From: Streptomyces spectabilis
Lineage (GTDB): Bacteria; Actinomycetota; Actinomycetes; Streptomycetales; Streptomycetaceae
NCBI RefSeq assembly: GCF_008704795.1
Contig: NZ_CP023690.1
Span: 9,372,501 to 9,436,500, forward strand
Length of the DNA: 64,000 nucleotides
Direction of reading: 5' to 3'
Positions 1 through 64,000 of this stretch are shown here, one piece after another (the stretch's first letter is position 1; the number at the start of each line of letters is the position of its first letter). A program made the translations under genes and the position numbers. The notes under the pieces were generated by a model. That model did not search any database. It was given only the letters and a program-made list of their open reading frames with translations, and was not told where the DNA came from.

Positions 1-75
1 GCCGGGCGCACCCCACGCCCGGGGCGCCCCTGAGGAGCGAGCCCGCGCCCCGCCGCCCTGGGCGGACGCCCTCCG

Positions 76-1113
76 TCACGGCTGCCCCGTCACCGGCACC
101 TCCTCGCCGTCGGGCACCGGCCCCGGCGCCGTCCCGTCGCCGAACGGGCGACCGCCGAACCCCTCGCGGTGATGCGGCGTCAGCCACCCGTCGAGGTCGG
201 GTCCGAGCGGCACGATGCCCGTCGGATTGATGCCCGTGTGCACCTCGTAGTAGTGCCGCTTGATGTGGTCGAAGTCGACGGTGTCGCCGAAGCCGGGCGT
301 CTGATAGAGATCGCGGGCGTACGCCCACAGCACCGGGTCCTCCGACAGCTTCCAGCGGTTGCACTTGAAGTGGCCGTGGTACACGGCGTCGAAGCGCACC
401 AGGGTCGTGAACAGGCGGATGTCGGCTTCCGTGATGCTGTCGCCGACCAGATAGCGGCGGTCGGCGAGCCGCCGCGAGGTCTCCTCCAGGCGGCGGAACA
501 CGTCCCGGCACGCGGCCTCGTACTCGCTCTGGCTCGCGGCGAACCCCGCGCGGTACACGCCGTTGTTGACGTCGCGGTAGATGCCGTCCATGACGTCGTT
601 GATCTCGTCCCGCAGGGGCTGCGGATACAGGTCGGGCGCGCCCGGCCGGTGCAGGTCCCGCCACTCGGTGGCGAGGTCGAGGGTCAGCTGCTGGTAGTCG
701 TTCGTCACCAGCTTGCCGCTGACTTCGTCCACCAGGGCCGGAACGCTCACGCCGCCCGGATAGCCGGTCTCCCGCGCGTCGTACGCCTCACTCAGATAGC
801 GGATGCCCAGGACCGGGTCACGGCCGTCGGGGTCGAGGGTGAAGCGCCAGCTTCGGTCGTCCTGGATGGGGTCGACGACCGCCAGGGACAGCGCGGACTC
901 CAGACCGAGCAGTCGCCGGGAGATGGCCGCGCGACTGGCCCAGGGGCAGGCGCGGCTGATCACCAGGCGGTAGCGCCCCGCCTCGACCGGCCAGCCGTCG
1001 CGGCCGTCAGCCGTGACGCGGTCGGCGAAGTGGCTCTTGGAGCGCTTGAAGGGCTTCTTGCCGTACGCGGCGTTGCTCTTCGCCGCCTGGGAGTCGCTGT
1101 CGTCGCCGCTCAC
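76..1113 (-). CDS. Glutathionyl-hydroquinone reductase (Omega/Xi-class GST)
   Basis: Members of this family reduce glutathionyl- or mycothiyl-type quinone conjugates in the cytoplasm. The 345-residue product has the expected size. It shows the family motif RACPWA near residue 55, with the catalytic cysteine in place of the usual GST serine or tyrosine. The C-terminal all-helical GST domain carries YLVGDSITEADIRLF, and 'YYEVHTGINPTGIVP' near the end is also characteristic. The start is GTG at 1113 and overlaps the stop of the upstream small gene (GTGA arrangement), so the two are probably translationally coupled. Streptomyces make mycothiol rather than glutathione, so the true thiol is uncertain; the family call is strong. 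Confidence 0.93.
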   Translation of the reverse strand: MSGDDSDSQAAKSNAAYGKKPFKRSKSHFADRVTADGRDGWPVEAGRYRLVISRACPWASRAAISRRLLGLESALSLAVVDPIQDDRSWRFTLDPDGRDPVLGIRYLSEAYDARETGYPGGVSVPALVDEVSGKLVTNDYQQLTLDLATEWRDLHRPGAPDLYPQPLRDEINDVMDGIYRDVNNGVYRAGFAASQSEYEAACRDVFRRLEETSRRLADRRYLVGDSITEADIRLFTTLVRFDAVYHGHFKCNRWKLSEDPVLWAYARDLYQTPGFGDTVDFDHIKRHYYEVHTGINPTGIVPLGPDLDGWLTPHHREGFGGRPFGDGTAPGPVPDGEEVPVTGQP

Positions 1114-1355
1114 CGCACGCTCCCCTCACGGGCGGGGGCGGGCAGGGGCGCGAGATCGTAGATGCGGTTCAGCAGAGCCGCCTCGTTGCCCGCGAGGCCC
1201 GCCCTGCGCAGGGCCTCGTCGGCGTCCGCGATCGGCACGGCGAGCAGCGCCGCGGTCTGCGGTGTCACGGGGTCGGACAGCGCGGCGCGCGCGGTGTGCA
1301 GCAGCCGCAAGCAGGCCTGGGCCGCGGCCAGTTCGGGATACGTCGTGCCGGTCAT
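1110..1355 (-). CDS. Small conserved-type hypothetical protein, 81 aa
   Basis: I do not recognise a named family. The 81-residue protein is helical and Ala/Leu-rich, with no signal peptide or membrane segment. The ATG at 1355 is preceded by AAGGAG at ideal spacing, which decides this start over longer readings. Its TGA overlaps the GTG start of the glutathionyl-hydroquinone reductase, so the two form a small operon. Codon usage is typical of the neighbours. It may be an accessory to the reductase, but nothing in the sequence states a function. Confidence 0.72.
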   Translation of the reverse strand: MTGTTYPELAAAQACLRLLHTARAALSDPVTPQTAALLAVPIADADEALRRAGLAGNEAALLNRIYDLAPLPAPAREGSVR

Positions 1356-1435
1356 GTCGCTTGGCTCCTTAACCCGCGGGTCCACTGTGTGAAAGTGCAA
1401 CCTCCACTCTTGCGCACGGGTCTGACAATTGCCCC

Positions 1436-2941
1436 TCAAGCGCCCCGCGCGTACCCGTCCGAAGGTCCCGGAACGCCTCTGCGGGTGAGCCGGAGGCGCA
1501 GCCCCCGGGGCATCAGAGTGAGGCGTTCGCCGACCCGCAGCCGGTAGTCGGGCTCGGGCCGCAGGTCGTAGCGGCGCAGCAGCAGGGCGAGTACCAGCGT
1601 CGCCTCGTGCAGCGCGAACTGACGGCCGATGCAGGCCCGCGCGCCCGTGCCGAACGGCTTGAAGACGTGCGCGGGCCGCGACCGCACGGCGGCGGGCGCG
1701 AACCGGTCCGGGTCGAACTCCTCGGGCCGCTCGCCCCACACCTCCGGATCCCGGTGCAGCAGCGCCGCCAGGACCACCGCCCAGGCGCCGCGGCGCATCG
1801 GATGCACGCCGCCGAGCACGGTGTCGTCGCGGGCCTCCCGCGAGAAGGCGGGTGCCGTCGGCCACAGCCGCAGCGACTCGTCGAGCACGCGGCGCACGTA
1901 CCGCAACTTCGCCACCTGCTCGTACGCCGGTGGCGCCGCGTCACCCCACACCTGGTCCACCTCGTCCCGCGCGCGGGCGAGCACCCCGGGGTCGCGCGCC
2001 AGATAGTGCAGGGCGAACGACAGGGCGCCGGACGTCGTCTCGTGCCCGGCCACCAGGAACGTGATGACCTGGCGCCGGATGTTCTCGGCCGACAGGCGCT
2101 CGCCGGTCTCCGGGTGCGCGACCTCCAGCATCCGGTCCAGGAGGTCCCCGTGGGCGCCCGAGGCGTCCGCCGCGCGGCGGGCCGCCACCACCTCGTCCAC
2201 GGTCCGGTTCAAGTACGCCATGTCGGCGGCGTTGCGCCGCTCGGCGCCGCGCAGCAGTACGGGCGCCAGCGCGGGCGGCACGACGTTGCGGCGCTGGGCG
2301 TACGACAGCGTGCCGACCATCGCGGTCACGAACGGGTGCGGCCTGGTGCGCTCGAAGGAGCCGAAGTCGTGCCCGAAGCCCGTGCGGGCGATCGTCTCCA
2401 GCGTCAGCTTGGTCATGTCGCCGGGCACGTCGACGGCCCGCCCCGCCGCCGCTTCGGCGTCCCAGCGGTCCGTCAGCTGTCCGGCCGCGTCCAGCATCAG
2501 GGGGTGGTAGCCCGCCATGGCGTCCCGGCTGAAGCCGGGGGCGAGGATGTCGTGCGCGAGCTGCCAGTTCGGTTCGTGGTTGTACGCGGTGAACAGGCCG
2601 TCGCCCGCCATGGGCCGCAGATTGGCGACGCCGAGCCCCACGTGCTTGGCGAACCGCGCCTCGTCGGCCAGCTCGCCCGCGAGCCGCGCGCCCCACACGA
2701 ACACGATCTCCTTGCCGAAGGCCTTGCGCCGGAAGATCGGCCCGAGCCCTGCCCCGATCCGCATGGAGTCCTGGATGGGCGTGCGCGGACGGACACCGAG
2801 CACGTCCCCGAGCAGCGGCACGCGGCGCGGCGGATGCGGGATCCGGCGCAGCTGCGGCCAGCCGAGCTCCGCGCCCCGAAACCCCTTGGGCAGCGCGGTG
2901 GCACCGCCCGGCTGTCGCGTCGTCTGCGCCACGACCACCAT
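1436..2941 (-). CDS. Cytochrome P450, CYP102-like heme domain without reductase
   Basis: A heme monooxygenase of 501 residues. Visible landmarks are the I-helix AGHETTSG, the K-helix ESLRLW (ExxR), and the heme loop FGTGARACIGRQFA with the thiolate cysteine at residue 437. The sequence tracks the heme domain of the CYP102 fusion encoded at 41660-44890 (shared GDGLFTA..HEPNWQ.AHDIL). Translation stops after the heme domain, so the FMN/FAD reductase half is absent. It must use a separate redox partner or peroxide. It is divergent from the TetR gene at 3043, which probably controls it. The substrate is likely a fatty acid or similar hydrophobic molecule, by analogy with CYP102. Confidence 0.93.
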   Translation of the reverse strand: MVVVAQTTRQPGGATALPKGFRGAELGWPQLRRIPHPPRRVPLLGDVLGVRPRTPIQDSMRIGAGLGPIFRRKAFGKEIVFVWGARLAGELADEARFAKHVGLGVANLRPMAGDGLFTAYNHEPNWQLAHDILAPGFSRDAMAGYHPLMLDAAGQLTDRWDAEAAAGRAVDVPGDMTKLTLETIARTGFGHDFGSFERTRPHPFVTAMVGTLSYAQRRNVVPPALAPVLLRGAERRNAADMAYLNRTVDEVVAARRAADASGAHGDLLDRMLEVAHPETGERLSAENIRRQVITFLVAGHETTSGALSFALHYLARDPGVLARARDEVDQVWGDAAPPAYEQVAKLRYVRRVLDESLRLWPTAPAFSREARDDTVLGGVHPMRRGAWAVVLAALLHRDPEVWGERPEEFDPDRFAPAAVRSRPAHVFKPFGTGARACIGRQFALHEATLVLALLLRRYDLRPEPDYRLRVGERLTLMPRGLRLRLTRRGVPGPSDGYARGA

Positions 2942-3042
2942 CTCCCTTGCCAGCCAGCCGAGTTCGGCCTTCTTGTACGTGGATTCAATAGTCGGGGCCA
3001 GTCTCTGCCCGCTGTTGAACCGACGTCAAGTAAGGTGCTCGC
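2942..3042. promoter_or_regulatory. Divergent promoter region between P450 and TetR genes
   Basis: This 101-bp gap holds the starts of both genes. TTGAACCGACGTCAA at 3015-3029 is an interrupted TTGA/TCAA inverted repeat just ahead of the TetR start and is a candidate operator. Its AACCGAC core also occurs twice upstream of the CYP102 fusion gene (41556-41562, and in reverse-complement form at 41605-41611). Confidence 0.4.
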
Positions 3043-3660
3043 ATGGCCGCGAACGCCCAGGAGCGCACCCGCCGCAGACTCAGCACGGAGGAGCGCAGGG
3101 AACAGCTGCTCACCGTGGGCGCCCGCCTCTTCGCGCGAAACCCCTACGACGAGGTCTGGATCGAGCAGGTCGCCGAGATCGCGGGCGTCTCGCGCGGCCT
3201 GCTCTACCACTACTTCCCGACCAAGCGGGACTTCTTCGCCGCCGTCGTCCAGCGGGAGAGCGCGCGCATGCTGCGCCTGACGACGGCCGAGCCGGGCCTG
3301 CCGTTCCGGGAGCAGATCGGCACAGGGCTCGACGTGTTCCTCGCGTACGTCGAGCGGAACGCCCAGGGCTTCCGCGCCTTCCACAGCGCGGAGGCGGCCG
3401 GGGACCCGGTGGTGCGCGAGGTCTACCGCGAGGGTCTCGCCGCCCAGGAGCGGCAGATCCTCGCGGCCCTCGCCGCCGACCCCGGCACCGCGCACCTGGC
3501 CGACGACCTGCCCGCCGTGCGCCTCGCCGTGCGCGGCTGGCTGGCCTTCATGGTCGCCGTGTGCCTGGAGTGGCTCGACACGCTCGACGACGGGGAGCTG
3601 GGCCGCGATCAGGTGCGGGACCTGTGCGCGCGGGCGCTGCTCGGCGCGATCCTGCCGTGA
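3043..3660 (+). CDS. TetR/AcrR family transcriptional regulator
   Basis: A 205-residue one-component repressor. The N-terminal helix-turn-helix occupies roughly residues 20-65 and contains the family signature VAEIAGVSRGLLYHYFPTK. The C-terminal helices (about 80-200) form the ligand-binding and dimer domain. The ATG at 3043 has a weak AAGG upstream. It is transcribed away from the CYP102-like P450, the usual arrangement for a local repressor whose ligand is the substrate of the neighbouring enzyme. A ligand cannot be named from sequence. Confidence 0.93.
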   Translation: MAANAQERTRRRLSTEERREQLLTVGARLFARNPYDEVWIEQVAEIAGVSRGLLYHYFPTKRDFFAAVVQRESARMLRLTTAEPGLPFREQIGTGLDVFLAYVERNAQGFRAFHSAEAAGDPVVREVYREGLAAQERQILAALAADPGTAHLADDLPAVRLAVRGWLAFMVAVCLEWLDTLDDGELGRDQVRDLCARALLGAILP

Positions 3661-3693
3661 GCGCGGCCCGTCATGCCGGGGGAGGCGCGCCGC

Positions 3694-3906
3694 TCAGGCC
3701 GCTATCGCCAGGGTCGGGGGCTCTGGTGAGAGCGGGGGCAGTGGTGGCACCACGCGTCCGTCGGGCAGGAGTTCACCGGTGTCGTCGAAGACGATGGTGC
3801 CGTTGCACAGCAGACTCCAGCCCTGTTCGGGGTGGGCGCTGACGACCAGCGCGGCGTCCCGGTCGGAACCCTGCGCTGACGGGCACGGCGGCTGATGGGC
3901 GCACAT
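3694..3906 (-). CDS. DUF5999 family small Cys-containing protein
   Basis: A 70-residue protein beginning MCAHQPPCPSA, followed by HPEQGWSLLCNGTIVFDDTGELLPDG, the conserved body of the Streptomyces DUF5999 family. Three cysteines and the N-terminal His suggest metal binding, but no function is established. It is a monocistronic gene on the minus strand. Family assignment comes from recognition of the whole sequence pattern and is strong; the role is unknown. Confidence 0.88.
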   Translation of the reverse strand: MCAHQPPCPSAQGSDRDAALVVSAHPEQGWSLLCNGTIVFDDTGELLPDGRVVPPLPPLSPEPPTLAIAA

Positions 3907-4024
3907 GGCACACCTCCGGGTCGCAGTACGTCGGTGCCGCTTCGCGTGGCACCCTCTAGTACGTGTAATGACTCCGGCTCGCTCACGGAGTCATCGCTTC
4001 GGGGGCTTACTAGGGCATGTTGAG

Positions 4025-4519
4025 TCACACGGGCAGGAACCCCGTGCCGAAGTGCCTCAGCAGTGCGCGCCGTGCGCCCTCCGTGTCGTCGGTGAGGCGC
4101 TCGGCGGTCCAGAGGAAGAAGTCGTCGGCGACCGTGTCGATCCAGTCGTCAGCGGGCTCCGCGGGGCCCGGATCCGGTGCCGGGTAGCGGAGTTCGAGCT
4201 CCGGCCCGCGCTGTCCGAAGACCGTGAACAGGCGGTGCCCGTCCGCCTCGCACGCCTGCCGTACGGCGACCGTGGCGCAGTCCCACCGGCGCGGCCCGTA
4301 CTGCAGCCACAGCGCTCCGGTGCCCGGTCCCTCCGCGTACAGGGCGGCGGCGACGGGGAGTTCGCCCGTGCCGCCGGTCCCGGTGTCGAGGTGGAGGAAG
4401 CCGTGACAGCGCCCGGACGCGGGGGTGAGCAACCCCGTGGCCGGGGCCAGTGCCCACACCCGGCCGTGCTGGTCGTAGTCCTGGAGCACCACGGCATCGC
4501 TCGCCGCTCTGGGAGACAT
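4025..4519 (-). CDS. Hypothetical protein, 164 aa
   Basis: I do not recognise a family. The product is a soluble, acidic, beta-rich looking protein (GRVWALAPATGLL, LWLQYGPRRWDC) with no signal peptide or transmembrane segment. I chose the ATG at 4519 because GGAAAGG lies just upstream; a longer reading from 4594 lacks a ribosome site. Coding character (third-position GC, no internal stops) agrees with its neighbours. It stands alone between the DUF5999 gene and the MFS transporter gene. Confidence 0.7.
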   Translation of the reverse strand: MSPRAASDAVVLQDYDQHGRVWALAPATGLLTPASGRCHGFLHLDTGTGGTGELPVAAALYAEGPGTGALWLQYGPRRWDCATVAVRQACEADGHRLFTVFGQRGPELELRYPAPDPGPAEPADDWIDTVADDFFLWTAERLTDDTEGARRALLRHFGTGFLPV

Positions 4520-4628
4520 CGGAGGCCTTTCCGGTGGGGCAGCAGTGAAGGGCGTTGCGGACGTTACGGCGACGCGCGCCGGTTGCCGGGGCATGGCGGC
4601 TGCGCGTCAGGGTGACGTACCACTCTGG

Positions 4629-5873
4629 TCACGTGCCCGATCCGGCCCTCGTCCACGAGCGGGGCGGCCGCCCGCCGACGCGCCGCGACGGTGCACCGCA
4701 GGCCAGGTAGCCCGCCGCCGCGAGGAGTTCGCAGGCCGCGGCCACGAGCGGGGCGCCGGGCAGCGACCAGGTGGCGAGCGGCCCGCCGAGGCCCGCTCCG
4801 ACCGCGTAACCGGTGATCTTCAGGCTGGCGCCGGTGGTGAAGATCTGGCCGCGCAGCCGCTCCGGCGCCTCCCGGTGCCGGACCGCGAACAGCGCGGTGA
4901 GCTGGGGGCCTTCGGCTGCCCCCGCGACGACCATCGCGGCGACGAGGGGCACCGGCGACGCGGTCGCGGCGAGGGCGAAGGCGGCGCCGAGGACGAGCGT
5001 GCTCGCCAGGACGGTGGCGTCGGGCCGCAGCAGCCCCGGGCGCTTGGCCAGCAGGGCGTTGGCGGCGAGGGCCGCGGCCGCCAGAACGGTCAGCAGGAAC
5101 GTCCCGGAGTGCGGCGAGCCGAACGCCGCGTCGCCCAGCAGGGGCGTGCAGGTGACGAGCACGCCGAGACCGACGTACGACACGACGGACGTCAGCGTCG
5201 CGCGGGCGAGCGGCCGGGTGCGGGCGATGGCCACGAACCCGGAGACCAGATCGTCGGCGATCGACGTCGCGGGGGCGCCCCGGGAAGCCCCCACCGAGCC
5301 GCCCTCAGGCGAAGAGCGGGCGGGCAGGGCCCAGGCCGCGGGCAGCGCCAGCAGGATCAGCGCGAGGGACACGACGACGCCCGCAGGGGCCCCGGCCAGC
5401 AGGGCCACGAGCCCGGCCAGGACTGGTCCGGCCAGGCCCGCGACGTTGTAGGTCAGCGCGTCGAGGGCGGTGGCGCGCGGCAACCCGTCCGGGGCGGCCA
5501 CGCGGGGCAGCTGGGCGGTCCAGCCACCGGCGAGCGCGGGACCGAGCAGCCCGCCGATCACGGCGGTGGCGACCACCACCGGCAGCGGGATCCGCCCCAG
5601 GCCCAGCAGGATGAGCAGCAGCGTCATCGCGTACGCGGCGAGCGCGCCCGCGAGCAGCCGCCCCGGCCGTGCCGCGCGGTCGAGCATGGCCCCGATGACG
5701 GGGCCGCCCACCGCCGCCGACACGGTGATCCCGGCAAGGAGCGCGGACGCGGCGGACGCGGACCCGGTGACGGCGAGCCCGACGAGCAGGAGGGCGGGCC
5801 CCGACATCTCGTCACCGGTACGGGCCGCCATGGCGCCTGCCAAGTAGGACGAGAGTCTGTAACGTCTGATCAT
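4629..5873 (-). CDS. MFS transporter
   Basis: A membrane protein of about 414 residues with twelve hydrophobic segments, of the major facilitator superfamily (GDEMSGPALLLVGLAVTGS; the GPVIGAMLDR loop after helix 2). It most resembles drug or metabolite exporters. The preferred start is the ATG at 5873 (MIRRYRLSS); a GTG at 5882 is the alternative. It is divergent from the CGNR zinc-finger gene across a gap holding a perfect 17-bp palindrome, so the pair is probably co-regulated. The substrate is unknown. Confidence 0.88.
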   Translation of the reverse strand: MIRRYRLSSYLAGAMAARTGDEMSGPALLLVGLAVTGSASAASALLAGITVSAAVGGPVIGAMLDRAARPGRLLAGALAAYAMTLLLILLGLGRIPLPVVVATAVIGGLLGPALAGGWTAQLPRVAAPDGLPRATALDALTYNVAGLAGPVLAGLVALLAGAPAGVVVSLALILLALPAAWALPARSSPEGGSVGASRGAPATSIADDLVSGFVAIARTRPLARATLTSVVSYVGLGVLVTCTPLLGDAAFGSPHSGTFLLTVLAAAALAANALLAKRPGLLRPDATVLASTLVLGAAFALAATASPVPLVAAMVVAGAAEGPQLTALFAVRHREAPERLRGQIFTTGASLKITGYAVGAGLGGPLATWSLPGAPLVAAACELLAAAGYLACGAPSRRVGGRPPRSWTRAGSGT

Positions 5874-5920
5874 GCTCAGCACGTTACGCAGTAACGTAAA
5901 TCCAAGGAAAGAGCGTTACA
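5858..5920. promoter_or_regulatory. Palindromic operator between MFS and CGNR genes
   Basis: A perfect inverted repeat ACGTTAC-GCA-GTAACGT lies at 5881-5897. Two further half-sites flank it: TGTAACG at 5858-5864 and CGTTACA at 5914-5920, arranged as a wider inverted pair. The array spans the MFS start codon and the presumed promoter, so a bound dimer would block both directions. No regulator gene of a classic repressor family adjoins it; the CGNR protein itself is the nearest DNA-binding candidate. Confidence 0.6.
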
Positions 5921-5976
5921 CCCCGGCGAGATCCCTAGGCGGGACAGGCGCGGGGACAGGCGCGCGGGGACAGGTG

Positions 5977-6597
5977 ATGGGAGAGATGATGCGGGAGTCG
6001 GCGAACGGTCCGGGCGGCGTGGGCGAGACCGGCGGCGGCCCGGACGGCGACTGGTCGACCCGGCACTCCGTGGTGCGCAGCGCGCGGCGCGCCGCCGCGC
6101 TCGTCAACGTCCTCGGCGGGACACCGGACGCGGCACCGGACGCCGCGGCGGTCCGGGCGGTGCTGCGCGAGTACGGCGAGGACGACCCGCTCGACCTGTC
6201 CGCCGAGGACGTACGGGCGATGCGCGCCGCCGCCGCGTCCCTGCGCGAGGTCTTCGCCGCGCCCGACGTGGACACCGCCGCCCACCGCCTGAACCGCATC
6301 CTCGCCGAGAGCTGCGGCCCGGTCCGCCTCACCGCGCACGGCGGCGGCGCGCCGTGGCACCCGCACCTGGACAGCGACGACGAGGCGCCCTGGGCGGAGT
6401 GGCTCCTCGCCTCGTCGTGCATGGCCCTGACCGTGCTCGTGTGGGACCGTCAGCGCCCTCCGGGCGGCCTGTGCGCCTCGCCGCGCTGCGCGAACGTGTA
6501 CCTCGCGGTCGGCGGGGGCGCGGCACGGCGCTACTGCTCGCGCCGCTGCGCCACCCGGGAGCGCGTGGCGAACCACCGCAAGGCGAAGGAAGCCTAG
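5977..6597 (+). CDS. CGNR zinc-finger / ABATE domain protein
   Basis: About 206 residues. The N-terminal part resembles the ABATE (stress-induced putative regulator) domain. The C-terminal zinc finger is clear: CASPRCANVYL followed by ARRYCSRRCATRERVANHR, a C-x4-C...C-x3-C arrangement typical of CGNR proteins. It probably binds DNA. The start could be 5977 (GGGGA six bases upstream) or 5989 (GGGAG five bases upstream). Its stop overlaps the convergent HD-domain gene by 4 bp. It is often found beside MFS transporters, as here. Confidence 0.85.
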   Translation: MGEMMRESANGPGGVGETGGGPDGDWSTRHSVVRSARRAAALVNVLGGTPDAAPDAAAVRAVLREYGEDDPLDLSAEDVRAMRAAAASLREVFAAPDVDTAAHRLNRILAESCGPVRLTAHGGGAPWHPHLDSDDEAPWAEWLLASSCMALTVLVWDRQRPPGGLCASPRCANVYLAVGGGAARRYCSRRCATRERVANHRKAKEA

Positions 6598-7298
6598 CCC
6601 TCGTAACCGGCGTAGTCGTTCCAGCCCGGTGACTGAGTGATCTGCTTCCACGTGGGCCGCGGGGCTTCCGTCCGCAGCATCAGGAGCTCGCCGGGCAGGC
6701 TGAACGGCGGGGCCTTGCGCGGCTCGGCGAGGGCCTGGGCGACGATCACGTCGTGGAGGACCGCGGCCGCGTGCAGCCGGGGGAGCGCGGCGTGCACGCG
6801 GTCGGCGTACCCGGGCGGCAGCTGACCGGCATGGCCCGCGATGTCCGTCCGCGCCCCCGCGGACACCAGTGCGATCTCGGGCCGCTTGCGCGAGGCGATG
6901 CCCTCGGACGTGTGCAGGGCGATCGCGTCCCAGACGACCTCCACCCGCTCCGACGGCACCCCCTGCCGGGTGAGGAACTCGGCGGCCAGGTCCGCGCCGT
7001 CGACCTCGAACCGCTGCTCGCCGTTGCCTTCCTCGGTGAGGCCGAGGTCGTGCAGCACGCATCCGAGAAAGAGCAGCTCGTCGTCGTAGTCGCGCCCGGG
7101 AACCACCCCGCGCCGCTCGCCGACGCAACGGCCGTACAGGTACGTGCGAATGCTGTGGTGGAACATCGCCGGCGTCTCGATGCCCCGCGTGTACCGCAGC
7201 GCCTCCCGCGCCACCTCACTCTCGGGAAGGCCGAACTCCCCCCATGCGGTGTCGCCCGAATCCGCTGTCTTCACTGCTTGTGTGTTCTCTCGCGTCAT
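6594..7298 (-). CDS. HD domain-containing protein (cyanamide hydratase-like)
   Basis: A 234-residue metal-dependent HD-superfamily protein. The landmarks are HHSIRTY, then GCVLHDLGLT (the HD pair), then a distal histidine in DAIALHTSEG, which together supply the metal ligands. The overall pattern is that of the DJ-type or cyanamide-hydratase-like HD proteins that act on small nitrogenous substrates or nucleotides. The ATG at 7298 lacks a clear ribosome site. It converges on the CGNR gene with a 4-bp overlap. The precise reaction is unknown. Confidence 0.85.
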   Translation of the reverse strand: MTRENTQAVKTADSGDTAWGEFGLPESEVAREALRYTRGIETPAMFHHSIRTYLYGRCVGERRGVVPGRDYDDELLFLGCVLHDLGLTEEGNGEQRFEVDGADLAAEFLTRQGVPSERVEVVWDAIALHTSEGIASRKRPEIALVSAGARTDIAGHAGQLPPGYADRVHAALPRLHAAAVLHDVIVAQALAEPRKAPPFSLPGELLMLRTEAPRPTWKQITQSPGWNDYAGYEG

Positions 7299-7414
7299 GC
7301 GGGAAATTCTTCAGCGGTTCAGCGATGTCAGCAATGACGAAAAGCCCACCTATGCTGCCATGCGCTCAACGGCTTCCCCGGGAAGGGAGGCAGGGCAGGG
7401 CCGGTGGGCGCATG

Positions 7415-7456
7415 ACCGAGCCCCTCCGCGCACGGCCACGCGCGGAGGGGCTCGGT
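7415..7456 (-). terminator. Rho-independent-type terminator of PAP2 gene
   Basis: ACCGAGCCCCTCCGCG (7415-7430) pairs perfectly with CGCGGAGGGGCTCGGT (7441-7456), a 16-bp stem with a 10-nt loop, 20 bp past the PAP2 stop. There is no long U-tract, as is usual in Streptomyces. It could also act on transcripts from the other strand. Confidence 0.8.
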
Positions 7457-7476
7457 CTGTCCCGACTATGAAGGAA

Positions 7477-8838
7477 TCACACCATTTCCGGCTGCGGTTC
7501 CGGGTGCAGGGACGGGGTGGGCTTCGGGGCCGAGCGTTTGGTGGTGCGTACGTAGCCGTAGATCACGGAGGTCATCGCGAGCAGGAGGAGCGGTCCGAAT
7601 ATCCACGGGTACGTCGCCATGTCCACGGCCAGGTACCGGTAGGACACCAGGAGCGCGGCGAAGACCGCCGCCCCGTGGGCGACCAGCTGGATGGCGGACC
7701 GGTCCCAGCCGAGGGCCAGGGAACGCACGGCCACTTCGACCGTGAGCGCGAAGACCACGCCGGCGATGAGGTCCACGCCGTAGTGGTAACCGAAGCCCAG
7801 CGTCGCGGAGAGCGTGGCGACCAGCCAGAACGTGCCCGCGTAGCGCAGCGCTCGCGGGCCCTTGCGGGAGTGGATGAAGATGATCGTGGCCCACGCGGTG
7901 TGCAGGCTGGGCATGCAGTTGCGCGGGGTGATCCCGTCGTACGTCATCGGGCCCGGCGTCATGCCCGGCAGCGTGTCCGGCCAGATGTTGGCCACCGCCC
8001 ACTGCTCGCCGCCGGTGCCGAAGGCGCCCGTGCCGTAGGCGAAGACCGGCCCGACCACCGGGAAGATCATGTAGATGCTCGGCCCGAGCAGGCCGATCAC
8101 CAGGAACGTGCGCACCAGGTGGTGGCGGGGGAAGCGGCGCTCGCCCGCCACGTTCCGCAGCTGGTACGCGGCGACGACGACCGCGGCCACCGCGAGCTGC
8201 ACATAGACGAAGTCGAGGAAGTGCTCGCCGAACGGACCGGCCGCCCTGACGATCCGGCCCGCCAGCCACGACGGATTGCCGAGCGCGTGATCGGCGGTCG
8301 CCACGTACTGGTCGAGCACCGTCGGCCGGGTCTTCGACGTGATGAGCAGCCAGGCGTCACCGGTCTTGCGGCCGGCCACGAGCAGCAGGCCGAGACCGAC
8401 GCCCTTCAGGAGCAGCATCCGCTCCTTGCCGGTGCGGCGCGTGACGGCGATGACCGCGTAGCCCAGAACCACCCACAGCGCGCCGTTGCCGAACGTCAGC
8501 TTCTCGCCGAGCGCCCACCGGACCAGAAAGAAGGGAATGTCGATCGCGACCGCGATGCCGAGCGCGACGAACCTTTCCCGCCAGGTGAGCACCACCATCA
8601 TCAAGGCCATGCCCGCATAGAGCAGCGGCCCCGAAGCGGGCGGGAGAATCACCTCCTGCACCTGGTTGGTGATCGGCCCCGGCAGCCCGTAGCGGCGCGC
8701 GGCGATCTCAAGCACGATGAGGAATCCAAGGGTCACCACACCCGCGGTGGCCCACAGGATCACCCGTGGTTGGCGCAGCGTGGCGAATGAAATTCTGCAG
8801 TTAATTCGCGAGAGCAGCCGCGATGCTTTGGATATCAA
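7477..8838 (-). CDS. PAP2 superfamily membrane phosphatase (inositol-phosphate-transfer type)
   Basis: A multi-pass membrane protein of about 453 residues. The C-terminal PAP2 domain has MPSLHTAWA (PSLH motif) and GFGYHYGVDLIAG (third motif with catalytic His and Asp). This arrangement is shared with phosphatidic acid phosphatases and inositol-phosphorylceramide-synthase-like enzymes. An extra N-terminal half carries about five membrane helices. This start is a TTG at 8838, which is unusual, and its first 25 codons are AT-rich relative to neighbours; a GTG around residue 26 is an alternative. A strong terminator follows. Confidence 0.88.
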   Translation of the reverse strand: MISKASRLLSRINCRISFATLRQPRVILWATAGVVTLGFLIVLEIAARRYGLPGPITNQVQEVILPPASGPLLYAGMALMMVVLTWRERFVALGIAVAIDIPFFLVRWALGEKLTFGNGALWVVLGYAVIAVTRRTGKERMLLLKGVGLGLLLVAGRKTGDAWLLITSKTRPTVLDQYVATADHALGNPSWLAGRIVRAAGPFGEHFLDFVYVQLAVAAVVVAAYQLRNVAGERRFPRHHLVRTFLVIGLLGPSIYMIFPVVGPVFAYGTGAFGTGGEQWAVANIWPDTLPGMTPGPMTYDGITPRNCMPSLHTAWATIIFIHSRKGPRALRYAGTFWLVATLSATLGFGYHYGVDLIAGVVFALTVEVAVRSLALGWDRSAIQLVAHGAAVFAALLVSYRYLAVDMATYPWIFGPLLLLAMTSVIYGYVRTTKRSAPKPTPSLHPEPQPEMV

Positions 8839-9250
8839 TTGTCTGGCCGATTTGTTAGACGTTAGCTAAACGGTGAGCCCGGTGTCCTTGACGGCACGGG
8901 TTCGCGGTCGGGGGCGGGCAGGAGGTGGTCGTGAGTCGGATCATGCTATCGGAGCGGCGCGAGTGGGTTTCGCTGGTCACGGGCTGTAAGAAGGCGAGTC
9001 GATCCTGTGCTCGAAGAGTCCGACGCGTAGGGGGCATGAATCTCTCGACGCCTTACGGACGTTGAGGGTTCCATGGGTTGGCCGCGGGTCTCAACCGTGG
9101 GCGCGTAGGGGTGAACTGGTCGCCCGTGGGAGGACGTTGACGCCCCCCGAGTCGCTGAATGTCACGTTCAGTTTCCGCTCGGCTACGGAATGGGCGCGAG
9201 GGTCACGATCAACTCGGGGGAGGCGTCACTGCCCGGCGGTCTGCGGGGCC
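8839..9250. other. 412-bp intergenic region, no callable gene
   Basis: Lies upstream of the PAP2 gene and downstream of metG, both on the minus strand. It is less GC-biased near the PAP2 start, with a TTAGCTAA palindrome at 8862-8869, and presumably holds the PAP2 promoter. Short open frames here lack ribosome sites and codon bias, so I call nothing else. Confidence 0.5.
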
Positions 9251-10774
9251 TCAGTCCGCAGGGCCGCCGATCCGTGCGAACAGGGGGCGTGCCGTCGGGA
9301 TGCGGCCGTCGGTCTCCGTCAGCTGGGCCGCGACGCGGGCCGCCGCGTCCGGGACGAAGGGGGCGAGCTGGTCGCAGAGCGCACGGCAGGCGCGGAGGAG
9401 GGCGGCCAGGACCGCGTCGAGATCGGCGCCCGCCTGCTCGTCGCCGGCGCGCTCGGCCTTGGCCAGCTCCCAGGGGCGCGTCGCGTCGACGCAGCGGTTG
9501 GCCTCCTCCACGATCCGCCACACCGCCGCCGTCGCCCGTCGGAAGTCGAAGTCCGCCAGGGCCGCGTCGACCTCCTCCTGTACGTGGCGACAAGCCGAGT
9601 CGAGCCGCTCCGTGCCCGCGACGGCGCCCCGCGTACGGGTGATGCGGCCGTCGCGGAAGCGGTGCGCCATGGTCACGACCCGGTTGACGAGGTTCCCGAG
9701 ACCCCCGGCGAAGTCGGCGTCGGCCCGCGCGACGAGCCGCTCCCGGGTGAAGTCCGCGTCCCCGACCCGGGGCACGTCCCGCAGCAGCCACCAGCGGACC
9801 GCGTCCGTGCCGTAGGCGTCAGCCAGCTCCGCCGGGTCGACGGTCGTGCCGCTGGACTTGCTGATCTTGCGCCCGTCGACGGTGAGGTAGTCGTGGACGA
9901 GGACGTCCGTGGGCAGCGGAAGGCCGGCCGACAGGAGCATGGCGGGCCAGTAGACGGCGTGGAAGCGCACGACGCCCTTGCCGACGAGGTGGACGCGGCG
10001 GGTGCTCCCCTCCCACCAGCGGGCGTACGCGGGATCGCCGGTGCCGTGGCCGAGGCTGGTGACGTAGTTGCCGAGGGCGTCCCACCAGACGTACACGACC
10101 TGGCTGGGGTCGTCCGGGACGGGGATGCCCCAGCCCCGGGCGCGGGTGTGCGAGCGGGAGACGGAGAAGTCGTGCAGGCCGCCGTCGATGAGGGCGAGCA
10201 CCTCGTTGCGGCGGGCGGCGGGCTCGACGCGCAGCTCGCCGGAGGTGATCAGTTCGCGCAGCCGGTCCGCGTACCGGGACAGACGGAAGAACCAGTTCTC
10301 CTCCGCGACGGGCTGCGGTGCGGTGCCGTGCTCGGCGCAGCGTCCCTCGACGAGTTCGGCCGGGGTGTAGAACTGCTCGCAGCCGACGCAGTACAGGCCC
10401 TCGTAGTGCTTGCGGTACAGATCCCCGGACGCCGCGCACTGGCGCCACAGCCGCTCCACGCCCACGCGGTGGCGCGGGTCGCGGCTGGTCCGGATGAAGT
10501 CGTCGAAGGAGAGGGCGAGCGGTGCCCGGAGCGCCGAGAAGGCCTCCGCGTTGCGGTCGACGAGGTCCCGCACGGGCACGCCCTCGGCCTCGGCGGCCAG
10601 GACGTTCTTCAGGGAGTTGTCGTCCGTCCCGCTCAGGAGCCGGACCTCGTCGCCGCGATGGCGCCGGTGGCGGGCGAGGACGTCCGCCTGGACGACTTCG
10701 AGGGCGAAGCCCAGATGCGGGCGGGCGTTGACGTACGGGATCGTCGTCGTGACGTACGTACGGGGTGTGGTCAT
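9251..10774 (-). CDS. metG: Methionine--tRNA ligase
   Basis: A class Ia aminoacyl-tRNA synthetase of 507 residues that charges initiator and elongator tRNA-Met. The HIGH-type motif is PHLGFA at residues 19-24. A single zinc knuckle is formed by CVGC and RCAEHG around residues 140-165. The KMSKS loop is KISKSSGT. The anticodon-binding helices follow (GNLVNRV, EANRCVDATRPWELAK). There is no C-terminal tRNA-binding dimer domain. The ATG at 10774 follows a strong GGAGG. The gene sits behind a leader peptide and terminator hairpin, indicating control by Met-tRNA. It may be a second, specialised MetRS rather than the housekeeping one; that needs the rest of the genome. Confidence 0.93.
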   Translation of the reverse strand: MTTPRTYVTTTIPYVNARPHLGFALEVVQADVLARHRRHRGDEVRLLSGTDDNSLKNVLAAEAEGVPVRDLVDRNAEAFSALRAPLALSFDDFIRTSRDPRHRVGVERLWRQCAASGDLYRKHYEGLYCVGCEQFYTPAELVEGRCAEHGTAPQPVAEENWFFRLSRYADRLRELITSGELRVEPAARRNEVLALIDGGLHDFSVSRSHTRARGWGIPVPDDPSQVVYVWWDALGNYVTSLGHGTGDPAYARWWEGSTRRVHLVGKGVVRFHAVYWPAMLLSAGLPLPTDVLVHDYLTVDGRKISKSSGTTVDPAELADAYGTDAVRWWLLRDVPRVGDADFTRERLVARADADFAGGLGNLVNRVVTMAHRFRDGRITRTRGAVAGTERLDSACRHVQEEVDAALADFDFRRATAAVWRIVEEANRCVDATRPWELAKAERAGDEQAGADLDAVLAALLRACRALCDQLAPFVPDAAARVAAQLTETDGRIPTARPLFARIGGPAD

Positions 10775-10820
10775 CGGAACCTCCAGTGGGGGAGGCGGGG
10801 CTCCGAAGCCGGAAACGGAA

Positions 10821-10843
10821 CGAGGCCCCGACTCGGGGCCTCG
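10821..10843 (-). terminator. Attenuator terminator hairpin upstream of metG
   Basis: On the minus strand, CGAGGCCCCGA pairs with TCGGGGCCTCG (11-bp arms around one base, so in practice about nine pairs with a short loop), then GTTCCGTTTCC. It lies 20 nt after the leader ORF stop and 46 nt before metG. Its 5' arm (GGCCCCG) can alternatively pair with CGGGGC in the leader ORF, giving an antiterminator. Confidence 0.72.
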
Positions 10844-10862
10844 GAAACGCGAACGTCCGGTA

Positions 10863-10916
10863 TCAGCAGCCCCGTTGGCGGGGCATCATCGCGCAGCTGC
10901 ACTCGGACGTGATCAT
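10863..10916 (-). CDS. metG leader peptide (17 aa) with Met-Met codons
   Basis: ATG at 10916 to TGA at 10863 encodes MITSECSCAMMPRQRGC. Two adjacent AUG codons (codons 10 and 11) fall immediately before the first arm of a small hairpin, GCCCCG-CCAA-CGGGGC (10869-10884). There is no ribosome site. Instead TAGCAT (10924-10929 on the minus strand) lies seven bases upstream of the ATG, a -10 hexamer placed so that transcription would start at the A of ATG; the ORF is therefore probably leaderless. The inferred role is to let ribosome stalling at Met codons set the downstream attenuator. Confidence 0.65.
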   Translation of the reverse strand: MITSECSCAMMPRQRGC

Positions 10917-11070
10917 GGTGGGGATGCTAGCAGCCGTGCGGGGAACGAGGGCGGGGAATTTTCGGCGCGGTGGCTTCGGCGCCGGACCATCGCGTCGCGT
11001 ACCTGCCAGACCTCGGGTGGGACCCCTGCTGGACTGATGCCCGCGATCAGCCCCTCACCAGGACGGACCC

Positions 11071-12318
11071 ATGCCTTCCGCCAGCACCGCCTCAGCCATG
11101 CCCGCCCCCGAAGAGCCCGCTGTGGACGCCCGGCCCCCGCTCATCCGCCGGCTCGCCGTCGCCTCTGTGGCGATGGGGATCTTCGCCATCGTCACGGTGG
11201 AGATCCTGCCCATCGGCCTGCTGCCCGCCATCGGCCACGACTTCCGGGTCACGGACGGCACGGCCGGGCTGATGATGACCATGCCCGGTCTGCTGGCGGC
11301 CCTTTCCGCGCCCGTCGTGACCATGGCGACCGCGCGCGTGGACCGGCGCACGATGATGGGCGCCTTCATGCTGCTGCTCGCCGCCGCGAGCGCACTCGCG
11401 GCGGCCGCGCCCGCCTACTGGCTCGTGCTCGTCTCGCGCGTCGCCGTGGGCGTCACCATCGGCGGCTTCTGGTCGATAGCGGCCGGTCTTGCCGAGCGCC
11501 TCGTGCCCCGGGAGTCGGTGGGCCGGGCGAAGGCGGTCATCTTCTCGGCCGTTCCGCTGGGTTCGGTGCTCGGCGTGCCCCTCGGCACCTTCGTCGGGGA
11601 CGTCGCCGGATGGCGGACCGCCTTCGCCGCCATGGGGGTCCTGACCCTGGCCGTATGGGTGGCGATGCTGGTCCTTCTGCCTCCGCTGCCGCCCGCCGAA
11701 GCCGTTCACCCGACGGCCCTGCGCGGACTGCTGCGGCGCTCCGGGACGCGGCTCGCGCTGCTCATGACCTTCCTCGTCGTCCTCGCGCATTTCGGTGCGT
11801 ATACGTACGTAGCACCCTTCCTGGGCGAGGTGACGCAGGTGGGTCCGGGCCTCGTGACCCTGTTCCTGCTGGTGTACGGCGCGGCCGGGGTGATCGGGAA
11901 CTTCGTCGGCGGGGCGGTGGCGGCCCGTCGGCCGCGCGCCGCCTTCGCCGTCGCGGCGGGACTGATCGCCCTGGCCACGCTGCTGTTGCCGGTCGTCGGG
12001 CGGTGGGCGGGCGGCGCGGTGGCGCTGCTCGTCGTCTGGGGAGTCGCGTACGGAGCCGTGCCGGTGTGCTCGCAGACCTGGTTCGCCGTCGCGGCGCCCG
12101 GTGCGCCGGAGGCGGCCTCGGTCCTCTTCACCGCCTCCTTCCAGGCGACCTTCTCCCTGGGTGCGCTGGCCGGTGGCGCCGTGGTGGACCGGGCGTCGGC
12201 GGCCGCGGTGATGGTCTGCGGCGGTCTGGTCGCCGCGACGGCGGTCCTGCTCGCGTGGGGCGCCGGACGGGCAGGCGGTCCGGCGCCCACCGTGGCCGGT
12301 GGGCGCCGGAGCCGATGA
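11071..12318 (+). CDS. MFS transporter, DHA1 family (AraJ/sugar-drug efflux type)
   Basis: A 415-residue inner-membrane exporter with twelve predicted helices. The motifs TVEILPIGLLPAI in helix 1 and RVAVGVTIGGFWSI in helix 4 match the arabinose/chloramphenicol efflux branch of the DHA1 group. The start at 11071 has GGACGG upstream. It is transcribed alone, divergently from metG, and converges on the aldo/keto reductase gene. The substrate is not predictable. Confidence 0.9.
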   Translation: MPSASTASAMPAPEEPAVDARPPLIRRLAVASVAMGIFAIVTVEILPIGLLPAIGHDFRVTDGTAGLMMTMPGLLAALSAPVVTMATARVDRRTMMGAFMLLLAAASALAAAAPAYWLVLVSRVAVGVTIGGFWSIAAGLAERLVPRESVGRAKAVIFSAVPLGSVLGVPLGTFVGDVAGWRTAFAAMGVLTLAVWVAMLVLLPPLPPAEAVHPTALRGLLRRSGTRLALLMTFLVVLAHFGAYTYVAPFLGEVTQVGPGLVTLFLLVYGAAGVIGNFVGGAVAARRPRAAFAVAAGLIALATLLLPVVGRWAGGAVALLVVWGVAYGAVPVCSQTWFAVAAPGAPEAASVLFTASFQATFSLGALAGGAVVDRASAAAVMVCGGLVAATAVLLAWGAGRAGGPAPTVAGGRRSR

Positions 12319-12327
12319 CGGCCGGGG

Positions 12328-13200
12328 TCAGACCGCGGCTTCGAGCGCCTCGAACTGGGCGTCGGTCAGGGTGATCCCGGCAGCCGCGGTGTTCTGCTCC
12401 AGGTGCGCCACCCGGGACGTGCCCGGGATGGGGAGCACCACGGGGGAGCGGCGCAGCAGCCAGGCGAGCGCCAGCTGCGAGGGAGTGGCGCCCTGCTCCT
12501 TCGCGGCGGCGTCGAGCGGCCCGCCCGGGCGCGCGAGCTCGCCGGTGGCCATCGGGTACCACGGGATGAACGCGATGTTCTCGCGCTCGGCGTACTCCAG
12601 GACGTCCTCGGAGGCGCGGTCGGCCAGGTTGTACTTGTTCTGCACGGAGGCGATCTCCGTGATCTCGCGGGCCTGGGCGAGCTGCTCGACGGTCACCTCG
12701 GACAGACCGATGTGACGGACCTTGCCCTCCTCCTTGAGCCGGGCGAGCGCACCCAACTGGTCGGCGAGCGGCACCTGCTCGTCGATGCGGTGCAGCTGGA
12801 GCAGGTCGATGCGCTCCACGCCGAGGTGGCGCAGGCTCAGCTCGGCCTGCTGGCGCAGATACTCGGGGCGGCCCAGCGGCTGCCACTCGTCCGGGCCCGG
12901 GCGGCTGAAGCCGGCCTTGGTCGCGATGACCACGTCGTCGGCGTACGGGTGCAGCGCCTCCTTGATGAGGACCTCGTTGACGAACGGGCCGTAGGCGTCA
13001 GCGGTGTCGATGAGGGTCACACCGAGCTCGACGGCACGGCGCAGTACGCGGACGGCCTCGTCCCGGTCCTTGGGCTCGCCCCAGGCGCCGGGGCCGGTCA
13101 GCTGCATGGCGCCGTAGCCGAGGCGGTGGACGGGCAGGTCACCGCCCAGGGCGAACGTGCCCGAGGCGGCGGCGGGACGCGAGGTGTTCGGGGTGCTCAT
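12328..13200 (-). CDS. Aldo/keto reductase
   Basis: A soluble NADPH-dependent (alpha/beta)8-barrel oxidoreductase of 290 residues. Catalytic tetrad members are visible: Asp and Tyr in [13 protein letters not shown], Lys in VVIATKAG, and His in LLQLHRID. The cofactor phosphate site is near [14 protein letters not shown] prefer the ATG at 13200 (MSTPNTS), preceded by AAAGGA, to an upstream in-frame start at 13218. It is single-gene, with its promoter in 13201-13300. The substrate class is small aldehydes or ketones. Confidence 0.94.
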
Positions 13201-13326
13201 GGGGAGCGGTCCTTTCACAGCGTACGGATCGCGACATATGGATCACAACGTACGAACGACACGGTATGAGTGACACGAGGTGTGTGACACCGAACCTATG
13301 CGCAAGAAGGCGTGAAGGGCGCCTTC

Positions 13327-13363
13327 GGCCGGGCACCGGCAGTCCGTCGGCCGGTGCCCGGCC
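13327..13363 (-). terminator. Terminator of the DJ-1/PfpI gene
   Basis: GGCCGGGCACCGGC (13327-13340) and GCCGGTGCCCGGCC (13350-13363) form a perfect 14-bp stem with a 9-nt loop, 80 bp beyond the stop of the gene at 13443. Confidence 0.72.
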
Positions 13364-13442
13364 GCGGCTCCCGTGCAGGTGGGGCGTCACGTCGGACAGG
13401 ACAGGACACGGACAGGACGGGGCAGGCCGCCACCCGCCGGAC

Positions 13443-14141
13443 TCAGCCCTCCAGCCGCTTCAGGAGCTCGGCGGCCACCCCGGCGGAGGACGCAGGGTTC
13501 TGACCCGTGATCAGATTGCGGTCCACGACCACGTACGGGGCCCAGGGCTCGCCCTCCTCGAAGGCGGCGCCCGCCTCGACGAGCCGGTCCTGGAGCAGCC
13601 AGGCGGCCCTGTCCGCCAGACCGGCCTGGGTCTCCTCGGCGTTGGTGAAGCCGGTGAGGCGGTAGCCGGCGAAGGCGTTGGTGCCGTCGGCCGCGGTGGC
13701 GGCGAGCAGCGCCGCCGTGGCGTGGCACACCGTGGCGAGCGGCTTGCCCGACTGCAGCGCGAGGGTCAGCAGCCTGCCGGAGGCGGCGTGGACCGCCAGG
13801 TCCTCCATGGGGCCGTGACCGCCGGGGTAGAAGACGGCGGCGTAGGCGTCCAGGTCCACGCCGTCGAGCGGGACGGGGGAGTTGAGTTCGGTGAAGGCGG
13901 CAAGGGCGGCGGCGGTCTCCGCGGCGCCCTCCTCGCCGCCGTTCACCTCCGGCGCGAGGCTGGCGCGGTCCACGGGCGGTACGACGCCGCCCGGCGTGGC
14001 GACCACGATCTCGTGGCCCGCGGCCTTGAGGGCCGCGTAGGGCGTCACCGCCTCCTCGGCCCAGAAGCCCGTCGGGTGCGGGGTGCCGTCGGCGAGGGTC
14101 CAGTGCGCGGCGCCGGTCATCACGAAAAGAATCTTCGACAT
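13443..14141 (-). CDS. DJ-1/PfpI family protein (type 1 glutamine amidotransferase fold)
   Basis: A 232-residue cytoplasmic protein of the Hsp31/DJ-1 group, whose members act as glyoxalase III, deglycase or chaperone-like stress proteins. It has the nucleophile elbow LATVCHATAALL with the reactive cysteine, the oxyanion strand YAAVFYPGGHGPMEDLA, and the N-terminal MSKILFVMTGA. The ATG at 14141 is used. It is divergent from the F420-reductase-like gene at 14364, so the two may share redox or aldehyde-stress control. Confidence 0.9.
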   Translation of the reverse strand: MSKILFVMTGAAHWTLADGTPHPTGFWAEEAVTPYAALKAAGHEIVVATPGGVVPPVDRASLAPEVNGGEEGAAETAAALAAFTELNSPVPLDGVDLDAYAAVFYPGGHGPMEDLAVHAASGRLLTLALQSGKPLATVCHATAALLAATAADGTNAFAGYRLTGFTNAEETQAGLADRAAWLLQDRLVEAGAAFEEGEPWAPYVVVDRNLITGQNPASSAGVAAELLKRLEG

Positions 14142-14363
14142 GCCCCGAAGGTAGGCCGACCGAGCCATAGGTATCCAATAGGGAAGCAAGTCGCTGCCAT
14201 TGGACATCCGATGGCTGGGAGGGAATAGCCAACGCCGGACCGATGCGTGGTCCGCGTGCCTGTTCATCCCCTGTTCACAGGGAAATAGAGCGCCGCGACC
14301 CGGGGTTGGAGGCACATGCGTCGACGGCACGGGGTCGCGGCGCGTCTGGCCCTGGAGGACCTC
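14142..14363. promoter_or_regulatory. Divergent promoter region with imperfect inverted repeat
   Basis: GGTATCCAAT (about 14168-14177) and ATTGGACATC (about 14199-14208) form an imperfect 10-bp inverted repeat with a wide spacer, close to the PfpI start. It is a plausible site for a dimeric redox regulator, but no regulator gene adjoins it. Confidence 0.35.
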
Positions 14364-15020
14364 ATGAAGATCGGCATCATCGGCGCGGGCAACATCGGCG
14401 GGAACCTCACCCGCCGTCTGACCACGCTCGGCCACGACGTGTCCGTGGCGAACTCCCGCGGCCCGCACACGCTCACCGCTCTCGCCGAGGAGACCGGCGC
14501 CACGCCCGTCACCGTGGCCGAGGCGGCGCGCGGTGCGGAGGTCGTCGTCGTGACGGTCCCGCTCAAGAACGTCCCGGACCTGCCGTCCGGCCTGTTCGAC
14601 GGGGCGGCCGAGGGCTTCGCCGTGATCGACACCGGCAACTACTACCCGGGCCGCGACGGAAAGATCGAGGCCATCGAGAACGGCCTGACCGAGAGCCGCT
14701 GGACCGAGCAGCACATCGGCCACCCGGTCATCAAGGCCTTCAACGGCACGTACGCCGAGGACATCCTCGACAAGCCGCTGCCCGCGGGCGACCCCGGCCG
14801 CATCGCGCTGCCCGTGGCCGGGGACGACGAGTCGGCGAAGGCCACCGTCCGCGACCTCATCGACGCCCTCGGCTTCGACACCGTCGACGCGGGCGGCATC
14901 GACGAGTCCTGGCGCCAGCAGCCCGACACCCCGGTGTACGGCCTGCGGGCGGGCACGGCGGAGGTCACGAAGGCCCTGGCGGAGGCGAGCCCGGAACGGC
15001 CCGAGACCTTCCGGGCGTAG
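14364..15020 (+). CDS. NADPH-dependent F420 reductase-like / NAD(P)-binding protein
   Basis: A 218-residue Rossmann-fold dehydrogenase related to NADP:F420 oxidoreductases and the NAD-binding domain of ProC-type enzymes. The dinucleotide motif GIIGAGNIGGNL is at residues 4-15, with VANSRGP as the NADP-preferring second loop and VVVTVPL ahead of the substrate region. The ATG at 14364 follows GGAGG by five bases, so the longer reading from 14316 is unlikely. The partner (F420 or another small oxidant) is unproven. Confidence 0.88.
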   Translation: MKIGIIGAGNIGGNLTRRLTTLGHDVSVANSRGPHTLTALAEETGATPVTVAEAARGAEVVVVTVPLKNVPDLPSGLFDGAAEGFAVIDTGNYYPGRDGKIEAIENGLTESRWTEQHIGHPVIKAFNGTYAEDILDKPLPAGDPGRIALPVAGDDESAKATVRDLIDALGFDTVDAGGIDESWRQQPDTPVYGLRAGTAEVTKALAEASPERPETFRA

Positions 15021-15087
15021 GAGGCGGCGCCGCCGTTCGGTCCGCCCCCCTTCCCGCCGAATGATCTTCGATGGGTAGATTGGCGCG

Positions 15088-16833
15088 ATGACGGAGGGGA
15101 CCAACACCACGGCGGGCTCACCGCCCGACGAGCGGCAGCAGCTGAACGGGCGCGGGGGACGGCACCGAGGCAGGAGGGGGCGGCACGCCCCACCGAAGCG
15201 CGGCGCACGGCCGGGCAGGCGCGCCGCCCCGGCCGGGAAGGGCGGCGGCCTCGCGCGCTCCTCGCTCCTGATGGCGGTGGGCACCGTCGTGTCCCGCGCG
15301 ACGGGCCTCATCCGCCAGGTCCTCCAGGCGGCGGCACTGGGCACCGGACTGCTCGCCAGCACGTACAACACGGCGAACACCGTCCCGACGGGCCTGTACA
15401 CGCTGCTGATCGGCGGCGCCCTCAACGCCGTGCTCGTGCCGCAGCTGGTCCGCGCCCGGACCACCCACCCCGACGGCGGCCGGGCCTACGAGCAGCGCCT
15501 GGTCACGCTCGTGCTGTGCGTGCTCGCCGTGGGCACGGCCCTCGCGGTGTGGGCGGCTCCCGAGATCGTCGGCCTGTACATGCGCGACACCCCGGACAAC
15601 CACGAGGCGTTCGAACTCACCGTCGTCTTCGCGCGGTTCCTGCTCCCGCAGATCTTCTTCTACGGGATGTTCGGGATGCTGGGGCAGGTCCTCAACGCCC
15701 GGGAGAAGTTCGGCGCGATGATGTGGACGCCCGTCCTCAACAACATCGTCCTGATCGGCATGTTCGGCGCCTATCTGGGCCTCATGACGGCGCCGGACCA
15801 CGTCGGGGACATCACCGCGAGCCAGGTCCGCCTCCTCGGCGCCGGCACCACCTGCGGCATCGCCCTCCAGGCCCTCGCCCTGATCCCGTACGTCCGTGAG
15901 GCGGGCTTCCGCTTCCGGCCGCGGTTCGACTGGCGCGGCGCGGGCCTGCGCAAGAGCGCCCGGGCGGCCCGCTGGACCCTGTTGTTCGTCCTCGCCAACC
16001 AGGTCGCGCTCACCGTCGTCACCAACTACGCCAACGCGGCCGACCAGCAACTGCCCACCGCGGGCGCCGGGTACACGGCGTACTCGTACGCGCAGACCAT
16101 CTGGCTCCTGCCGCAGTCCATCGTCACCGTCTCCCTGGTCACGGCGCTGCTCCCGCGACTGAGCACGGCGGCGGCGCAGGGCCGCACCGACGACCTGCGC
16201 GGTGAGCTGTCGCGCGCGCTGCGCCTGACCGGCGCCGTCATCGTGCCCGCCGGGTTCTTCTTCCTCGCGCTCGGCCCGCAGACCGCGACCCTCCTGTTCG
16301 GCCACGGCACGGCCGACGCCTCGTCGGCGCAGCCCCTCGGCCAGATGCTCCAGGCCTTCGGGCTCGGGCTGATCCCGTTCTCCGCCCAGTACCTGCTGCT
16401 GCGCGGCTTCTACGCCTTCGAGGACACGCGCACGCCGTTCTGGATGGCCGTGTGGATCGCCGCCGTGAACATCGCCCTGGCCACCGCCTGCCACCACCTC
16501 CTCCCGCCGCGCTGGGCCGTCGTGGGCATGGCGGGCGCGTACACGCTGTCGTACGCCGTGGGGCTGCTGCTCACCGCGCGGTTGCTGCGCAGGCGCCTCG
16601 GCGGGCGCATGGACGGCAAGCGCCTGCTCCGCACCTACGGCAAGCTCGGCCTCGCCGCCGCCCCCGCGGGTGCGCTGGCCTGGGCGGTCGCGCACGGACT
16701 CGCGGCCGATGGGGCCGCGGGCACCCTGCGGACCGCGCTCGCGCTGACCACCGGCGCGGCCGCGATGGCCCTCGGCTATCTGCTGCTCGCGCGGCTGCTG
16801 CGGGTCGGTGAGCTGAGGCTGCGGCTGCGCTGA
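15088..16833 (+). CDS. murJ: MurJ/MviN-type lipid II flippase family membrane protein
   Basis: A 581-residue polytopic membrane protein of the MOP superfamily. After a basic, disordered N-terminus (residues 1-50) come SLLMAVGTVVSRATGLIRQV, AREKFGAMMWTPVLNNI and LLLRGFYAFEDTRTPFW, all hallmarks of MurJ. MurJ moves the peptidoglycan precursor lipid II across the membrane. Streptomyces carry more than one MurJ-like gene. This one lacks the long C-terminal pseudokinase extension of the main actinobacterial MurJ, so it may serve another lipid-linked precursor. Confidence 0.9.
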   Translation: MTEGTNTTAGSPPDERQQLNGRGGRHRGRRGRHAPPKRGARPGRRAAPAGKGGGLARSSLLMAVGTVVSRATGLIRQVLQAAALGTGLLASTYNTANTVPTGLYTLLIGGALNAVLVPQLVRARTTHPDGGRAYEQRLVTLVLCVLAVGTALAVWAAPEIVGLYMRDTPDNHEAFELTVVFARFLLPQIFFYGMFGMLGQVLNAREKFGAMMWTPVLNNIVLIGMFGAYLGLMTAPDHVGDITASQVRLLGAGTTCGIALQALALIPYVREAGFRFRPRFDWRGAGLRKSARAARWTLLFVLANQVALTVVTNYANAADQQLPTAGAGYTAYSYAQTIWLLPQSIVTVSLVTALLPRLSTAAAQGRTDDLRGELSRALRLTGAVIVPAGFFFLALGPQTATLLFGHGTADASSAQPLGQMLQAFGLGLIPFSAQYLLLRGFYAFEDTRTPFWMAVWIAAVNIALATACHHLLPPRWAVVGMAGAYTLSYAVGLLLTARLLRRRLGGRMDGKRLLRTYGKLGLAAAPAGALAWAVAHGLAADGAAGTLRTALALTTGAAAMALGYLLLARLLRVGELRLRLR

Positions 16834-16997
16834 CGCCCTGGCTGGCCGGAAATCGATGCTCGAATGTCCGTGCGGTCGAGTCAGGCAAGGTGCCCCCGCC
16901 CTGCGTCCTGCCAGGTGTGACTGGCGCTGATCCTTCCTTCGGCAAGCGGCCCCAGGCCGAGAGAGACCCGACCGAGCAGACCAAGGCTGAGCAAAAC

Positions 16998-18800
16998 GTG
17001 ACTGAAGACAGCAGTGAGGAGCCCACGAAGGCCGACGGCGGGACGGGCAGACCCGAGCGCCTGCCGGCCAAGGAGACCTGGAGCGTGCTCTACCGGCACT
17101 TCCGGCCGCACCGCGGCGTGGTGGCGCTGGGCGCGCTGTTCACGCTCATCGGCGCGGCCACCGGTCTCGCCCAGCCCGTGGCCATCGAGGAACTGGTCAA
17201 CCGGCTGTCCGACGACGAGTCCATCGCCTCGATCCTGATCCTGCTGACCGGACTCCTCGTCATCGGCACCGCCGTCGAGTCCGTCGGCAGCTACATCCTG
17301 GAACGCACCGCCCAGTCCGTCGTCCTGGACTCCCGGCGCTCCCTGATACGCCGTCTGCTGCGGCTGAAGGTCAGCGAGATCGAGCGCGTGCAGCCCGGTG
17401 ACCTGATGTCCCGCGTCACCTCGGACACGACGCTGCTCCAGGCCGTCACCACGCAGTCGGTGGTGTCGGCGTTCTCCGGCGCCCTCACCGTCATCGCGAC
17501 CATCGTGATGATGGCCTTCATGGACGCGGTGCTCCTCGGCGTCACCCTCGGCGTGATCGTCCTCTTCGGCGGTGCCACCGCCCTCGTCATGCCGCAGATC
17601 TCCAAGGCGACCGAGCGCTCCCAGGAAGCCGTCGGCAAGATCTCGACCGCCCTGGAGCGCGCCTTCGGTGCCTTTCGCACCCTGAAGGCATCCGGGGCCG
17701 AGCGGCGCGAGACGGCCACCGTGGAGGAGGCCGCCCACGAGGCGTGGCGGTACGGCGTGAAGTCCGCCAAGTGGCAGGCGGTGGCGTGGAGCTCCATGGG
17801 CTTCGCCATCCAGGTGTCGTTCCTCGCGGTGCTCGGCGTCGGCGGCGCGCGCGTCGCCTCCGAGGCGATCTCGGTGGCCACCCTGGTGGCGTTCCTGATG
17901 CTGCTCTTCTACTTGATCGACCCGGTGAGCAGGCTCGTCGACGCGGTCACCCAGTACCAGGTGGGCTCCGCCGCCGTCGCCCGCATCGTGCGGGCCGAGC
18001 GCATGGAGACCGAGGAGCTCGACGAGCCCTCGCCGCGCGCGGCCGGGGCGGAGCACACTCCCGCGGCGGTGGCCTTCGACGACGTCACCTTCCGCTACCA
18101 GGCCGAGCTGCCCCTGGTCCACCACGGCGTGAGCTTCATCGTCCCGAGCCCCGGCATGACCGCCTTCGTCGGCCCGTCCGGCGCGGGCAAGACCACCGTG
18201 TTCGGACTCGTCGAGCGGTTCTACGAGGCCACCGGCGGCCGCGTCCTCGTCGACGGGAAGGACGTACGGGACTGGCCGCTCGCCGATCTGCGCGCCGCCA
18301 TCGGCTATGTCGAGCAGGACGCACCCGTCCTCGCGGGCACCCTGCGCGAGAACCTCGTGTTCGCCGCCCCGGACGCCACCGAGGACGACCTCCGTGACGT
18401 GCTGGTGCGGTCCCGGCTCGACGCCCTCGTCGAGCGGCTGCCCGACGGCCTCGACACGGTCGTCGGCCACCGCGGCTCCAAGCTCTCCGGCGGTGAGCGC
18501 CAGCGCGTGGCCATCGCCCGCGCCCTGCTGCGCAGGCCTCGGCTGCTGCTCCTGGACGAGGCCACCTCGCAGCTCGACGCGGTCAACGAACTCGCGCTGC
18601 GCGACGTCGTGGCCGAGGTGTCCCGGGAGGTGACGGTCCTGGTCGTCGCGCACCGCCTGTCGACGGTGACGCTCGCCGACCAGATCGTCGTCATGGACGC
18701 GGGCCGGGTCCGCGCGACGGGCACGCACGAGGAACTCGTGACGGAGGACCCGCTGTACGGCGAGCTGGCGGCGACGCAGTTCCTGGCGACCGCGTCCTGA
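16998..18800 (+). CDS. ABC transporter, ATP-binding/permease half-transporter
   Basis: A fused exporter of about 600 residues. The N-terminal half has a six-helix transmembrane domain. The C-terminal half is a nucleotide-binding domain with Walker A GPSGAGKTT, Q-loop YVEQDAPVLAG, signature LSGGERQRVAIARALL, Walker B LLLLDEATSQLD and switch histidine VVAHRLST. It would work as a homodimer, exporting a lipid, drug or peptide. The start is uncertain: GTG at 16998 is preferred, and in-frame readings extend to 16890. It lies 164 bp after the flippase gene on the same strand. Confidence 0.92.
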   Translation: MTEDSSEEPTKADGGTGRPERLPAKETWSVLYRHFRPHRGVVALGALFTLIGAATGLAQPVAIEELVNRLSDDESIASILILLTGLLVIGTAVESVGSYILERTAQSVVLDSRRSLIRRLLRLKVSEIERVQPGDLMSRVTSDTTLLQAVTTQSVVSAFSGALTVIATIVMMAFMDAVLLGVTLGVIVLFGGATALVMPQISKATERSQEAVGKISTALERAFGAFRTLKASGAERRETATVEEAAHEAWRYGVKSAKWQAVAWSSMGFAIQVSFLAVLGVGGARVASEAISVATLVAFLMLLFYLIDPVSRLVDAVTQYQVGSAAVARIVRAERMETEELDEPSPRAAGAEHTPAAVAFDDVTFRYQAELPLVHHGVSFIVPSPGMTAFVGPSGAGKTTVFGLVERFYEATGGRVLVDGKDVRDWPLADLRAAIGYVEQDAPVLAGTLRENLVFAAPDATEDDLRDVLVRSRLDALVERLPDGLDTVVGHRGSKLSGGERQRVAIARALLRRPRLLLLDEATSQLDAVNELALRDVVAEVSREVTVLVVAHRLSTVTLADQIVVMDAGRVRATGTHEELVTEDPLYGELAATQFLATAS

Positions 18801-18911
18801 CGCGCGGACCGCGGCGGCGCCGGGACCGGAGGCGGCGGCGTGATCGCGATCGGGCGGGCGGCGTGGGGAAAGCCCGCGCGGGAGCCCGGCGCCGTGATCT
18901 ACCGTGAGGTC

Positions 18912-19718
18912 ATGACCAAGGTCACCTTCGATCGTCACGTATCCGAAATCATCACGCAGGCAGACCTGTTGAGGACCCAGGTCAAGGACGCGGACCTGGC
19001 GGTGCCGGTGCGGACCTGCCCCGGCTGGAGCCTCGGCGACCTGTTGCGGCACGTGGGCGGCGCGCACCGCTGGGCCGAGGCCGTGGTCCGCACCCGGGCG
19101 AGCGGCCCGGTGCCCCACGACGAGGTCGACGACGTCGCCGGGGACGACGCGGCCGACGCCGCCGCGCTCGCGGACCGGGTGGCCGGGGGCGCGGCGCGCC
19201 TCGCGGGCACCCTGCGCGAGGCGGGACCGGACGCCCCGGTGTGGACGCCCGCGCCCGGCGGCACCCCGGAGTTCTGGGCGCGCCGCATGCTGTTCGAGAC
19301 GGTCCTGCACCGGGCGGACGCGGCCGTCGCCGTCGGCGGCCCGTACACCCTGGCGACGGACGTCGCGCTGATCGGCGTGGGTGAATGGATGGAGTTCACC
19401 GTGCTGCCGCAGGTCTATGAGTCCGAGGAGCGGCTGCGCGCCCTGCTCGGCCCCGGCCGCACGGTCCACTTCCACGCCACCGACGCCGACGCCGAGTCCG
19501 ACGACGCCGGGGAGTGGTTCGTCGACCTCACCGGCGACGCCATCACCACCCGGCGCGCGCACGAGAAGGCCGCGGTCGCGGTCCGCGGCCCGGCCTCCGC
19601 GCTGCTCCTGTCCCTCTACCAGCGCGAGTCGGTCCTCGCCGAAGGCCCCGAGATCATCGGGGACCGGGCCCTGTACGAGCAGTGGCGGGAGACGGTGAGT
19701 CACTGGCTGCGGAAGTAG
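18912..19718 (+). CDS. Maleylpyruvate isomerase family mycothiol-dependent enzyme
   Basis: A 268-residue DinB-like protein. The N-terminal four-helix domain carries the family pattern RTCPGWSLGDLLRHVGGAHRWAE with metal-ligand histidines, and a further histidine in TVLHRADAA. Members use mycothiol as a cofactor for isomerisations or transfers. The ATG at 18912 follows GTGAGG. The reaction of this paralogue is unknown, as Streptomyces carry many. Confidence 0.9.
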   Translation: MTKVTFDRHVSEIITQADLLRTQVKDADLAVPVRTCPGWSLGDLLRHVGGAHRWAEAVVRTRASGPVPHDEVDDVAGDDAADAAALADRVAGGAARLAGTLREAGPDAPVWTPAPGGTPEFWARRMLFETVLHRADAAVAVGGPYTLATDVALIGVGEWMEFTVLPQVYESEERLRALLGPGRTVHFHATDADAESDDAGEWFVDLTGDAITTRRAHEKAAVAVRGPASALLLSLYQRESVLAEGPEIIGDRALYEQWRETVSHWLRK

Positions 19719-19770
19719 GGGGCGGGCGCGTTGATGGGCCCGAGGGCCCGCACTGGCCGGTGCCGTCCGC

Positions 19771-20238
19771 TCAGGACTTCGGCACCCGGTCCACCGGCAG
19801 GCCGCGCGGCTCCTTGATGCGCTTCATGATGATCTGGGAGTTGACCTCGGTGACCCCGTCCAGGGTCGTGAGGCGTTCGATCCACAGGCGTTCGTAGGCG
19901 GCCAGGTCGGCGACCGCGATGCGCAGCAGGCACCCGGGGCTGCCGAAGAGGCGGTACGCCTCGATCACGTCGGGGATGTCCTGGAGCGCCGCCTCGAACG
20001 CCTCGACCGTCTCCCGGTCCCGGCGCACCTCGATGGAGACCAGGACCTCGAAGCCACGGCCGACCGCCTCCGGGTCCACGATCGCGCGGTAGCCCTGGAT
20101 CACCCCGTCCTGCTCCAGCTGCCGCACCCGCCGCATGCAGGGGGAGGCGCTGAGGCCGATCCGCTGCGCCAGCTCCTGGTTGCTGAGCCGACCGTCCTTC
20201 TGGAGCTCACGCAAGATATCGAGATCAATCCGGTCCAT
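19771..20238 (-). CDS. Lrp/AsnC family transcriptional regulator
   Basis: A 155-residue regulator. The N-terminal winged helix-turn-helix (residues 1-60) shows IDLDILRELQKDGRLSNQELAQRIGLSASPCMRRVRQLE. The C-terminal RAM domain binds amino acids and mediates oligomerisation. It is divergent from asparaginase and aspartase, so asparagine or aspartate is the likely effector. I prefer the ATG at 20238; an upstream ATG at 20268 is possible. An operator-like palindrome overlaps its own start, suggesting autoregulation. Confidence 0.92.
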   Translation of the reverse strand: MDRIDLDILRELQKDGRLSNQELAQRIGLSASPCMRRVRQLEQDGVIQGYRAIVDPEAVGRGFEVLVSIEVRRDRETVEAFEAALQDIPDVIEAYRLFGSPGCLLRIAVADLAAYERLWIERLTTLDGVTEVNSQIIMKRIKEPRGLPVDRVPKS

Positions 20239-20239
20239 G

Positions 20240-20297
20240 GCGCAATTGTGCACCAGCTCCGGCGGCATTCACGGGTTGATATCGCAATCCTATTGCG
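20240..20297. promoter_or_regulatory. AsnC-type operator pair
   Basis: A perfect palindrome CGCAAT-CCT-ATTGCG lies at 20283-20297. A related near-palindrome GCGCAATTGTGC lies at 20240-20251, just ahead of the regulator's ATG. The shared CGCAAT/ATTGCG half-sites suit a multimeric Lrp/AsnC protein controlling both directions. Confidence 0.6.
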
Positions 20298-20426
20298 CAC
20301 GGACTCGCCTATTCTTGCGGCGCGACTGTCCGTGAACCTCGGGCCGTCGGTTCGATGCGGTCGGCGCGGTGCCACGAGCGGCGCCCGGCCGCACTCCCGA
20401 CTTCATGGAGAGGCAGGCCCGCGCCG

Positions 20427-21470
20427 ATGACGCACCTGGCACCCCGGACGGCCCCGCGACGGGTCGTCGTCATCAGCACCGGTGGCACCATCGCCAGCCG
20501 CTGGCAGGGCACCGGGTACGCCGCCGACGCCTCCGGCGGCGAGGTCCTGGCCCAGGCCGCCGTGCCGGACGGCGTCACGGTCGAGGTCGTCGACCTGTTC
20601 AACGTGAACAGCTCCAGCATGACCTCCGCCCGCCAGCTCACGCTGCTGCGCGCGGTGCACGAGGCGCTCGCCGACGCCGGTGTCGCCGGTGTCGTGGTCA
20701 CCCACGGCACCGACACCCTGGAGGAGTCGGCCTTCTTCGTCGACCTGCACCACGACGACCCGCGCCCGGTGGTCTTCACCGGCGCGCAGCGCCCGCTGGG
20801 CGCCGCCGACGGCGACGGTCCGGGCAATGTGTACGACGCCCTGCAAGTCGCCGCGACGGTACGGGACATGGGGGTCCTGGTCGTCTTCGACGGCACGGTG
20901 CACGCGGCGCGCGGCACCGTGAAGACCCGCACCCTGGACCCGCACCCCTTCGCCGACCCGTCCGGGCCGCTCGTGGGGCGGCTGGGCTTCGGGCGCGTGG
21001 ACATCGACCGGCGCCCCGAGCGGCCCGAGGCGCTGCCCGTGCCGACGGGAACGGGCGCGCTGCCGCGCGTCGACATCGTGATGCACCACTGCGACGCCGA
21101 CCCGCTGCTCCTGGACGCCGCGGTCGCGGCCGGGGCCCGGGGCATCGTGCTCGTCGCCACCGGAGCGGGCAACGCGACACCGCAGTTCGCCGAGGCCATC
21201 GCCGCCGCCGTGGACCGGGGCGTCCTGGTGGCCCTCACCACCCGGGTGCACTCGGGGCCGGTCGCCGAGATCTACACCGGCGGCGGCGCGGTCGACCTGG
21301 TCGCCGCGGGCGCGGTCCTCACCGGCACCCTGCGGGCCGGGCAGGCGCGCATCGCCGTCCTCGCCGCGCTGCTCGCGGACGCCGCGCCCCGGCAGCAGGG
21401 CGCGCTGCTCCGCCGGCTCCTGGGCACCCCGGACCTGGGCCAGGGCCAGGAATCCGCCTCGGCCGCCTGA
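20427..21470 (+). CDS. ansA: L-asparaginase
   Basis: A 347-residue amidohydrolase that converts asparagine to aspartate and ammonia. The first catalytic threonine is in ISTGGTIAS; the second motif is [15 protein letters not shown] (Thr-Asp pair). No signal peptide is visible, so it is probably cytoplasmic. The ATG at 20427 is preferred over an earlier in-frame start. It is followed 78 bp later by aspartase, giving a two-step path from asparagine to fumarate and two ammonia, under the divergent AsnC-type regulator. Confidence 0.93.
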
Positions 21471-21547
21471 CCCGCGCCCCCGCCCCCCGGAGCCCCGCGC
21501 TCCGGGACTCCTCCCCGCACCGCCTCGCGTACTCGAAGGACCACCCC

Positions 21548-23056
21548 ATGACCGCCCCCGCCCGGCCGACCGCCGCACCCGCATCCGACCGCCCGCTCGG
21601 CGCGGACGCTCCGCACACCCCGGCCGGGCCCCCGCGCACCCGCCGTGAGCACGACCTGCTCGGTGACCGCGACGTACCCGCCGACGCGTACTGGGGCATC
21701 CACTCGCTGCGCGCCACGGAGAACTTCCCCGTCACGGGCGTCCCGATCTCCGTGTACCCGCAGCTCGTCGACGCGCTTGCCGCCGTCAAGCAGGCCGCGG
21801 CCCGCGCCAACGAGGAACTGGGCCTGCTGCCCGCGGACAAGGCCCGCGCCATCGTGGCCGCCTGCGAGGAGATCCGGGCGGGGCACCTGCACGACCAGTT
21901 CGTCGTGGACGTCATCCAGGGCGGTGCCGGGACCTCCACGAACATGAACGTCAACGAGGTCGTCGCCAACCGCGCCCTCGAACTCCTCGGCCACGCCAAG
22001 GGGGAGTACGCGCACCTGCACCCCAATGAGGACGTCAACCTCAGCCAGTCCACCAACGACGCCTACCCGACCTCCCTGCGCATCGCGACGATCACGGCGG
22101 TGCACGGGCTGCTCCAGGCCATGGCGGTGCTCCAGGACGCGTTCGCCGCCAAGGCCGTGGAGTTCCGGGACGTTCTGAAGATGGGGCGCACCCAGCTCCA
22201 GGACGCCGTGCCCATGACCCTCGGCCAGGAGTTCTCCACGTACGCGGTCATGCTGGAGGAGGACAGGGGTCGACTGTCCGAGGCCGTCGAGCTGATGCAC
22301 GAGATCAACCTCGGCGCCACCGCGATCGGCACCGGCCTCAACACCCCGCCCGGCTACGCGGAGACGGCCCGCCGCCAGCTGTGCGAGATCACCGGGCTGC
22401 CCCTGGTGACCTCCGCGAACCTGGTCGAGGCCACCCAGGACTGCGGCGCGTTCGTGCAGCTCTCCGGCGTCCTCAAGCGCATCGCGGTGAAGCTCTCCAA
22501 GACCTGCAACGACCTGCGGCTGCTCTCCTCGGGGCCGCGCGCGGGGCTCAACGAGATCAATCTGCCCCCGGTCCAGGCCGGTTCGAGCATCATGCCGGGC
22601 AAGGTGAACCCGGTGATCCCCGAGGTCGTCAACCAGGTCGCGTTCGAAGTCATCGGCAACGACCTCACCGTCACGATGGCCGCCGAGGCCGGACAGCTCC
22701 AGCTCAACGCCTTCGAGCCGGTCATCCTGCACGCCCTGGCCAAGAGCATCACGTCCCTGCGGGCGGCCTGTCTGACCCTCGCCGAGCGCTGCGTCGCGGG
22801 GCCGGACGGCGGCATCACCGCGAACACCGAAGCGCTGCGCGCCTCCGTGGAGAACTCCATCGGCCTGGTGACCGCGCTCAACCCGCACATCGGCTACACC
22901 ACGGCCACCGCCATCGCCCAGGAGGCCCTGCGCACCGGCCGCGGCGTCGCCGAACTCACCCTGGAGAAGGGCCTGCTGCCCGCCGAGCGGCTGGCCGAGC
23001 TGCTCACTCCCGAACGCCTGGCGGGCGCGTCCGACCAGCGTGTCCAGTGGTCCTAG
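21548..23056 (+). CDS. aspA: Aspartate ammonia-lyase (aspartase)
   Basis: A 502-residue member of the fumarase/aspartase superfamily that deaminates aspartate to fumarate. The signature [11 protein letters not shown] contains the catalytic serine loop. Other landmarks are [15 protein letters not shown] and [13 protein letters not shown], which bind the substrate carboxylates. A proline-rich N-terminal extension of about 30 residues precedes the catalytic body. AAGGA lies before the ATG at 21548. It works with the adjoining asparaginase. Confidence 0.95.
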
Positions 23057-23145
23057 CGCTCTCGACGGTCCTAGTGCCATCGACCGAGCCCGGCCGCAAC
23101 CACAGACGGAGTCCACGAGCACCGCGCTGACCTAGCGTGGCGATC

Positions 23146-23640
23146 ATGAGCGACGCGCAGCGGGGACCGGTCGGGCCGGGAGCGGCCGCCACGGCCGCGG
23201 ACCGTGCCCTCGGGGTGGTCCGCGGCTACGCGGCGCGCGACGCCGTCGCGGTGACCGGGGCCCTGGCCCGTGCCGGTGAGGCCGAACAGCGGCAGACGTA
23301 CGCCGTGCTCGGCGGCCTGCTGCGGTCCACCCTCGCCATCGTCCAGCTGACGGACCGGGAGCTGCGGACCCGGGAAGTGGTGCGCCTCGCCGACGAGGTC
23401 GCCGCCGTCGCCCCGGCCGACCACGAGTTCACCGTGACGGAGGCGGTCCGCGCCTGGGCCCGCGGCGACCGGGAAGGGCTCCGGAGCGCCCACGCCGACG
23501 ATCCGCTCGGCGACATCCACGTGACCGCCGTCCTCACCGTGCTCCTCGGCCTGACGCTCTGGGGCCGCGAGGCCTTCCTGGACGTCCTGACGGCCTACGA
23601 ACACGTCGCGCGGACCCTGCCCGTGCCGCCCGAGGGCTGA
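23146..23640 (+). CDS. Hypothetical protein, 164 aa, probably leaderless
   Basis: I do not recognise a family. The product is mostly helical, with no signal peptide, and a hydrophobic stretch near residues 120-145 (HVTAVLTVLLGLTLWG) that is borderline for a membrane segment. TAGCGT at 23133-23138 lies seven bases before the ATG at 23146, a -10 element spaced for a leaderless transcript; this supports that start over the GTG at 23137. It follows aspartase but seems to have its own promoter. Confidence 0.7.
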   Translation: MSDAQRGPVGPGAAATAADRALGVVRGYAARDAVAVTGALARAGEAEQRQTYAVLGGLLRSTLAIVQLTDRELRTREVVRLADEVAAVAPADHEFTVTEAVRAWARGDREGLRSAHADDPLGDIHVTAVLTVLLGLTLWGREAFLDVLTAYEHVARTLPVPPEG

Positions 23641-23976
23641 CCGTCCCTCTCCCGAACGCTCGCCGGCTGCGTCGTCGATGCCCGTCCCTGGCGGAGCCGG
23701 CGAGCACTCCTGTCGTCGGGAACCGGCCATCATCCTGCCGGAGTGGAACCCTCAACCACGTTCCCGCGTACCGGAGTTGACGGACCGTCGGTACCACAAG
23801 AACCCCGTCGGCCCCAGGCGTTGACGTCCCTCACCCTGCCTCGCACGTCACATCCACCACTCGGGCACCAGCGGGTCCGCGCGGCCTGGCGGAACTCACT
23901 CCTCCTCTTGATGTTCCGTCCGGTGTGCGCTCCATGGGTCCCGCCACGGCGCTTTTCAGTCAGCGACTCCGCCATC
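23641..23976. other. Intergenic region upstream of RiPP locus, no gene seen
   Basis: Noticeably less GC-rich than the neighbours, with no frame showing Streptomyces codon bias or a ribosome site. It separates the asparagine/aspartate module from the RiPP operon. Confidence 0.5.
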
Positions 23977-24006
23977 TTGTAGGCCGCTCCGAGGGCTGGC
24001 TACGAT
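23977..24006 (+). promoter_or_regulatory. Candidate housekeeping promoter of the RiPP operon
   Basis: TTGTAG (23977-23982) and TACGAT (24001-24006) are separated by 18 bp, an acceptable primary-sigma-factor promoter. Transcription would begin near 24013, about 57 nt before the GTG of the exporter gene. Confidence 0.5.
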
Positions 24007-24069
24007 CCCGCTCTCGTTTCACTATCTGCACATCTCTACACAGGTGCTTCATGAATGTGAGGGGGTTGC

Positions 24070-25314
24070 GTGGAGCCATCGACGGACGCGGGCACACCGG
24101 ACCGCCAGGGTGATGTGGCGTCGCGGCCCCTCTCCGCCCGCGACTTCCGCCTCTTCTGGTGGGCCAACGCCGCCGACGCGCTCGGCACCCAGGCGTCCGG
24201 CGTCGTCCTGCCGCTGCTGCTCCTCGCGCTCGGCCACTCCGCGCAGACGGCGGGACTCGTCGCAGGGCTCTCACTGGCCGCCGGGATCCTGCTCGGCCCG
24301 CTCGCCGCGATCCCCGCCGACCGGGGCGCCCGCAAGACGATCATGTTCTGGTCCGCCGCCGTCTCCGCCCTCGCCATGGGCTCCGTCGCCCTGGCCCTCG
24401 CGCTCGGGCGGCTCACGCTCGCGCACCTCCTCGGCGCCGTCCTGGTCGAGCGGTTCGCCACCGCCTGCCACGAGGCGGCCTCGCGCGGCACCGTCGCCCT
24501 GGTCTGCCCGCCCGACGAGCAGCCCCGCGCGGTCGCCCGGCTCGCCGCCGCCGACCAGGGCGCGCTGATCCTCGGCCCGGCGCTCGGCGGCGCCGCCTAC
24601 CAGCTCTCGCGCGCCCTGCCCTTCCTGGCCGACGCCGTCTCGTACGCCGTCGCCGCCGGCTGCGTTCGCGGGATGCGCACCGACCTGAAGGCCCCGGCGG
24701 AGCCGTCGGGAGACGGCCTGCTCCGCGAGGCCGCGGCGGGCCTCCGCCTGGTACGGCGGCAGCCGCTGCTCCGCCTCGTCCTGGTCTGGATCGCCCTCGT
24801 CAACGGCGTCGCCGTCGCGCTCTACTACGCCGCCGTCTTCGCCCTCGAGCGCTCCGGCACGGGCGCGCTTTCGCTCGGCGTGGTCCTCGCGGTCTCCGGC
24901 GGCGCGGGACTCGCCGGTTCGCTCGCCGCGCCGAAGGTCGCGGTCCGCTTCGGTGCCGCCCGGCTCGTCACCGCCGTGACCTGGCTGCTCGTCCCGCTCA
25001 CCGCGGCACTCGCCACCGCGTCCGGACCCTGGGCGTACGGACTGCTGCTCGGCGCGGTGTGCCTGCTCGTCCCACTGGCCGCCGTGGTCCTCCAGGCGCG
25101 GGTGCTGCTGGTGGCCGAGCCCGCGGTGCAGGCGCGCGTCGGCGCGGTCCTCGGCACCGCGTCCGGCGGGGCCGCGGCCCTCGCCCCGGTGCTCGCCGGA
25201 GTGTTCGCGGACCGGGTGGACACCGCCGCGCCCGCCCTCGGCTGCGCCGTCCTGACCGCCCTGCTCGCCGTGCACACCACCCGGCGGGCCGCCCTCACGG
25301 AGGCCGCCGCGTGA
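24070..25314 (+). CDS. MFS transporter of the RiPP locus
   Basis: A 414-residue transporter with about twelve helices, in the enterobactin-exporter-like MFS group (LSARDFRLFWWANAADALGTQASGVVLPLL in pieces; PADRGARKT loop). The GTG at 24070 has GAGGGGG four bases upstream. Its stop overlaps the GTG of the S9 peptidase (GTGA), so it belongs to the RiPP operon and is the likely exporter of the finished peptide. A 20-codon overlapping ATG frame from 24051 is probably chance. Confidence 0.9.
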   Translation: MEPSTDAGTPDRQGDVASRPLSARDFRLFWWANAADALGTQASGVVLPLLLLALGHSAQTAGLVAGLSLAAGILLGPLAAIPADRGARKTIMFWSAAVSALAMGSVALALALGRLTLAHLLGAVLVERFATACHEAASRGTVALVCPPDEQPRAVARLAAADQGALILGPALGGAAYQLSRALPFLADAVSYAVAAGCVRGMRTDLKAPAEPSGDGLLREAAAGLRLVRRQPLLRLVLVWIALVNGVAVALYYAAVFALERSGTGALSLGVVLAVSGGAGLAGSLAAPKVAVRFGAARLVTAVTWLLVPLTAALATASGPWAYGLLLGAVCLLVPLAAVVLQARVLLVAEPAVQARVGAVLGTASGGAAALAPVLAGVFADRVDTAAPALGCAVLTALLAVHTTRRAALTEAAA

Positions 25315-27107
25315 GTCGCTTCCAGGTCTACCGCGCCGCCCTGCCCGAGGTGTGCGCAGCCGATCCGCGCCGGATGGTGTTCACCGCCGACGCCGACGGC
25401 CGCTGCGAGGTCTTCACCTGGGACGTGGCCACCCGCCGCGCGCGCCGGGTCACCGACCGGCCGGGCGGCACCCTGCACGGCGCGATCGACCGGGACGCGC
25501 GGGTCTGGTGGTTCGCCGAGGACGCCCGGGGCGTCGGTCACTGGCGGTTCCAGCCCTTCACCGGCGGTCCCGGCAGGCCCGGACTCGCAGGGGTTCCGGA
25601 CGGCACCGCCCGCGGCCTCGCGGTGACCGGCGGCGCCATCGCCGCCGTCGGCGTCGGCCTGGACGACGGCACCGCCGTCCACATCGGATCCCGGGGCGGC
25701 CCCGGCCGCGAGGTGACGCGCGTCGACGGCCCCGCCGCGCTCGCCGGACTCACCCCGGCGGGCGACCTGCTGGCCCTCACCCGCGCCGCCGACTCGCCCC
25801 GCGCCGTCACAGTCCTCACCCCCGAAGGCTCCGCGGCCGCGGTCCTGCCCGGGGACGGCGCGCACGGCAGGCTGTGGGCCCTCGGCTTCGCGCCGACAGG
25901 ACCGGGCGGCGCCACCCTGCTCCTCGTCCGCGAGCGCGACGACCGCTACCTGCTGGAGACCTGGACTCCCGCCACCGGCACCGTGACGCACGACTGGTGC
26001 GCGTTCGACACCCAGATCACCGCCCGCTGGTACCCCGAAGGCCGCTCCGTCCTCATCCGCCAGGACCGCCACGGGCGCTCCCTGCTGCACCGCGCCCACC
26101 TCGAACGGCGCACCCTCGACGCCGTCCCCGCGCCCCCCGGCACCCTTCTCGACGCCGCCCCGCACCCCGGCGGCGACCTCCACACCCTCTGGACCGACAC
26201 GACGCACCCGCCGCGGATGGCCTCCACCGCCGGCACGCCGCTGCCGCCGCTCGGCACCGTCGAGGGCAGCGTCCCCGGCACCCTGCGCGACATCCGCACG
26301 CCCGGCCCCGACGGCCCGGTGCACACCCTGCTCAGCCTCCCCGAGGACGGTCCCGGCCCGTTCCCCGCGGTCTTCCTGGTGCACGGCGGCCCCGCCGACC
26401 ACGACCGCGACGCCTACGACGGCACCGTGCACTCCCTGGTCGCCTCCGGCTTCGCCGTGGCCCGCGTCAACTACCGCGGCTCCACCGGCTACGGCCCCCG
26501 CTGGCAGCGCGCCTTCCCCGACGGCGTCGGCCACACCCAGGTCGAGGACCTCGCCGCCGTGCGGGCCGACCTCGCCGCGCGCGGCCTGATCCGCCCCGAC
26601 GCCACCGGCCTGTGGGGCACCTCCTGGGGCGGCTACCTCGTCCTGCTCGCCCTCGGCACCCGGCCGGGCCTGTGGCGGGCGGGCGTCGCCGTGAAGCCGG
26701 TCGCCGACTACGCCGCCGCCCACGCCTCGGCGACCCCGGCCCTGCGCGCCCTCGACGAGCGCCTCTTCGGCGGCACCCCCGAGGAGGTGCCCGCACGCTA
26801 CGCGCACAGCTCCCCGATCCGCTACGCCGTCCACGTACGGGATCCGCTCCTGGTCGTCGCCGCCACGCACGACACCAAGTGCCCCGCGGCACAGGTCCGT
26901 TCCTACCTCGGCGCCCTCCACGCCATCGGTGCCCGGCACGAGTCCCTGTGGCTCGACTCCGGACACGACGGCTACGACGGCGGCGACCACGTGGCCGTGC
27001 TGCGCCGCGCGGTGCTCTTCCTCGACCGGGAGCTCCGCGGCACCACCCCACCCAGACGCCCCCGTCCGCCCGGAGGGGGGTCAGCGCACCGCACCGCCCA
27101 TCACTGA
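25311..27107 (+). CDS. S9 family (prolyl oligopeptidase clan) serine peptidase
   Basis: 598 residues in two domains: an N-terminal beta-propeller (about 1-340) that gates access, and a C-terminal alpha/beta-hydrolase. The triad is visible: Ser438 in WGTSWGGY, Asp521 in ATHDTKCP, and His552 in SGHDGYDGG, with HGGP as the oxyanion loop. Members cleave small peptides, often after proline, and some S9A relatives macrocyclise peptides. Position between exporter and precursor gene points to leader removal, and perhaps cyclisation. The closer resemblance is to the S9C/acylaminoacyl branch, so cleavage preference must be tested. Confidence 0.9.
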   Translation: MSRFQVYRAALPEVCAADPRRMVFTADADGRCEVFTWDVATRRARRVTDRPGGTLHGAIDRDARVWWFAEDARGVGHWRFQPFTGGPGRPGLAGVPDGTARGLAVTGGAIAAVGVGLDDGTAVHIGSRGGPGREVTRVDGPAALAGLTPAGDLLALTRAADSPRAVTVLTPEGSAAAVLPGDGAHGRLWALGFAPTGPGGATLLLVRERDDRYLLETWTPATGTVTHDWCAFDTQITARWYPEGRSVLIRQDRHGRSLLHRAHLERRTLDAVPAPPGTLLDAAPHPGGDLHTLWTDTTHPPRMASTAGTPLPPLGTVEGSVPGTLRDIRTPGPDGPVHTLLSLPEDGPGPFPAVFLVHGGPADHDRDAYDGTVHSLVASGFAVARVNYRGSTGYGPRWQRAFPDGVGHTQVEDLAAVRADLAARGLIRPDATGLWGTSWGGYLVLLALGTRPGLWRAGVAVKPVADYAAAHASATPALRALDERLFGGTPEEVPARYAHSSPIRYAVHVRDPLLVVAATHDTKCPAAQVRSYLGALHAIGARHESLWLDSGHDGYDGGDHVAVLRRAVLFLDRELRGTTPPRRPRPPGGGSAHRTAHH

Positions 27108-27120
27108 GAGGAGAGAGCCC

Positions 27121-27249
27121 ATGCAGAAGGACGTCATCCACAACGACCCGCTCGCGGAGGACGAGACGAACCGGAAGCCGAGCATCGGCATCACGGTCAC
27201 CGTCCCGTTCCGCAACGCCGAGGACGGCGAAGAGAGCGTCGAGGACTGA
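27121..27249 (+). CDS. Putative RiPP precursor peptide, 42 aa
   Basis: The ATG at 27121, after GAGAGGAGAGAG, encodes 42 residues. The first twenty (MQKDVIHNDPLAED, then ETNRKP) are polar and acidic like a leader. Residues 21-29 are SIGITVTVP, rich in beta-branched residues, followed by F30-R31-N32 and an acidic tail ending ESVED. Pro20 and Pro29 bound the hydrophobic segment. There is no cysteine, so lanthionine, thiazole or sactionine chemistry is excluded. A stem-loop follows the stop and the radical-SAM gene starts 68 bp on. I recognise no named precursor family; the call rests on context and composition. Confidence 0.75.
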   Translation: MQKDVIHNDPLAEDETNRKPSIGITVTVPFRNAEDGEESVED

Positions 27250-27261
27250 TCCCGAACCGGT

Positions 27262-27290
27262 CGGCCCCCGGGAACACCCCCCGGGGGCCG
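27262..27290 (+). terminator. Stem-loop between precursor and radical-SAM genes
   Basis: CGGCCCCCGGG (27262-27272) pairs with CCCGGGGGCCG (27280-27290), an 11-bp stem with a 7-nt loop. Such hairpins commonly follow RiPP precursor genes and raise precursor transcript relative to the enzymes, by partial termination or 3'-end protection. Confidence 0.65.
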
Positions 27291-27317
27291 GCCGGCCCCA
27301 CCATCGGAGGAGCGCCC

Positions 27318-29240
27318 ATGCGCGTACTGCTGGTCAACATGCCCTGGTCGCCCATCGACCTTCCGTCCCTCGCCCTGGGCATCCTCAAACGGAGCGTGGA
27401 CGAGCGCGTCCCCGGCGCCACCGCCGAGGTCCTGCACGCCAACCTCGCCTTCACCGACTGGATCACCGAGCGCACCGAGTTCACCGGTGACGACTACGAG
27501 TACTACGCGCTCTCCTCGTACTTCATGGGCTGCGGCGACTGGGTCTTCTCCTCCGCCCTGTACGACGACCCGGGCTGGCGGGACGAGGAGTTCACCGCCA
27601 CGATGACCGGCAAGCTGAAGGCCGCGCGGATGAAAATGACGCGCGAACTGCACCGCGTCGTCCCCGAGTTCGTCGAGATGATCGCGCGGCAGATCGTGGC
27701 GAAGGAGCCCGACGTCGTCGGCTTCACCTCCACCTTCCAGCAGAACACCGCCGCGCTCGCCGCCGCCCGCCGGGTCAAGGAACTCGCCCCGCACGTCGTG
27801 ACCGTCCTGGGCGGCGCCAACTGCGACGGCGAGCAGGGCGCCGCCGTGCACCGCAACTTCCCCTTCGTCGACTACGTCGTCCGCGGCGAGGGCGAGGGCG
27901 CCTTCCCGCAGCTGCTCACCGCGCTCGGCGAGGAGTCCGCGGTCGACGACGTGCCCGGCCTGTGCCGCCGCGACGCGACGGGAGTGAGCGTCGCCAACCC
28001 GATGGCCACCCGGCCGCTGCCGCCCGCCGCCATCCTGCCGCCCGACTACAGCGGCTACTTCGAGCGCCTCGCCGCCTCGGTGGCCCGCAACTGGGTGGAG
28101 CCCAAGCTCGTCGTCGAAGGCGCCCGCGGCTGCTGGTGGGGCGAGAAGCACCACTGCACCTTCTGCGGGCTCAACGGCTCGTTCATGGAGTTCCGCTCCA
28201 AGAGCCCGGACACCTTCTACGAAGAGATCATGGACCTGGCCCGCCGCCACCGGGTGCTCGACATGTACGTCGTCGACAACATCCTCGACATGCGCTACCT
28301 GACGACCGTGCTGCCCCGCATCATCGACAGCGGGTACGACCTGCGCCTGCACATCGAGATCAAGGCCAATATGAAGCGCAGCCAGCTGCGCACCCTCGCC
28401 GACGCCGGACTGATCTACGTCCAGCCGGGCATCGAGAGCCTCAACAGCCGCGTCCTCGACCTGATGGACAAGGGCGTCAGCGGCTGCCAGAACGTCCGGA
28501 TGCTGCGCGACGGCGCCGAGACCGGTCTCTCCGTCGCCTGGAACTATCTGCACGGCTTCCCGGGCGAGAGCGCCGAGGACTACGACCCGGTCGTCGCGCA
28601 GATCCCCGCCCTCGAACACCTCGACCCACCGGTCGACCTCTCCGCCCGCATCGCCATCGAGCGCTTCAGCCCCTACTTCGAGCGGCCCGAACTGGGCTTC
28701 ACCGGGCTGCGCCCCGAGGCGCACTACCGCTTCACCTACGACCTGCCCGAAGAAGAGCTGTACGGCATGGCGTACGTCTTCGAGGCCCCGGCCCGAGGCG
28801 TCGGCGAGGAGACCGTCAACGCCCTCAACGCGGCCCTCGGCGACTGGAAGAAGCACCACACGGACGCCCGCCTCACCCACGACGACCACGGCGACCGCAT
28901 CGTCCTGGTCAGTCGCAGGCGCGCCTTCGCCTGGCGCGCCATGGAGCTGAGCGACCCCTTGGAGCTGGCCGTCTTCCGCCTCCTCGACCAGCCGCACGGC
29001 CTCCAGGCCCTCACCCGCAAGGCCGCCGCGCGCGTCCCGGAAGCCACCGTCGACGAGGACCGGCTGCGGCGGCTCCTCGACTCCTGGCTCGCCCTGGGCA
29101 TCGTCTTCGCGGACGCGGGCCAGTACGTCCACATCGCCCCGGCCGCGGTCAACGAGGACCTGCTGCGCCTCGACTTCATGCGGCACGTCCACGCGGAGGA
29201 CGGCGCGGCCGACTCCGCAGCCGTGCCCGAGCCGGCCTGA
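27318..29240 (+). CDS. RiPP maturation B12-binding radical SAM C-methyltransferase
   Basis: 640 residues. The N-terminal part (about 1-220) is a cobalamin-binding Rossmann-like domain (VLLVNMPWSP; VVTVLGGANCDGEQG). The radical SAM domain holds the family-specific cluster motif GCWWGEKHHCTFCGLNG, with Cys272, Cys280 and Cys283. This CxxxxxxxCxxC form with CWWG...CGLN is that of the bacteriocin/RiPP maturation radical SAM family, which methylates unactivated carbons of peptides. The C-terminal region (about 480-640) probably binds the precursor. GGAGGAG precedes the ATG at 27318. The likely targets are beta-carbons of Val, Thr or Ile in the precursor core. Confidence 0.92.
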   Translation: MRVLLVNMPWSPIDLPSLALGILKRSVDERVPGATAEVLHANLAFTDWITERTEFTGDDYEYYALSSYFMGCGDWVFSSALYDDPGWRDEEFTATMTGKLKAARMKMTRELHRVVPEFVEMIARQIVAKEPDVVGFTSTFQQNTAALAAARRVKELAPHVVTVLGGANCDGEQGAAVHRNFPFVDYVVRGEGEGAFPQLLTALGEESAVDDVPGLCRRDATGVSVANPMATRPLPPAAILPPDYSGYFERLAASVARNWVEPKLVVEGARGCWWGEKHHCTFCGLNGSFMEFRSKSPDTFYEEIMDLARRHRVLDMYVVDNILDMRYLTTVLPRIIDSGYDLRLHIEIKANMKRSQLRTLADAGLIYVQPGIESLNSRVLDLMDKGVSGCQNVRMLRDGAETGLSVAWNYLHGFPGESAEDYDPVVAQIPALEHLDPPVDLSARIAIERFSPYFERPELGFTGLRPEAHYRFTYDLPEEELYGMAYVFEAPARGVGEETVNALNAALGDWKKHHTDARLTHDDHGDRIVLVSRRRAFAWRAMELSDPLELAVFRLLDQPHGLQALTRKAAARVPEATVDEDRLRRLLDSWLALGIVFADAGQYVHIAPAAVNEDLLRLDFMRHVHAEDGAADSAAVPEPA

Positions 29241-29308
29241 CCCGCCCGGTCGGCCGCCCGCCCGACCGCCTGCCCGCCCGATCGCTCGACCGTCCGACGA
29301 GGAGCCCG

Positions 29309-29962
29309 ATGACCGCAACGCTCACCTCGCCCACGCTCCTTGCCTGGCGCGACTACGACCCCGCCGCGTGCGCGCTGCCCGGCATGTTCCTCGGCGAGGT
29401 GCCGCTGCCGGGCCCGGCCCGCGGCGAGGCGGCGCGCCTGTGGGAGCTGGGCGCGCGCCGGGTGCGCCTGCCCGCCCCCGTCGACCTGACCGCCGCCACC
29501 GATCCGGTCGCCGCCCTGCACTGGCTCAGCCTGGTGAGGGACCTGACCGCACGCGCCGTCATGGTCGAGTGGGAGCTGCTGCTCGACCCGGACGCGGGGG
29601 ACGCCTTGCGGGTGCTCAGCCACCTCCAGCCGCCCGCCGCGCTCCGGGGCCCCGCCGACGCCGAGGACTCCCTGCGCACCTGGCGGCGCGGCCACTACCT
29701 GTGCAAATGCCTGTGGCGCAAGGGGCCCGGCTTCATCCAGATCCGTGACCGCCGCTGGGGCGAGCTGCGCCGCTTCACCGCCGACGAACCCGAGTACGAG
29801 ACGGCCATCGACCTCCTGGACTACGGCGCCCCCGCCGACACCGTCCCGCAGGCCGCCCTCGACGACTTCCGCGGCGAACAACTCGCCCTGGACGTCGGCT
29901 CGTACGCCTGGTGGATCCCGTACCGCGTCAGCCGCTGGCTCCAGCAGTCGATCGCGATCTGA
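29309..29962 (+). CDS. DUF5825 family protein, RiPP-associated
   Basis: A 217-residue soluble protein matching the DUF5825 pattern, as I recall it, found beside RiPP-type radical SAM methyltransferases. Features include an N-terminal substrate-like region (LPGMFLGEVPLPG), a central RRGHYLCKCLWRKGPGFIQIRD segment that I cite only in part, and a C-terminal aromatic tail (YAWWIPYRVSRWLQQ). It may serve as a precursor-binding or partner protein of the methyltransferase. GAGGAG precedes the ATG at 29309, 68 bp after the radical-SAM stop. Its biochemical role is unknown. Confidence 0.78.
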   Translation: MTATLTSPTLLAWRDYDPAACALPGMFLGEVPLPGPARGEAARLWELGARRVRLPAPVDLTAATDPVAALHWLSLVRDLTARAVMVEWELLLDPDAGDALRVLSHLQPPAALRGPADAEDSLRTWRRGHYLCKCLWRKGPGFIQIRDRRWGELRRFTADEPEYETAIDLLDYGAPADTVPQAALDDFRGEQLALDVGSYAWWIPYRVSRWLQQSIAI

Positions 29963-29976
29963 ACGAGGTGCCGTGC

Positions 29977-30012
29977 GGGCCGCGCCGGAATATGAGGGCC
30001 GCGCCGGAATAT
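29977..30012 (+). repeat. Two 17-bp direct repeats upstream of the ribosomal protection gene
   Basis: GGGCCGCGCCGGAATAT occurs at 29977-29993 and again at 29996-30012, a 19-bp period that puts both copies nearly on the same helix face after two turns. The second copy runs into AATATT. It lies between the DUF5825 stop and the leader ORF, where an activator or repressor would act. Confidence 0.7.
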
Positions 30013-30080
30013 TCGGTCGACGGCCCTGAACCCCGGGTGCGACCATCGCCGCAGCAGCCGACGAGATCAAGGAGCAGGCG

Positions 30081-30194
30081 ATGCGCGGAACGTCCATGTC
30101 CCAGACGAAAGGAACAGTCATCAACCTGAAGGACATGACGCTCTGTGCGCACCACGCACCGCACGCTGAACCTGGGAATCCTGGCGCATGTTGA
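30081..30194 (+). CDS. Small ORF overlapping the start of the ribosomal protection gene, 37 aa
   Basis: AAGGAG with seven-base spacing precedes the ATG at 30081. The frame ends at TGA 30192-30194, 50 bases inside the resistance gene, whose GTG at 30145 has no good ribosome site of its own. Translation of this ORF could therefore open or couple initiation of the resistance gene, in the manner of tet(M) leader peptides. Composition (MRGTSMSQTKGTVINLKDM at the start) gives no family. It could instead be an overlooked second peptide. Confidence 0.45.
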   Translation: MRGTSMSQTKGTVINLKDMTLCAHHAPHAEPGNPGAC

Positions 30195-32115
30195 CGCCGG
30201 CAAGACGAGCCTGACCGAGCGGCTCCTGTACGAGGCCGGGGCCATCGACGCCATCGGCAGCGTCGACGCGGGCAGCACCCACACCGACTCGCTCGACCTG
30301 GAGCGCCGCCGCGGCATCACCATCAAGTCGGCGGTCGTGAACTTCCGGCTCGGCAGCGGCTCCTCGGCCGTCTCGGTGAACCTGATCGACACGCCCGGCC
30401 ACCCCGACTTCATCGCCGAGGTGGAGCGGGTCCTCGGCGTGCTCGACGGGGCCGTGCTCGTCGTCTCCGCCGTGGAAGGCGTACAGCCGCAGACGCGCAT
30501 CCTGATGCGGACGCTGAAACGGCTCGGCATCCCGACCCTGCTCTTCATCAACAAGGCCGACCGGCGCGGCGCCGACGACACGCGTGTCCTGCGCGAGGCC
30601 GGGCGCAGGCTCGGCGTGCCCACCGTCGCGATGGGGCGCGTCACCGAAGGCCTCGGCACGCACACGGCGCGCGTCACGGCCTTCACCGAGCGCGATGCCC
30701 CTTTCACGCGCGGGCTCCTCGACGTGCTCACCGCACGGGACGACGCCCTCCTCGCCGCGTACGTGGCCGACGAAGCCTCCGTTCCGTACGAGCGGCTGCA
30801 CGCCGCCCTCGTGGCGCAGACCCGCGAGGGCCGGGTGCATCCGGTGTACGTCGGTTCGGCGATCACCGGCGCGGGCATCCGGGAACTCGTCGCGGGCATC
30901 AAGGAGCTGCTGCCCGCCGAGCACCCCGACACCGAGGGCGCCCTGTCGGGGCGGGTCTTCAAGGTGGAGCGCGGCGAGGGCGGCGAGAAGGTCGCGTACG
31001 CCCGGCTGTTCTCCGGCTCGCTCGCGGTCCGCGAGCGCGTCGCGGTCGGAGACACCAAGGCCAAGGTCACCGACGCGGCCGTCTTCGACCGGGGCGCGCT
31101 GGAGCGCCGGACGGCGGCGCGTGCCGGGGAGATCGCCACGCTGCGCGGGCTCGCGGCGGTCCGCGTCGGCGACGTGATCGGCAGCCCGCTGCTCGGCCGC
31201 CCCTACGACCACGTCTTCGCGCCGCCCTCCCTCGAAACCGTGGTGGTGCCCGCGGACCCGGCCGACCAGGGAGCGCTGCACATGGCCCTGACCCGGCTCG
31301 CCGAGCAGGACCCCCTGATCGGGCTGCGGCAGGACCCGGGCGGCCGGGAGCTGTCCGTCTCCCTCTACGGCGAGGTGCAGAAGGAGGTCCTCGCGGCGAG
31401 CCTGGCCGAACAGCACCTGACGGTCGCGTTCCGGCAGACGACACCGATCTGCGTCGAGCGCGTCACCGGTACCGGCGCGGCCCACGAGATCCTCGACGAG
31501 GAGGACAATCCCTTCCTGGCGACGGTGGGGCTGCGCGTGGAGCCCGGCCGGGCGGGCGACGGCGTCACCTTCCGGCTCGACGTGGAACTCGGCTCGCTGC
31601 CGCCGGCCTACATGCGTGCCGTGGAGGAGACGGTCCGCACCACACTGACGCAGGGGGTGTACGGCTGGCAGGTCCCCGACTGCGTGGTGACGATGACCCA
31701 CTCGGGCTTCTGCAGCATCAGGAGCACGGCGGGCGAGTTCCGCGCGCTGACGCCCCTGGTCCTGATGACCGCGCTGAGCCGGGCCGGGACGGTGGTCCAC
31801 GAGCCGATGCACCGGTTCGTCCTCGAAGTCCCGCAGGAGGCGTACGCGCCGGTGGCGCTCGCCCTGGCCCGCCACCGGGCCGTGCCGGGAACACCCGCGG
31901 CACGCGGTGACGCGTTCGTCGTCGAGGGCCACCTGCCCGCGGACCAGGTGCACGGCCTAGAGCGCGAGCTGCCCGAGCTCACCGGTGGCGAGGGCGTCCT
32001 GGAGACGTCCTTCGGCCACTACCGCGCGACGACGCCCCCGCCGACCCGGGCCCGGACGGACCACAACCCGCTGCACCGGGAGGAGTACCTGCTGCACGCC
32101 CACCGGCGGATGTGA
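30145..32115 (+). CDS. Otr(A)/Tet(M)-type ribosomal protection GTPase
   Basis: A 656-residue EF-G-like GTPase that dislodges tetracyclines from the ribosomal A site. G1 is AHVDAGKTS, G3 is DTPGH, and G4 is NKAD. The C-terminal domain IV and final helix regions are present, and VLVVSAVEGVQPQTRILMRTL is near-identical to the Otr(A) group. The start is GTG at 30145, within the overlapping small ORF. It lies on the same strand directly after the RiPP genes, so it may be self-immunity for that product rather than tetracycline resistance. The family call is firm; the physiological ligand is not. Confidence 0.93.
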   Translation: MRTTHRTLNLGILAHVDAGKTSLTERLLYEAGAIDAIGSVDAGSTHTDSLDLERRRGITIKSAVVNFRLGSGSSAVSVNLIDTPGHPDFIAEVERVLGVLDGAVLVVSAVEGVQPQTRILMRTLKRLGIPTLLFINKADRRGADDTRVLREAGRRLGVPTVAMGRVTEGLGTHTARVTAFTERDAPFTRGLLDVLTARDDALLAAYVADEASVPYERLHAALVAQTREGRVHPVYVGSAITGAGIRELVAGIKELLPAEHPDTEGALSGRVFKVERGEGGEKVAYARLFSGSLAVRERVAVGDTKAKVTDAAVFDRGALERRTAARAGEIATLRGLAAVRVGDVIGSPLLGRPYDHVFAPPSLETVVVPADPADQGALHMALTRLAEQDPLIGLRQDPGGRELSVSLYGEVQKEVLAASLAEQHLTVAFRQTTPICVERVTGTGAAHEILDEEDNPFLATVGLRVEPGRAGDGVTFRLDVELGSLPPAYMRAVEETVRTTLTQGVYGWQVPDCVVTMTHSGFCSIRSTAGEFRALTPLVLMTALSRAGTVVHEPMHRFVLEVPQEAYAPVALALARHRAVPGTPAARGDAFVVEGHLPADQVHGLERELPELTGGEGVLETSFGHYRATTPPPTRARTDHNPLHREEYLLHAHRRM

Positions 32116-32209
32116 GCGACGGCGAGGGGACGCGGTCACCACTCCTCCCGGGTGCCGCGTGCCAGAGGGCACCGAGTGACCCCGCGTCGCGGCAGGCGCG
32201 GAAGGCGTC

Positions 32210-32407
32210 CTACGCCGTGCGGTCCCGGCGCCCGGTCAGAGCGCTGAAGTCCAGCATCGCGTCGGCTTCGCGCTGGGTCTCCTCCGCGGTGCGGGCGGCG
32301 ATGGCGACCACGTCACCTCGTTCGGCTATCAGCAGGTCGTAGATGGGTGCGGTGGGCTCTGCGGTATGCACGCTTTGTCGTCCGTTTCTGCTGGTCGTCG
32401 GGGGCAT
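32210..32407 (-). CDS. Small hypothetical protein, 65 aa
   Basis: A short soluble protein with an AEPTAPIYDLLIAERGDV stretch and a C-terminal DFSALTGRRDRTA. The pattern recalls a recurrent small Streptomyces protein family of unknown role, but I cannot name it. The ATG at 32407 is preceded by GGGTG; GTG at 32410 is an alternative. No membrane segment or motif is visible. Confidence 0.55.
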   Translation of the reverse strand: MPPTTSRNGRQSVHTAEPTAPIYDLLIAERGDVVAIAARTAEETQREADAMLDFSALTGRRDRTA

Positions 32408-32551
32408 CACCCTACTCGGCGTGCTCGGTGGGAGGAGGGGGAGGGGGTGACCCGGTGCTTGCCTCCGGGGCGTTCGCAGGGTGTGCGCAAGGGGTCCGTT
32501 CGACGAGCAGCGGGGCGATCGTCTTTCGGCGCGCGAGGGACCGCACCGGCC

Positions 32552-33208
32552 TCACGGGGTGGCGCGCAGGAGCACCAGCGATCCGTCGAAGTCCTGGCGG
32601 GCGGCGGGGTCCAGCAGGAGTTCTGGACGGCCGTAGTACGTCTCGTTGAAACCGTCGGTGCAGTCCAGCGGGATGGGTACGGGCCGGACGGTGGTGGTGC
32701 CGCCGAGCGCGGCCGCGAGCCGGTGCAGGGAGGGGTAGCGGCGGGCTTCGGTCTCCGGGGCGTCGGGGGCGTACTCGTAGAGCCAGAAGTCGCGGACGCG
32801 CGCGGGGCCACAGGCCAGGACGACGACGGGGCCGCGGGTGACGCGGAGCATCTCGCGCAGCCCGGCCTCGGCGTCGGACCACTCGTGGACGCTGAAGAGG
32901 GTCATCGCCGCGTCGAACTGCCCGTCGGCGAAGGGGAGGTCTTCGGTGACGGCGTCGACGGCGGTGGCGAGCCGGGCGGGTCGCTGGGCGCGCATGGCGA
33001 GCGAGGGCTCGACGGCGGTGATCGTGCGGGCCGTGGCTTCGTACGGTCCGGTGCCCGCGCCGACGTTGAGGACGTCACGCGCGTCGCCGAGGGCCTGGGC
33101 GATGACGTGGGCGATGCGCTCGTCCGGGCGGCGGCAGGAGGCGTGGCGGTGCCCGAACGCGCCGTGGTCGACGTCGTCGGCGCTGCCGTCGTAGAGGCGC
33201 ATGACCAT
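32552..33208 (-). CDS. Class I SAM-dependent methyltransferase
   Basis: A 218-residue Rossmann-like methyltransferase. Motif I is DVLNVGAGTGPYE; the acidic post-motif is AVEPSLAMRAQR; and ALGDAR...LPFADGQFDAAMTLFSVHEW marks the region after beta-4. The N-terminal YDGSADDVDHGAFG resembles other small-molecule methyltransferases of this clan. It is separated from the upstream SDR gene by a strong terminator, so it is transcribed on its own. The substrate is unknown. Confidence 0.88.
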   Translation of the reverse strand: MVMRLYDGSADDVDHGAFGHRHASCRRPDERIAHVIAQALGDARDVLNVGAGTGPYEATARTITAVEPSLAMRAQRPARLATAVDAVTEDLPFADGQFDAAMTLFSVHEWSDAEAGLREMLRVTRGPVVVLACGPARVRDFWLYEYAPDAPETEARRYPSLHRLAAALGGTTTVRPVPIPLDCTDGFNETYYGRPELLLDPAARQDFDGSLVLLRATP

Positions 33209-33291
33209 GAGTGACCTCGTTTCCCGGGCCTGGCCGGGGCGGTCGTCTCCGCGCTTCGAGCAATGCCCCTCATCGTCCGGGCGTCATGGCT

Positions 33292-33326
33292 TCAGGCCGT
33301 GGTGACGGGGCGTCACCACGGCCTGA
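33292..33326. terminator. Strong bidirectional terminator hairpin
   Basis: TCAGGCCGTGGTGACG (33292-33307) and CGTCACCACGGCCTGA (33311-33326) form a perfect 16-bp stem around GGG. It lies 17 bp past the stop of the NmrA-like gene and 84 bp upstream of the methyltransferase start. Confidence 0.85.
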
Positions 33327-33342
33327 CCGTTCAGGAGGCGGT

Positions 33343-34182
33343 TCAGGAGGCGGTGAATTCGGTGGCGTGGTCGGCGGCCCAGGTGGTGAAGGGGCGGGCG
33401 GGGTGGCCGGTGAGGTGCTCGACCGCGTCGGTGAGGGGTACGGGCCTGCCGTCGTGGGACTCCCACCAGTTCAGCAGGGCGTCGGCGTACACGGCGGGGA
33501 TGTGGTCGGCCATCTCCCGCTTCCACTCTTCGCGGGAGGCGCGGTGGACCGGGATCGGGCGGCCGATGGCCGCGGCGAGCTGCTCGATCTGCCCGGCGAA
33601 GGTGAGGGAGTCGGGTCCGGTGAGGGTGAACCGGCCGCCGCGGTGCCGGGGATCGGTCACGGCCGCGTACGCGGCTTCGGCGACGTCGTGTTCGTGGATG
33701 GCGTCGTTGTGGGCGTGCGGATAGGGCAGGCTGACGGGCCTTCCGGCCTTGATGGGCCAGGCCCAGGCGCCCGCGTTGGAGGCGAAGGAGCCGGGCCGCA
33801 GGATCGTGGTGGTCAGCGGCGAGGCCAGCAGGGCCTGTTCGACGTCGAGGTGGGACTTGGCGAGCGGGTCGCCGGCGGCGTCGGGGCCGAGGACGCTGGA
33901 GGACGAGAGCAGCACGACGTGGGTGACACCGGCGTGGTGGGCCTCGGCGGCGAAGTCGCCGATGCGGTCGGGGGCGGCGTAGAGGAAGACGGTGGTGACG
34001 CCGTCCAGCGCGGCGGGGAAGGTGGCCGGGTCGGTGAGGTCGAGGCGGACCGTCGCGACTCCGTCGGGCGGCGTGAGGTCCTCGGGGCGGGCGGAGCCGA
34101 CGCGGACGGGCAGCCGGTCGCGGTGGAGCAGGGTGGTCAGACGAGTGGCGACCGCGCCGCGGCCTCCGGTGATCAAGTACAT
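33343..34182 (-). CDS. NmrA-like NAD(P)-binding oxidoreductase
   Basis: A 279-residue atypical short-chain dehydrogenase. The N-terminal nucleotide motif is MYLITGGRGAVATRL. The mid-region VVLLSSSSVLGPDA and TILRPGSFASN match the NmrA/QOR2 group, which acts as NADPH sensors or quinone reductases and lacks the classical YxxxK pair. It follows the DHA2 transporter gene by 34 bp on the same strand, so the two form an operon controlled by the divergent TetR gene. Confidence 0.9.
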   Translation of the reverse strand: MYLITGGRGAVATRLTTLLHRDRLPVRVGSARPEDLTPPDGVATVRLDLTDPATFPAALDGVTTVFLYAAPDRIGDFAAEAHHAGVTHVVLLSSSSVLGPDAAGDPLAKSHLDVEQALLASPLTTTILRPGSFASNAGAWAWPIKAGRPVSLPYPHAHNDAIHEHDVAEAAYAAVTDPRHRGGRFTLTGPDSLTFAGQIEQLAAAIGRPIPVHRASREEWKREMADHIPAVYADALLNWWESHDGRPVPLTDAVEHLTGHPARPFTTWAADHATEFTAS

Positions 34183-34216
34183 GGTTCCGGTGCTTTCTTC
34201 TGGTCGGAAGAGTGGG

Positions 34217-35641
34217 TCAGTGGTGCTGGGGCTGGGACCTGCGCGGCAGCAGGCGCACCAGGCCGCAGCAGGCGAGCGTGATCGCGGCCACGACGAGGAG
34301 GCTGGTGGTCATGGCCTCGGCGGGCCGGTGCGGGGTGTGCAGATAGACGGTGGTGACGGCGGCGGCGCCGAGGGCGTTGGCGAGCTGCTGGACGGCGGTC
34401 AGGGAGCCGGAGCCGGAGCCGGCCTCGTCCGGGGTGACGTCACCGAGGGTGATGTCGTAGACGGTGCCGAAGCAGGTGCCCATGCCGAGCCCGATCACGA
34501 CGGCCGCGAGCACGATGACGGCAGGACCGGTGCCGGTCGCCCAGGTGTGGACGGCGGCCCACAGGCCGAGCGTGCCGGTCAGGGTGGTGACGAGGCCGAT
34601 CAGGATCAGGGTGCGGCCGAGACGGCCGATGAGCCGGTGGCAGGCGATCGAGGCGACGACGATGCCCGCGGCCACGGGGGCGCTGCCGACCAGGGCGGTG
34701 CGCAGCGGCGAGTAGCCGAGGCCGCCCTGGAGGAACAGGGAGACGACGTACAGCAGTCCGGCGACGGCGGCGAAGAAGGCGATGCCCAGGACGAGTCCGG
34801 AGACGAAGCCGCGATTGCGGAACAGTGAGGGCTTGATCAGCGGGTTCGTCGCGGTGGTTTGGCGGCGGGCGAAGGCGGCGAAGAACACGGCCGACGCGGC
34901 GAGCGCGACCCAGGCGGCCGGGCGCCAGCCGTGGGCGGGGCCGTCGATCAGGCCGAACAGCAGGGCCGCCATCGCCCCCGCGAGCAGCACCGAGCCGACG
35001 GTGTCGATGACCGTGGCCCGGTCGCCGGTGTCGTGCGGCAGCAGACGGTGCGCGGCGAACAGGGCGGCGCCGCCGAGCACGATGTTGATCAGGAACATGG
35101 CACGCCAGCCGAGCCCCAGCGGATCGGTGTCGATCAGGACGGCGGCCAGGATCGGGCCGCCGACCGCGGACAGGCCGAGGACGGGCCCGAAGGCGCTGAA
35201 CGCCTTGCCGATCCGGTCGCGGGGGAAGACGGCTCCGAGGATGCCGAAGCCCTGCGGGATCAGCAGCGCCCCGAAGGCGCCCTGGACGAGGCGGGCCGCG
35301 ACGAGCGGGGCGGGCCCGGTGGCGAGGCCGCAGGCGACGGAGGCGACGGTGAACCCGGCGAGGCCGGTCAGGAAGACCCGGCGCCGTCCGTACTTGTCGC
35401 CGAGCCGCCCGCCGACGACCAGGAGCACGCCGAGGGCGAGGGCGTAGGAGGCGCCGAGCCACTGGATCAGGGACGGTCCGCCGCCGAGCGAGGCGGTGAT
35501 GGTGGGCGCGGCGAGGTGGGTGACGGTGGCGTCGATCAGGTCGAGCACCTCGGCCGCCAGGATCACGGCGAGGACTGCCCGGCGGCGGGCGGGAGGCAGC
35601 ACCCCGGCCGGGGCGGGCGGGGTGGCGAGGGTGGTGGTCAT
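34217..35641 (-). CDS. MFS transporter, DHA2 family (EmrB/QacA type)
   Basis: A 474-residue drug exporter with about fourteen helices. The motif LDLIDATVTHLAAPTI in helix 1 and GGRLGDKYGRRRVF in the 2-3 loop are those of the EmrB/QacA group. The ATG at 35641 fixes the start: an upstream in-frame extension runs through the operator array and is not coding. It is divergent from the TetR gene at 35795, and downstream is an NmrA-like reductase, a common efflux-plus-reductase detoxification pair. Confidence 0.93.
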   Translation of the reverse strand: MTTTLATPPAPAGVLPPARRRAVLAVILAAEVLDLIDATVTHLAAPTITASLGGGPSLIQWLGASYALALGVLLVVGGRLGDKYGRRRVFLTGLAGFTVASVACGLATGPAPLVAARLVQGAFGALLIPQGFGILGAVFPRDRIGKAFSAFGPVLGLSAVGGPILAAVLIDTDPLGLGWRAMFLINIVLGGAALFAAHRLLPHDTGDRATVIDTVGSVLLAGAMAALLFGLIDGPAHGWRPAAWVALAASAVFFAAFARRQTTATNPLIKPSLFRNRGFVSGLVLGIAFFAAVAGLLYVVSLFLQGGLGYSPLRTALVGSAPVAAGIVVASIACHRLIGRLGRTLILIGLVTTLTGTLGLWAAVHTWATGTGPAVIVLAAVVIGLGMGTCFGTVYDITLGDVTPDEAGSGSGSLTAVQQLANALGAAAVTTVYLHTPHRPAEAMTTSLLVVAAITLACCGLVRLLPRRSQPQHH

Positions 35642-35699
35642 GAGGGGGCTTCCGGCAACAGGACGGAGGGGCTTCCGGCAGGACGAAGACAGTTCCAGG

Positions 35700-35777
35700 A
35701 CGAACATGGTTCGTCGCGAACATCGTTCGTTCCGAAGGTAAGTAACGAACGGTGTTCGTGTCAAACAGTGTTCGTTT
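35700..35777. promoter_or_regulatory. Four-copy TetR operator array
   Basis: Perfect palindromes ACGAAC-ATG-GTTCGT (35700-35714), CGAAC-ATC-GTTCG (35717-35729) and ACGAAC-GGT-GTTCGT (35745-35759), plus a weaker AAAC-AGT-GTTC copy (35763-35777), fill the gap between the DHA2 pump and its TetR gene. Centres are spaced 16, 29 and 18 bp. The array covers both promoters. Confidence 0.8.
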
Positions 35778-35794
35778 CGGGCTAGGGTTTCCCC

Positions 35795-36460
35795 ATGAGC
35801 ACGCAGCCCGTCAGCCGCCGCGCGCGGCCCGCCAAGGCCCCCCTCAGCCGCGACGTCGTCGTGCGCACCGGCCTGAAGATCCTCGACCGCGACGGCCTGG
35901 AGGCGCTGACCATGCGCCGCGTCGCCAAGGAGCTCGACACCGGCCCCGCCTCGCTCTACGTCTACGTCGCCAACCGCGACGACCTCATGGCGGCCATGCT
36001 CGACGAAGCCCTCGGACAGGTCCGGCTGACCTGGGAAGGCACCTGGCAGGAACAGCTGCGTGCCCTGATCGCCGCGGCCGTCGACGCGATGAGCCGCCAC
36101 GAGGGCCTGGCCGCCGTCGCCCTCGGCGCCATTCCGACCGGCGACAACGTCCTGCTCGTCCTCGACCGCGCGCTCGCCCTGCTCAAGGACGGCGGCCTCG
36201 ACGACAAGGCCGCCGCCTGGGCCGTCGACCTCCTCTGGCTCCACACCGCCGCGGCCGCCACCGAGCAGAGCGCCTACGACTCCAAGGGCTCCGACGAGGT
36301 GAGCGCCATCGCCGCCGCGGACCGCCGCTACGCCGCCCTGCCCGCCGACCGCTACCCGATGGTCACCTCACTGCGGCAGGCGCTCTTCTCCGCCGGCGAC
36401 CGCGACACCTGGGCCCTGGAGGTCCTGATCAACGGCATCCTCCACACCCCCACCCGCTGA
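35795..36460 (+). CDS. TetR/AcrR family regulator with TetR-type C-terminal domain
   Basis: A 221-residue repressor. The helix-turn-helix is at about residues 20-65 (LTMRRVAKELDTGPASLYVYVANRDDL in pieces), and the C-terminal ligand domain resembles that of classical TetR (TetR_C). It is divergent from the DHA2 pump with four operator copies between them, so it is almost surely the local repressor and autoregulated. Its last 93 bp overlap the end of the convergent repeat-protein gene. Confidence 0.93.
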   Translation: MSTQPVSRRARPAKAPLSRDVVVRTGLKILDRDGLEALTMRRVAKELDTGPASLYVYVANRDDLMAAMLDEALGQVRLTWEGTWQEQLRALIAAAVDAMSRHEGLAAVALGAIPTGDNVLLVLDRALALLKDGGLDDKAAAWAVDLLWLHTAAAATEQSAYDSKGSDEVSAIAAADRRYAALPADRYPMVTSLRQALFSAGDRDTWALEVLINGILHTPTR

Positions 36461-37816
36461 CGCGCGGCAGCCGGCCACCCCGGCCAGGTCGAGGAGCCGG
36501 TGCATCGTCGCGGGCGGCAGGGCGGGATTCGCCGCGGCGTCCCGTGCGGAGCCGGGCACGCCGAGGCGCCGGTGCAGCTCCTCGCGGGGCAGCCGGGGGT
36601 CCCGCAGCACCCAGCGGCCGACGTCCGGATCGTCGATCAGCCGCAGCAGGAGTTCGGGCCCGGCCTCGGGATCGTCCAGGGCCGCGTGGCGCAGCCGCGG
36701 ATTGGGGTGATCGGCGAAGCGGGCGAGGCCGGGCCGTGCGAAGTTCGGATGGTTGCGCAGGAAGGCCCACTTCAGGCCGTGCCAGTGGGCGTACATCTCC
36801 AGTACGAGGGCGTGCGGGGCCTCCCGGCACGACTCGCACAGGGTGAGTTTGACGAAGAAGTCCTCGTCGGCGGCCAGCCGGTCCACCACGTCGGCGGGCA
36901 GCTGCGGCTGCCTGGCGATGCTCCGTCGCAGCAGGACGTGGCCGGAGGCCGCGGCCCGGCGGGCGACGTCCGGTTCGTGGCCGCGCTCCTCGATCCAGCG
37001 CGGGGGCACGTGATAGCCGTGCGGCACGACGTACGCGATGGCGGAGCGCTGCTCCTCGGTGAGGTCCTCGCGCATCGAGAGGGAGAGCCGGACGCTGTCG
37101 TCGGGGTCCTCGGCGAGTCGCAGGGCCAGGGCGGTCGGCACCTCGGGGTCCTGGGCCGCCGCCCTTCGTACGGCGGGGTCCGGGTCCTGTACGCGGACGT
37201 CGGGCGCGGGGCGGGGTTCCGGTTCCGGCTCGCCCGGGAACAGCGCGGCGACGGCGTCCCGGACCAGGGGCTCGGGGTCGGCGAGCAGCGCCTCGCGTAC
37301 GGCGGCCGGAAGCAGGGGCCACAGCTCCGCGGTGAGGGCCGAGGCCCGCACCGCGGCGTCCTCGTCCTGGACGAGCCGCATCCGCACCGGCATCGGCAGG
37401 TCCCACCGCGCTGCCGTCCGCCGGATCTTCGCCTCGCTGTCGCGGGCCAGAATGTCCGCCACTCCGTCCGGTACGCGTCGCCCGAAGTCATCGGCGACCA
37501 GCGCGTAGACGAACCGGACCCGGGGTTCGGCATCGCGGGCCAGCGGCACCAGGGCGTCGACATCGGCGGACGGGTTCTCCGCGGCCTGCCTCCGGTGGTC
37601 GGACTGTGGGGCGGCCACCAGCACGGCCGTGCTCTCCCGGTCGAGAGTGCACAGGGTGAGCCAGACGGGGGTGAACGCGGGCAGTTCCTCCACGGTGAGC
37701 AGGCGCGCCAGTACCGACGCGGGCAAGGCGGGCTGGAGCGTCAGGCCGCCGAGCCACTCCTGTGCCAACCGCTCGTCGCCGCCCAACTGATCCAAGTCCC
37801 CACCCATTTCAGTCAC
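36368..37816 (-). CDS. Leucine-rich-repeat-variant / HEAT-like repeat protein
   Basis: About 482 residues made of short helical repeats. Units such as ADPEPLVRDAVAALFPG, DPDPAVRRAAAQDPEVP and DHPNPRLRHAALDDPEA recur every 24-30 residues and give a superhelical scaffold for protein binding. There is no signal peptide. GATAAT six bases before the GTG at 37816 suggests a leaderless start; the ATG at 37807 is the alternative. The last 31 codons run antisense into the TetR gene, so the true end may be unusual. No catalytic motif is seen. Confidence 0.78.
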   Translation of the reverse strand: MTEMGGDLDQLGGDERLAQEWLGGLTLQPALPASVLARLLTVEELPAFTPVWLTLCTLDRESTAVLVAAPQSDHRRQAAENPSADVDALVPLARDAEPRVRFVYALVADDFGRRVPDGVADILARDSEAKIRRTAARWDLPMPVRMRLVQDEDAAVRASALTAELWPLLPAAVREALLADPEPLVRDAVAALFPGEPEPEPRPAPDVRVQDPDPAVRRAAAQDPEVPTALALRLAEDPDDSVRLSLSMREDLTEEQRSAIAYVVPHGYHVPPRWIEERGHEPDVARRAAASGHVLLRRSIARQPQLPADVVDRLAADEDFFVKLTLCESCREAPHALVLEMYAHWHGLKWAFLRNHPNFARPGLARFADHPNPRLRHAALDDPEAGPELLLRLIDDPDVGRWVLRDPRLPREELHRRLGVPGSARDAAANPALPPATMHRLLDLAGVAGCRASAGGGVEDAVDQDLQGPGVAVAGGEERLPQ

Positions 37817-38051
37817 AGGCCCATTATCTCTGCCGTCAACACCTGTCGGTCGGGCGTCGCGCTCGACGGCCCGCCGCGCCGCCGCGGCAGCGCGGGGCGG
37901 AGCGTGGTGGCCCACCCCGGCGGCGCCCTGGACCCCCTCACTCCGCCGCGACCCCCGGTGCACGAGCGAGGCCTCGGCGCACGTCTGGTCGGGCGAGGCG
38001 TGCGGCGACCTCGCTGCGTCGGGGCAGGGCCGGGATGCAAAGATCAGGCGC

Positions 38052-38753
38052 GTGAACACTGATATGACCGTGCTCGACAACCCCGTCGCCGAGTCGCTGC
38101 TCGGACAGCACGCGCAGCTGGCCCGACGGGTCGGCCGGGCGGCCACCTACCTGCCGGACGTCACGACCTTCTGCGCGCTGCCGACGGAGCCCGACCCGGC
38201 GGACTGGTCCGATCTGGCGCGACTGCTCGGCCACGACGGCTTCGCCGACATGTTCAGCAACGCGGCGGCCCCGCCGTCCGACTGGGAGCCGGTCTTCGTC
38301 TTGGAGGGGCGCCAGATGATCTGGCCCGACCGGCGCGAGCCCGGCGGGCCGCGCTCCGCGGCCGACGTCGCGATCGTGGACCTCGGCCCGGACGACGTGT
38401 CCGAGATGCTCGACCTCGTCAAGCGCACCGAGCCGGGGCCGTTCTGGACCCGCACCGTCGAACTCGGCACCTACCTCGGGATCCGCGCACACGGATCCCT
38501 GGTGGCGATGGCGGGCGAGCGGCTGCGGCCGCCGGGCTGGACCGAGATCAGCGCCGTGTGCACGGCCCCCGAGGTACGCGGCCAGGGCCATGCCGCCCGT
38601 CTGGTGCGCGCGCTGTCCGCACGCATCCTGGCCCGGGGCGAGCAACCGTTCCTGCACGTGGCCGAGGCGAACTCCGCCGCCATCGCCCTCTACGAGGGAC
38701 TCGGGTTCGAGACCCGCAAGCCCGTGACGTTCCAGGGCTTCCGCACCCCGTGA
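38052..38753 (+). CDS. GNAT family N-acetyltransferase
   Basis: A 233-residue protein with a divergent N-terminal half (1-105) and a C-terminal GNAT fold (110-230). Motif A is SAVCTAPEVRGQGHAARLVRAL, which I quote in part as the acetyl-CoA pyrophosphate loop RGQGHA. The beta-bulge LHVAEANSAAIALYEGLGF closes the fold. It resembles the FR47/double-GNAT amino-group acetyltransferases. The GTG at 38052 may be leaderless (AAAGAT upstream). The substrate is unknown. Confidence 0.88.
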   Translation: MNTDMTVLDNPVAESLLGQHAQLARRVGRAATYLPDVTTFCALPTEPDPADWSDLARLLGHDGFADMFSNAAAPPSDWEPVFVLEGRQMIWPDRREPGGPRSAADVAIVDLGPDDVSEMLDLVKRTEPGPFWTRTVELGTYLGIRAHGSLVAMAGERLRPPGWTEISAVCTAPEVRGQGHAARLVRALSARILARGEQPFLHVAEANSAAIALYEGLGFETRKPVTFQGFRTP

Positions 38754-38857
38754 CCGGGCTCGGGGCCGCAAGCCGCCGTGCGTAGCCCGCCCCGGTGTGG
38801 GCACTCGCCGTGCATGTGACGTCGCGTCACGGTGCTCGCGAGACAACAGGGGGGCGG

Positions 38858-40342
38858 ATGCGGGACACGCGGGGAACAGGGGACAGGACCACGAACGCGC
38901 CGCCGTGGTGGGACGTCGGATTCGACGCGCACGGGGACGCCGAGGACGAGCGGCAGGGGGACCGGGTGGCGGACGCGGCCCGCGAGGCGGGCGTGCGCCA
39001 CCTGGTCGTGCTCGCCCACACCGCCCACCACGAGCCCGGCCTGACGGAGCGGGTCGACGCGCGCTGCCGCACCCTGTTCGCGGAGGTCGGCGGCACGGAG
39101 GGCGTGGGACTCCTGGGAGTGCGCTGGCCGAGCATGTGCTTCGCGCGACCGGATGACGGTCAGGAGGAGCGGCCCACCGGCACCGGTCTCACCGACACCG
39201 ACCTCGCCGGGCTGCGCCGGGTCTTCCCCGAGGGCGAGGACACCCTCGCCAGGTTGCTCGGGCTGCTGGACGAACGGCCCCCGGGCAACGGCCCCCTCGA
39301 CGACGTGGGCATCGCCTTGCGCCGCCTCGTCGAACAGCCCCTGGACACCCCCGTGCACGCCTACGGCACCGACCTGGGCGCGGACGTCCTGCCGCAGACC
39401 GACCCGGCCATGCTCATCGACAGCCCCACCCAGGTGTGCGAGGGCTTCGCCGAGGCGCTCGACGCGGCCAGGCAGGAGACCGACCGGGTCGAGGAGCGCA
39501 GCCCCGAGCGGTTCGAGGAGGCGCAGTCGGGCTCCGGGGCGCCCGACGTGTCCAAGCACGGCACGCTCACGGAGTCCGGCACGGCCGGGCCGCGCTCCGC
39601 CGACGACCCCACCGAGCGCCTGTCGAGGCCCGAGTCCCTCGCGCCGAGCGAGCGCCCCCTGCGCGACCCGCGTGCCGAGGGCCCGTCGGACCGCGTGTGG
39701 GACGGCGCCCGCCAACTGCTGTGCCAGGTCGCGTCGTACGCGATGAGGAGGCACGCCGGGCTCGTCGGCGAGCGCGGTCTCGCCCCGCTCCTGCGGCGCC
39801 TCGGCGAGGGCCTGCCCGACACCCGCATCCACCTCGTGGGCCACGGCGCGGGCGCCCGCCTGGTGGCCTACGCCGCGCGGGGCCTCGGGCCGGACGAGCG
39901 GGTCGCCTCGCTGTGCCTGTTCCAGGCGGCCCTCTCCCACTTCGCGTTCGCCGAGCACCTGCCCCAACTGAGCGGTGGGGGAGCCCTTGCGGGCCTGCAC
40001 CAGCGGGTGGCGGGACCCGTCGTGTGCTGCTACTCCCACCACGACCTGGAACTCGGCCTGTTCTTCCCGCTCGCGTGCCGCAGGATCGGCGACGGCGCCC
40101 TGCTCTCCGGCGCGGGGCGGACCTGGGGCGCGCTCGGCTACGACGGGATCCAGGGCATGGACGGCAGCCCCGCCCTCACCCTGGCCGACGCGCTCGCCGA
40201 GGGCGCGCTGCCGTCCTCCGGGTACGTCGGCGTCGACGCGTCCGAGCTGATCCGCGAGGGCGGACCACCCCGGGGCGCGCACTACGACGTGTTCCACCAG
40301 GACCTCGTACGCCTCATCCGGGCGGCGGGCGGTCTGGCCTAG
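38858..40342 (+). CDS. Alpha/beta-hydrolase-like protein lacking the nucleophile serine
   Basis: A 494-residue protein with an N-terminal strand pattern RHLVVLAHTAHH, a long low-complexity acidic insert (about residues 195-275), and an elbow IHLVGHGAGARLVAYAA in which Gly330 stands where a lipase-type GHSxG serine would be. Related Streptomyces proteins are often labelled serine-threonine protein kinase, but no kinase motif is present. The ATG at 38858 follows AGGGGGGCGG. It is probably a pseudo-enzyme or binding protein. It ends in a 4-bp convergent overlap with the lipoprotein gene. Confidence 0.75.
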   Translation: MRDTRGTGDRTTNAPPWWDVGFDAHGDAEDERQGDRVADAAREAGVRHLVVLAHTAHHEPGLTERVDARCRTLFAEVGGTEGVGLLGVRWPSMCFARPDDGQEERPTGTGLTDTDLAGLRRVFPEGEDTLARLLGLLDERPPGNGPLDDVGIALRRLVEQPLDTPVHAYGTDLGADVLPQTDPAMLIDSPTQVCEGFAEALDAARQETDRVEERSPERFEEAQSGSGAPDVSKHGTLTESGTAGPRSADDPTERLSRPESLAPSERPLRDPRAEGPSDRVWDGARQLLCQVASYAMRRHAGLVGERGLAPLLRRLGEGLPDTRIHLVGHGAGARLVAYAARGLGPDERVASLCLFQAALSHFAFAEHLPQLSGGGALAGLHQRVAGPVVCCYSHHDLELGLFFPLACRRIGDGALLSGAGRTWGALGYDGIQGMDGSPALTLADALAEGALPSSGYVGVDASELIREGGPPRGAHYDVFHQDLVRLIRAAGGLA

Positions 40343-41076
40343 CCGTTGGTGGAGAGGTAGCGCTGCCCGAGCGGCCAGCCCGCGCTGCGCCCGGCATCCG
40401 TCACCAAGAGGTGCTGGTACTGCGGGGCGGTGACGAGGTTCTGCGTCAACGAGGGGCACAGCACCGCGCAACTGGCGGCCGTCTGGGTGCCCAGGCGCAG
40501 GCCGTTGCCGTCGAAGAAGACGTACTCCACGTCGGTCGGGGCCTGTGCGGTGTCGACGCTCACCGAAGCCGGAACCGGCGACGGCAGCCGGAAGAGCACC
40601 CCGCCGACCCCGGCGGCGCGCAGCTGGCGGGCGCCGATGCCCAGGGTGCTCCACCGCGGCTGCGGCGAGTCCACGTCGAGCACGGCGATGCGCAGGGAGC
40701 CGAGGCCGGGCCCCCGCAGCACCGCCCGGGGCGCGCGGTCCAGGCGCGCGGCGGTGACGTCGGGACCGTCGCCGCCGGAGTCCCCGCCGTCGTCCGTGGG
40801 CGTGGGCGTACAGCTGGGGGAGGGGGACGCGGACGGCGACGGGCTGTCGGACGGTGAGGGCGACGCGCTGTCCGACGACGACGGCGAAGCGGGCGGCGGC
40901 GACACGATGAGGGTGCCGTTGACGCACTGGACGTGATGGCCGTTGCAGGCGAGGTTGTTGCCGTTCTCGTTGCTCTGGCCCTGCGAGGCCCCCTTGTCGC
41001 CGCCGCAGCCGCTGAGGGGGAGGAGCAGGCAGAGCAGCGCCACCGCCGATGCGGTGCGGTGCGGCGCTCTCGTCAT
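40339..41076 (-). CDS. Lipoprotein with Ser/Pro linker and Asn/Cys motif
   Basis: 245 residues. The signal peptide ends in the lipobox LLPLSGC (cleavage before Cys at about residue 26), so the protein is membrane-anchored outside. Then follow SNENGNNLACNGHHVQC (two cysteines), a Ser/Pro/Asp-rich spacer of about 45 residues, and a C-terminal globular domain with paired cysteines (SCAVLCPSL). The start at 41076 follows GAGGGAG and overlaps the upstream gene's stop (ATGA). The function is unknown; the shared motif with its neighbour suggests they act together. Confidence 0.8.
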   Translation of the reverse strand: MTRAPHRTASAVALLCLLLPLSGCGGDKGASQGQSNENGNNLACNGHHVQCVNGTLIVSPPPASPSSSDSASPSPSDSPSPSASPSPSCTPTPTDDGGDSGGDGPDVTAARLDRAPRAVLRGPGLGSLRIAVLDVDSPQPRWSTLGIGARQLRAAGVGGVLFRLPSPVPASVSVDTAQAPTDVEYVFFDGNGLRLGTQTAASCAVLCPSLTQNLVTAPQYQHLLVTDAGRSAGWPLGQRYLSTNG

Positions 41077-41324
41077 CCGCCGGAACTCCCTCGCGGTGCG
41101 GGCCGGTCCGTGCCGGGGGCGCTCGATGTCGCTCCTGCGCCGCATTGGACGCGCTGGCCGACGCAAACCTGGTTGTCGCCCCGCTCGTTGGTCTGGACGA
41201 TCGTCCCCGGGCTCTGCCGTTCGCCGCCGCCATCCTGTCCCCACACGGTGATGAACGCCGCCGCGATCATGCCGACCGCGCCGATCACCGCCGCGATCGC
41301 GCCCACCGCGTCCCTGCCCCCCAT
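41073..41324 (-). CDS. Small membrane protein with Asn/Cys motif, 83 aa
   Basis: The ATG at 41324 (after GGGGGCGCG) encodes an N-terminal membrane segment (VGAIAAVIGAVGMIAAAFITVW), then an exported tail containing QTNERGDNQVCVGQRVQC. This tail motif matches that of the downstream lipoprotein position by position. Its TGA overlaps the lipoprotein ATG, so the two are translationally coupled. A longer Arg-rich reading upstream lacks coding character. I recognise no named family. Confidence 0.7.
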   Translation of the reverse strand: MGGRDAVGAIAAVIGAVGMIAAAFITVWGQDGGGERQSPGTIVQTNERGDNQVCVGQRVQCGAGATSSAPGTDRPAPRGSSGG

Positions 41325-41659
41325 CGCGCCCCCTGGTCCGGCGTGCGCCGCGCGAGTGCCGGTGCGCCGGGAGGCCGGCGTAGGCGCGTCCCCACGGTCG
41401 GCGAAGGCGGTGGCGGCCGGGCTACGCCAGACGGCAGGGGTGCCGCCCCTGCGCCCGAAGGGGCCCCGTCTACGCGCCCCCTTCGCCGCTCGCGGCGCGC
41501 ACGTCGGCGCGGGCGTGCGGACCCTCGACGCCTCGGACACCCGGAAGGTTCAGCCAACCGACCGTGTCGAGCAACACAATCAGCCGACATGGTCAGGTGA
41601 CCAAGTCGGTTGTATCTTATGGATCAAGCGACCTGCCGTGCGGAACGAAAGGCCCCTCC
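41325..41659. promoter_or_regulatory. CYP102 promoter region with 30-bp palindromic operator
   Basis: AGCCGACATGGTCA (41582-41595) and TGACCAAGTCGGTT (41598-41611) form an inverted repeat, 12 of 14 positions matching, around GG. TATCTT at 41613-41618 is a likely -10 element right beside it, so a bound repressor would block transcription. A further AACCGAC half-site lies at 41556-41562. The rest of the region has no callable gene. Confidence 0.65.
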
Positions 41660-44600
41660 ATGACTCACGCGTCCACCACCGAGCCGACCTCCACGACGAC
41701 GGCACAGGCGATCCCGGAGCGCCCGGCGCTCCCCCTGATCGGTCACGCGCTCGACATCCCGAGCGGGGCCGACGGCCTCGTCCATCTGATGAACGAGGTC
41801 AAGGAGTTGGGCCCGGTGTTCCGGATCCGCGCCTTCGGCTCCGAGACCGTGGTGGTCGGCGGCCTTGACCTGGTGGCCGAGCTGTCGGACGAGACCCGCT
41901 TCCGCAAGAACGTGCACGGGGACCTCGTCGAGATCAGGGAGATCGCGGGGGACGGCCTCTTCACGGCCTTCCACCACGAGCCCAACTGGCAGAAGGCGCA
42001 CGACATCCTGATGCCCGCGTTCTCGCTCGGCGCCATGCGCGGCTACCACGCGACGATGCTCGACGTCGCCCGGTCGCTGATCGCCAAGTGGGACCGCGCG
42101 GCCGGCGCGGACCCGGTGGACGTGCCCGAGGACATGACCCGGCTGACCTTCGACACGATCGGACTCTGCGGATTCGGCTACGACTTCGAGTCGTTCCGGC
42201 GCGACGAGGCGCACCCCTTCGTCGACGCGATGAGCAGGGCGCTCGCCTTCACCCAGACCAAGGGCGAGTCGATCCCGGGCACGGAGGTGTTCCGCTGGAA
42301 GCAGGCGGAGCAGTTCCGCAAGGATGCCGTGCTGATGACGGAGCTGGTCGACGAGGTGATCCGGCAGCGCAGGGCCTCCGGGGACACCGGAACCGACGAC
42401 CTCCTGGGCCGGATGCTGCACACCCGTGACGCGCGGACCGGCGAGCCCCTGGACGACGTGAACATCCGCAACCAGGTGATCACGTTCCTCATCGCCGGGC
42501 ACGAGACCACCAGCGGCGCCCTGTCGTTCGCCCTGTACTACCTGACCAAGCACCCCGAGGTACTGGCCCGCGCACAGGCGGAGGTGGACGCGCTGTGGGG
42601 CGACGCGGACGCGCCCGCGCCCGAGTACGGCGACATCGGCAAGCTGACGTACATCCGTCAGGTGCTCAACGAGAGCCTGCGCCTTTGGCCGACCGCGCCC
42701 GCCTTCGCCGTGGAGCCGATCGAGGACACCGTCATCGGCGGCACGTACCCCGTGCGGCAGGGCGAGAGCCTGCTGGTGCTCACCCCGGCCCTGCACCGCG
42801 ACCCCGCCTGGGGCGAGAACGTCGAGCTGTTCGACCCCGAGCGGTTCACGGCCGAGCGCGAGGCCGCGCGCCCGGTCCACCTCTTCAAGCCCTTCGGCAG
42901 CGGCGAGCGCGCCTGCATCGGACGGCAGTTCGCGCTGCACGAGGCCACGCTGCTCCTCGGCCTGCTCGTCCACCGCTACCGCCTGCTCGACCACACCGAC
43001 TACCGGCTGACGATCAAGCAGTCGCTCACCATCAAGCCCGACGCGTTCACCCTGAAGCTCGCCCGGCGCACCAGCGGTGAGCGACGCCTGCCCGCCGCCG
43101 CGAGCGCGGCGCCCGTGAGCGCGGACCGACCCGCCGCCCGCCGGGCGGCCGCGACCGCGCTCACCCTGCTGCACGGCTCCAACCTGGGCACCTGCGCGGG
43201 ACTCGCCCACGACCTGGCGGCCGACGGCGACGACCACGGGTTCACCACCGCGGTCGCGCCCCTCAACGACCTGGCCGGCAGGCTCAGCCCCGCCGACGGC
43301 CCCGTCGTGATCGTCGCCGCCTCCTACAACGGCCGGCCCACCGACGACGCCGCCGAGTTCGTCACCTGGCTTGAAGGCCTGGAGCCCGGCGCCCTCGACG
43401 GCCTCCAGTACGCCGTCCTCGGCGTCGGCGACCGCAACTGGGCCGCCACCTACCAGCACGTGCCGACCCTCATCGAGCGGTGGCTCACCGCCGCCGGCGC
43501 CACCCCGCTCCTGGAGCGCGGCGCCGCGGACGCCTCCGGTGACTTCGCGGGCGCCGTGGACCGCTGGACCGCGGAGCTGTGGACGGCGCTGCTCGACCGC
43601 TACGGCACCGCCGACGACGAGGCGACGCGCCCCGAGCCCGGCCCCGAGGAGCAGCCGGGCCTGTACGAGCTGGAGGACGCCACCGCGTGCGTCACCGGTG
43701 AACTCGCCGCCCGGCACGGCGTACAGCCCATGGAGGTGCTCGACGCCTACGAACTCGTCGACATGGAGCACGAGCTGGGCCGCTCCAAGCGCTTTCTGAA
43801 GCTGCGGCTGCCCGAAGGCGTCACCTACCGCACCGGCGACCACCTGGCCGTCCTGCCGCGCAACCCCGAGACCCTCGTCCGGCGGGTCGCGGACCGCTTC
43901 GGCCTCGACCTGGAGCGCACCGTGCGGCTGAGCGCCCGCCGCCGCAGCCGCAACACCCTTCCCGTCGACCGGCCGTTGACCCTGCGCCACCTGCTCACCG
44001 ACTTCGTGGAACTCCAGACCGCAGCCACACCCGAGCAGATCGCCGTCCTCGCCGAGCACACCGCCTGCCCGCCCGAGCGCCGCCCCCTGGCCGAACTCGC
44101 CGCGGCGGACGCCGACGCCTTCCACGAGCAGGTCACCGCGCCGGGGCTCAGCGTCCTCGACCTGCTGGAGCGCTTCCGCGCCTGCGAGCTGCCGTTCGCC
44201 CGCTTCCTGGAACTCCTTCCGGTGCTGCGCCCGCGCCACTACTCCATCTCGTCCTCCGCGCAGGCCGCGCCCGGCGAGATCGACCTGATGGTGTCGCTGC
44301 TCGCCGCGCCCCACCGGGCGGGCGAGGGCACGTTCCACGGCATCGCCTCGCACTACGTGCAGGGCGTGCGGGCCGGGGACACCCTCCGGGCCAGGGTGCT
44401 GCCGTGCGGCGAGTCCTTCCGCCTTCCCGACGACGACACGGTGCCGGTCATCCTGGTCAGCGCGGGCACCGGCCTCGCGCCGTTCCGCGGAGCCGTCCTC
44501 GACCGGCTGCACACCGGGTCCACCGGCACGCTCCTGTGCTACTTCGGCTGCGACCACCCGGAGGTCGACTACCTGCACCGCGAGGAGTTCGAGCGGGCCC

Positions 44601-44890
44601 AGACGGCCGGAGCGGTCAGCATGCGGCCCGTCTTCTCCCAGGCCCCCGAGGGCGGCGCCCGCTACGTCCAGGACCGCATCGCCCGGGAGAGCGACGAGGT
44701 GTGGGACGTGCTGCGGGCGGGCGGCCGGGTCCACGTCTGCGGCGACGGCCGCCGGATGGCCCCCGCGGTGCGGGAGGCGTTCATGGCCGTCCACCGCGAG
44801 CACACCGGCGCGGACGACGAGCAGGCGGCCGGCTGGCTGGACGCCCTCGTCGAGTCCGGCCGCTACGTCGAGGACGTCTGGACCGGCTGA
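41660..44890 (+). CDS. Self-sufficient cytochrome P450:NADPH reductase fusion (CYP102, BM3-type)
   Basis: 1076 residues. The heme domain (about 1-470) has AGHETTSG, ESLRLW and FGSGERACIGRQFA with Cys419. A short Ala-rich linker leads to the FMN flavodoxin domain (about 495-640; LTLLHGSNLGTCAGLAHDL in part, ASYNGRP). The FAD/NADPH half (about 670-1076) shows RHYSISSS, SAGTGLAPFRG and a terminal VEDVW. It hydroxylates fatty acids or similar chains using NADPH with no other partner. The ATG at 41660 follows GAAAGG. Expression is probably controlled by a repressor at the upstream palindrome. A large terminator separates it from the MFS gene. Confidence 0.96.
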   Translation: MTHASTTEPTSTTTAQAIPERPALPLIGHALDIPSGADGLVHLMNEVKELGPVFRIRAFGSETVVVGGLDLVAELSDETRFRKNVHGDLVEIREIAGDGLFTAFHHEPNWQKAHDILMPAFSLGAMRGYHATMLDVARSLIAKWDRAAGADPVDVPEDMTRLTFDTIGLCGFGYDFESFRRDEAHPFVDAMSRALAFTQTKGESIPGTEVFRWKQAEQFRKDAVLMTELVDEVIRQRRASGDTGTDDLLGRMLHTRDARTGEPLDDVNIRNQVITFLIAGHETTSGALSFALYYLTKHPEVLARAQAEVDALWGDADAPAPEYGDIGKLTYIRQVLNESLRLWPTAPAFAVEPIEDTVIGGTYPVRQGESLLVLTPALHRDPAWGENVELFDPERFTAEREAARPVHLFKPFGSGERACIGRQFALHEATLLLGLLVHRYRLLDHTDYRLTIKQSLTIKPDAFTLKLARRTSGERRLPAAASAAPVSADRPAARRAAATALTLLHGSNLGTCAGLAHDLAADGDDHGFTTAVAPLNDLAGRLSPADGPVVIVAASYNGRPTDDAAEFVTWLEGLEPGALDGLQYAVLGVGDRNWAATYQHVPTLIERWLTAAGATPLLERGAADASGDFAGAVDRWTAELWTALLDRYGTADDEATRPEPGPEEQPGLYELEDATACVTGELAARHGVQPMEVLDAYELVDMEHELGRSKRFLKLRLPEGVTYRTGDHLAVLPRNPETLVRRVADRFGLDLERTVRLSARRRSRNTLPVDRPLTLRHLLTDFVELQTAATPEQIAVLAEHTACPPERRPLAELAAADADAFHEQVTAPGLSVLDLLERFRACELPFARFLELLPVLRPRHYSISSSAQAAPGEIDLMVSLLAAPHRAGEGTFHGIASHYVQGVRAGDTLRARVLPCGESFRLPDDDTVPVILVSAGTGLAPFRGAVLDRLHTGSTGTLLCYFGCDHPEVDYLHREEFERAQTAGAVSMRPVFSQAPEGGARYVQDRIARESDEVWDVLRAGGRVHVCGDGRRMAPAVREAFMAVHREHTGADDEQAAGWLDALVESGRYVEDVWTG

Positions 44891-44929
44891 AGCGGGCGGC
44901 AGCCGCACCCGGCTCCCCGCTCGCCCCAC

Positions 44930-44968
44930 CCGGTGGCCACGGGCGCCCGAAGCGCCCGTGGCCACCGG
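44930..44968 (+). terminator. 17-bp stem terminator after the CYP102 gene
   Basis: CCGGTGGCCACGGGCGC (44930-44946) pairs perfectly with GCGCCCGTGGCCACCGG (44952-44968) around CCGAA, 40 bp beyond the CYP102 stop. Confidence 0.85.
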
Positions 44969-45076
44969 AGCCCCGAGCACTCCTTCCGCACCTCCCACCG
45001 AGAGGACTCCGATGCCGTTCGCACACCCGACCACGCGCCGATGCGCCGTGGCCGACCGCACCCCGAGGGCCCACCG

Positions 45077-46300
45077 GTGACCGCGCGCAGGACGGCGGTC
45101 CTGACCCTCGGCGTCGCCGTGGCGCTCATCGCCGGCGCGACCCTGGGCAACGGCGGCGCGAACCTCATGCCGCTGTTCATCGACGACTTCTCCGCACGGT
45201 TCGGGCTCGGGGACTCCGGTGCCGGACTCGTCGGCGCGGCCCAGCTCATGGCCACCGCGGTCGTCACCCTGCGGCTCGCGGGCCGGGCCGCGCGGCCCGG
45301 CCGGGTACGCATGACCCGCACCGGCCTCGCCGTCGCCGGAGCGGGTTTCGTCGGGGCGACCGCGGCGAGCGACCTGCCGACCCTGATCCTGGCGAACCTC
45401 GTCATCGGCGCCGGACTCGGCGCGGTCTACGCGGCCGCCACGGCCGCGATCGCCGCGACCGACGACGCCGACAAGGCCTCCGCGGTCACCATCGCGGGCA
45501 CGGTGGTCGTGACCGCCCTGCTGATCATGGCGGTGCCCGCGGCCAACCACAGCCTGGGGGAGGGGACCGGCTTCCTGGTCATGGCGCTGTGGTGTCTGCT
45601 CGCCTGGCCCCTGGTACGCGGGCTCCCCGACGGCCCGGCGACGGCGACGCCCACGGCGCCCGGGACCGGGGCCGGGGCCACGCCCGAGGCCGAAGGCCCG
45701 ACCACGACGGCGACCCCCTCCTGGGTCCTGCTGGGCGCGATCGCGCTGTTGTGGGCCGTCACCCAGGGCGCCTGGGCGTACGCCTCGGTCTTCGGGCGCG
45801 AACACGCCGGCATGTCGGCATCGGCCGTGTCGGTGGTCCTCGCCGTGTCCGGTGTCGTGGCCCTCGTCGGCGCCGCACTCGGCCCCGTTGCCGCCCGCCG
45901 CTTCGGCCGTACGCGGTCCCTGGCCGGCTTCATCGTGGCGCAGGCCCTCTCGATGGCGGTCCTGGTGCTCACGCGCGACCCGGTGCTCTTCGTCGTCGCG
46001 GCGGTCCTCTGGCAGGCCTGCCAGCTGGCCGTCCTGGTACAGACCCTCGCGGCGGCCGCCCTCCTCGACCCGAGCGGGCGCCTGGTGGCCTCCCTCAGCG
46101 GAGCGAGCGCGCTGGGCACCGGCATCGGTCCGCTGGCCGTCGGCGCCGTCCTCGACACGGCGGGCGCCGGAGTGCTCGGCGTCCTCCTGGCTCTCGGCAC
46201 CCTCGTCGCCTCGGTGCCGCCGCTGAGGATGACGGTCGCCAGCGCGACGGCCGACCGGGCCCGGCGTCCCGAGCCCGCCCGAGCGGCCCCGACCCGCTGA
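45077..46300 (+). CDS. MFS transporter
   Basis: A 407-residue, roughly twelve-helix transporter. The central loop (about residues 180-215) is Thr/Pro/Ala-rich. Family features include GNGGANLMPLFIDDF in helix 1 and VIGAGLGAVYAAATAAI. It was probably started from GTG at 45077, after GAGGG. It follows the CYP102 fusion on the same strand but beyond a strong terminator, so it likely has its own promoter. The substrate is unknown; a product or inducer of the P450 is possible. Confidence 0.88.
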   Translation: MTARRTAVLTLGVAVALIAGATLGNGGANLMPLFIDDFSARFGLGDSGAGLVGAAQLMATAVVTLRLAGRAARPGRVRMTRTGLAVAGAGFVGATAASDLPTLILANLVIGAGLGAVYAAATAAIAATDDADKASAVTIAGTVVVTALLIMAVPAANHSLGEGTGFLVMALWCLLAWPLVRGLPDGPATATPTAPGTGAGATPEAEGPTTTATPSWVLLGAIALLWAVTQGAWAYASVFGREHAGMSASAVSVVLAVSGVVALVGAALGPVAARRFGRTRSLAGFIVAQALSMAVLVLTRDPVLFVVAAVLWQACQLAVLVQTLAAAALLDPSGRLVASLSGASALGTGIGPLAVGAVLDTAGAGVLGVLLALGTLVASVPPLRMTVASATADRARRPEPARAAPTR

Positions 46301-46351
46301 GCGCCCGTCACACCGCGGGCGCCGTTCGGCCCCACTGCCCCGGGCCCACCA

Positions 46352-46403
46352 CGCGAAGCGGCCACCTCCCCCGACTCCGAGCAGGGGAGGTGGCCGCTTC
46401 GCG
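46352..46403. terminator. 20-bp stem bidirectional terminator
   Basis: CGCGAAGCGGCCACCTCCCC (46352-46371) and its exact complement at 46384-46403 enclose a 12-nt loop. It serves the convergent MFS (ending 46300) and TetR (ending 46409) genes. Confidence 0.88.
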
Positions 46404-46408
46404 CGCTG

Positions 46409-47032
46409 TCAGGCGCCGGCCGCCCGCGGCAGGCCGAGGGTGCCGCCCGCCAGCGCCGCCGCCCCCGCGGCCAGGGCCCGCACGACGTGCCGTTCGGCCT
46501 CCTCGTCCGGCAGGGCCAGACGCTGCAGGATGAGCCCGTCGAAACCGGCGAGCAGGAAGCGAGCGATGGTGTCGGGGGACGCGGCGAGCCGCTGGCCGGT
46601 GCGCTCGGCCGCCTCCGTCACCAACTGCGCCGCCACGTCGTGCGCTTGGCGGAAGTGACTCTCCAGAGCCTCGTGCAACGCCGGTGTCCGCAGGGCGTAC
46701 ATGGTCAGTTCGGTGAGCAACTGATGGCTGGCGGGCTGCTCGCCCACGGTGCGCCACAGCGCCCCGGTGAGCGCGGCGAGCGTTTCCTCGAAACCGGCGT
46801 CCGCAGGCGCGGACTCCCGGACCTGTGCCAGCAGGTCCTGGCTGAGCTGCTCCATGACGGCGCGGTACAGGTCTTCCTTGGTGCCGAAGGTGTAGTGCAC
46901 CGTCGCCTGGGCGACACCGAGCTCGGCGGCGATGGCGCGGGTGCTTCCGGCGGCGACACCCTCCCTGGCCATGAGGGCGATGGCCGCTTTGATCAGCTGG
47001 GGGCGGCGCTCGGCCGCAGTCACATGAGCCAT
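46409..47032 (-). CDS. TetR/AcrR family transcriptional regulator
   Basis: A 207-residue repressor with helix-turn-helix STRAIAAELGVAQATVHYTFGTKEDLY (about residues 30-56, quoted in part as ELGVAQATVHYTFG) and an all-helical ligand domain. The ATG at 47032 is directly followed upstream by a tandem ACATAGT repeat that could be its operator. It is divergent from the CYP107-like P450 at 47259, its most likely target. Whether it also acts on the CYP102 gene is untested. Confidence 0.92.
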   Translation of the reverse strand: MAHVTAAERRPQLIKAAIALMAREGVAAGSTRAIAAELGVAQATVHYTFGTKEDLYRAVMEQLSQDLLAQVRESAPADAGFEETLAALTGALWRTVGEQPASHQLLTELTMYALRTPALHEALESHFRQAHDVAAQLVTEAAERTGQRLAASPDTIARFLLAGFDGLILQRLALPDEEAERHVVRALAAGAAALAGGTLGLPRAAGA

Positions 47033-47036
47033 GCGT

Positions 47037-47054
47037 ACATAGTAGCGACATAGT
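47037..47054. promoter_or_regulatory. Tandem ACATAGT repeats at the TetR start
   Basis: ACATAGT occurs at 47037-47043 and 47048-47054, an 11-bp period (one helical turn), four bases from the TetR ATG. Placement fits an autoregulatory operator. The rest of the gap up to 47258 contains repeated CAACTCG/CGACTCG words of uncertain meaning. Confidence 0.45.
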
Positions 47055-47258
47055 CAGCCGAAAAAGTCGACTGAACAACTCGGCGGAGCGACTCGAGGGA
47101 CAACTCGACCGAACAACCCGGCTGGAACGTGCGTGCGACTCGCCGGACAGGTGCCGCGCGCACTCTTCTCCGGGCGCGCGCGCAACCGTACGATCCAGTC
47201 GCCGTCCCGCGCACGCGCTCCACGATCGACCCCGTCGTCGACCAGCCAGAGGTGACCC

Positions 47259-48479
47259 GTGGACACCCAGACCCCCCTCTTCCGCCTCGACGCGAGCGCC
47301 GGTGACATCCACGGCGAGAACGAGAAGCTCCGCGCGCTGGGCCCCGCCGTGCGGGTGCGGCTGCCCGGCGGGGTGCCCGCCTGGGTGATCACCCGCCACG
47401 ACCTGCTCCGAGAACTCCTGGCGGACCCCCGTACGGCCAAGGACCCGGCGCACTGGTCCGCGTGGCGCGCGGGAGAGGTGCCGGAGGGGTGGCCGCTGAT
47501 CAGCGTGGTCACCAACCGCGGCATGACCACCGCCGACGGCGAAGAGCACCGCCGCCTGCGGGACCTGGTCACCCAGGCCTTCACCGCGCGGCGCGTCGCC
47601 GCGATGCGGCCCCGCGTCGAGGCGATCACGCTGCGGCTTCTCGACGCCCTCGCGGAGCGCGGCGGCGACGCCGTGGACCTGCGCCGGCACTTCGCCTATC
47701 CGCTGCCCATGGCCGTGATCGGGGACCTCCTCGGCGTGCCGGAGGAGCGCTTCGACGAGTTCCGGACCCTCTCCGCCAGCCTGACCAGCAGCGTCACCAC
47801 GCCCGACGAGACCATCGCCACCCAACGACGGCTGCACGCGCTCCTCGGCGACCTCGTCGCCGAACGGCGGGCGCGGCCGGGGGAGGACCTGACCAGCCGG
47901 CTGATCGCCGTGCGCGACGACGGCGACCGGCTCTCGGAGCCGGAGCTGATCGGCACCCTGATCCTGGTTCTCGTCGCGGGCCACGGCACCACCCTCAACC
48001 TGATCACCAACGCGACCGCCGCCCTGCTCACCCACCCCGAACAGCGCGCCGCCGTCACGACCGGACGACGGCCGTGGGACGCCGTGGTGGAGGAGACCCT
48101 GCGGTGGGACTCGCCCGTCGCGCACTTCCCGCTGCGCTACGCCCTCGACGACATCCCCGTCGGCACCGTGGTGATCCCGCGCGGCGAGGCCATCCTCGCC
48201 TCGTACGCGGCCGCGGGCCGCGACCCCGGCCGATTCGGCGCCGACGCCGCCGAGTTCGACATCGCGCGCCCCCGGCCGAAACACCTGTCCTTCGGGCACG
48301 GCCCGCACTACTGCCTCGGCGCCGCCCTGGCGCGCCTTGAGGCGGGCATCGCCCTGCCCGCTCTGTTCCGGCGGTTCCCGCACCTGGAACTCGCCGTACC
48401 GCGCGCCGATTTGGTGCCGCTGCCGTCCTTCGTCAGCAACAGCGTCCAGGCCCTGCCGGTCACCCTGTACGGCGGATAG
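47259..48479 (+). CDS. Cytochrome P450 (CYP107-like) with altered I-helix
   Basis: A 406-residue class I P450 needing a ferredoxin. The heme loop is FGHGPHYCLGAALARLE (Cys352) and the K-helix EETLRWD. In the I-helix the oxygen-activation motif reads AGHGTT: Gly243 replaces the usual Glu or Asp of AGHETT. This changes the proton-delivery pair and suggests altered chemistry or a peroxide route. The GTG at 47259 follows AGAGGTGA. It is divergent from a TetR gene. Confidence 0.94.
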   Translation: MDTQTPLFRLDASAGDIHGENEKLRALGPAVRVRLPGGVPAWVITRHDLLRELLADPRTAKDPAHWSAWRAGEVPEGWPLISVVTNRGMTTADGEEHRRLRDLVTQAFTARRVAAMRPRVEAITLRLLDALAERGGDAVDLRRHFAYPLPMAVIGDLLGVPEERFDEFRTLSASLTSSVTTPDETIATQRRLHALLGDLVAERRARPGEDLTSRLIAVRDDGDRLSEPELIGTLILVLVAGHGTTLNLITNATAALLTHPEQRAAVTTGRRPWDAVVEETLRWDSPVAHFPLRYALDDIPVGTVVIPRGEAILASYAAAGRDPGRFGADAAEFDIARPRPKHLSFGHGPHYCLGAALARLEAGIALPALFRRFPHLELAVPRADLVPLPSFVSNSVQALPVTLYGG

Positions 48480-48546
48480 CGCGGCCCCGGAGCCGGGCCC
48501 CCGGGTACCACCGGACGGCCGGATGGAATGATGACGGGCGACAAGG

Positions 48547-48695
48547 CGACGGCGGTCCGAGGAAGCCGGTGTGAATCCGGCGCGGTCCCGCCACTGTGAT
48601 CGGCGAGCCTGTCCCGACTGGCCACTGCCCCGCGAGGGGTGGGAAGGCCGGGACGGGCATCGACCCGAGAGCCAGGAGACTCACGCGGTCGCCTC
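48547..48695 (+). ncRNA. Cobalamin (AdoCbl-type) riboswitch
   Basis: Diagnostic blocks appear in order: GAGGAAGCCGGTGTGAATCCGGC near 48559 (quoted in parts GAGGAAGCCGGTG and AATCCGGC), GGTCCCGCCACTGTGA near 48583, GCCACTG and GGGAAGG (48621-48647), and the B12-box core GAGCCAGGAGACTC at 48668-48681. It lies in the 5' leader of the 2Fe-2S protein gene. It would repress that gene when adenosylcobalamin is plentiful. Confidence 0.92.
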
Positions 48696-48744
48696 CTCCA
48701 CGGAACACCGGGGCGGATCTCCCCGGAGAGAGGCAGGACGCGGC

Positions 48745-49152
48745 ATGCCCGCAAGACCGGTCGGCAAGTCAGCAGGGGCCGCGCGGAGTTCCGGGGCGGC
48801 CGCCGCCCCGGCGCCCTGCCGGGTCGTCGTGTGCCGGGACTGCTGCTGCGGCAGCCCGAAGGTGACAGGCGTCGACCACGCCGCGCAGACCGCGCGCCTG
48901 CGGGCCGAGGCGCCCGTGCGCGTCTCGGCCTGCCTGGACGTGTGCGACCAGGCCAACGTCATCGTGGTCCAGCCCTCCGCCGAGGGCCGTGCGGCCGGTG
49001 CCCGACCGGTGTGGCTCGGCCTGGTCAACGACGCGGACGCGACCGAGGACATCGTCGCCTGGGTCCGCGCCGGAGGCCCGGGCGTCGCCCCGCGACCGGA
49101 GATCCTCGACCTGTACGCCTTCACCCCGCCGCGCCGCCGCGCCGTGTCCTGA
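48745..49152 (+). CDS. (2Fe-2S) ferredoxin-like protein under B12 riboswitch
   Basis: A 135-residue thioredoxin-fold 2Fe-2S protein. The first cysteine cluster is VVVCRDCCCGSPK and the second is SACLDVCDQANV, the spacing of the CbiX/NuoE-like ferredoxin fold. It probably has a redox role in cobalt or corrin metabolism, since its leader is a cobalamin riboswitch. The ATG at 48745 has AGGACGCGGC upstream. It converges with the BtuF-like gene. Confidence 0.88.
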   Translation: MPARPVGKSAGAARSSGAAAAPAPCRVVVCRDCCCGSPKVTGVDHAAQTARLRAEAPVRVSACLDVCDQANVIVVQPSAEGRAAGARPVWLGLVNDADATEDIVAWVRAGGPGVAPRPEILDLYAFTPPRRRAVS

Positions 49153-49188
49153 ACGGCCGCGCCGGGCCGGGGCGTCGGGGCCTCGCCG

Positions 49189-50103
49189 TCAGCGGAACGG
49201 GCGCGCCTCCGCCGGGGTCACCGCCGTCCCGGCCCGCACCCCGTGCAGGACGTGGGCCAGCACCTCGGCCCCGCGCACGACGCGCGGGCCGGGGCGGTTG
49301 AAGTACGCGGGCCCGTCCAGGACCCAGACGCGCCCGGCCCGGACGGCGGGCAGCTCGGACCAGCCGGGCAGCCGGGTGAGCAGGTCCGTCTCGCGCAGCG
49401 TCCGCTCGGGCGGAAAGCCGCACGGCAGGACGAGCAGCACCTCCGGCCGGGCCGCGCGCACCGCGTCCCAGGTCATGGGTGCGGTGTGCTCGCCGGGCGC
49501 GGCAAGGAGCGGTTCGCCCCCGGCGGCGGCGATCTGTTCGGGCACCCAGTGCCCGGCGGGCCACAGCGGATCCAGCCACTCGATCGCGACCACCCGGGGC
49601 CGTTGACGTCCGGCGGTCCGCTCGCGCACCCGCTCCAGACGGGCCCGCAGCTCGGCCCGGCGCAGCTCGGCGGACTCCCGCACCCCGAGCACGGTGCCGA
49701 CCGTGACCAGGCAGTCCAGTACGTCGTCCAGGGTGCGCGGCTCCAGGCTCAGGACCCGGGTGCCCGCGTCCAGGAGCCGCACGGTGCGGCTGACCCTCTC
49801 GTACGACACCGCGCAGACGTCGCACAGGTCCTGCGTGAGGACCACATCGGGCCGCAGGGCCGCGAGCACCTCGGTGTCGAGGGTGTACAGCGAGGACCCG
49901 GAGTGGGCGGAACCGCCCACCGCGTCGGAGATCTCACGGCTGCTCAAGGTCTCCTGATCCAGGTCGGCACCGGTCACCACGGGCACGGACGCCACCGCGC
50001 GCGGCGGCCAGTCGCACTCGTGGGTGCGCCCGACGAGCCGGTCCGCCAGGCCCAGTTCGGCGACGATGTCGGTGGCGGCGGGGAGCAGGGAGACGATGCG
50101 CAT
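49189..50103 (-). CDS. Cobalamin-binding / BtuF-like protein without signal peptide
   Basis: A 304-residue periplasmic-binding-fold protein with a helical backbone ([25 protein letters not shown] at the N-terminus, cited in part; [26 protein letters not shown]). Related proteins bind vitamin B12 or ferric siderophores. There is no signal peptide or lipobox, so this one is cytoplasmic and is not a typical ABC substrate receptor. No permease gene adjoins. Proximity to the riboswitch gene favours cobalamin. Confidence 0.85.
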
Positions 50104-50268
50104 GTGCCGACCCTAAGGCCCTGGTCCTCGCCCCGGTCCCGCCCCGGCCCCGGTCGCGGCCCCGACCCCCGCCGGTGTGTCCGAGCAGACGCCCCCTGGC
50201 TGTGGTGCTCGCGGCCCCCGGCCCCGATACTTCGCCGGGCAGACCGACCCGACGACGGAGGGGAACCG

Positions 50269-51231
50269 ATGACGTTGAAGGTGAGCAGGGCGCCGCGCGG
50301 AGTCTTACGGGGGCCGGGCCGCGGCATCGTGTCGCTGGCTCTGCTGGCCGCGGCCGCGGGTGTGCTCGCACCCGCCCCCGCGTCCGCGGCACCGGCCTGT
50401 GCCGCCACGGGACCGGGAGCGCCGGCGCAGGTGGCGCGCATCCCCGACTGGGTCGAGTCGATCGTCGTCGACCGGCACGGCCGGATGTTCGCCACCGCGT
50501 ACTTCACCGGCCGCGTCTACCGGATCGACGCGCCGGGCCGCACCCCCGTACCCCTCACCGGAAACGTGGGCGCCAACGGCGGGATCGTCGTGCGGGACGA
50601 CGGCCGCCTCCTCGTCGGCACCGGCAACGACGTCCTGCACTCGCTCACCGGCGACGCGCTGCCCACGTCGAAGCTCCTCCTCGTGGACCCGGACACCGGC
50701 GAGGTCACGACGTACGCCGCCGGGCTCGGCGGCATCGACGGCGTCGCGCTCGCGGCCGACGGCACCGTGTACACCACGACCCTGGGCGGGCGGAACATCG
50801 GCCGCGTCACGCCGGACGGCGAGGTCGACCCGGCCTGGGCCAGGGTGCCCCAGTCCAACGGGATCGCCGTGTCCCCGGACGGGGAGCAGGTCTACGTCAT
50901 CCAGACCACGGTCGCCCCCGGCCTCTACCGGATCCCGGCCGACGACCCGGCACACCCGCGGCGCTGGGTCTCGGTGGCACCGTCCGACGTCCTCGCGCTC
51001 CCCGACGGGCTCACCCTCGACAGCAAGGGGCGGCCACTGATCACCACCCACGCGGCGGGCCAGATCTGGCGCGTCGAGGACGGGCGCCTGTGCGCCGTGG
51101 CCTCGGGCCTCCACCTCTCCACCCAGGTCGCCTACGGCCACGGCGACCGCGGCTTCTCCGCGGGCAGGCTCTACCGGGCGGGCGTCGACGGGAAGATCTA
51201 CGAAGTGCCCGCGGGTGCCGACCCCTCGTAG
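50269..51231 (+). CDS. Secreted SMP-30/gluconolactonase-like beta-propeller protein
   Basis: 320 residues. The signal peptide (about 1-41) ends in APAPASAAPAC. The mature part has NHL/SMP-30-type blades: DGRLLVGTGNDV, IDGVALAADGTVYTTT, SNGIAVSPDGEQVYV and LPDGLTLDSKGRPLI. It could be a lactone hydrolase or a ligand-binding propeller outside the cell. The ATG at 50269 follows GGAGGGGAA. It is transcribed alone. Confidence 0.88.
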   Translation: MTLKVSRAPRGVLRGPGRGIVSLALLAAAAGVLAPAPASAAPACAATGPGAPAQVARIPDWVESIVVDRHGRMFATAYFTGRVYRIDAPGRTPVPLTGNVGANGGIVVRDDGRLLVGTGNDVLHSLTGDALPTSKLLLVDPDTGEVTTYAAGLGGIDGVALAADGTVYTTTLGGRNIGRVTPDGEVDPAWARVPQSNGIAVSPDGEQVYVIQTTVAPGLYRIPADDPAHPRRWVSVAPSDVLALPDGLTLDSKGRPLITTHAAGQIWRVEDGRLCAVASGLHLSTQVAYGHGDRGFSAGRLYRAGVDGKIYEVPAGADPS

Positions 51232-51292
51232 ACGGCCGAAGCCGCCGTGCCGGTCCGGGTGAGCCGTGTCTCACCTGGACGGCACCGCTTGT

Positions 51293-51312
51293 CTATGCAA
51301 CGAGTTGCATAG
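51293..51312. promoter_or_regulatory. PadR operator
   Basis: CTATGCAAC-GA-GTTGCATAG (51293-51312) is a perfect inverted repeat with 9-bp arms, 12 bp before the PadR start. ATGCAAC/GTTGCAT half-sites are typical for PadR-family repressors, so autoregulation is likely. Confidence 0.8.
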
Positions 51313-51324
51313 AAGGATTCGGGC

Positions 51325-51882
51325 ATGGCGCTTGAGCACGCGATCCTCGTCTCCCTGCTGGAGCAGCCGGGCTCCGGTTACGAGCTGGCCCGGCGGTTCG
51401 ACCGGTCCATCGGCTACTTCTGGACCGCCACGCACCAGCAGATCTACCGCGTCCTCAAGCGCATGGAGAGCGACGCCTGGATCGAGGCCCGCGAGGTGGC
51501 GCAGCAGGACCGCCCCGACAAGAAGGAGTACTCCGTCGCGGCCCTCGGCCGCGCCGCGCTCTCCGGGTGGCTGCACGAGCCGATCGAACCCGAGAGCGTC
51601 CGGCACGAGCTCGCCGTGAAGATCCGTGGCGCGGCCTTCGACGACCCGGCCGCGCTGATCCGCGAGGTGCGGCGCTACCGCCAGGCGCACGCCGAGCGGC
51701 TCGCGCACTACCTCGCGGGGGAGCGGCGCGACTTCACCGGACCCGAGGCCCCCGCTCCCCTCGACGACCGCCAGGAGCTCCAGCACGTCGTGCTGCGCGG
51801 CGGCATCGCGTACGAGCAGATGACGCTCGCCTGGCTCGACGACGTGATCGACACCCTCGAACGGCTCGGCGCCCGGCGCTGA
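51325..51882 (+). CDS. PadR family transcriptional regulator
   Basis: A 185-residue winged-helix repressor: N-terminal domain ALEHAILVSLLEQPGSGYELARRF and the dimer wing YRVLKRMESDAWIEARE, then a Vir-type C-terminal helical domain. It has a perfect operator palindrome at its own promoter and lies 98 bp ahead of the acyl-CoA dehydrogenase gene, so it likely regulates both. Ligands of the family are phenolic or fatty compounds. Confidence 0.94.
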   Translation: MALEHAILVSLLEQPGSGYELARRFDRSIGYFWTATHQQIYRVLKRMESDAWIEAREVAQQDRPDKKEYSVAALGRAALSGWLHEPIEPESVRHELAVKIRGAAFDDPAALIREVRRYRQAHAERLAHYLAGERRDFTGPEAPAPLDDRQELQHVVLRGGIAYEQMTLAWLDDVIDTLERLGARR

Positions 51883-51980
51883 CGTATCCACAGCTCTCCC
51901 GCACCTCCAGCTTTCCCCACCCCCTTCCCTTCCACGACGTCCGGGACCTCCCCGACCCCGAGCCGGAAAGGCGACTGGCC

Positions 51981-53705
51981 ATGGCCGACGCGCTGCTGTT
52001 CAACCCCCGCACCTACGACCCGACCCACTTCGACCCCGAGACCCGCAGGCTGCTGCGCGCGACCGTGGACTGGTTCGAGGCGCGGGGCAAGCGCAGGCTG
52101 ATCGAGGACTACCGCTCCCGCGCCTGGCTCGCGGACTTCCTGGAGTTCTCCGCCAAGGAGGGCCTGTTCGCGACCTTCCTCACCCCGGCGTCCGCCGCCG
52201 GGGAGGGCGAGGGCGACAAGCGCTGGGACACCGCCCGGATCGCCGCCCTCAACGAGATCTTCGGCTTCTACGGGCTCGACTACTGGTACGCGTGGCAGGT
52301 CACCATCCTCGGCCTCGGCCCGGTCTGGCAGAGCGACAACGCCGCCGCCCGCGCCCGCGCCGCCGAACTCCTCGCGCAGGGCGAGGTGTTCGCCTTCGGC
52401 CTGTCCGAGAAGACCCACGGCGCCGACATCTACTCCACCGACATGCTCCTGGAGCCGGACGGCGACGGCGGCTTCCGGGCCAGCGGCTCCAAGTACTACA
52501 TCGGCAACGGCAACGCCGCGGGCCTCGTCTCCGTCTTCGGCCGCCGCACCGACGTCGAGGGCCCCGACGGCTACGTCTTCTTCGCTGCGGACAGCCGCCA
52601 CGAGGCGTACCACCTGGTGAAGAACGTCGTGGACTCCTCCAAGTACGTCAGCGAGTTCCGGCTCGAGAACTACCCGGTCCGTGCCGAGGACATCCTGCAC
52701 ACCGGCCGCGCGGCCTTCGACGCCGCCCTCAACACCGTCAACGTGGGCAAGTTCAACCTCTGCACCGGCGCGATCGGCATCTGCGAGCACGCGATGTACG
52801 AGGCCGTCACCCACGCCCAGAACCGCATCCTCTACGGCCGTCCCGTCACCGCGTTCCCGCACGTGCGCCGCGAGCTGACCGACGCCTACGTCCGCCTCGT
52901 CGGCATGAAGCTGTTCAGTGACCGCGCCGTGGACTACTTCCGCTCGGCCGGGCCCGACGACCGCCGCTACCTCCTCTTCAACCCGATGACGAAGATGAAG
53001 GTGACCACGGAGGGCGAGAAGGTCATCGACCTGATGTGGGACGTCATCGCGGCCAAGGGCTTCGAGAAGGACACCTACTTCGCCCAGGCCGCCACCGAGA
53101 TCCGGGGCCTGCCGAAGCTGGAGGGCACGGTCCACGTCAACCTGGCCCTGATCCTGAAGTTCATGGGCAACCACCTGCTGAACCCGGCCGAGTACGCGCC
53201 CGTGCCGACCCGTCTGGACGCGGCCGACGACGCCTTCCTCTTCCAGCAGGGACCGGCCCGGGGCCTCGGCTCCATCCGCTTCCACGACTGGCGCACCGCC
53301 TACGACGCGTACGCCGACGTGCCGAACGTCGCCCGCTTCCGCGAACAGGCCGACGCCCTCTGCGAGTTCGTCACCACGGCAGCCCCGGACGAGGAGCAGA
53401 GCCGCGACCTCGATCTGCTCCTCGCCGTCGGCCAGCTGTTCGCGCTCGTCGTGCACGGCCAGCTGATCCTGGAGCAGGCGCGCCTGACCGGCCTGGAGCA
53501 GGACGTGCTCGACGAGCTCTTCGCCGTCCTCGTACGGGACTTCTCTGCGTACGCCGTCGAGCTGCACGGCAAGGACTCCGCCACCGCCGCGCAGCAGGGC
53601 TGGGCCCTCGGCGCAGTCCGGCGCCCGGTCGTCGACGAGGCTCGCTTGGCGCGCGTCTGGGCCCGTGTCGAGGCGCTGTCCGGGACGTACGAGATGGCGC
53701 CGTAG
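51981..53705 (+). CDS. Acyl-CoA dehydrogenase family protein
   Basis: A 574-residue flavoenzyme, longer than the usual 380-400. The N-terminal and middle domains show GEVFAFGLSEKTHGADIYSTD, the FAD/substrate region, and the core helices NVGKFNLCTGAIGICEHAMYEA follow. An extra C-terminal helical domain (about 430-574) recalls the long bacterial VLCAD/FadE relatives. It oxidises acyl thioesters at C2-C3. The ATG at 51981 follows GGAAAGG. It is probably co-regulated with PadR upstream. Confidence 0.92.
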   Translation: MADALLFNPRTYDPTHFDPETRRLLRATVDWFEARGKRRLIEDYRSRAWLADFLEFSAKEGLFATFLTPASAAGEGEGDKRWDTARIAALNEIFGFYGLDYWYAWQVTILGLGPVWQSDNAAARARAAELLAQGEVFAFGLSEKTHGADIYSTDMLLEPDGDGGFRASGSKYYIGNGNAAGLVSVFGRRTDVEGPDGYVFFAADSRHEAYHLVKNVVDSSKYVSEFRLENYPVRAEDILHTGRAAFDAALNTVNVGKFNLCTGAIGICEHAMYEAVTHAQNRILYGRPVTAFPHVRRELTDAYVRLVGMKLFSDRAVDYFRSAGPDDRRYLLFNPMTKMKVTTEGEKVIDLMWDVIAAKGFEKDTYFAQAATEIRGLPKLEGTVHVNLALILKFMGNHLLNPAEYAPVPTRLDAADDAFLFQQGPARGLGSIRFHDWRTAYDAYADVPNVARFREQADALCEFVTTAAPDEEQSRDLDLLLAVGQLFALVVHGQLILEQARLTGLEQDVLDELFAVLVRDFSAYAVELHGKDSATAAQQGWALGAVRRPVVDEARLARVWARVEALSGTYEMAP

Positions 53706-53724
53706 CCCCGGAGCCGCGCAGGTA

Positions 53725-53754
53725 CGGGGCCGCCGTGTCGCCACGGCGGCCCCG
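53725..53754 (+). terminator. Terminator after acyl-CoA dehydrogenase
   Basis: CGGGGCCGCCGTG (53725-53737) and CACGGCGGCCCCG (53742-53754) form a 13-bp perfect stem around TCGC. It may also end the convergent RNHCP transcript. Confidence 0.82.
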
Positions 53755-53758
53755 GTTG

Positions 53759-54187
53759 TCACAGGGTGAGCAGTGTGCGCCGGGCGACCCCGGTGTCCTG
53801 GAGCGGCTTGAGGGCCAGGCGCACCAGAGCCAGCGCGTTGTCGTCGCCCGCGACGCGGTTGGCGCTGAGCTCGCCGCACGTCAGGCACTCGTGGATGAGC
53901 ATCCACTCGCCGTCCGGGCGCGCGGTCATGGTCAGCGCCTCCATGCGGCCGCGGCAGGGCGAGGCCCGGTCACCGGGGACGCGGTGGTCGACGTGCAGGC
54001 TGGCCAGGCAGTGCGGGCAGTGGTTGCGGTGCCCGGTGCCCGGCGCGTCCAGGGACACGTCGAGCCGGCAGCCGACGCACCGGAAGTCGTGCGCGCGGTG
54101 GCCGCCCCGAGCATGCAGGACGTCCTTGTGCCGCTGCGGGCGGAGGCGCGCCGACGACGGCTCGCGGGAGTGGTTGCGTCGCGGCAT
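53759..54187 (-). CDS. RNHCP domain protein (first copy)
   Basis: A 142-residue zinc-binding protein. The defining HRNHCPHCLASLHVD motif sits between two other cysteine pairs (FRCVGCRLDV and ECLTCGELSANR), giving probably two zinc sites. A basic N-terminus of about 35 residues suggests nucleic-acid or ribosome association. It is the second gene of a pair with a paralogue 26 bp upstream. The function of RNHCP proteins is not established. Confidence 0.9.
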   Translation of the reverse strand: MPRRNHSREPSSARLRPQRHKDVLHARGGHRAHDFRCVGCRLDVSLDAPGTGHRNHCPHCLASLHVDHRVPGDRASPCRGRMEALTMTARPDGEWMLIHECLTCGELSANRVAGDDNALALVRLALKPLQDTGVARRTLLTL

Positions 54188-54213
54188 GGTGGTCTCCTTC
54201 CCTTCGGTCCGGG

Positions 54214-54597
54214 TCACAGGGAGCCGAACGCTTCGAGCGGGAAGGGCGGTTGGGCGAGCGGCCGGACCGCCATGCGCATCAGGATGAGCTGGTTGTCGTC
54301 CGTGCGGACGGGGCTCGAGGTGAGTTCGTCGCAGCGCACGCAGCGGTGGATGACCCGCCAGTCGCCGGTCCGCAGGACGGCGATGGCTATCGGTGACATC
54401 CGCCCGTGGCACGGGCTCGGGCCGCCCTCGACGTGGTCGGTGACGTGCTGCGAGTGCAGGCACGACGGGCAGTGGTCGCGCGGCACGCCGTCGGCGGTGG
54501 TGGCGGACACGGTGAGGCCGCACCATGCGCAGGCGAAGGTGGTGAGCTTGAGGGTGTTGTGGGCGTCGCTCTGACGAGCGCCGGTGTGGTGGGACAC
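54214..54597 (-). CDS. RNHCP domain protein (second copy)
   Basis: 127 residues, paralogous to the downstream gene. The core motif reads PRDHCPSCLHSQHV, flanked by FACAWCGLTV and HRCVRCDELTSS. The Asn of RNHCP is Asp here. The GTG at 54597 follows GGAGTA. The two copies arose by tandem duplication and may form a heterodimer. They sit behind a leader ORF and hairpin. Confidence 0.88.
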   Translation of the reverse strand: MSHHTGARQSDAHNTLKLTTFACAWCGLTVSATTADGVPRDHCPSCLHSQHVTDHVEGGPSPCHGRMSPIAIAVLRTGDWRVIHRCVRCDELTSSPVRTDDNQLILMRMAVRPLAQPPFPLEAFGSL

Positions 54598-54642
54598 CCG
54601 GGATACTCCTTGCTGAGGAATGGGAAACGACAGCAAGAGCAG

Positions 54643-54658
54643 GCCGAGCGGCCTCGGC
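54643..54658 (-). terminator. Hairpin between leader ORF and RNHCP genes
   Basis: GCCGAG-GCCG-CTCGGC on the minus strand (six pairs), followed by TGCTCTTGCTGTCGTTT, resembles a weak terminator. A CCGGAATTCCGG palindrome (54672-54683) upstream could form a competing structure. Confidence 0.45.
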
Positions 54659-54725
54659 GGAACGAGCGCACCGGAATTCCGGCGTCCGGCCGCCGCGCGG
54701 ACGCGGGGGCGCGAGAAACGGACGC

Positions 54726-54767
54726 TCAGACGGTGCGGCGAGGCGCGCTCGGCGCGACCCGGGGCAT
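54726..54767 (-). CDS. Candidate leader peptide upstream of RNHCP genes, 13 aa
   Basis: A strong GAGAGAGG precedes the ATG at 54767 by seven bases; the frame MPRVAPSAPRRTV ends at 54726. It lies about 130 bp ahead of the first RNHCP gene with hairpins between, the layout of ribosome-responsive attenuators. There is no paralogous evidence within the window, so this stays tentative. Confidence 0.42.
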   Translation of the reverse strand: MPRVAPSAPRRTV

Positions 54768-54881
54768 CAAGACACCTCTCTCAGGGGCACACGGCCCGGT
54801 CGGTGATCAGCGGTGTGAACGCCAGGTTAGCCACGGCGTCGTGGCGTGCGCCAACGATTAAAGCGCTGGTGCGGGCGCGGG

Positions 54882-55211
54882 TCAGATGGGGTCGATGATG
54901 ATGTCTTCGACGGCGAAGACGCACTTGGACTCGGTCTTGGACTCCTTGGTGCCGCCGTCGACGTTGTTCTGCCACGTGCCGTAGTACGTGAAGCCCGCCT
55001 TGCACTTGACCTTGGCCCGCCAGGTGACGTTCATGGTGCCGGTGCAGCTCAGCGACCCGTTCTTGTTCAAGTCCGTCGCGGCGGTGCAGTCCAGGGTGCC
55101 GTAGCGGAACGTCTCGCCGGGTTTGACGGCCGACGCGGTGGGTGCCATGAGCACCGTGGCCGCGACGAGCGCGGTGCCGAGGGTGGTGAGCCTGCGGATC
55201 GAGAGTTTCAT
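54882..55211 (-). CDS. Small secreted protein, 109 aa
   Basis: A classical signal peptide (MKLSIRRLTTLGTALVAATVLMAPTASA in part; cleavage near residue 28) and a mature domain of about 80 residues with four cysteines (GTLDCTA, LSCTGTMN, VKCKAG, SKCVFA) likely forming two disulfides. GGAGG lies eight bases before the ATG at 55211. The fold is probably beta-rich. I recognise no named family. Confidence 0.82.
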   Translation of the reverse strand: MKLSIRRLTTLGTALVAATVLMAPTASAVKPGETFRYGTLDCTAATDLNKNGSLSCTGTMNVTWRAKVKCKAGFTYYGTWQNNVDGGTKESKTESKCVFAVEDIIIDPI

Positions 55212-55363
55212 GCCGTTTCCTCCCTGTTCGGACAGCATCTAGAGCGTGCTGCCGGGAGACTCCCGAGCAATAGGGGGCGGCGCCGGGACGGGCCGGGAAA
55301 CGTTCCCGGTTCGGACGGGAAGGGCGGCGGCGAAGTGACGGCCGCTCGGCGTGGGGTCCCGCC

Positions 55364-55804
55364 TCAGCCGCGTGCCGGTCGGCAGCTCGCGCACACGCCC
55401 CACCAGATGATCTCCGCCTCGTCGACCGCAAAGCCGCGGTCGTTCTCGGGCGTCAGGCACGGGGCGTGGCCGACGGTGCAGTCGACGTCCTCGATGCGGC
55501 CGCAGGACCGGCAGACCAGATGGTGGTGGTTGTCCCCGACGCGCAGTTCGTAGCGGGTGGGGGAGCCCGCCGGTTCGATGCAGCGGATCAACCGCGCCCG
55601 TGCCAGGTCGTCGAGGACGTTGTACAGGCCCTGCCGGGACAGGCTCCCGGCGGCGGGCGAGGCCTCGGCGGCGACGCCGATGCGGCTCTCCAACTCGGCC
55701 GCCGTGGAGTGCGGATGGCCGTCCAGGGCGCTGAGCACGGCGCGACGCTGTGCCGTGCTGCGCAGCCCCTTGGCCCTGAGCAGTCCGGCCGCTCGCTGCT
55801 CCAT
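55364..55804 (-). CDS. Fur family transcriptional regulator
   Basis: A 146-residue metalloregulator. The winged helix (residues 1-85: KGLRSTAQRRAVLSAL, SRQGLYNVLDDL) is followed by the dimer/metal domain with HHHLVCRSCGRIEDVDC and a final CASC pair (structural zinc). It resembles the CatR/FurA peroxide-sensing branch, usually adjacent to a catalase gene, but none is nearby here. The start is the ATG at 55804. Confidence 0.92.
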   Translation of the reverse strand: MEQRAAGLLRAKGLRSTAQRRAVLSALDGHPHSTAAELESRIGVAAEASPAAGSLSRQGLYNVLDDLARARLIRCIEPAGSPTRYELRVGDNHHHLVCRSCGRIEDVDCTVGHAPCLTPENDRGFAVDEAEIIWWGVCASCRPARG

Positions 55805-56072
55805 GACGATGCACCCCCAGTTCCGTCCCGGAAGTCTAACGGGATCACGCCCGGCACCCTGAGCGCGATCCGATCCTAGAATTGACTCTGTCCAAACTGG
55901 CGGGCTACTGTCTCGTACGGCGACGGACCGCCGACCGCCCGAGCCGATCGGCGCGCGACCGCCGCCGTACGCGACCCCACCCCTCTTCCGCCGCGCCGCC
56001 CCACCGGTTCCGGGGACAGCTGTGCCCCGAACCGGGGAGGCCGCCGGCGTGCGACCCCGACGGAGACCCCCC

Positions 56073-56282
56073 ATGAAGTGCTACGACTGCGACCTCGACG
56101 GCAGGGGCGCCACCACGGGCATCGGCATCTGCAGCCGCTGCAACCTGGTCGTCTGCGCCGACCACGGGCACGTCACGCCGACCGTCCTCCATCGGCCCGG
56201 CGGCCTGGGCAAGGCGACGCGGGACCGGCCGGGCCGCCGCGTCGTCTGCCGCACGTGCCACGCGGCGGAGGTCTCCGCCTGA
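56073..56282 (+). CDS. DUF2180 family zinc-ribbon protein, 69 aa
   Basis: The protein begins MKCYDCDLDGRGATTGIGICSRC in pattern (quoted in part: MKCYDCD, GICSRCNLVVCADHG) and ends with VVCRTCHAAE. Six cysteines plus histidines give two zinc-binding sites typical of DUF2180. The start at 56073 coincides with the conserved family start; the ribosome site is weak (GGAG eight bases upstream). Upstream, AGAATTGACTCT (55878-55889) is an imperfect Fur-type palindrome. The function is unknown. Confidence 0.85.
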   Translation: MKCYDCDLDGRGATTGIGICSRCNLVVCADHGHVTPTVLHRPGGLGKATRDRPGRRVVCRTCHAAEVSA

Positions 56283-56353
56283 GCCGGGCCGATCCACCGT
56301 CACCTCCCTGACCGGCCGGGCCGTTCGCCCCGTCACCCCCGAGGAGGTGCGTC

Positions 56354-56530
56354 GTGCACCCTCCCGCCGAGCCCGGAGCCACCACGTCCTCCGGCCCCGA
56401 CGCTTTAGCCGGACCCGGTGCCGTCCGCTCGCGTACGCCCCGGCCGTACTCCTGATCGGCCTGACCATGCGGCCCGTCATCGCGGCCGTACCGCTGCCCC
56501 CGACGGGCGCGGCGGGCACGTGCTGCCCCG
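56354..56530 (+). pseudogene. Possible remnant of a CynX-type MFS gene
   Basis: GAGGAGG precedes a GTG at 56354 that opens a 33-codon frame containing a TTA codon. Just where it stops (56455), another frame gives APAVLLIGLTMRPVIAAVP, which resembles the first helix of CynX/NimT transporters (LNLRPxxxxxxP). The rest of such a gene is missing, and a strong terminator follows at once. It looks like a frameshifted and truncated 5' end, but the match is short. Confidence 0.35.
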
Positions 56531-56543
56531 CTGAGCATGTGAA

Positions 56544-56577
56544 CGGGCCCGCACCCCGGAAGAGGGGTGCGGGCCCG
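56544..56577. terminator. 14-bp stem terminator
   Basis: CGGGCCCGCACCCC (56544-56557) pairs with GGGGTGCGGGCCCG (56564-56577) around GGAAGA. It serves the peptidase-inhibitor-like gene ending at 56594 and possibly transcripts from the left. Confidence 0.82.
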
Positions 56578-56593
56578 CGCCGACGTGGTGGGT

Positions 56594-57007
56594 TCAGCAG
56601 CTCATGGCCCAGGTGTGGGAGTCGCCGTTGTCATTGGCCGCGCCGTTGTAGTGGACCTCCTGGCCCGGCGTCAGGCAGATGGTCATGTGACCGCCCTGGT
56701 GGGCCCGCGAGTACACCTTGACGTGGTCCTTGACGCCGGGGCCTGAGATGCCGTGGTTGGCCCAGGAGGAGTCCTCGTCCGCGATCCAGCTCTCCCACCA
56801 GCCGTCGTCACCGGACCAGTTGGCGCGCTGGCCGTCGTAGTTGGCGTGCTCCCAGGTGCAGAAGTGGCCGCTGGGGCAGTCGGCGGCACCGGCGGGCGCG
56901 GCGGCGACCAGGCCGCCCGTCATCAGCAGGGCGGCCGCCGCCACGGTGGCGAGGAGGCCGCGCTTGGCGGGGTTCTTGGAGGCGGAGGAGACGGGCTTCG
57001 TGCTCAT
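56594..57007 (-). CDS. Secreted peptidase inhibitor family I36-like protein
   Basis: 137 residues. The signal peptide ends near VAAAPAGAADC (about residue 43). The mature domain has the I36/beta-gamma-crystallin-like pattern CPSGHFCTWEHANYDG, then W-rich strands (GDDGWWESW) and a C-terminal TWAMSC; four cysteines in all. Such proteins inhibit metalloproteinases (SMPI-like) or bind calcium outside the cell. The start is the ATG at 57007. Confidence 0.85.
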   Translation of the reverse strand: MSTKPVSSASKNPAKRGLLATVAAAALLMTGGLVAAAPAGAADCPSGHFCTWEHANYDGQRANWSGDDGWWESWIADEDSSWANHGISGPGVKDHVKVYSRAHQGGHMTICLTPGQEVHYNGAANDNGDSHTWAMSC

Positions 57008-57307
57008 GTGCGGGAGGGGCCTTTCTGTTCGTTTCTCTTGAACCACATAGGTGGGGGCGCCGCTGCTGCTGGGCGGGCACGGCCAGACTGCCCTCGGCGC
57101 GATGACGGCATTCGGGCATTCACCCGAACGACGGATCAATGGGAGAGAAGAAGCCTTTCTTCGCAAGTGCGGCGCGCGGAAGGCGAATGCGGGGCGTGAC
57201 GCCTTGGTGAACGCCCCCGGCCGGGAGGCGTGCCGATATCCCCCTCGCCCTCACTGGGTACGGTGTACGCTGTTCCCTCAGGTCGAACCAAAGTGCGAGG
57301 AGCGCTC
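57008..57307. promoter_or_regulatory. 300-bp divergent intergenic region
   Basis: Holds the promoters of the I36-like gene (minus) and the UvrA-like gene (plus). GGTACGGTGTACGCTG near 57256 is a partial inverted repeat ahead of the UvrA-like GTG and could be a TetR-type site. No gene seen. Confidence 0.4.
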
Positions 57308-59572
<2,265 letters not shown>

Positions 59573-59662
59573 GCCCGTGCCGTGGGGTGCGGGCCGCGCG
59601 CCCCACGGCACCGCCCGTGATATTCGCTTGCCCTCGCGGCGACAGGAGGCGACAGTCGCCCC

Positions 59663-60196
59663 GTGCGGAACATCGAGCTGTCGGACGGCGTGGTCACCCT
59701 GTCCCCCCTGACCCTGGAGGACGTCGACGCGCATCTGGCGGGCGAGGACGACCTCCTCGTGCGCTGGCTCAACGGCGAGCCCAGCACCCGGGCGAGCACG
59801 GAGGAGTACGTGCGCCACTGCCAGGACCAGTGGGCGGACAAGGGCACGCTGCGCGCCTTCGGCGTGCGTGCCGGTGACGGCCTGACGCTCGCGGGCACCA
59901 TCGACGTACGGCTCACCCTGCCGGGCCTCGCCCCCGGCGCGGCCAACATCGCCTACGGGCTCTACCCGGCCTGGCGCGGCCGGGGCCTCGCGACCCGCGC
60001 GGTCGACCTCGTCTGCCGCTACACGGCGACGGAGGGCGCGCGCGTCGGCGTGATCCGGGTGGACCCCGCCAACGCCGCGTCGGAAGCGGTGGCACGGCGC
60101 GCGGGCTTCACGTACATGAAGCAGGTCCGGGAGACGGACGGGACGTGTCACAACTGGTACGTCCGCGACCTCAAGGGCCTGGCCGCGCCGCGTTAG
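59663..60196 (+). CDS. GNAT family N-acetyltransferase (RimJ/RimL-like)
   Basis: A 177-residue acetyltransferase. The acetyl-CoA loop is PAWRGRGLATRAVDL, preceded by NIAYGLYP; the closing strand is NAASEAVARRAGFTYM. It resembles enzymes that acetylate ribosomal-protein N-termini or aminoglycoside-like amines. The GTG at 59663 has AGGAGG about 13 bases upstream, a long spacing. It follows the UvrA-like gene by 90 bp on the same strand. Confidence 0.87.
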   Translation: MRNIELSDGVVTLSPLTLEDVDAHLAGEDDLLVRWLNGEPSTRASTEEYVRHCQDQWADKGTLRAFGVRAGDGLTLAGTIDVRLTLPGLAPGAANIAYGLYPAWRGRGLATRAVDLVCRYTATEGARVGVIRVDPANAASEAVARRAGFTYMKQVRETDGTCHNWYVRDLKGLAAPR

Positions 60197-60199
60197 GCG

Positions 60200-60445
60200 C
60201 TACTTCCCGTGGCCGTCCGAGCACTTGTTGCCCGTGGCGGGGTTGAGCACGCCCACGACGTTCACGGTGTTGCCGCAGAGGTTCACGGGGATGTCGACCG
60301 GCACTTGGACGAGGTTGCCGCTGAGGACGCCGGGCGAGTTCTCCACCGTGCCGTCGGCGTCGGCGTCGGCGGCGGCCGAGGTGGCGCCGCCGACCAGCGC
60401 GGTCACGGCGAGCGCGGCCGAGGCGAGGAGCGCGCGAGTGCGCAT
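60200..60445 (-). CDS. Short chaplin (hydrophobic aerial-hypha coat protein)
   Basis: 81 residues: a signal peptide (cleaved near TSAAADA, residue 27) and one chaplin domain with SGNLVQVPVDIPVNLCGNT, VVGVLNPATGNKC and two cysteines that form a disulfide. Short chaplins assemble into amphipathic amyloid-like fibrils on aerial hyphae and spores. GGAGGT precedes the ATG at 60445. This is good evidence for a sporulating Streptomyces. Confidence 0.94.
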   Translation of the reverse strand: MRTRALLASAALAVTALVGGATSAAADADADGTVENSPGVLSGNLVQVPVDIPVNLCGNTVNVVGVLNPATGNKCSDGHGK

Positions 60446-60790
60446 GGGGTACCTCCTGGTGCGAAGGGATCGTTCCTCCCGAGCCTCGCCGCAGCGCGGT
60501 ACGGGAGAAAGTCCTGGTAGCCCGATGGAATGAACAGCGAGAACCGGCCAATTCGGTGGGGGCTGCGGGATGTCCGGTGCGCGCAGCGGATCGAGGGAGC
60601 TGGGACGGGCGCGGCGCGGCACGGCTTCAGGAGGCACTGTTTCCGGCCTTCATCATCCCTGTGGGGGACATGCGCGACGAACTTGGCCGAACCGCACATA
60701 GCCCAAATGGCTGCAAGGGGCATGTAGTGGGGAGCGGAACGCCTCGGGGGACCGGCAGATCCATCCGCCCGTCCATACACCGGAGACAGC
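60446..60790. other. Divergent intergenic region, chaplin / P450
   Basis: 345 bp with the two gene starts at its ends. I see no callable gene and no clear palindrome. Base composition is lower in GC than the neighbours, as expected for promoters. Confidence 0.45.
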
Positions 60791-62017
60791 ATGACGCAAG
60801 CAGCTCCCTTTCCTCAGGACCGCACCTGCCCCTACCACCCGCCCGCCGGCTACCGCCCGCTGAGCGAACAGGGCCCGCTCAGCCGCATCACGCTTTACGA
60901 CGACACCGAGGCCTGGCTGGTCACCGGGCACGCCGAAGCGCAGGCGCTGCTCACCGACCCCCGCCTCTCCGCAAACCGACAGAATCCGGCCTTTCCCAAC
61001 ATCGCTCCCCGCTTCGAGCTCTCACGCCGCGTGCGGACCGCGCTCCTCGGCGTGGACGACCCCGAGCACAACAGACAGCGCCGCATGCTCATCCCGCCCT
61101 TCGGCGTGAAGCGGGTGGCGGCCATGCGCCCCCGCATCCAGCACATCGTCGACCAGCTTCTGGACGCCATGCTCGAACAGGGGCCGCCCGTGGACCTGGT
61201 GTCCGCGTTCGCGCTTCCCGTGCCGTCCATGGTGATCTGCGAGCTGCTCGGCGTGCCGTACGCCGACCACGACTTCTTCGAGGAGGCCTCGCGCCGCCTG
61301 CTGCGCGGCAAGACGGCCGACGAGTCCGACGAGGCGCGCCGTGACCTCATGGAGTACCTGGAGGGACTGGTCGACCGGAAGGCCGGGATCGCCGAGGGCC
61401 ACCCCGGGGCCGAGGCGGGCCTCGCCGAAGGCATGCTCGACGACCTCGTCCGCGAGCGGCTGCACACCGGCGAGGTCGACCGCGACGAACTGGCGCGGAT
61501 GGCGCTGATCCTGCTGGTCGCCGGGCACGAGACGACCGCCAACATGATCTCGCTCGGCACCTTCACACTGCTCGAACACCCGGATCAGCTCGCCGCCCTG
61601 CGCGCGGAGCCGGAACTCGTCCGCGACGCGGTCGAGGAACTGCTGCGCTTCCTGTCGATCGCCGACGGACTCCAGCGGGTCGCCACCGCCGACATCGAGG
61701 TGGCGGGGCAGACCATCCGCGCGGACGAGGGCGTGTTCCTCGCCGCGTCGGCCATCAACCGCGACGCCGCCGTCTACGCGGAACCGGACGACCTCGACGT
61801 CCGCAGGAGCGCCCGCCACCACCTTGCCTTCGGCTTCGGCATCCACCAGTGCCTCGGGCAGAACCTCGCCCGTCTGGAGCTGGAGATCGCCTTCGCATCA
61901 CTGCTCGCCCGGGTCCCCGACCTGCGGCTCGCCGTCCCGCCCGACGAGGTTCCGATCAAGCCGGGCGACACGATCCAAGGACTCATCGAGCTGCCCGTCA
62001 GCTGGGGGCGCGGCTGA
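60791..62017 (+). CDS. Cytochrome P450, CYP105-like
   Basis: A 408-residue class I monooxygenase. The I-helix is VAGHETTAN, the K-helix EELLRF, and the heme loop FGFGIHQCLGQNLARLE with Cys354. The FPNIAPRF and DDPEHNRQRRML segments fit CYP105, a Streptomyces family of versatile drug- and polyketide-hydroxylating enzymes. The ATG at 60791 follows GGAGAC. Its TGA overlaps the ferredoxin ATG (TGATG), so the electron donor is translationally coupled. Confidence 0.95.
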   Translation: MTQAAPFPQDRTCPYHPPAGYRPLSEQGPLSRITLYDDTEAWLVTGHAEAQALLTDPRLSANRQNPAFPNIAPRFELSRRVRTALLGVDDPEHNRQRRMLIPPFGVKRVAAMRPRIQHIVDQLLDAMLEQGPPVDLVSAFALPVPSMVICELLGVPYADHDFFEEASRRLLRGKTADESDEARRDLMEYLEGLVDRKAGIAEGHPGAEAGLAEGMLDDLVRERLHTGEVDRDELARMALILLVAGHETTANMISLGTFTLLEHPDQLAALRAEPELVRDAVEELLRFLSIADGLQRVATADIEVAGQTIRADEGVFLAASAINRDAAVYAEPDDLDVRRSARHHLAFGFGIHQCLGQNLARLELEIAFASLLARVPDLRLAVPPDEVPIKPGDTIQGLIELPVSWGRG

Positions 62018-62211
62018 TGCGCATCACGATCGACACGGACCGCTGCATCGGCGCGGGCCAGTGCGTCCTGACCGCCCCCGGCGTGTTCACCCAGGACGAC
62101 GACGGGTTCAGCGAACTGCTGCCCGGCAGCGCCGACGGAGCGGACGACCCGATGCTGAAGGAGGCAGCACGCGCCTGCCCGGTGCAGGCCATCACCGTCG
62201 AGAGCGAGTGA
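62017..62211 (+). CDS. 3Fe-4S ferredoxin, P450 partner
   Basis: A 64-residue ferredoxin. The cluster ligands are Cys10 and Cys16 in CIGAGQC and Cys54 in RACPVQAI. The position of the usual second cysteine is Ala (GAGQC), as in the [3Fe-4S] ferredoxins that serve CYP105 enzymes. Its ATG overlaps the P450 stop. It takes electrons from a ferredoxin reductase encoded elsewhere. Confidence 0.94.
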   Translation: MRITIDTDRCIGAGQCVLTAPGVFTQDDDGFSELLPGSADGADDPMLKEAARACPVQAITVESE

Positions 62212-62217
62212 CGCGCG

Positions 62218-62247
62218 CGGGCGGGGGCCGGTGGCGGCCCCCGCCCG
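62218..62247 (+). terminator. Terminator after P450-ferredoxin operon
   Basis: CGGGCGGGGGCCG (62218-62230) and CGGCCCCCGCCCG (62235-62247) form a 13-bp stem around GTGG, 7 bp after the ferredoxin stop. Confidence 0.85.
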
Positions 62248-62417
62248 CTCCGCGAGGAAAAGCAGGAGCACGGACCGAAGCCGTCGGGAACAATTGGTTC
62301 CCGCTCACCTGGCTTCTGCCGGGCCTCTGACCTGGGCGCCCATAGGGGTCGGAGCCTCTGTCCGCGAGGGCGGACCTCCCGTCTCTGCCTGGGGCTTCCC
62401 GGGAGTTCCCGTGGGAG

Positions 62418-62438
62418 TGTGCACGCGATGTGCACGCG
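62418..62438 (+). repeat. Tandem 10-bp repeats upstream of DUF2637 gene
   Basis: TGTGCACGCG occurs at 62418-62427 and 62429-62438, an 11-bp period. Each copy contains a GTGCAC palindrome. The location about 90 bp before the DUF2637 start suggests an operator, as found ahead of spread genes in actinomycete conjugative elements. Confidence 0.5.
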
Positions 62439-62529
62439 TTCTGACCTCGGTTCGCGTACCAGGGCCTGCGCGAGACGGGCGTGCGGCGATCGCACGGAAC
62501 GGCCAAGCGCGTGGCGAATGGCGGCTCCG

Positions 62530-63219
62530 ATGAGTCAGGCCCCCGAAAACCGAAAGGCGGCCGATAAGGGGCGAGGCTTCACCCTCGACTCATGGATCAG
62601 GCCGTTGTGTGCCCTCCTCGTGGCCGGGGTCGCGGCCTATGCCTCCTACGTGCACCAGCGTACGTTCGCGCTGCAAGGCGGAGCGGATGAGGTCAGCGCC
62701 GCGCTGTGGCCGTTGTCCGTCGACGGCCTGTTGCTGCTGGCCACGGCGGGTCTGCTGAAGAGCCCTGGAACTGGCACACGCCGGACGCGCGGCGCGATGT
62801 GGTCGGCGTTTCTGCTGGGTATCGCGGTCTCGTTGGCCGCGAACACCGCGGCAGCACCAGCTCTGGCGTGGCAGCCAGTGCTGGTCGCTGGTTGGCCTCC
62901 GGTCGCACTGCTGCTGGCGGTGGAACTGCTCATGCACCGCACCGGTGTCCCCGCAGACGGCGAGGCCGGGCCCGCGGAAGAGAGGAGCACCTCCGCAGAC
63001 AGTGAGGGGGCGGACGAAGGTGAGGATCCGCTGCTGGCGAGGGCGCAGGCGCTGGATGCCCGATACCGGGAGGTGCATCAGCGCCCCGTGTCCGCCGAGA
63101 CCCTGCGTAGGGAACTACGCGTCGGTGCGGCCCGCTCCAGGCGGTTGGCCGCTCTGGTGCGGAGGCGTCGGAGCGACGGCCGTAACGTTGGCGTACGCGG
63201 CCACCGGCCGAATGAGTAG
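62530..63219 (+). CDS. DUF2637 domain membrane protein (Spd-like)
   Basis: About 229 residues. Four membrane helices fill residues 20-150 (PLCALLVAGVAAYASYVHQ, SVDGLLLLATAGLL, AFLLGIAVSLAANTAAAP, ALLLAVELLMH), the DUF2637 layout. A soluble C-terminal tail ends in a helix-turn-helix-like stretch (RRELRVGAARSRRLAALVRRR). Such proteins occur in conjugative plasmids and AICEs, where they may act in intramycelial spread. The start is uncertain: ATG at 62530 or at 62518, no clear ribosome site. Codon bias is weaker than in the core genes, in line with transfer. Confidence 0.82.
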   Translation: MSQAPENRKAADKGRGFTLDSWIRPLCALLVAGVAAYASYVHQRTFALQGGADEVSAALWPLSVDGLLLLATAGLLKSPGTGTRRTRGAMWSAFLLGIAVSLAANTAAAPALAWQPVLVAGWPPVALLLAVELLMHRTGVPADGEAGPAEERSTSADSEGADEGEDPLLARAQALDARYREVHQRPVSAETLRRELRVGAARSRRLAALVRRRRSDGRNVGVRGHRPNE

Positions 63220-63300
63220 TGCCACACCGTTTCGCGAGTGTCGCTGTCGTGTCGTGTGACGCTGAGAGATCAGGTTCGGGTCCGTGCGTGGTTAGCCAGC

Positions 63301-63746
63301 GACGTGGTCAGCTCGTCGACGGATCCGCTCGGTTCCACGGTCACGGTGCCGGAAGGCTGGACGCGCTCCACGGAGCAACGGGAAGGCTTGCCGACCGTTG
63401 TCACCTCTGCCTCCCAGGACGGGGCCAGCCGTCTGACTCTGTTCGAAGTCATCGAGCAGACAACACAGGAGTCGTTGCGGGAAGCGGAGGAAACCCCGCC
63501 TTCGGGTACGCGTACCGCCGCTCCGGATACGAGGTCCTGGACCGGGGATCCGGAGACACCTGGGCGCGGCTCTCCTTCCACTACGACTCGGAGGACGGTC
63601 CGCAGCAGGTCATGGACCACCGCTTCGAGGCTCAGGACACGATGCTGTACGGCATCGTGTCCGCAGGCCCCGAGGTCACAGAAGTGGAGAGCAGGCTCAC
63701 GACAGCTCGCGCCTCCTTCTGCCCGGCGGACACGTCGTGCGAGTGA
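63301..63746 (+). pseudogene. Frameshifted fragment, sensor-kinase-like extracellular domain
   Basis: One frame reads TDPLGSTVTVPEGWTRSTEQ to about 63490. The reading then continues in another frame from about 63492 (NPAFGYAYRRSGYEVLDRGS) to the stop at 63746. Both parts resemble the C-terminal extracellular domain of Streptomyces Ser/Thr kinases and related lipoproteins (VPxGWxR...). No start or kinase part is present, so it is a truncated, frameshifted remnant. A sequencing error at AAACCCC (63491) could explain the shift but not the missing 5' part. Confidence 0.55.
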
Positions 63747-64000
63747 GGCAACCCGCGGCCCGGTGCGACCGCGAGGTGCCGGGCACCGTACGAACTGGGA
63801 CGCGGCGCCGGTGCCCCGCATCGGCCGACGCGTCCTCCAGGAGCACTGCTTGGACCAATCGCCGCTCCTGCCGTTCCTGCTCCGCGGACTTCTCCACCGC
63901 GTGCGCGCCACCGGCACCGACTGCCGCTCCCCCCGCCCGTCGCTGTCGCCCATACGATCAGGATGACCCATGCCTCCACCACATTGCTGCGTCATCGCTG
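63747..64000. other. Window end, no callable gene
   Basis: A minus-strand frame gives VEKSAEQERQERRLVQAV near 63897-63844, which looks protein-like but has no clear start and runs into the remnant. It may be another decayed gene. Confidence 0.3.

What the first reader, a model, noticed from the sequence alone, without database searches (positions are those of the whole stretch)
24070..29962. Compact RiPP locus: proline-bounded core, S9 peptidase and B12 radical-SAM methyltransferase
Seen: exporter, S9 peptidase, 42-aa precursor, radical SAM with CWWG...CGLN cluster motif, DUF5825 protein, all on one strand with overlaps or short gaps. In the precursor, a hydrophobic nonapeptide SIGITVTVP (residues 21-29) is preceded by Pro20 and itself ends in Pro29. 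Known: prolyl-oligopeptidase macrocyclases of amatoxin biosynthesis cut after a leader proline and close a core that ends in proline, and CWWG-type B12 radical SAM enzymes methylate peptide carbons. Inference: the product may be a C-methylated nonapeptide, possibly head-to-tail cyclic, made with amatoxin-like logic in a bacterium. I recognise no described family with this precursor.
Basis: partly seen in the sequence, partly recalled or inferred. Interest (0 to 1): 0.88.

Follow-up and report, generated by a model that had tools for sequence, protein, structure and literature searches.

The report
Clavusporin-type methylated peptide gene cluster
This is a Streptomyces five-gene operon that very probably makes a short, water-repellent peptide carrying extra methyl groups; it appears to belong to a peptide family already described (clavusporins), and the proposed mushroom-toxin-style ring closure is poorly supported.

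Summary
In detail: MFS exporter, S9 peptidase, 42-aa precursor, B12 radical SAM and DUF5825 form one tight operon (24070-29962). The order recurs in 71 of 80 named relatives, and 90 distinct precursor homologues were read in loci with an S9 gene, so the small ORF is real.

The family is not undescribed: citing papers say that a B12-rSAM/DUF5825 pair C-methylates clavusporins and that an S9 peptidase, MpcP, removes their leader. S. clavuligerus has the same operon. The primary paper is not held.

Amatoxin-like cyclisation is poorly supported: the enzyme is acylaminoacyl-peptidase-like, and relatives with the S9 gene replace Pro20 by Val, lack Pro29, or end right after the core. A linear C-methylated peptide, perhaps with its acidic tail, is likelier.

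The parts
24070..25314 (+). MFS exporter (414 aa, GTG start)
   Evidence: PF07690 84.5 bits; a homologue in 74 of 80 named loci
25311..27107 (+). S9 serine peptidase, acylaminoacyl-peptidase-like (598 aa), putative leader peptidase; presumed triad Ser438, Asp521, His552
   Evidence: PF00326 115.7 bits, PF02897 not among the matches at E 0.001; best solved relatives are acylamino-acid-releasing enzymes, E 1.3e-32 over residues 78-573; in 136 aligned sequences, window included, Ser 136, Asp 135, His 134, the rest gaps
27121..27249 (+). RiPP precursor, 42 aa
   Evidence: translation; 90 distinct homologues
27121..27180 (+). leader, residues 1-20, with conserved KD(I/V)IxNDPL and an R-x-P or R-x-V end
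   Evidence: 73 distinct main-type sequences: K3, D4, P10, L11, R18 in 73 of 73; Pro20 in 69, Val in 4
27181..27207 (+). core SIGITVTVP, residues 21-29, alternating beta-branched residues; probable methylation sites (inference)
   Evidence: residue 22 I/V in 72 of 73, 24 and 26 I/V in 73 of 73; Pro29 in 63 of 73
27208..27246 (+). acidic tail FRNAEDGEESVED, residues 30-42
   Evidence: tail net charge -2 to -6 in 73 of 73 distinct main-type precursors
27318..29240 (+). B12-dependent radical SAM C-methyltransferase (TIGR03975), 640 aa
   Evidence: 618 bits; nearest solved chain TokK, E 7.6e-14
28131..28175 (+). cluster motif CWWGEKHHCTFCGLN (C-x7-C-x2-C)
   Evidence: CWWG...C..CGLN-type motif in 194 of 196 rSAM frames; the two misses are shortened frames
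29309..29962 (+). DUF5825 partner protein, 217 aa; homologous over residues 73-205 to residues 393-608 of the rSAM

Best explanation
A clavusporin-type RiPP operon. Shown by sequence: the five genes, their conserved order, and a precursor with a conserved leader, a 9-residue beta-branched core and an acidic tail. Inferred: (1) the rSAM and DUF5825 bind the leader (probably its KDxIxNDPL segment), and the rSAM puts methyl groups from methylcobalamin on unactivated side-chain carbons of the Ile/Val/Thr-rich core. (2) The S9 peptidase then cuts once, after Pro20 (after Val in some relatives), as a hydrolase. (3) The linear product, starting at Ser21 and probably keeping the acidic tail so that it is an amphiphile, leaves through the MFS exporter and works as a surface-active peptide, as the title of the clavusporin paper says for that family. 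DUF5825 is most likely a truncated paralogue of the rSAM's own C-terminal half that lacks the B12 domain and the cluster, and serves as a leader-binding or scaffold subunit.
For: TIGR03975 'RiPP maturation radical SAM C-methyltransferase' at 618 bits. A homologous B12-rSAM/DUF5825 pair C-methylates clavusporins (passages), and MpcP, an S9 POP, is cited for removing their leader. Five-gene order in 71 of 80 named loci and in S. clavuligerus pSCL4 with rSAM 83, DUF5825 71, S9 70, MFS 64% identity and precursor MQKDVIHNDPLAGDEENRKPSVGITITVPFRNAEDADED. Hydrolase rather than cyclase: S9 present where the core is C-terminal (...NRPIVVIIVSS...RSVEVSVSVSVGF) and where Pro29 is absent (12 of 81 main-type). 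Triad intact. DUF5825-rSAM homology: E 1.7e-8; on trimmed alignments E 8e-8, score 62.5 against at most 25.0 in 100 column shuffles, 15.8 with rSAM reversed and 17.2 against S9, each half of DUF5825 scoring on its own in collinear order; no row overlap or motif contamination.
Confidence: 0.86

Rival explanations
1. Amatoxin-like logic: the S9 enzyme cuts after Pro20, then uses the Pro29 acyl-enzyme to join Ser21 to Pro29, giving a head-to-tail cyclic C-methylated nonapeptide and releasing the acidic follower.
For: Pro20 in 69 and Pro29 in 63 of 73 distinct main-type precursors; exactly 9 residues from the junction through Pro in 68 of the 69 R-x-P/R-x-V precursors that keep it; a conserved follower exists in the main type.
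Against: The S9 is acylaminoacyl-peptidase-like with no PF02897 match. Pro20 and Pro29 labels change 7 and 4 times on a quick rSAM tree of 89 rows, all from S9-bearing loci. Relatives L071, L074, L211 have S9 but nothing after the core. MpcP is cited for leader removal.
Confidence: 0.05
2. The S9 enzyme removes the leader, and a second, unlinked protease trims the acidic tail at Pro29, so the mature product is a linear, purely hydrophobic nonapeptide.
For: Sharp boundary between core and tail; Pro29 common (63 of 73); relatives without any tail encode a bare hydrophobic core (L071, L074, L211).
Against: No second protease among the five conserved genes; the tail keeps net charge -2 to -6 in 73 of 73, which suits a surfactant; the GVGVVVYLR clade lacks Pro29.
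Confidence: 0.25
3. The S9 enzyme is a general peptidase that merely sits in the operon; the leader is removed by housekeeping proteases.
For: Pro20 can be Val; many DUF5825/rSAM loci have no such S9 gene (0 of 34 loci whose rSAM is under 50% identical gave a tblastn match to it; other peptidases were not sought).
Against: An S9 match was present in 114 of 114 loci whose intact precursor was found without regard to S9; triad intact; none of the eight candidate precursors read by motif in S9-less loci (L075, L080, two in L081, L185, L199, L200, L201) has the R-x-P junction, though these are also the more distant loci and most S9-less loci gave no candidate; MpcP is cited as leader peptidase.
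Confidence: 0.08

Closest known systems
Clavusporins (mpc genes; [quoted passage not shown] not held, title seen in reference lists of citing papers)
   Same: B12-rSAM + DUF5825 pair and S9/POP leader peptidase; Streptomyces setting (recalled, not seen)
   Different: Nothing shown to differ; direct sequence comparison was not possible
S. clavuligerus pSCL4 locus (NZ_CP016560.1, L168)
   Same: Same five-gene order; precursor identical at 32 of the first 39 positions (counted by eye)
   Different: Core SVGITITVP instead of SIGITVTVP; precursor three residues shorter; no Otr-like gene next to it in the stretch held
Amatoxin/phalloidin POPs and omphalotin macrocyclase (named in PMC12951456, passages; details recalled)
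   Same: S9-family serine peptidase acting on a RiPP near proline
   Different: Those cyclise; here no PF02897 match was found and some relatives have no follower
Flavipeptin FlaP (PMC10885120, passages) and biarylitide ProTM32 (PMC12951456, passages)
   Same: Bacterial S9 enzymes tied to RiPP leader removal; FlaP cuts after a proline
   Different: Different modifying enzymes and precursors
Biphenomycin-type YHxYxY clusters (PMC12257519, passages)
   Same: Include a B12-rSAM + DUF5825 pair
   Different: Those also encode an MNIO and another B12-rSAM; neither is among the five conserved genes here

Membership tests
Clavusporin-type RiPP | B12-rSAM C-methyltransferase next to DUF5825 | tested here: met
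   27318-29962
Clavusporin-type RiPP | S9/POP leader peptidase in the operon (MpcP) | tested here: met
   an S9 enzyme is present (PF00326; triad); the sequence of MpcP itself was not compared and cleavage was not tested
Clavusporin-type RiPP | Precursor homologous to the clavusporin precursor | not testable with these tools
   paper not held; a text search with five precursor fragments was swamped by another term (1,031 papers, 20 listed, none of these with a fragment)
Clavusporin-type RiPP | Product C-methylated and surface-active | not testable with these tools
   needs LC-MS/NMR and a surface-tension assay
POPB/amatoxin-type macrocyclase system | Prolyl oligopeptidase with the N-terminal family PF02897 (accession recalled) | tested here: not met
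   no match at E 0.001 for the window's S9; best solved relatives are acylamino-acid-releasing enzymes, a chain named prolyl oligopeptidase follows at E 1.1e-10
POPB/amatoxin-type macrocyclase system | Core bounded by a leader Pro and a terminal Pro | tested here: inconclusive
   met in the window; in 73 distinct relatives (window included) Val at 20 in 4 and no Pro at 29 in 10, one of which has a Pro two residues on; further departures in the wider set
POPB/amatoxin-type macrocyclase system | Head-to-tail cyclic product | not testable with these tools
   needs LC-MS
RiPP recognition element (for the DUF5825 C-terminal domain) | PqqD-like winged-helix fold | tested here: inconclusive
Radical SAM enzyme (for DUF5825) | Cysteine cluster motif and B12 domain | tested here: not met
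   homology covers only rSAM residues 393-608, beyond the motif at 272-286; only PF19142 found in the window's DUF5825 protein

The most novel reading that the evidence does not exclude
DUF5825 is a split-off, cluster-less duplicate of the C-terminal half of its partner B12-rSAM, so the methyltransferase is a two-subunit enzyme in which the truncated paralogue carries a second leader-binding (RRE-like) domain and sets where or how often the core is methylated.
Probability: 0.4. Interest if true: 0.55.

Novelty: new member of a known kind. Interest (0 to 1): 0.36.

Why it matters
It settles a lead that looked like a bacterial amatoxin pathway as, most likely, a common and already described Streptomyces peptide family (DUF5825 in 70 of 295 sampled genomes of the genus, 69 over the family cut-off). 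It also gives a 90-sequence map of a precursor that databases seem largely to miss (7 protein clusters in a word-based search), and a testable idea about what DUF5825 is: a piece of the methyltransferase itself, which could explain why the pair occurs together.

Tried and rejected
Amatoxin-like cyclisation: held unlikely for the reasons given under rivals. Otr(A)-like ribosome protection gene (30145-32115) as part of the system: rejected; of the 80 named loci only L088 gave a match to it in the DNA held. Four unnamed loci (L191, L192, L194, L220) also gave a match and were not examined further. Family match of the precursor: none in NCBIfam up to E 10 in the right frame; its Pfam scan was made only in a wrong frame. 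Papers: the term clavusporin is in 3 held papers; searches brought no further paper on it, and the two papers were seen as a listing only. A Foldseek 'pdb' search of the DUF5825 model and a structure prediction of the rSAM (to see whether its own C-terminal domain is RRE-like) could not be run because the machine was full. Profile comparison of the narrow alignments A1 and A2 was too weak and was followed by one with more divergent rows. In that one, rows were dropped if the locus lacked either tblastn match or if lengths lay outside 520-760 (rSAM) or 130-300 (DUF5825) residues. The list shows no further family that I would name an RRE besides TbiB1 and ThcOx (both labels recalled); that proves nothing either way.
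Full report
OBSERVATION. The window lies at 9,372,501-9,436,500 of a 9.81-Mb one-contig genome. The named relatives of its rSAM are Streptomyces (80 of 80 kept). The exporter and peptidase overlap by four bases; the gaps S9-precursor, precursor-rSAM and rSAM-DUF5825 are 13, 68 and 68 bases. The 42 residues and the nonapeptide SIGITVTVP at 21-29 are as described.

IS THE SMALL ORF REAL. A scan of named genomes with the rSAM found 517 relatives and kept the best 80. In 71 of these 80 the five genes stand in the same order and strand; the nine others lack one to three of them in the DNA held (L092, L101, L105, L108, L124, L126, L132, L152, L163). Across 136 loci (L032-L167, partly the same contigs twice) a precursor homologue was found by tblastn in 115, one of them running into masked bases; the 114 intact ones give 74 distinct sequences, and all 114 loci have an S9 match. 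Adding 24 precursors that I picked from S9-bearing loci gave 138 loci and 90 distinct precursors. The ORF is therefore conserved beyond chance. A word-based search of a protein database of 5.8 billion sequences gave only 7 clusters, three of them named 'hypothetical protein' and the rest unnamed, and it is not in the gene table of the S. clavuligerus record (a table known to be incomplete), so it seems often missed by annotation.

WHAT THE PRECURSOR LOOKS LIKE. Over 73 distinct main-type sequences, window included and start codon set to M, the leader is MQKD(I/V)IxNDPLxxDEENRKP; K3, D4, P10, L11 and R18 are invariant. The core is (G/S)(I/V)(G/S)(I/V)T(I/V)T(V/I)P: residues 24 and 26 are I or V in 73 of 73. 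The tail carries a net charge of -2 to -6 in 73 of 73. Pro20 is present in 69 of 73 (Val in 4) and Pro29 in 63 of 73 (Arg in 10 by plain position; one of these has a Pro two residues on).

TEST OF THE PRO-CORE-PRO IDEA. Among 91 distinct precursors from S9-bearing loci (window included) the junction is R-x-P in 74, N-R-P in 2, R-x-V in 7 and R-G-A-V in 8. Of the 81 with R-x-P or R-x-V, 69 have a proline at the core end, 68 of them after exactly nine residues. On a FastTree tree of 89 rSAM proteins the Pro20 label needs 7 changes and the Pro29 label 4. This is a quick tree with 28 of 86 inner branches open and long-branch warnings, and the labels for distant precursors are my assignment, so the counts are rough. 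Loci L071 and L074 encode ...NRPIIVIIVSS and ...NRPIVVIIVSS, and L211 ...RSVEVSVSVSVGF, each ending right after the core, with an S9 match 47-50% identical to the window's. A macrocyclase of the amatoxin type expels a follower (recalled); here there is none. So the peptidase most simply hydrolyses once between leader and core. Against this reading stand the frequent Pro29, the near-constant spacing and the presence of both prolines in the window, which leave cyclisation possible for its own clade; I give it 5%.

THE S9 ENZYME. The presumed catalytic serine, aspartate and histidine (438, 521, 552) are kept in 136, 135 and 134 of 136 aligned sequences, window included, the rest being gaps (frames under 450 residues were left out). 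The closest solved enzymes are acylamino-acid-releasing enzymes (E 1.3e-32, residues 78-573), and a chain named prolyl oligopeptidase follows far behind (7c72, E 1.1e-10, residues 331-537; 86 sequences matched, 60 shown). The prolyl-oligopeptidase N-terminal family PF02897 (accession recalled) is not among the matches at E 0.001.

THE KNOWN FAMILY. [quoted passage not shown] PMC12026744 (passages) gives the same with the reference. PMC12951456 (passages) says that MpcP, a POP, is involved in removing the clavusporin leader. [quoted passage not shown] that the peptides lower surface tension, help aerial growth and are widespread in actinomycetes is recalled. S. clavuligerus plasmids carry the rSAM at 83% identity (16 records); on pSCL4 it stands in the same operon with identities of 83 (rSAM), 71 (DUF5825), 70 (S9) and 64% (MFS) and an unlisted precursor MQKDVIHNDPLAGDEENRKPSVGITITVPFRNAEDADED. 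That the name clavusporin refers to this species is a guess. On this basis I file the locus as a new member of a described kind. DUF5825 was found in 70 of 295 genomes of the genus (69 over the cut-off), 89 of 394 of the family, 16 of 394 of the class (15 over it) and 6 of 396 of the phylum (4 over it), the window's own genome included.

MECHANISM. Shown: genes, order, conservation, triad, cluster motif (194 of 196). Inferred from the families: leader binding by rSAM/DUF5825; methylation of core side chains; cleavage after residue 20; export by MFS; surfactant role. A 22-residue product would have a hydrophobic head (GRAVY 1.47) and a tail of charge about -5, fitting a surfactant, but where the product ends is not known.

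VERDICT. Observation confirmed. Interpretation partly supported: C-methylated RiPP very probably yes; amatoxin-like cyclisation poorly supported; undescribed family no.

Noticed in passing
window 30145-32115 (+), with a 37-aa ORF at 30081-30194: An Otr(A)-like ribosome protection protein just downstream (694 bits to the Otr(A) model, below its curated cut-off of 900), overlapped by a short ORF that differs by one residue in L088 and might be a leader ORF.
   Followed up: partly
G000:C1:7420059-7432571 (L083): A second DUF5825 + TIGR03975-like pair in the same genome (rSAM 56%, DUF5825 38% identical), with no S9 match and no NDP-type precursor found in the 1.5 kb upstream; its substrate is unknown.
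   Followed up: partly
L080, L081, L199, L200, L201: S9-less DUF5825/rSAM loci with very short candidate precursors (26-32 aa) that begin with a K-x-V-V-x-x-DPQ-like leader and end in a beta-branched core at the C-terminus.
   Followed up: partly
L073, L079, L184, L187-L193: A subfamily with precursors MKRRS(V/I)xxDPI...DRGAV and a long Pro/Lys-rich tail, S9 about 40-44% identical to the window's.
   Followed up: partly
window 41564-44890 (+): A cytochrome P450 fused to flavodoxin/reductase domains (PF00067, PF00258, PF00667, PF00175).
   Followed up: no
window 19771-23056: AsnC-type regulator beside an asparaginase and a lyase with a fumarase C-terminal domain, perhaps an asparagine/aspartate-use group upstream of the RiPP genes.
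   Followed up: no
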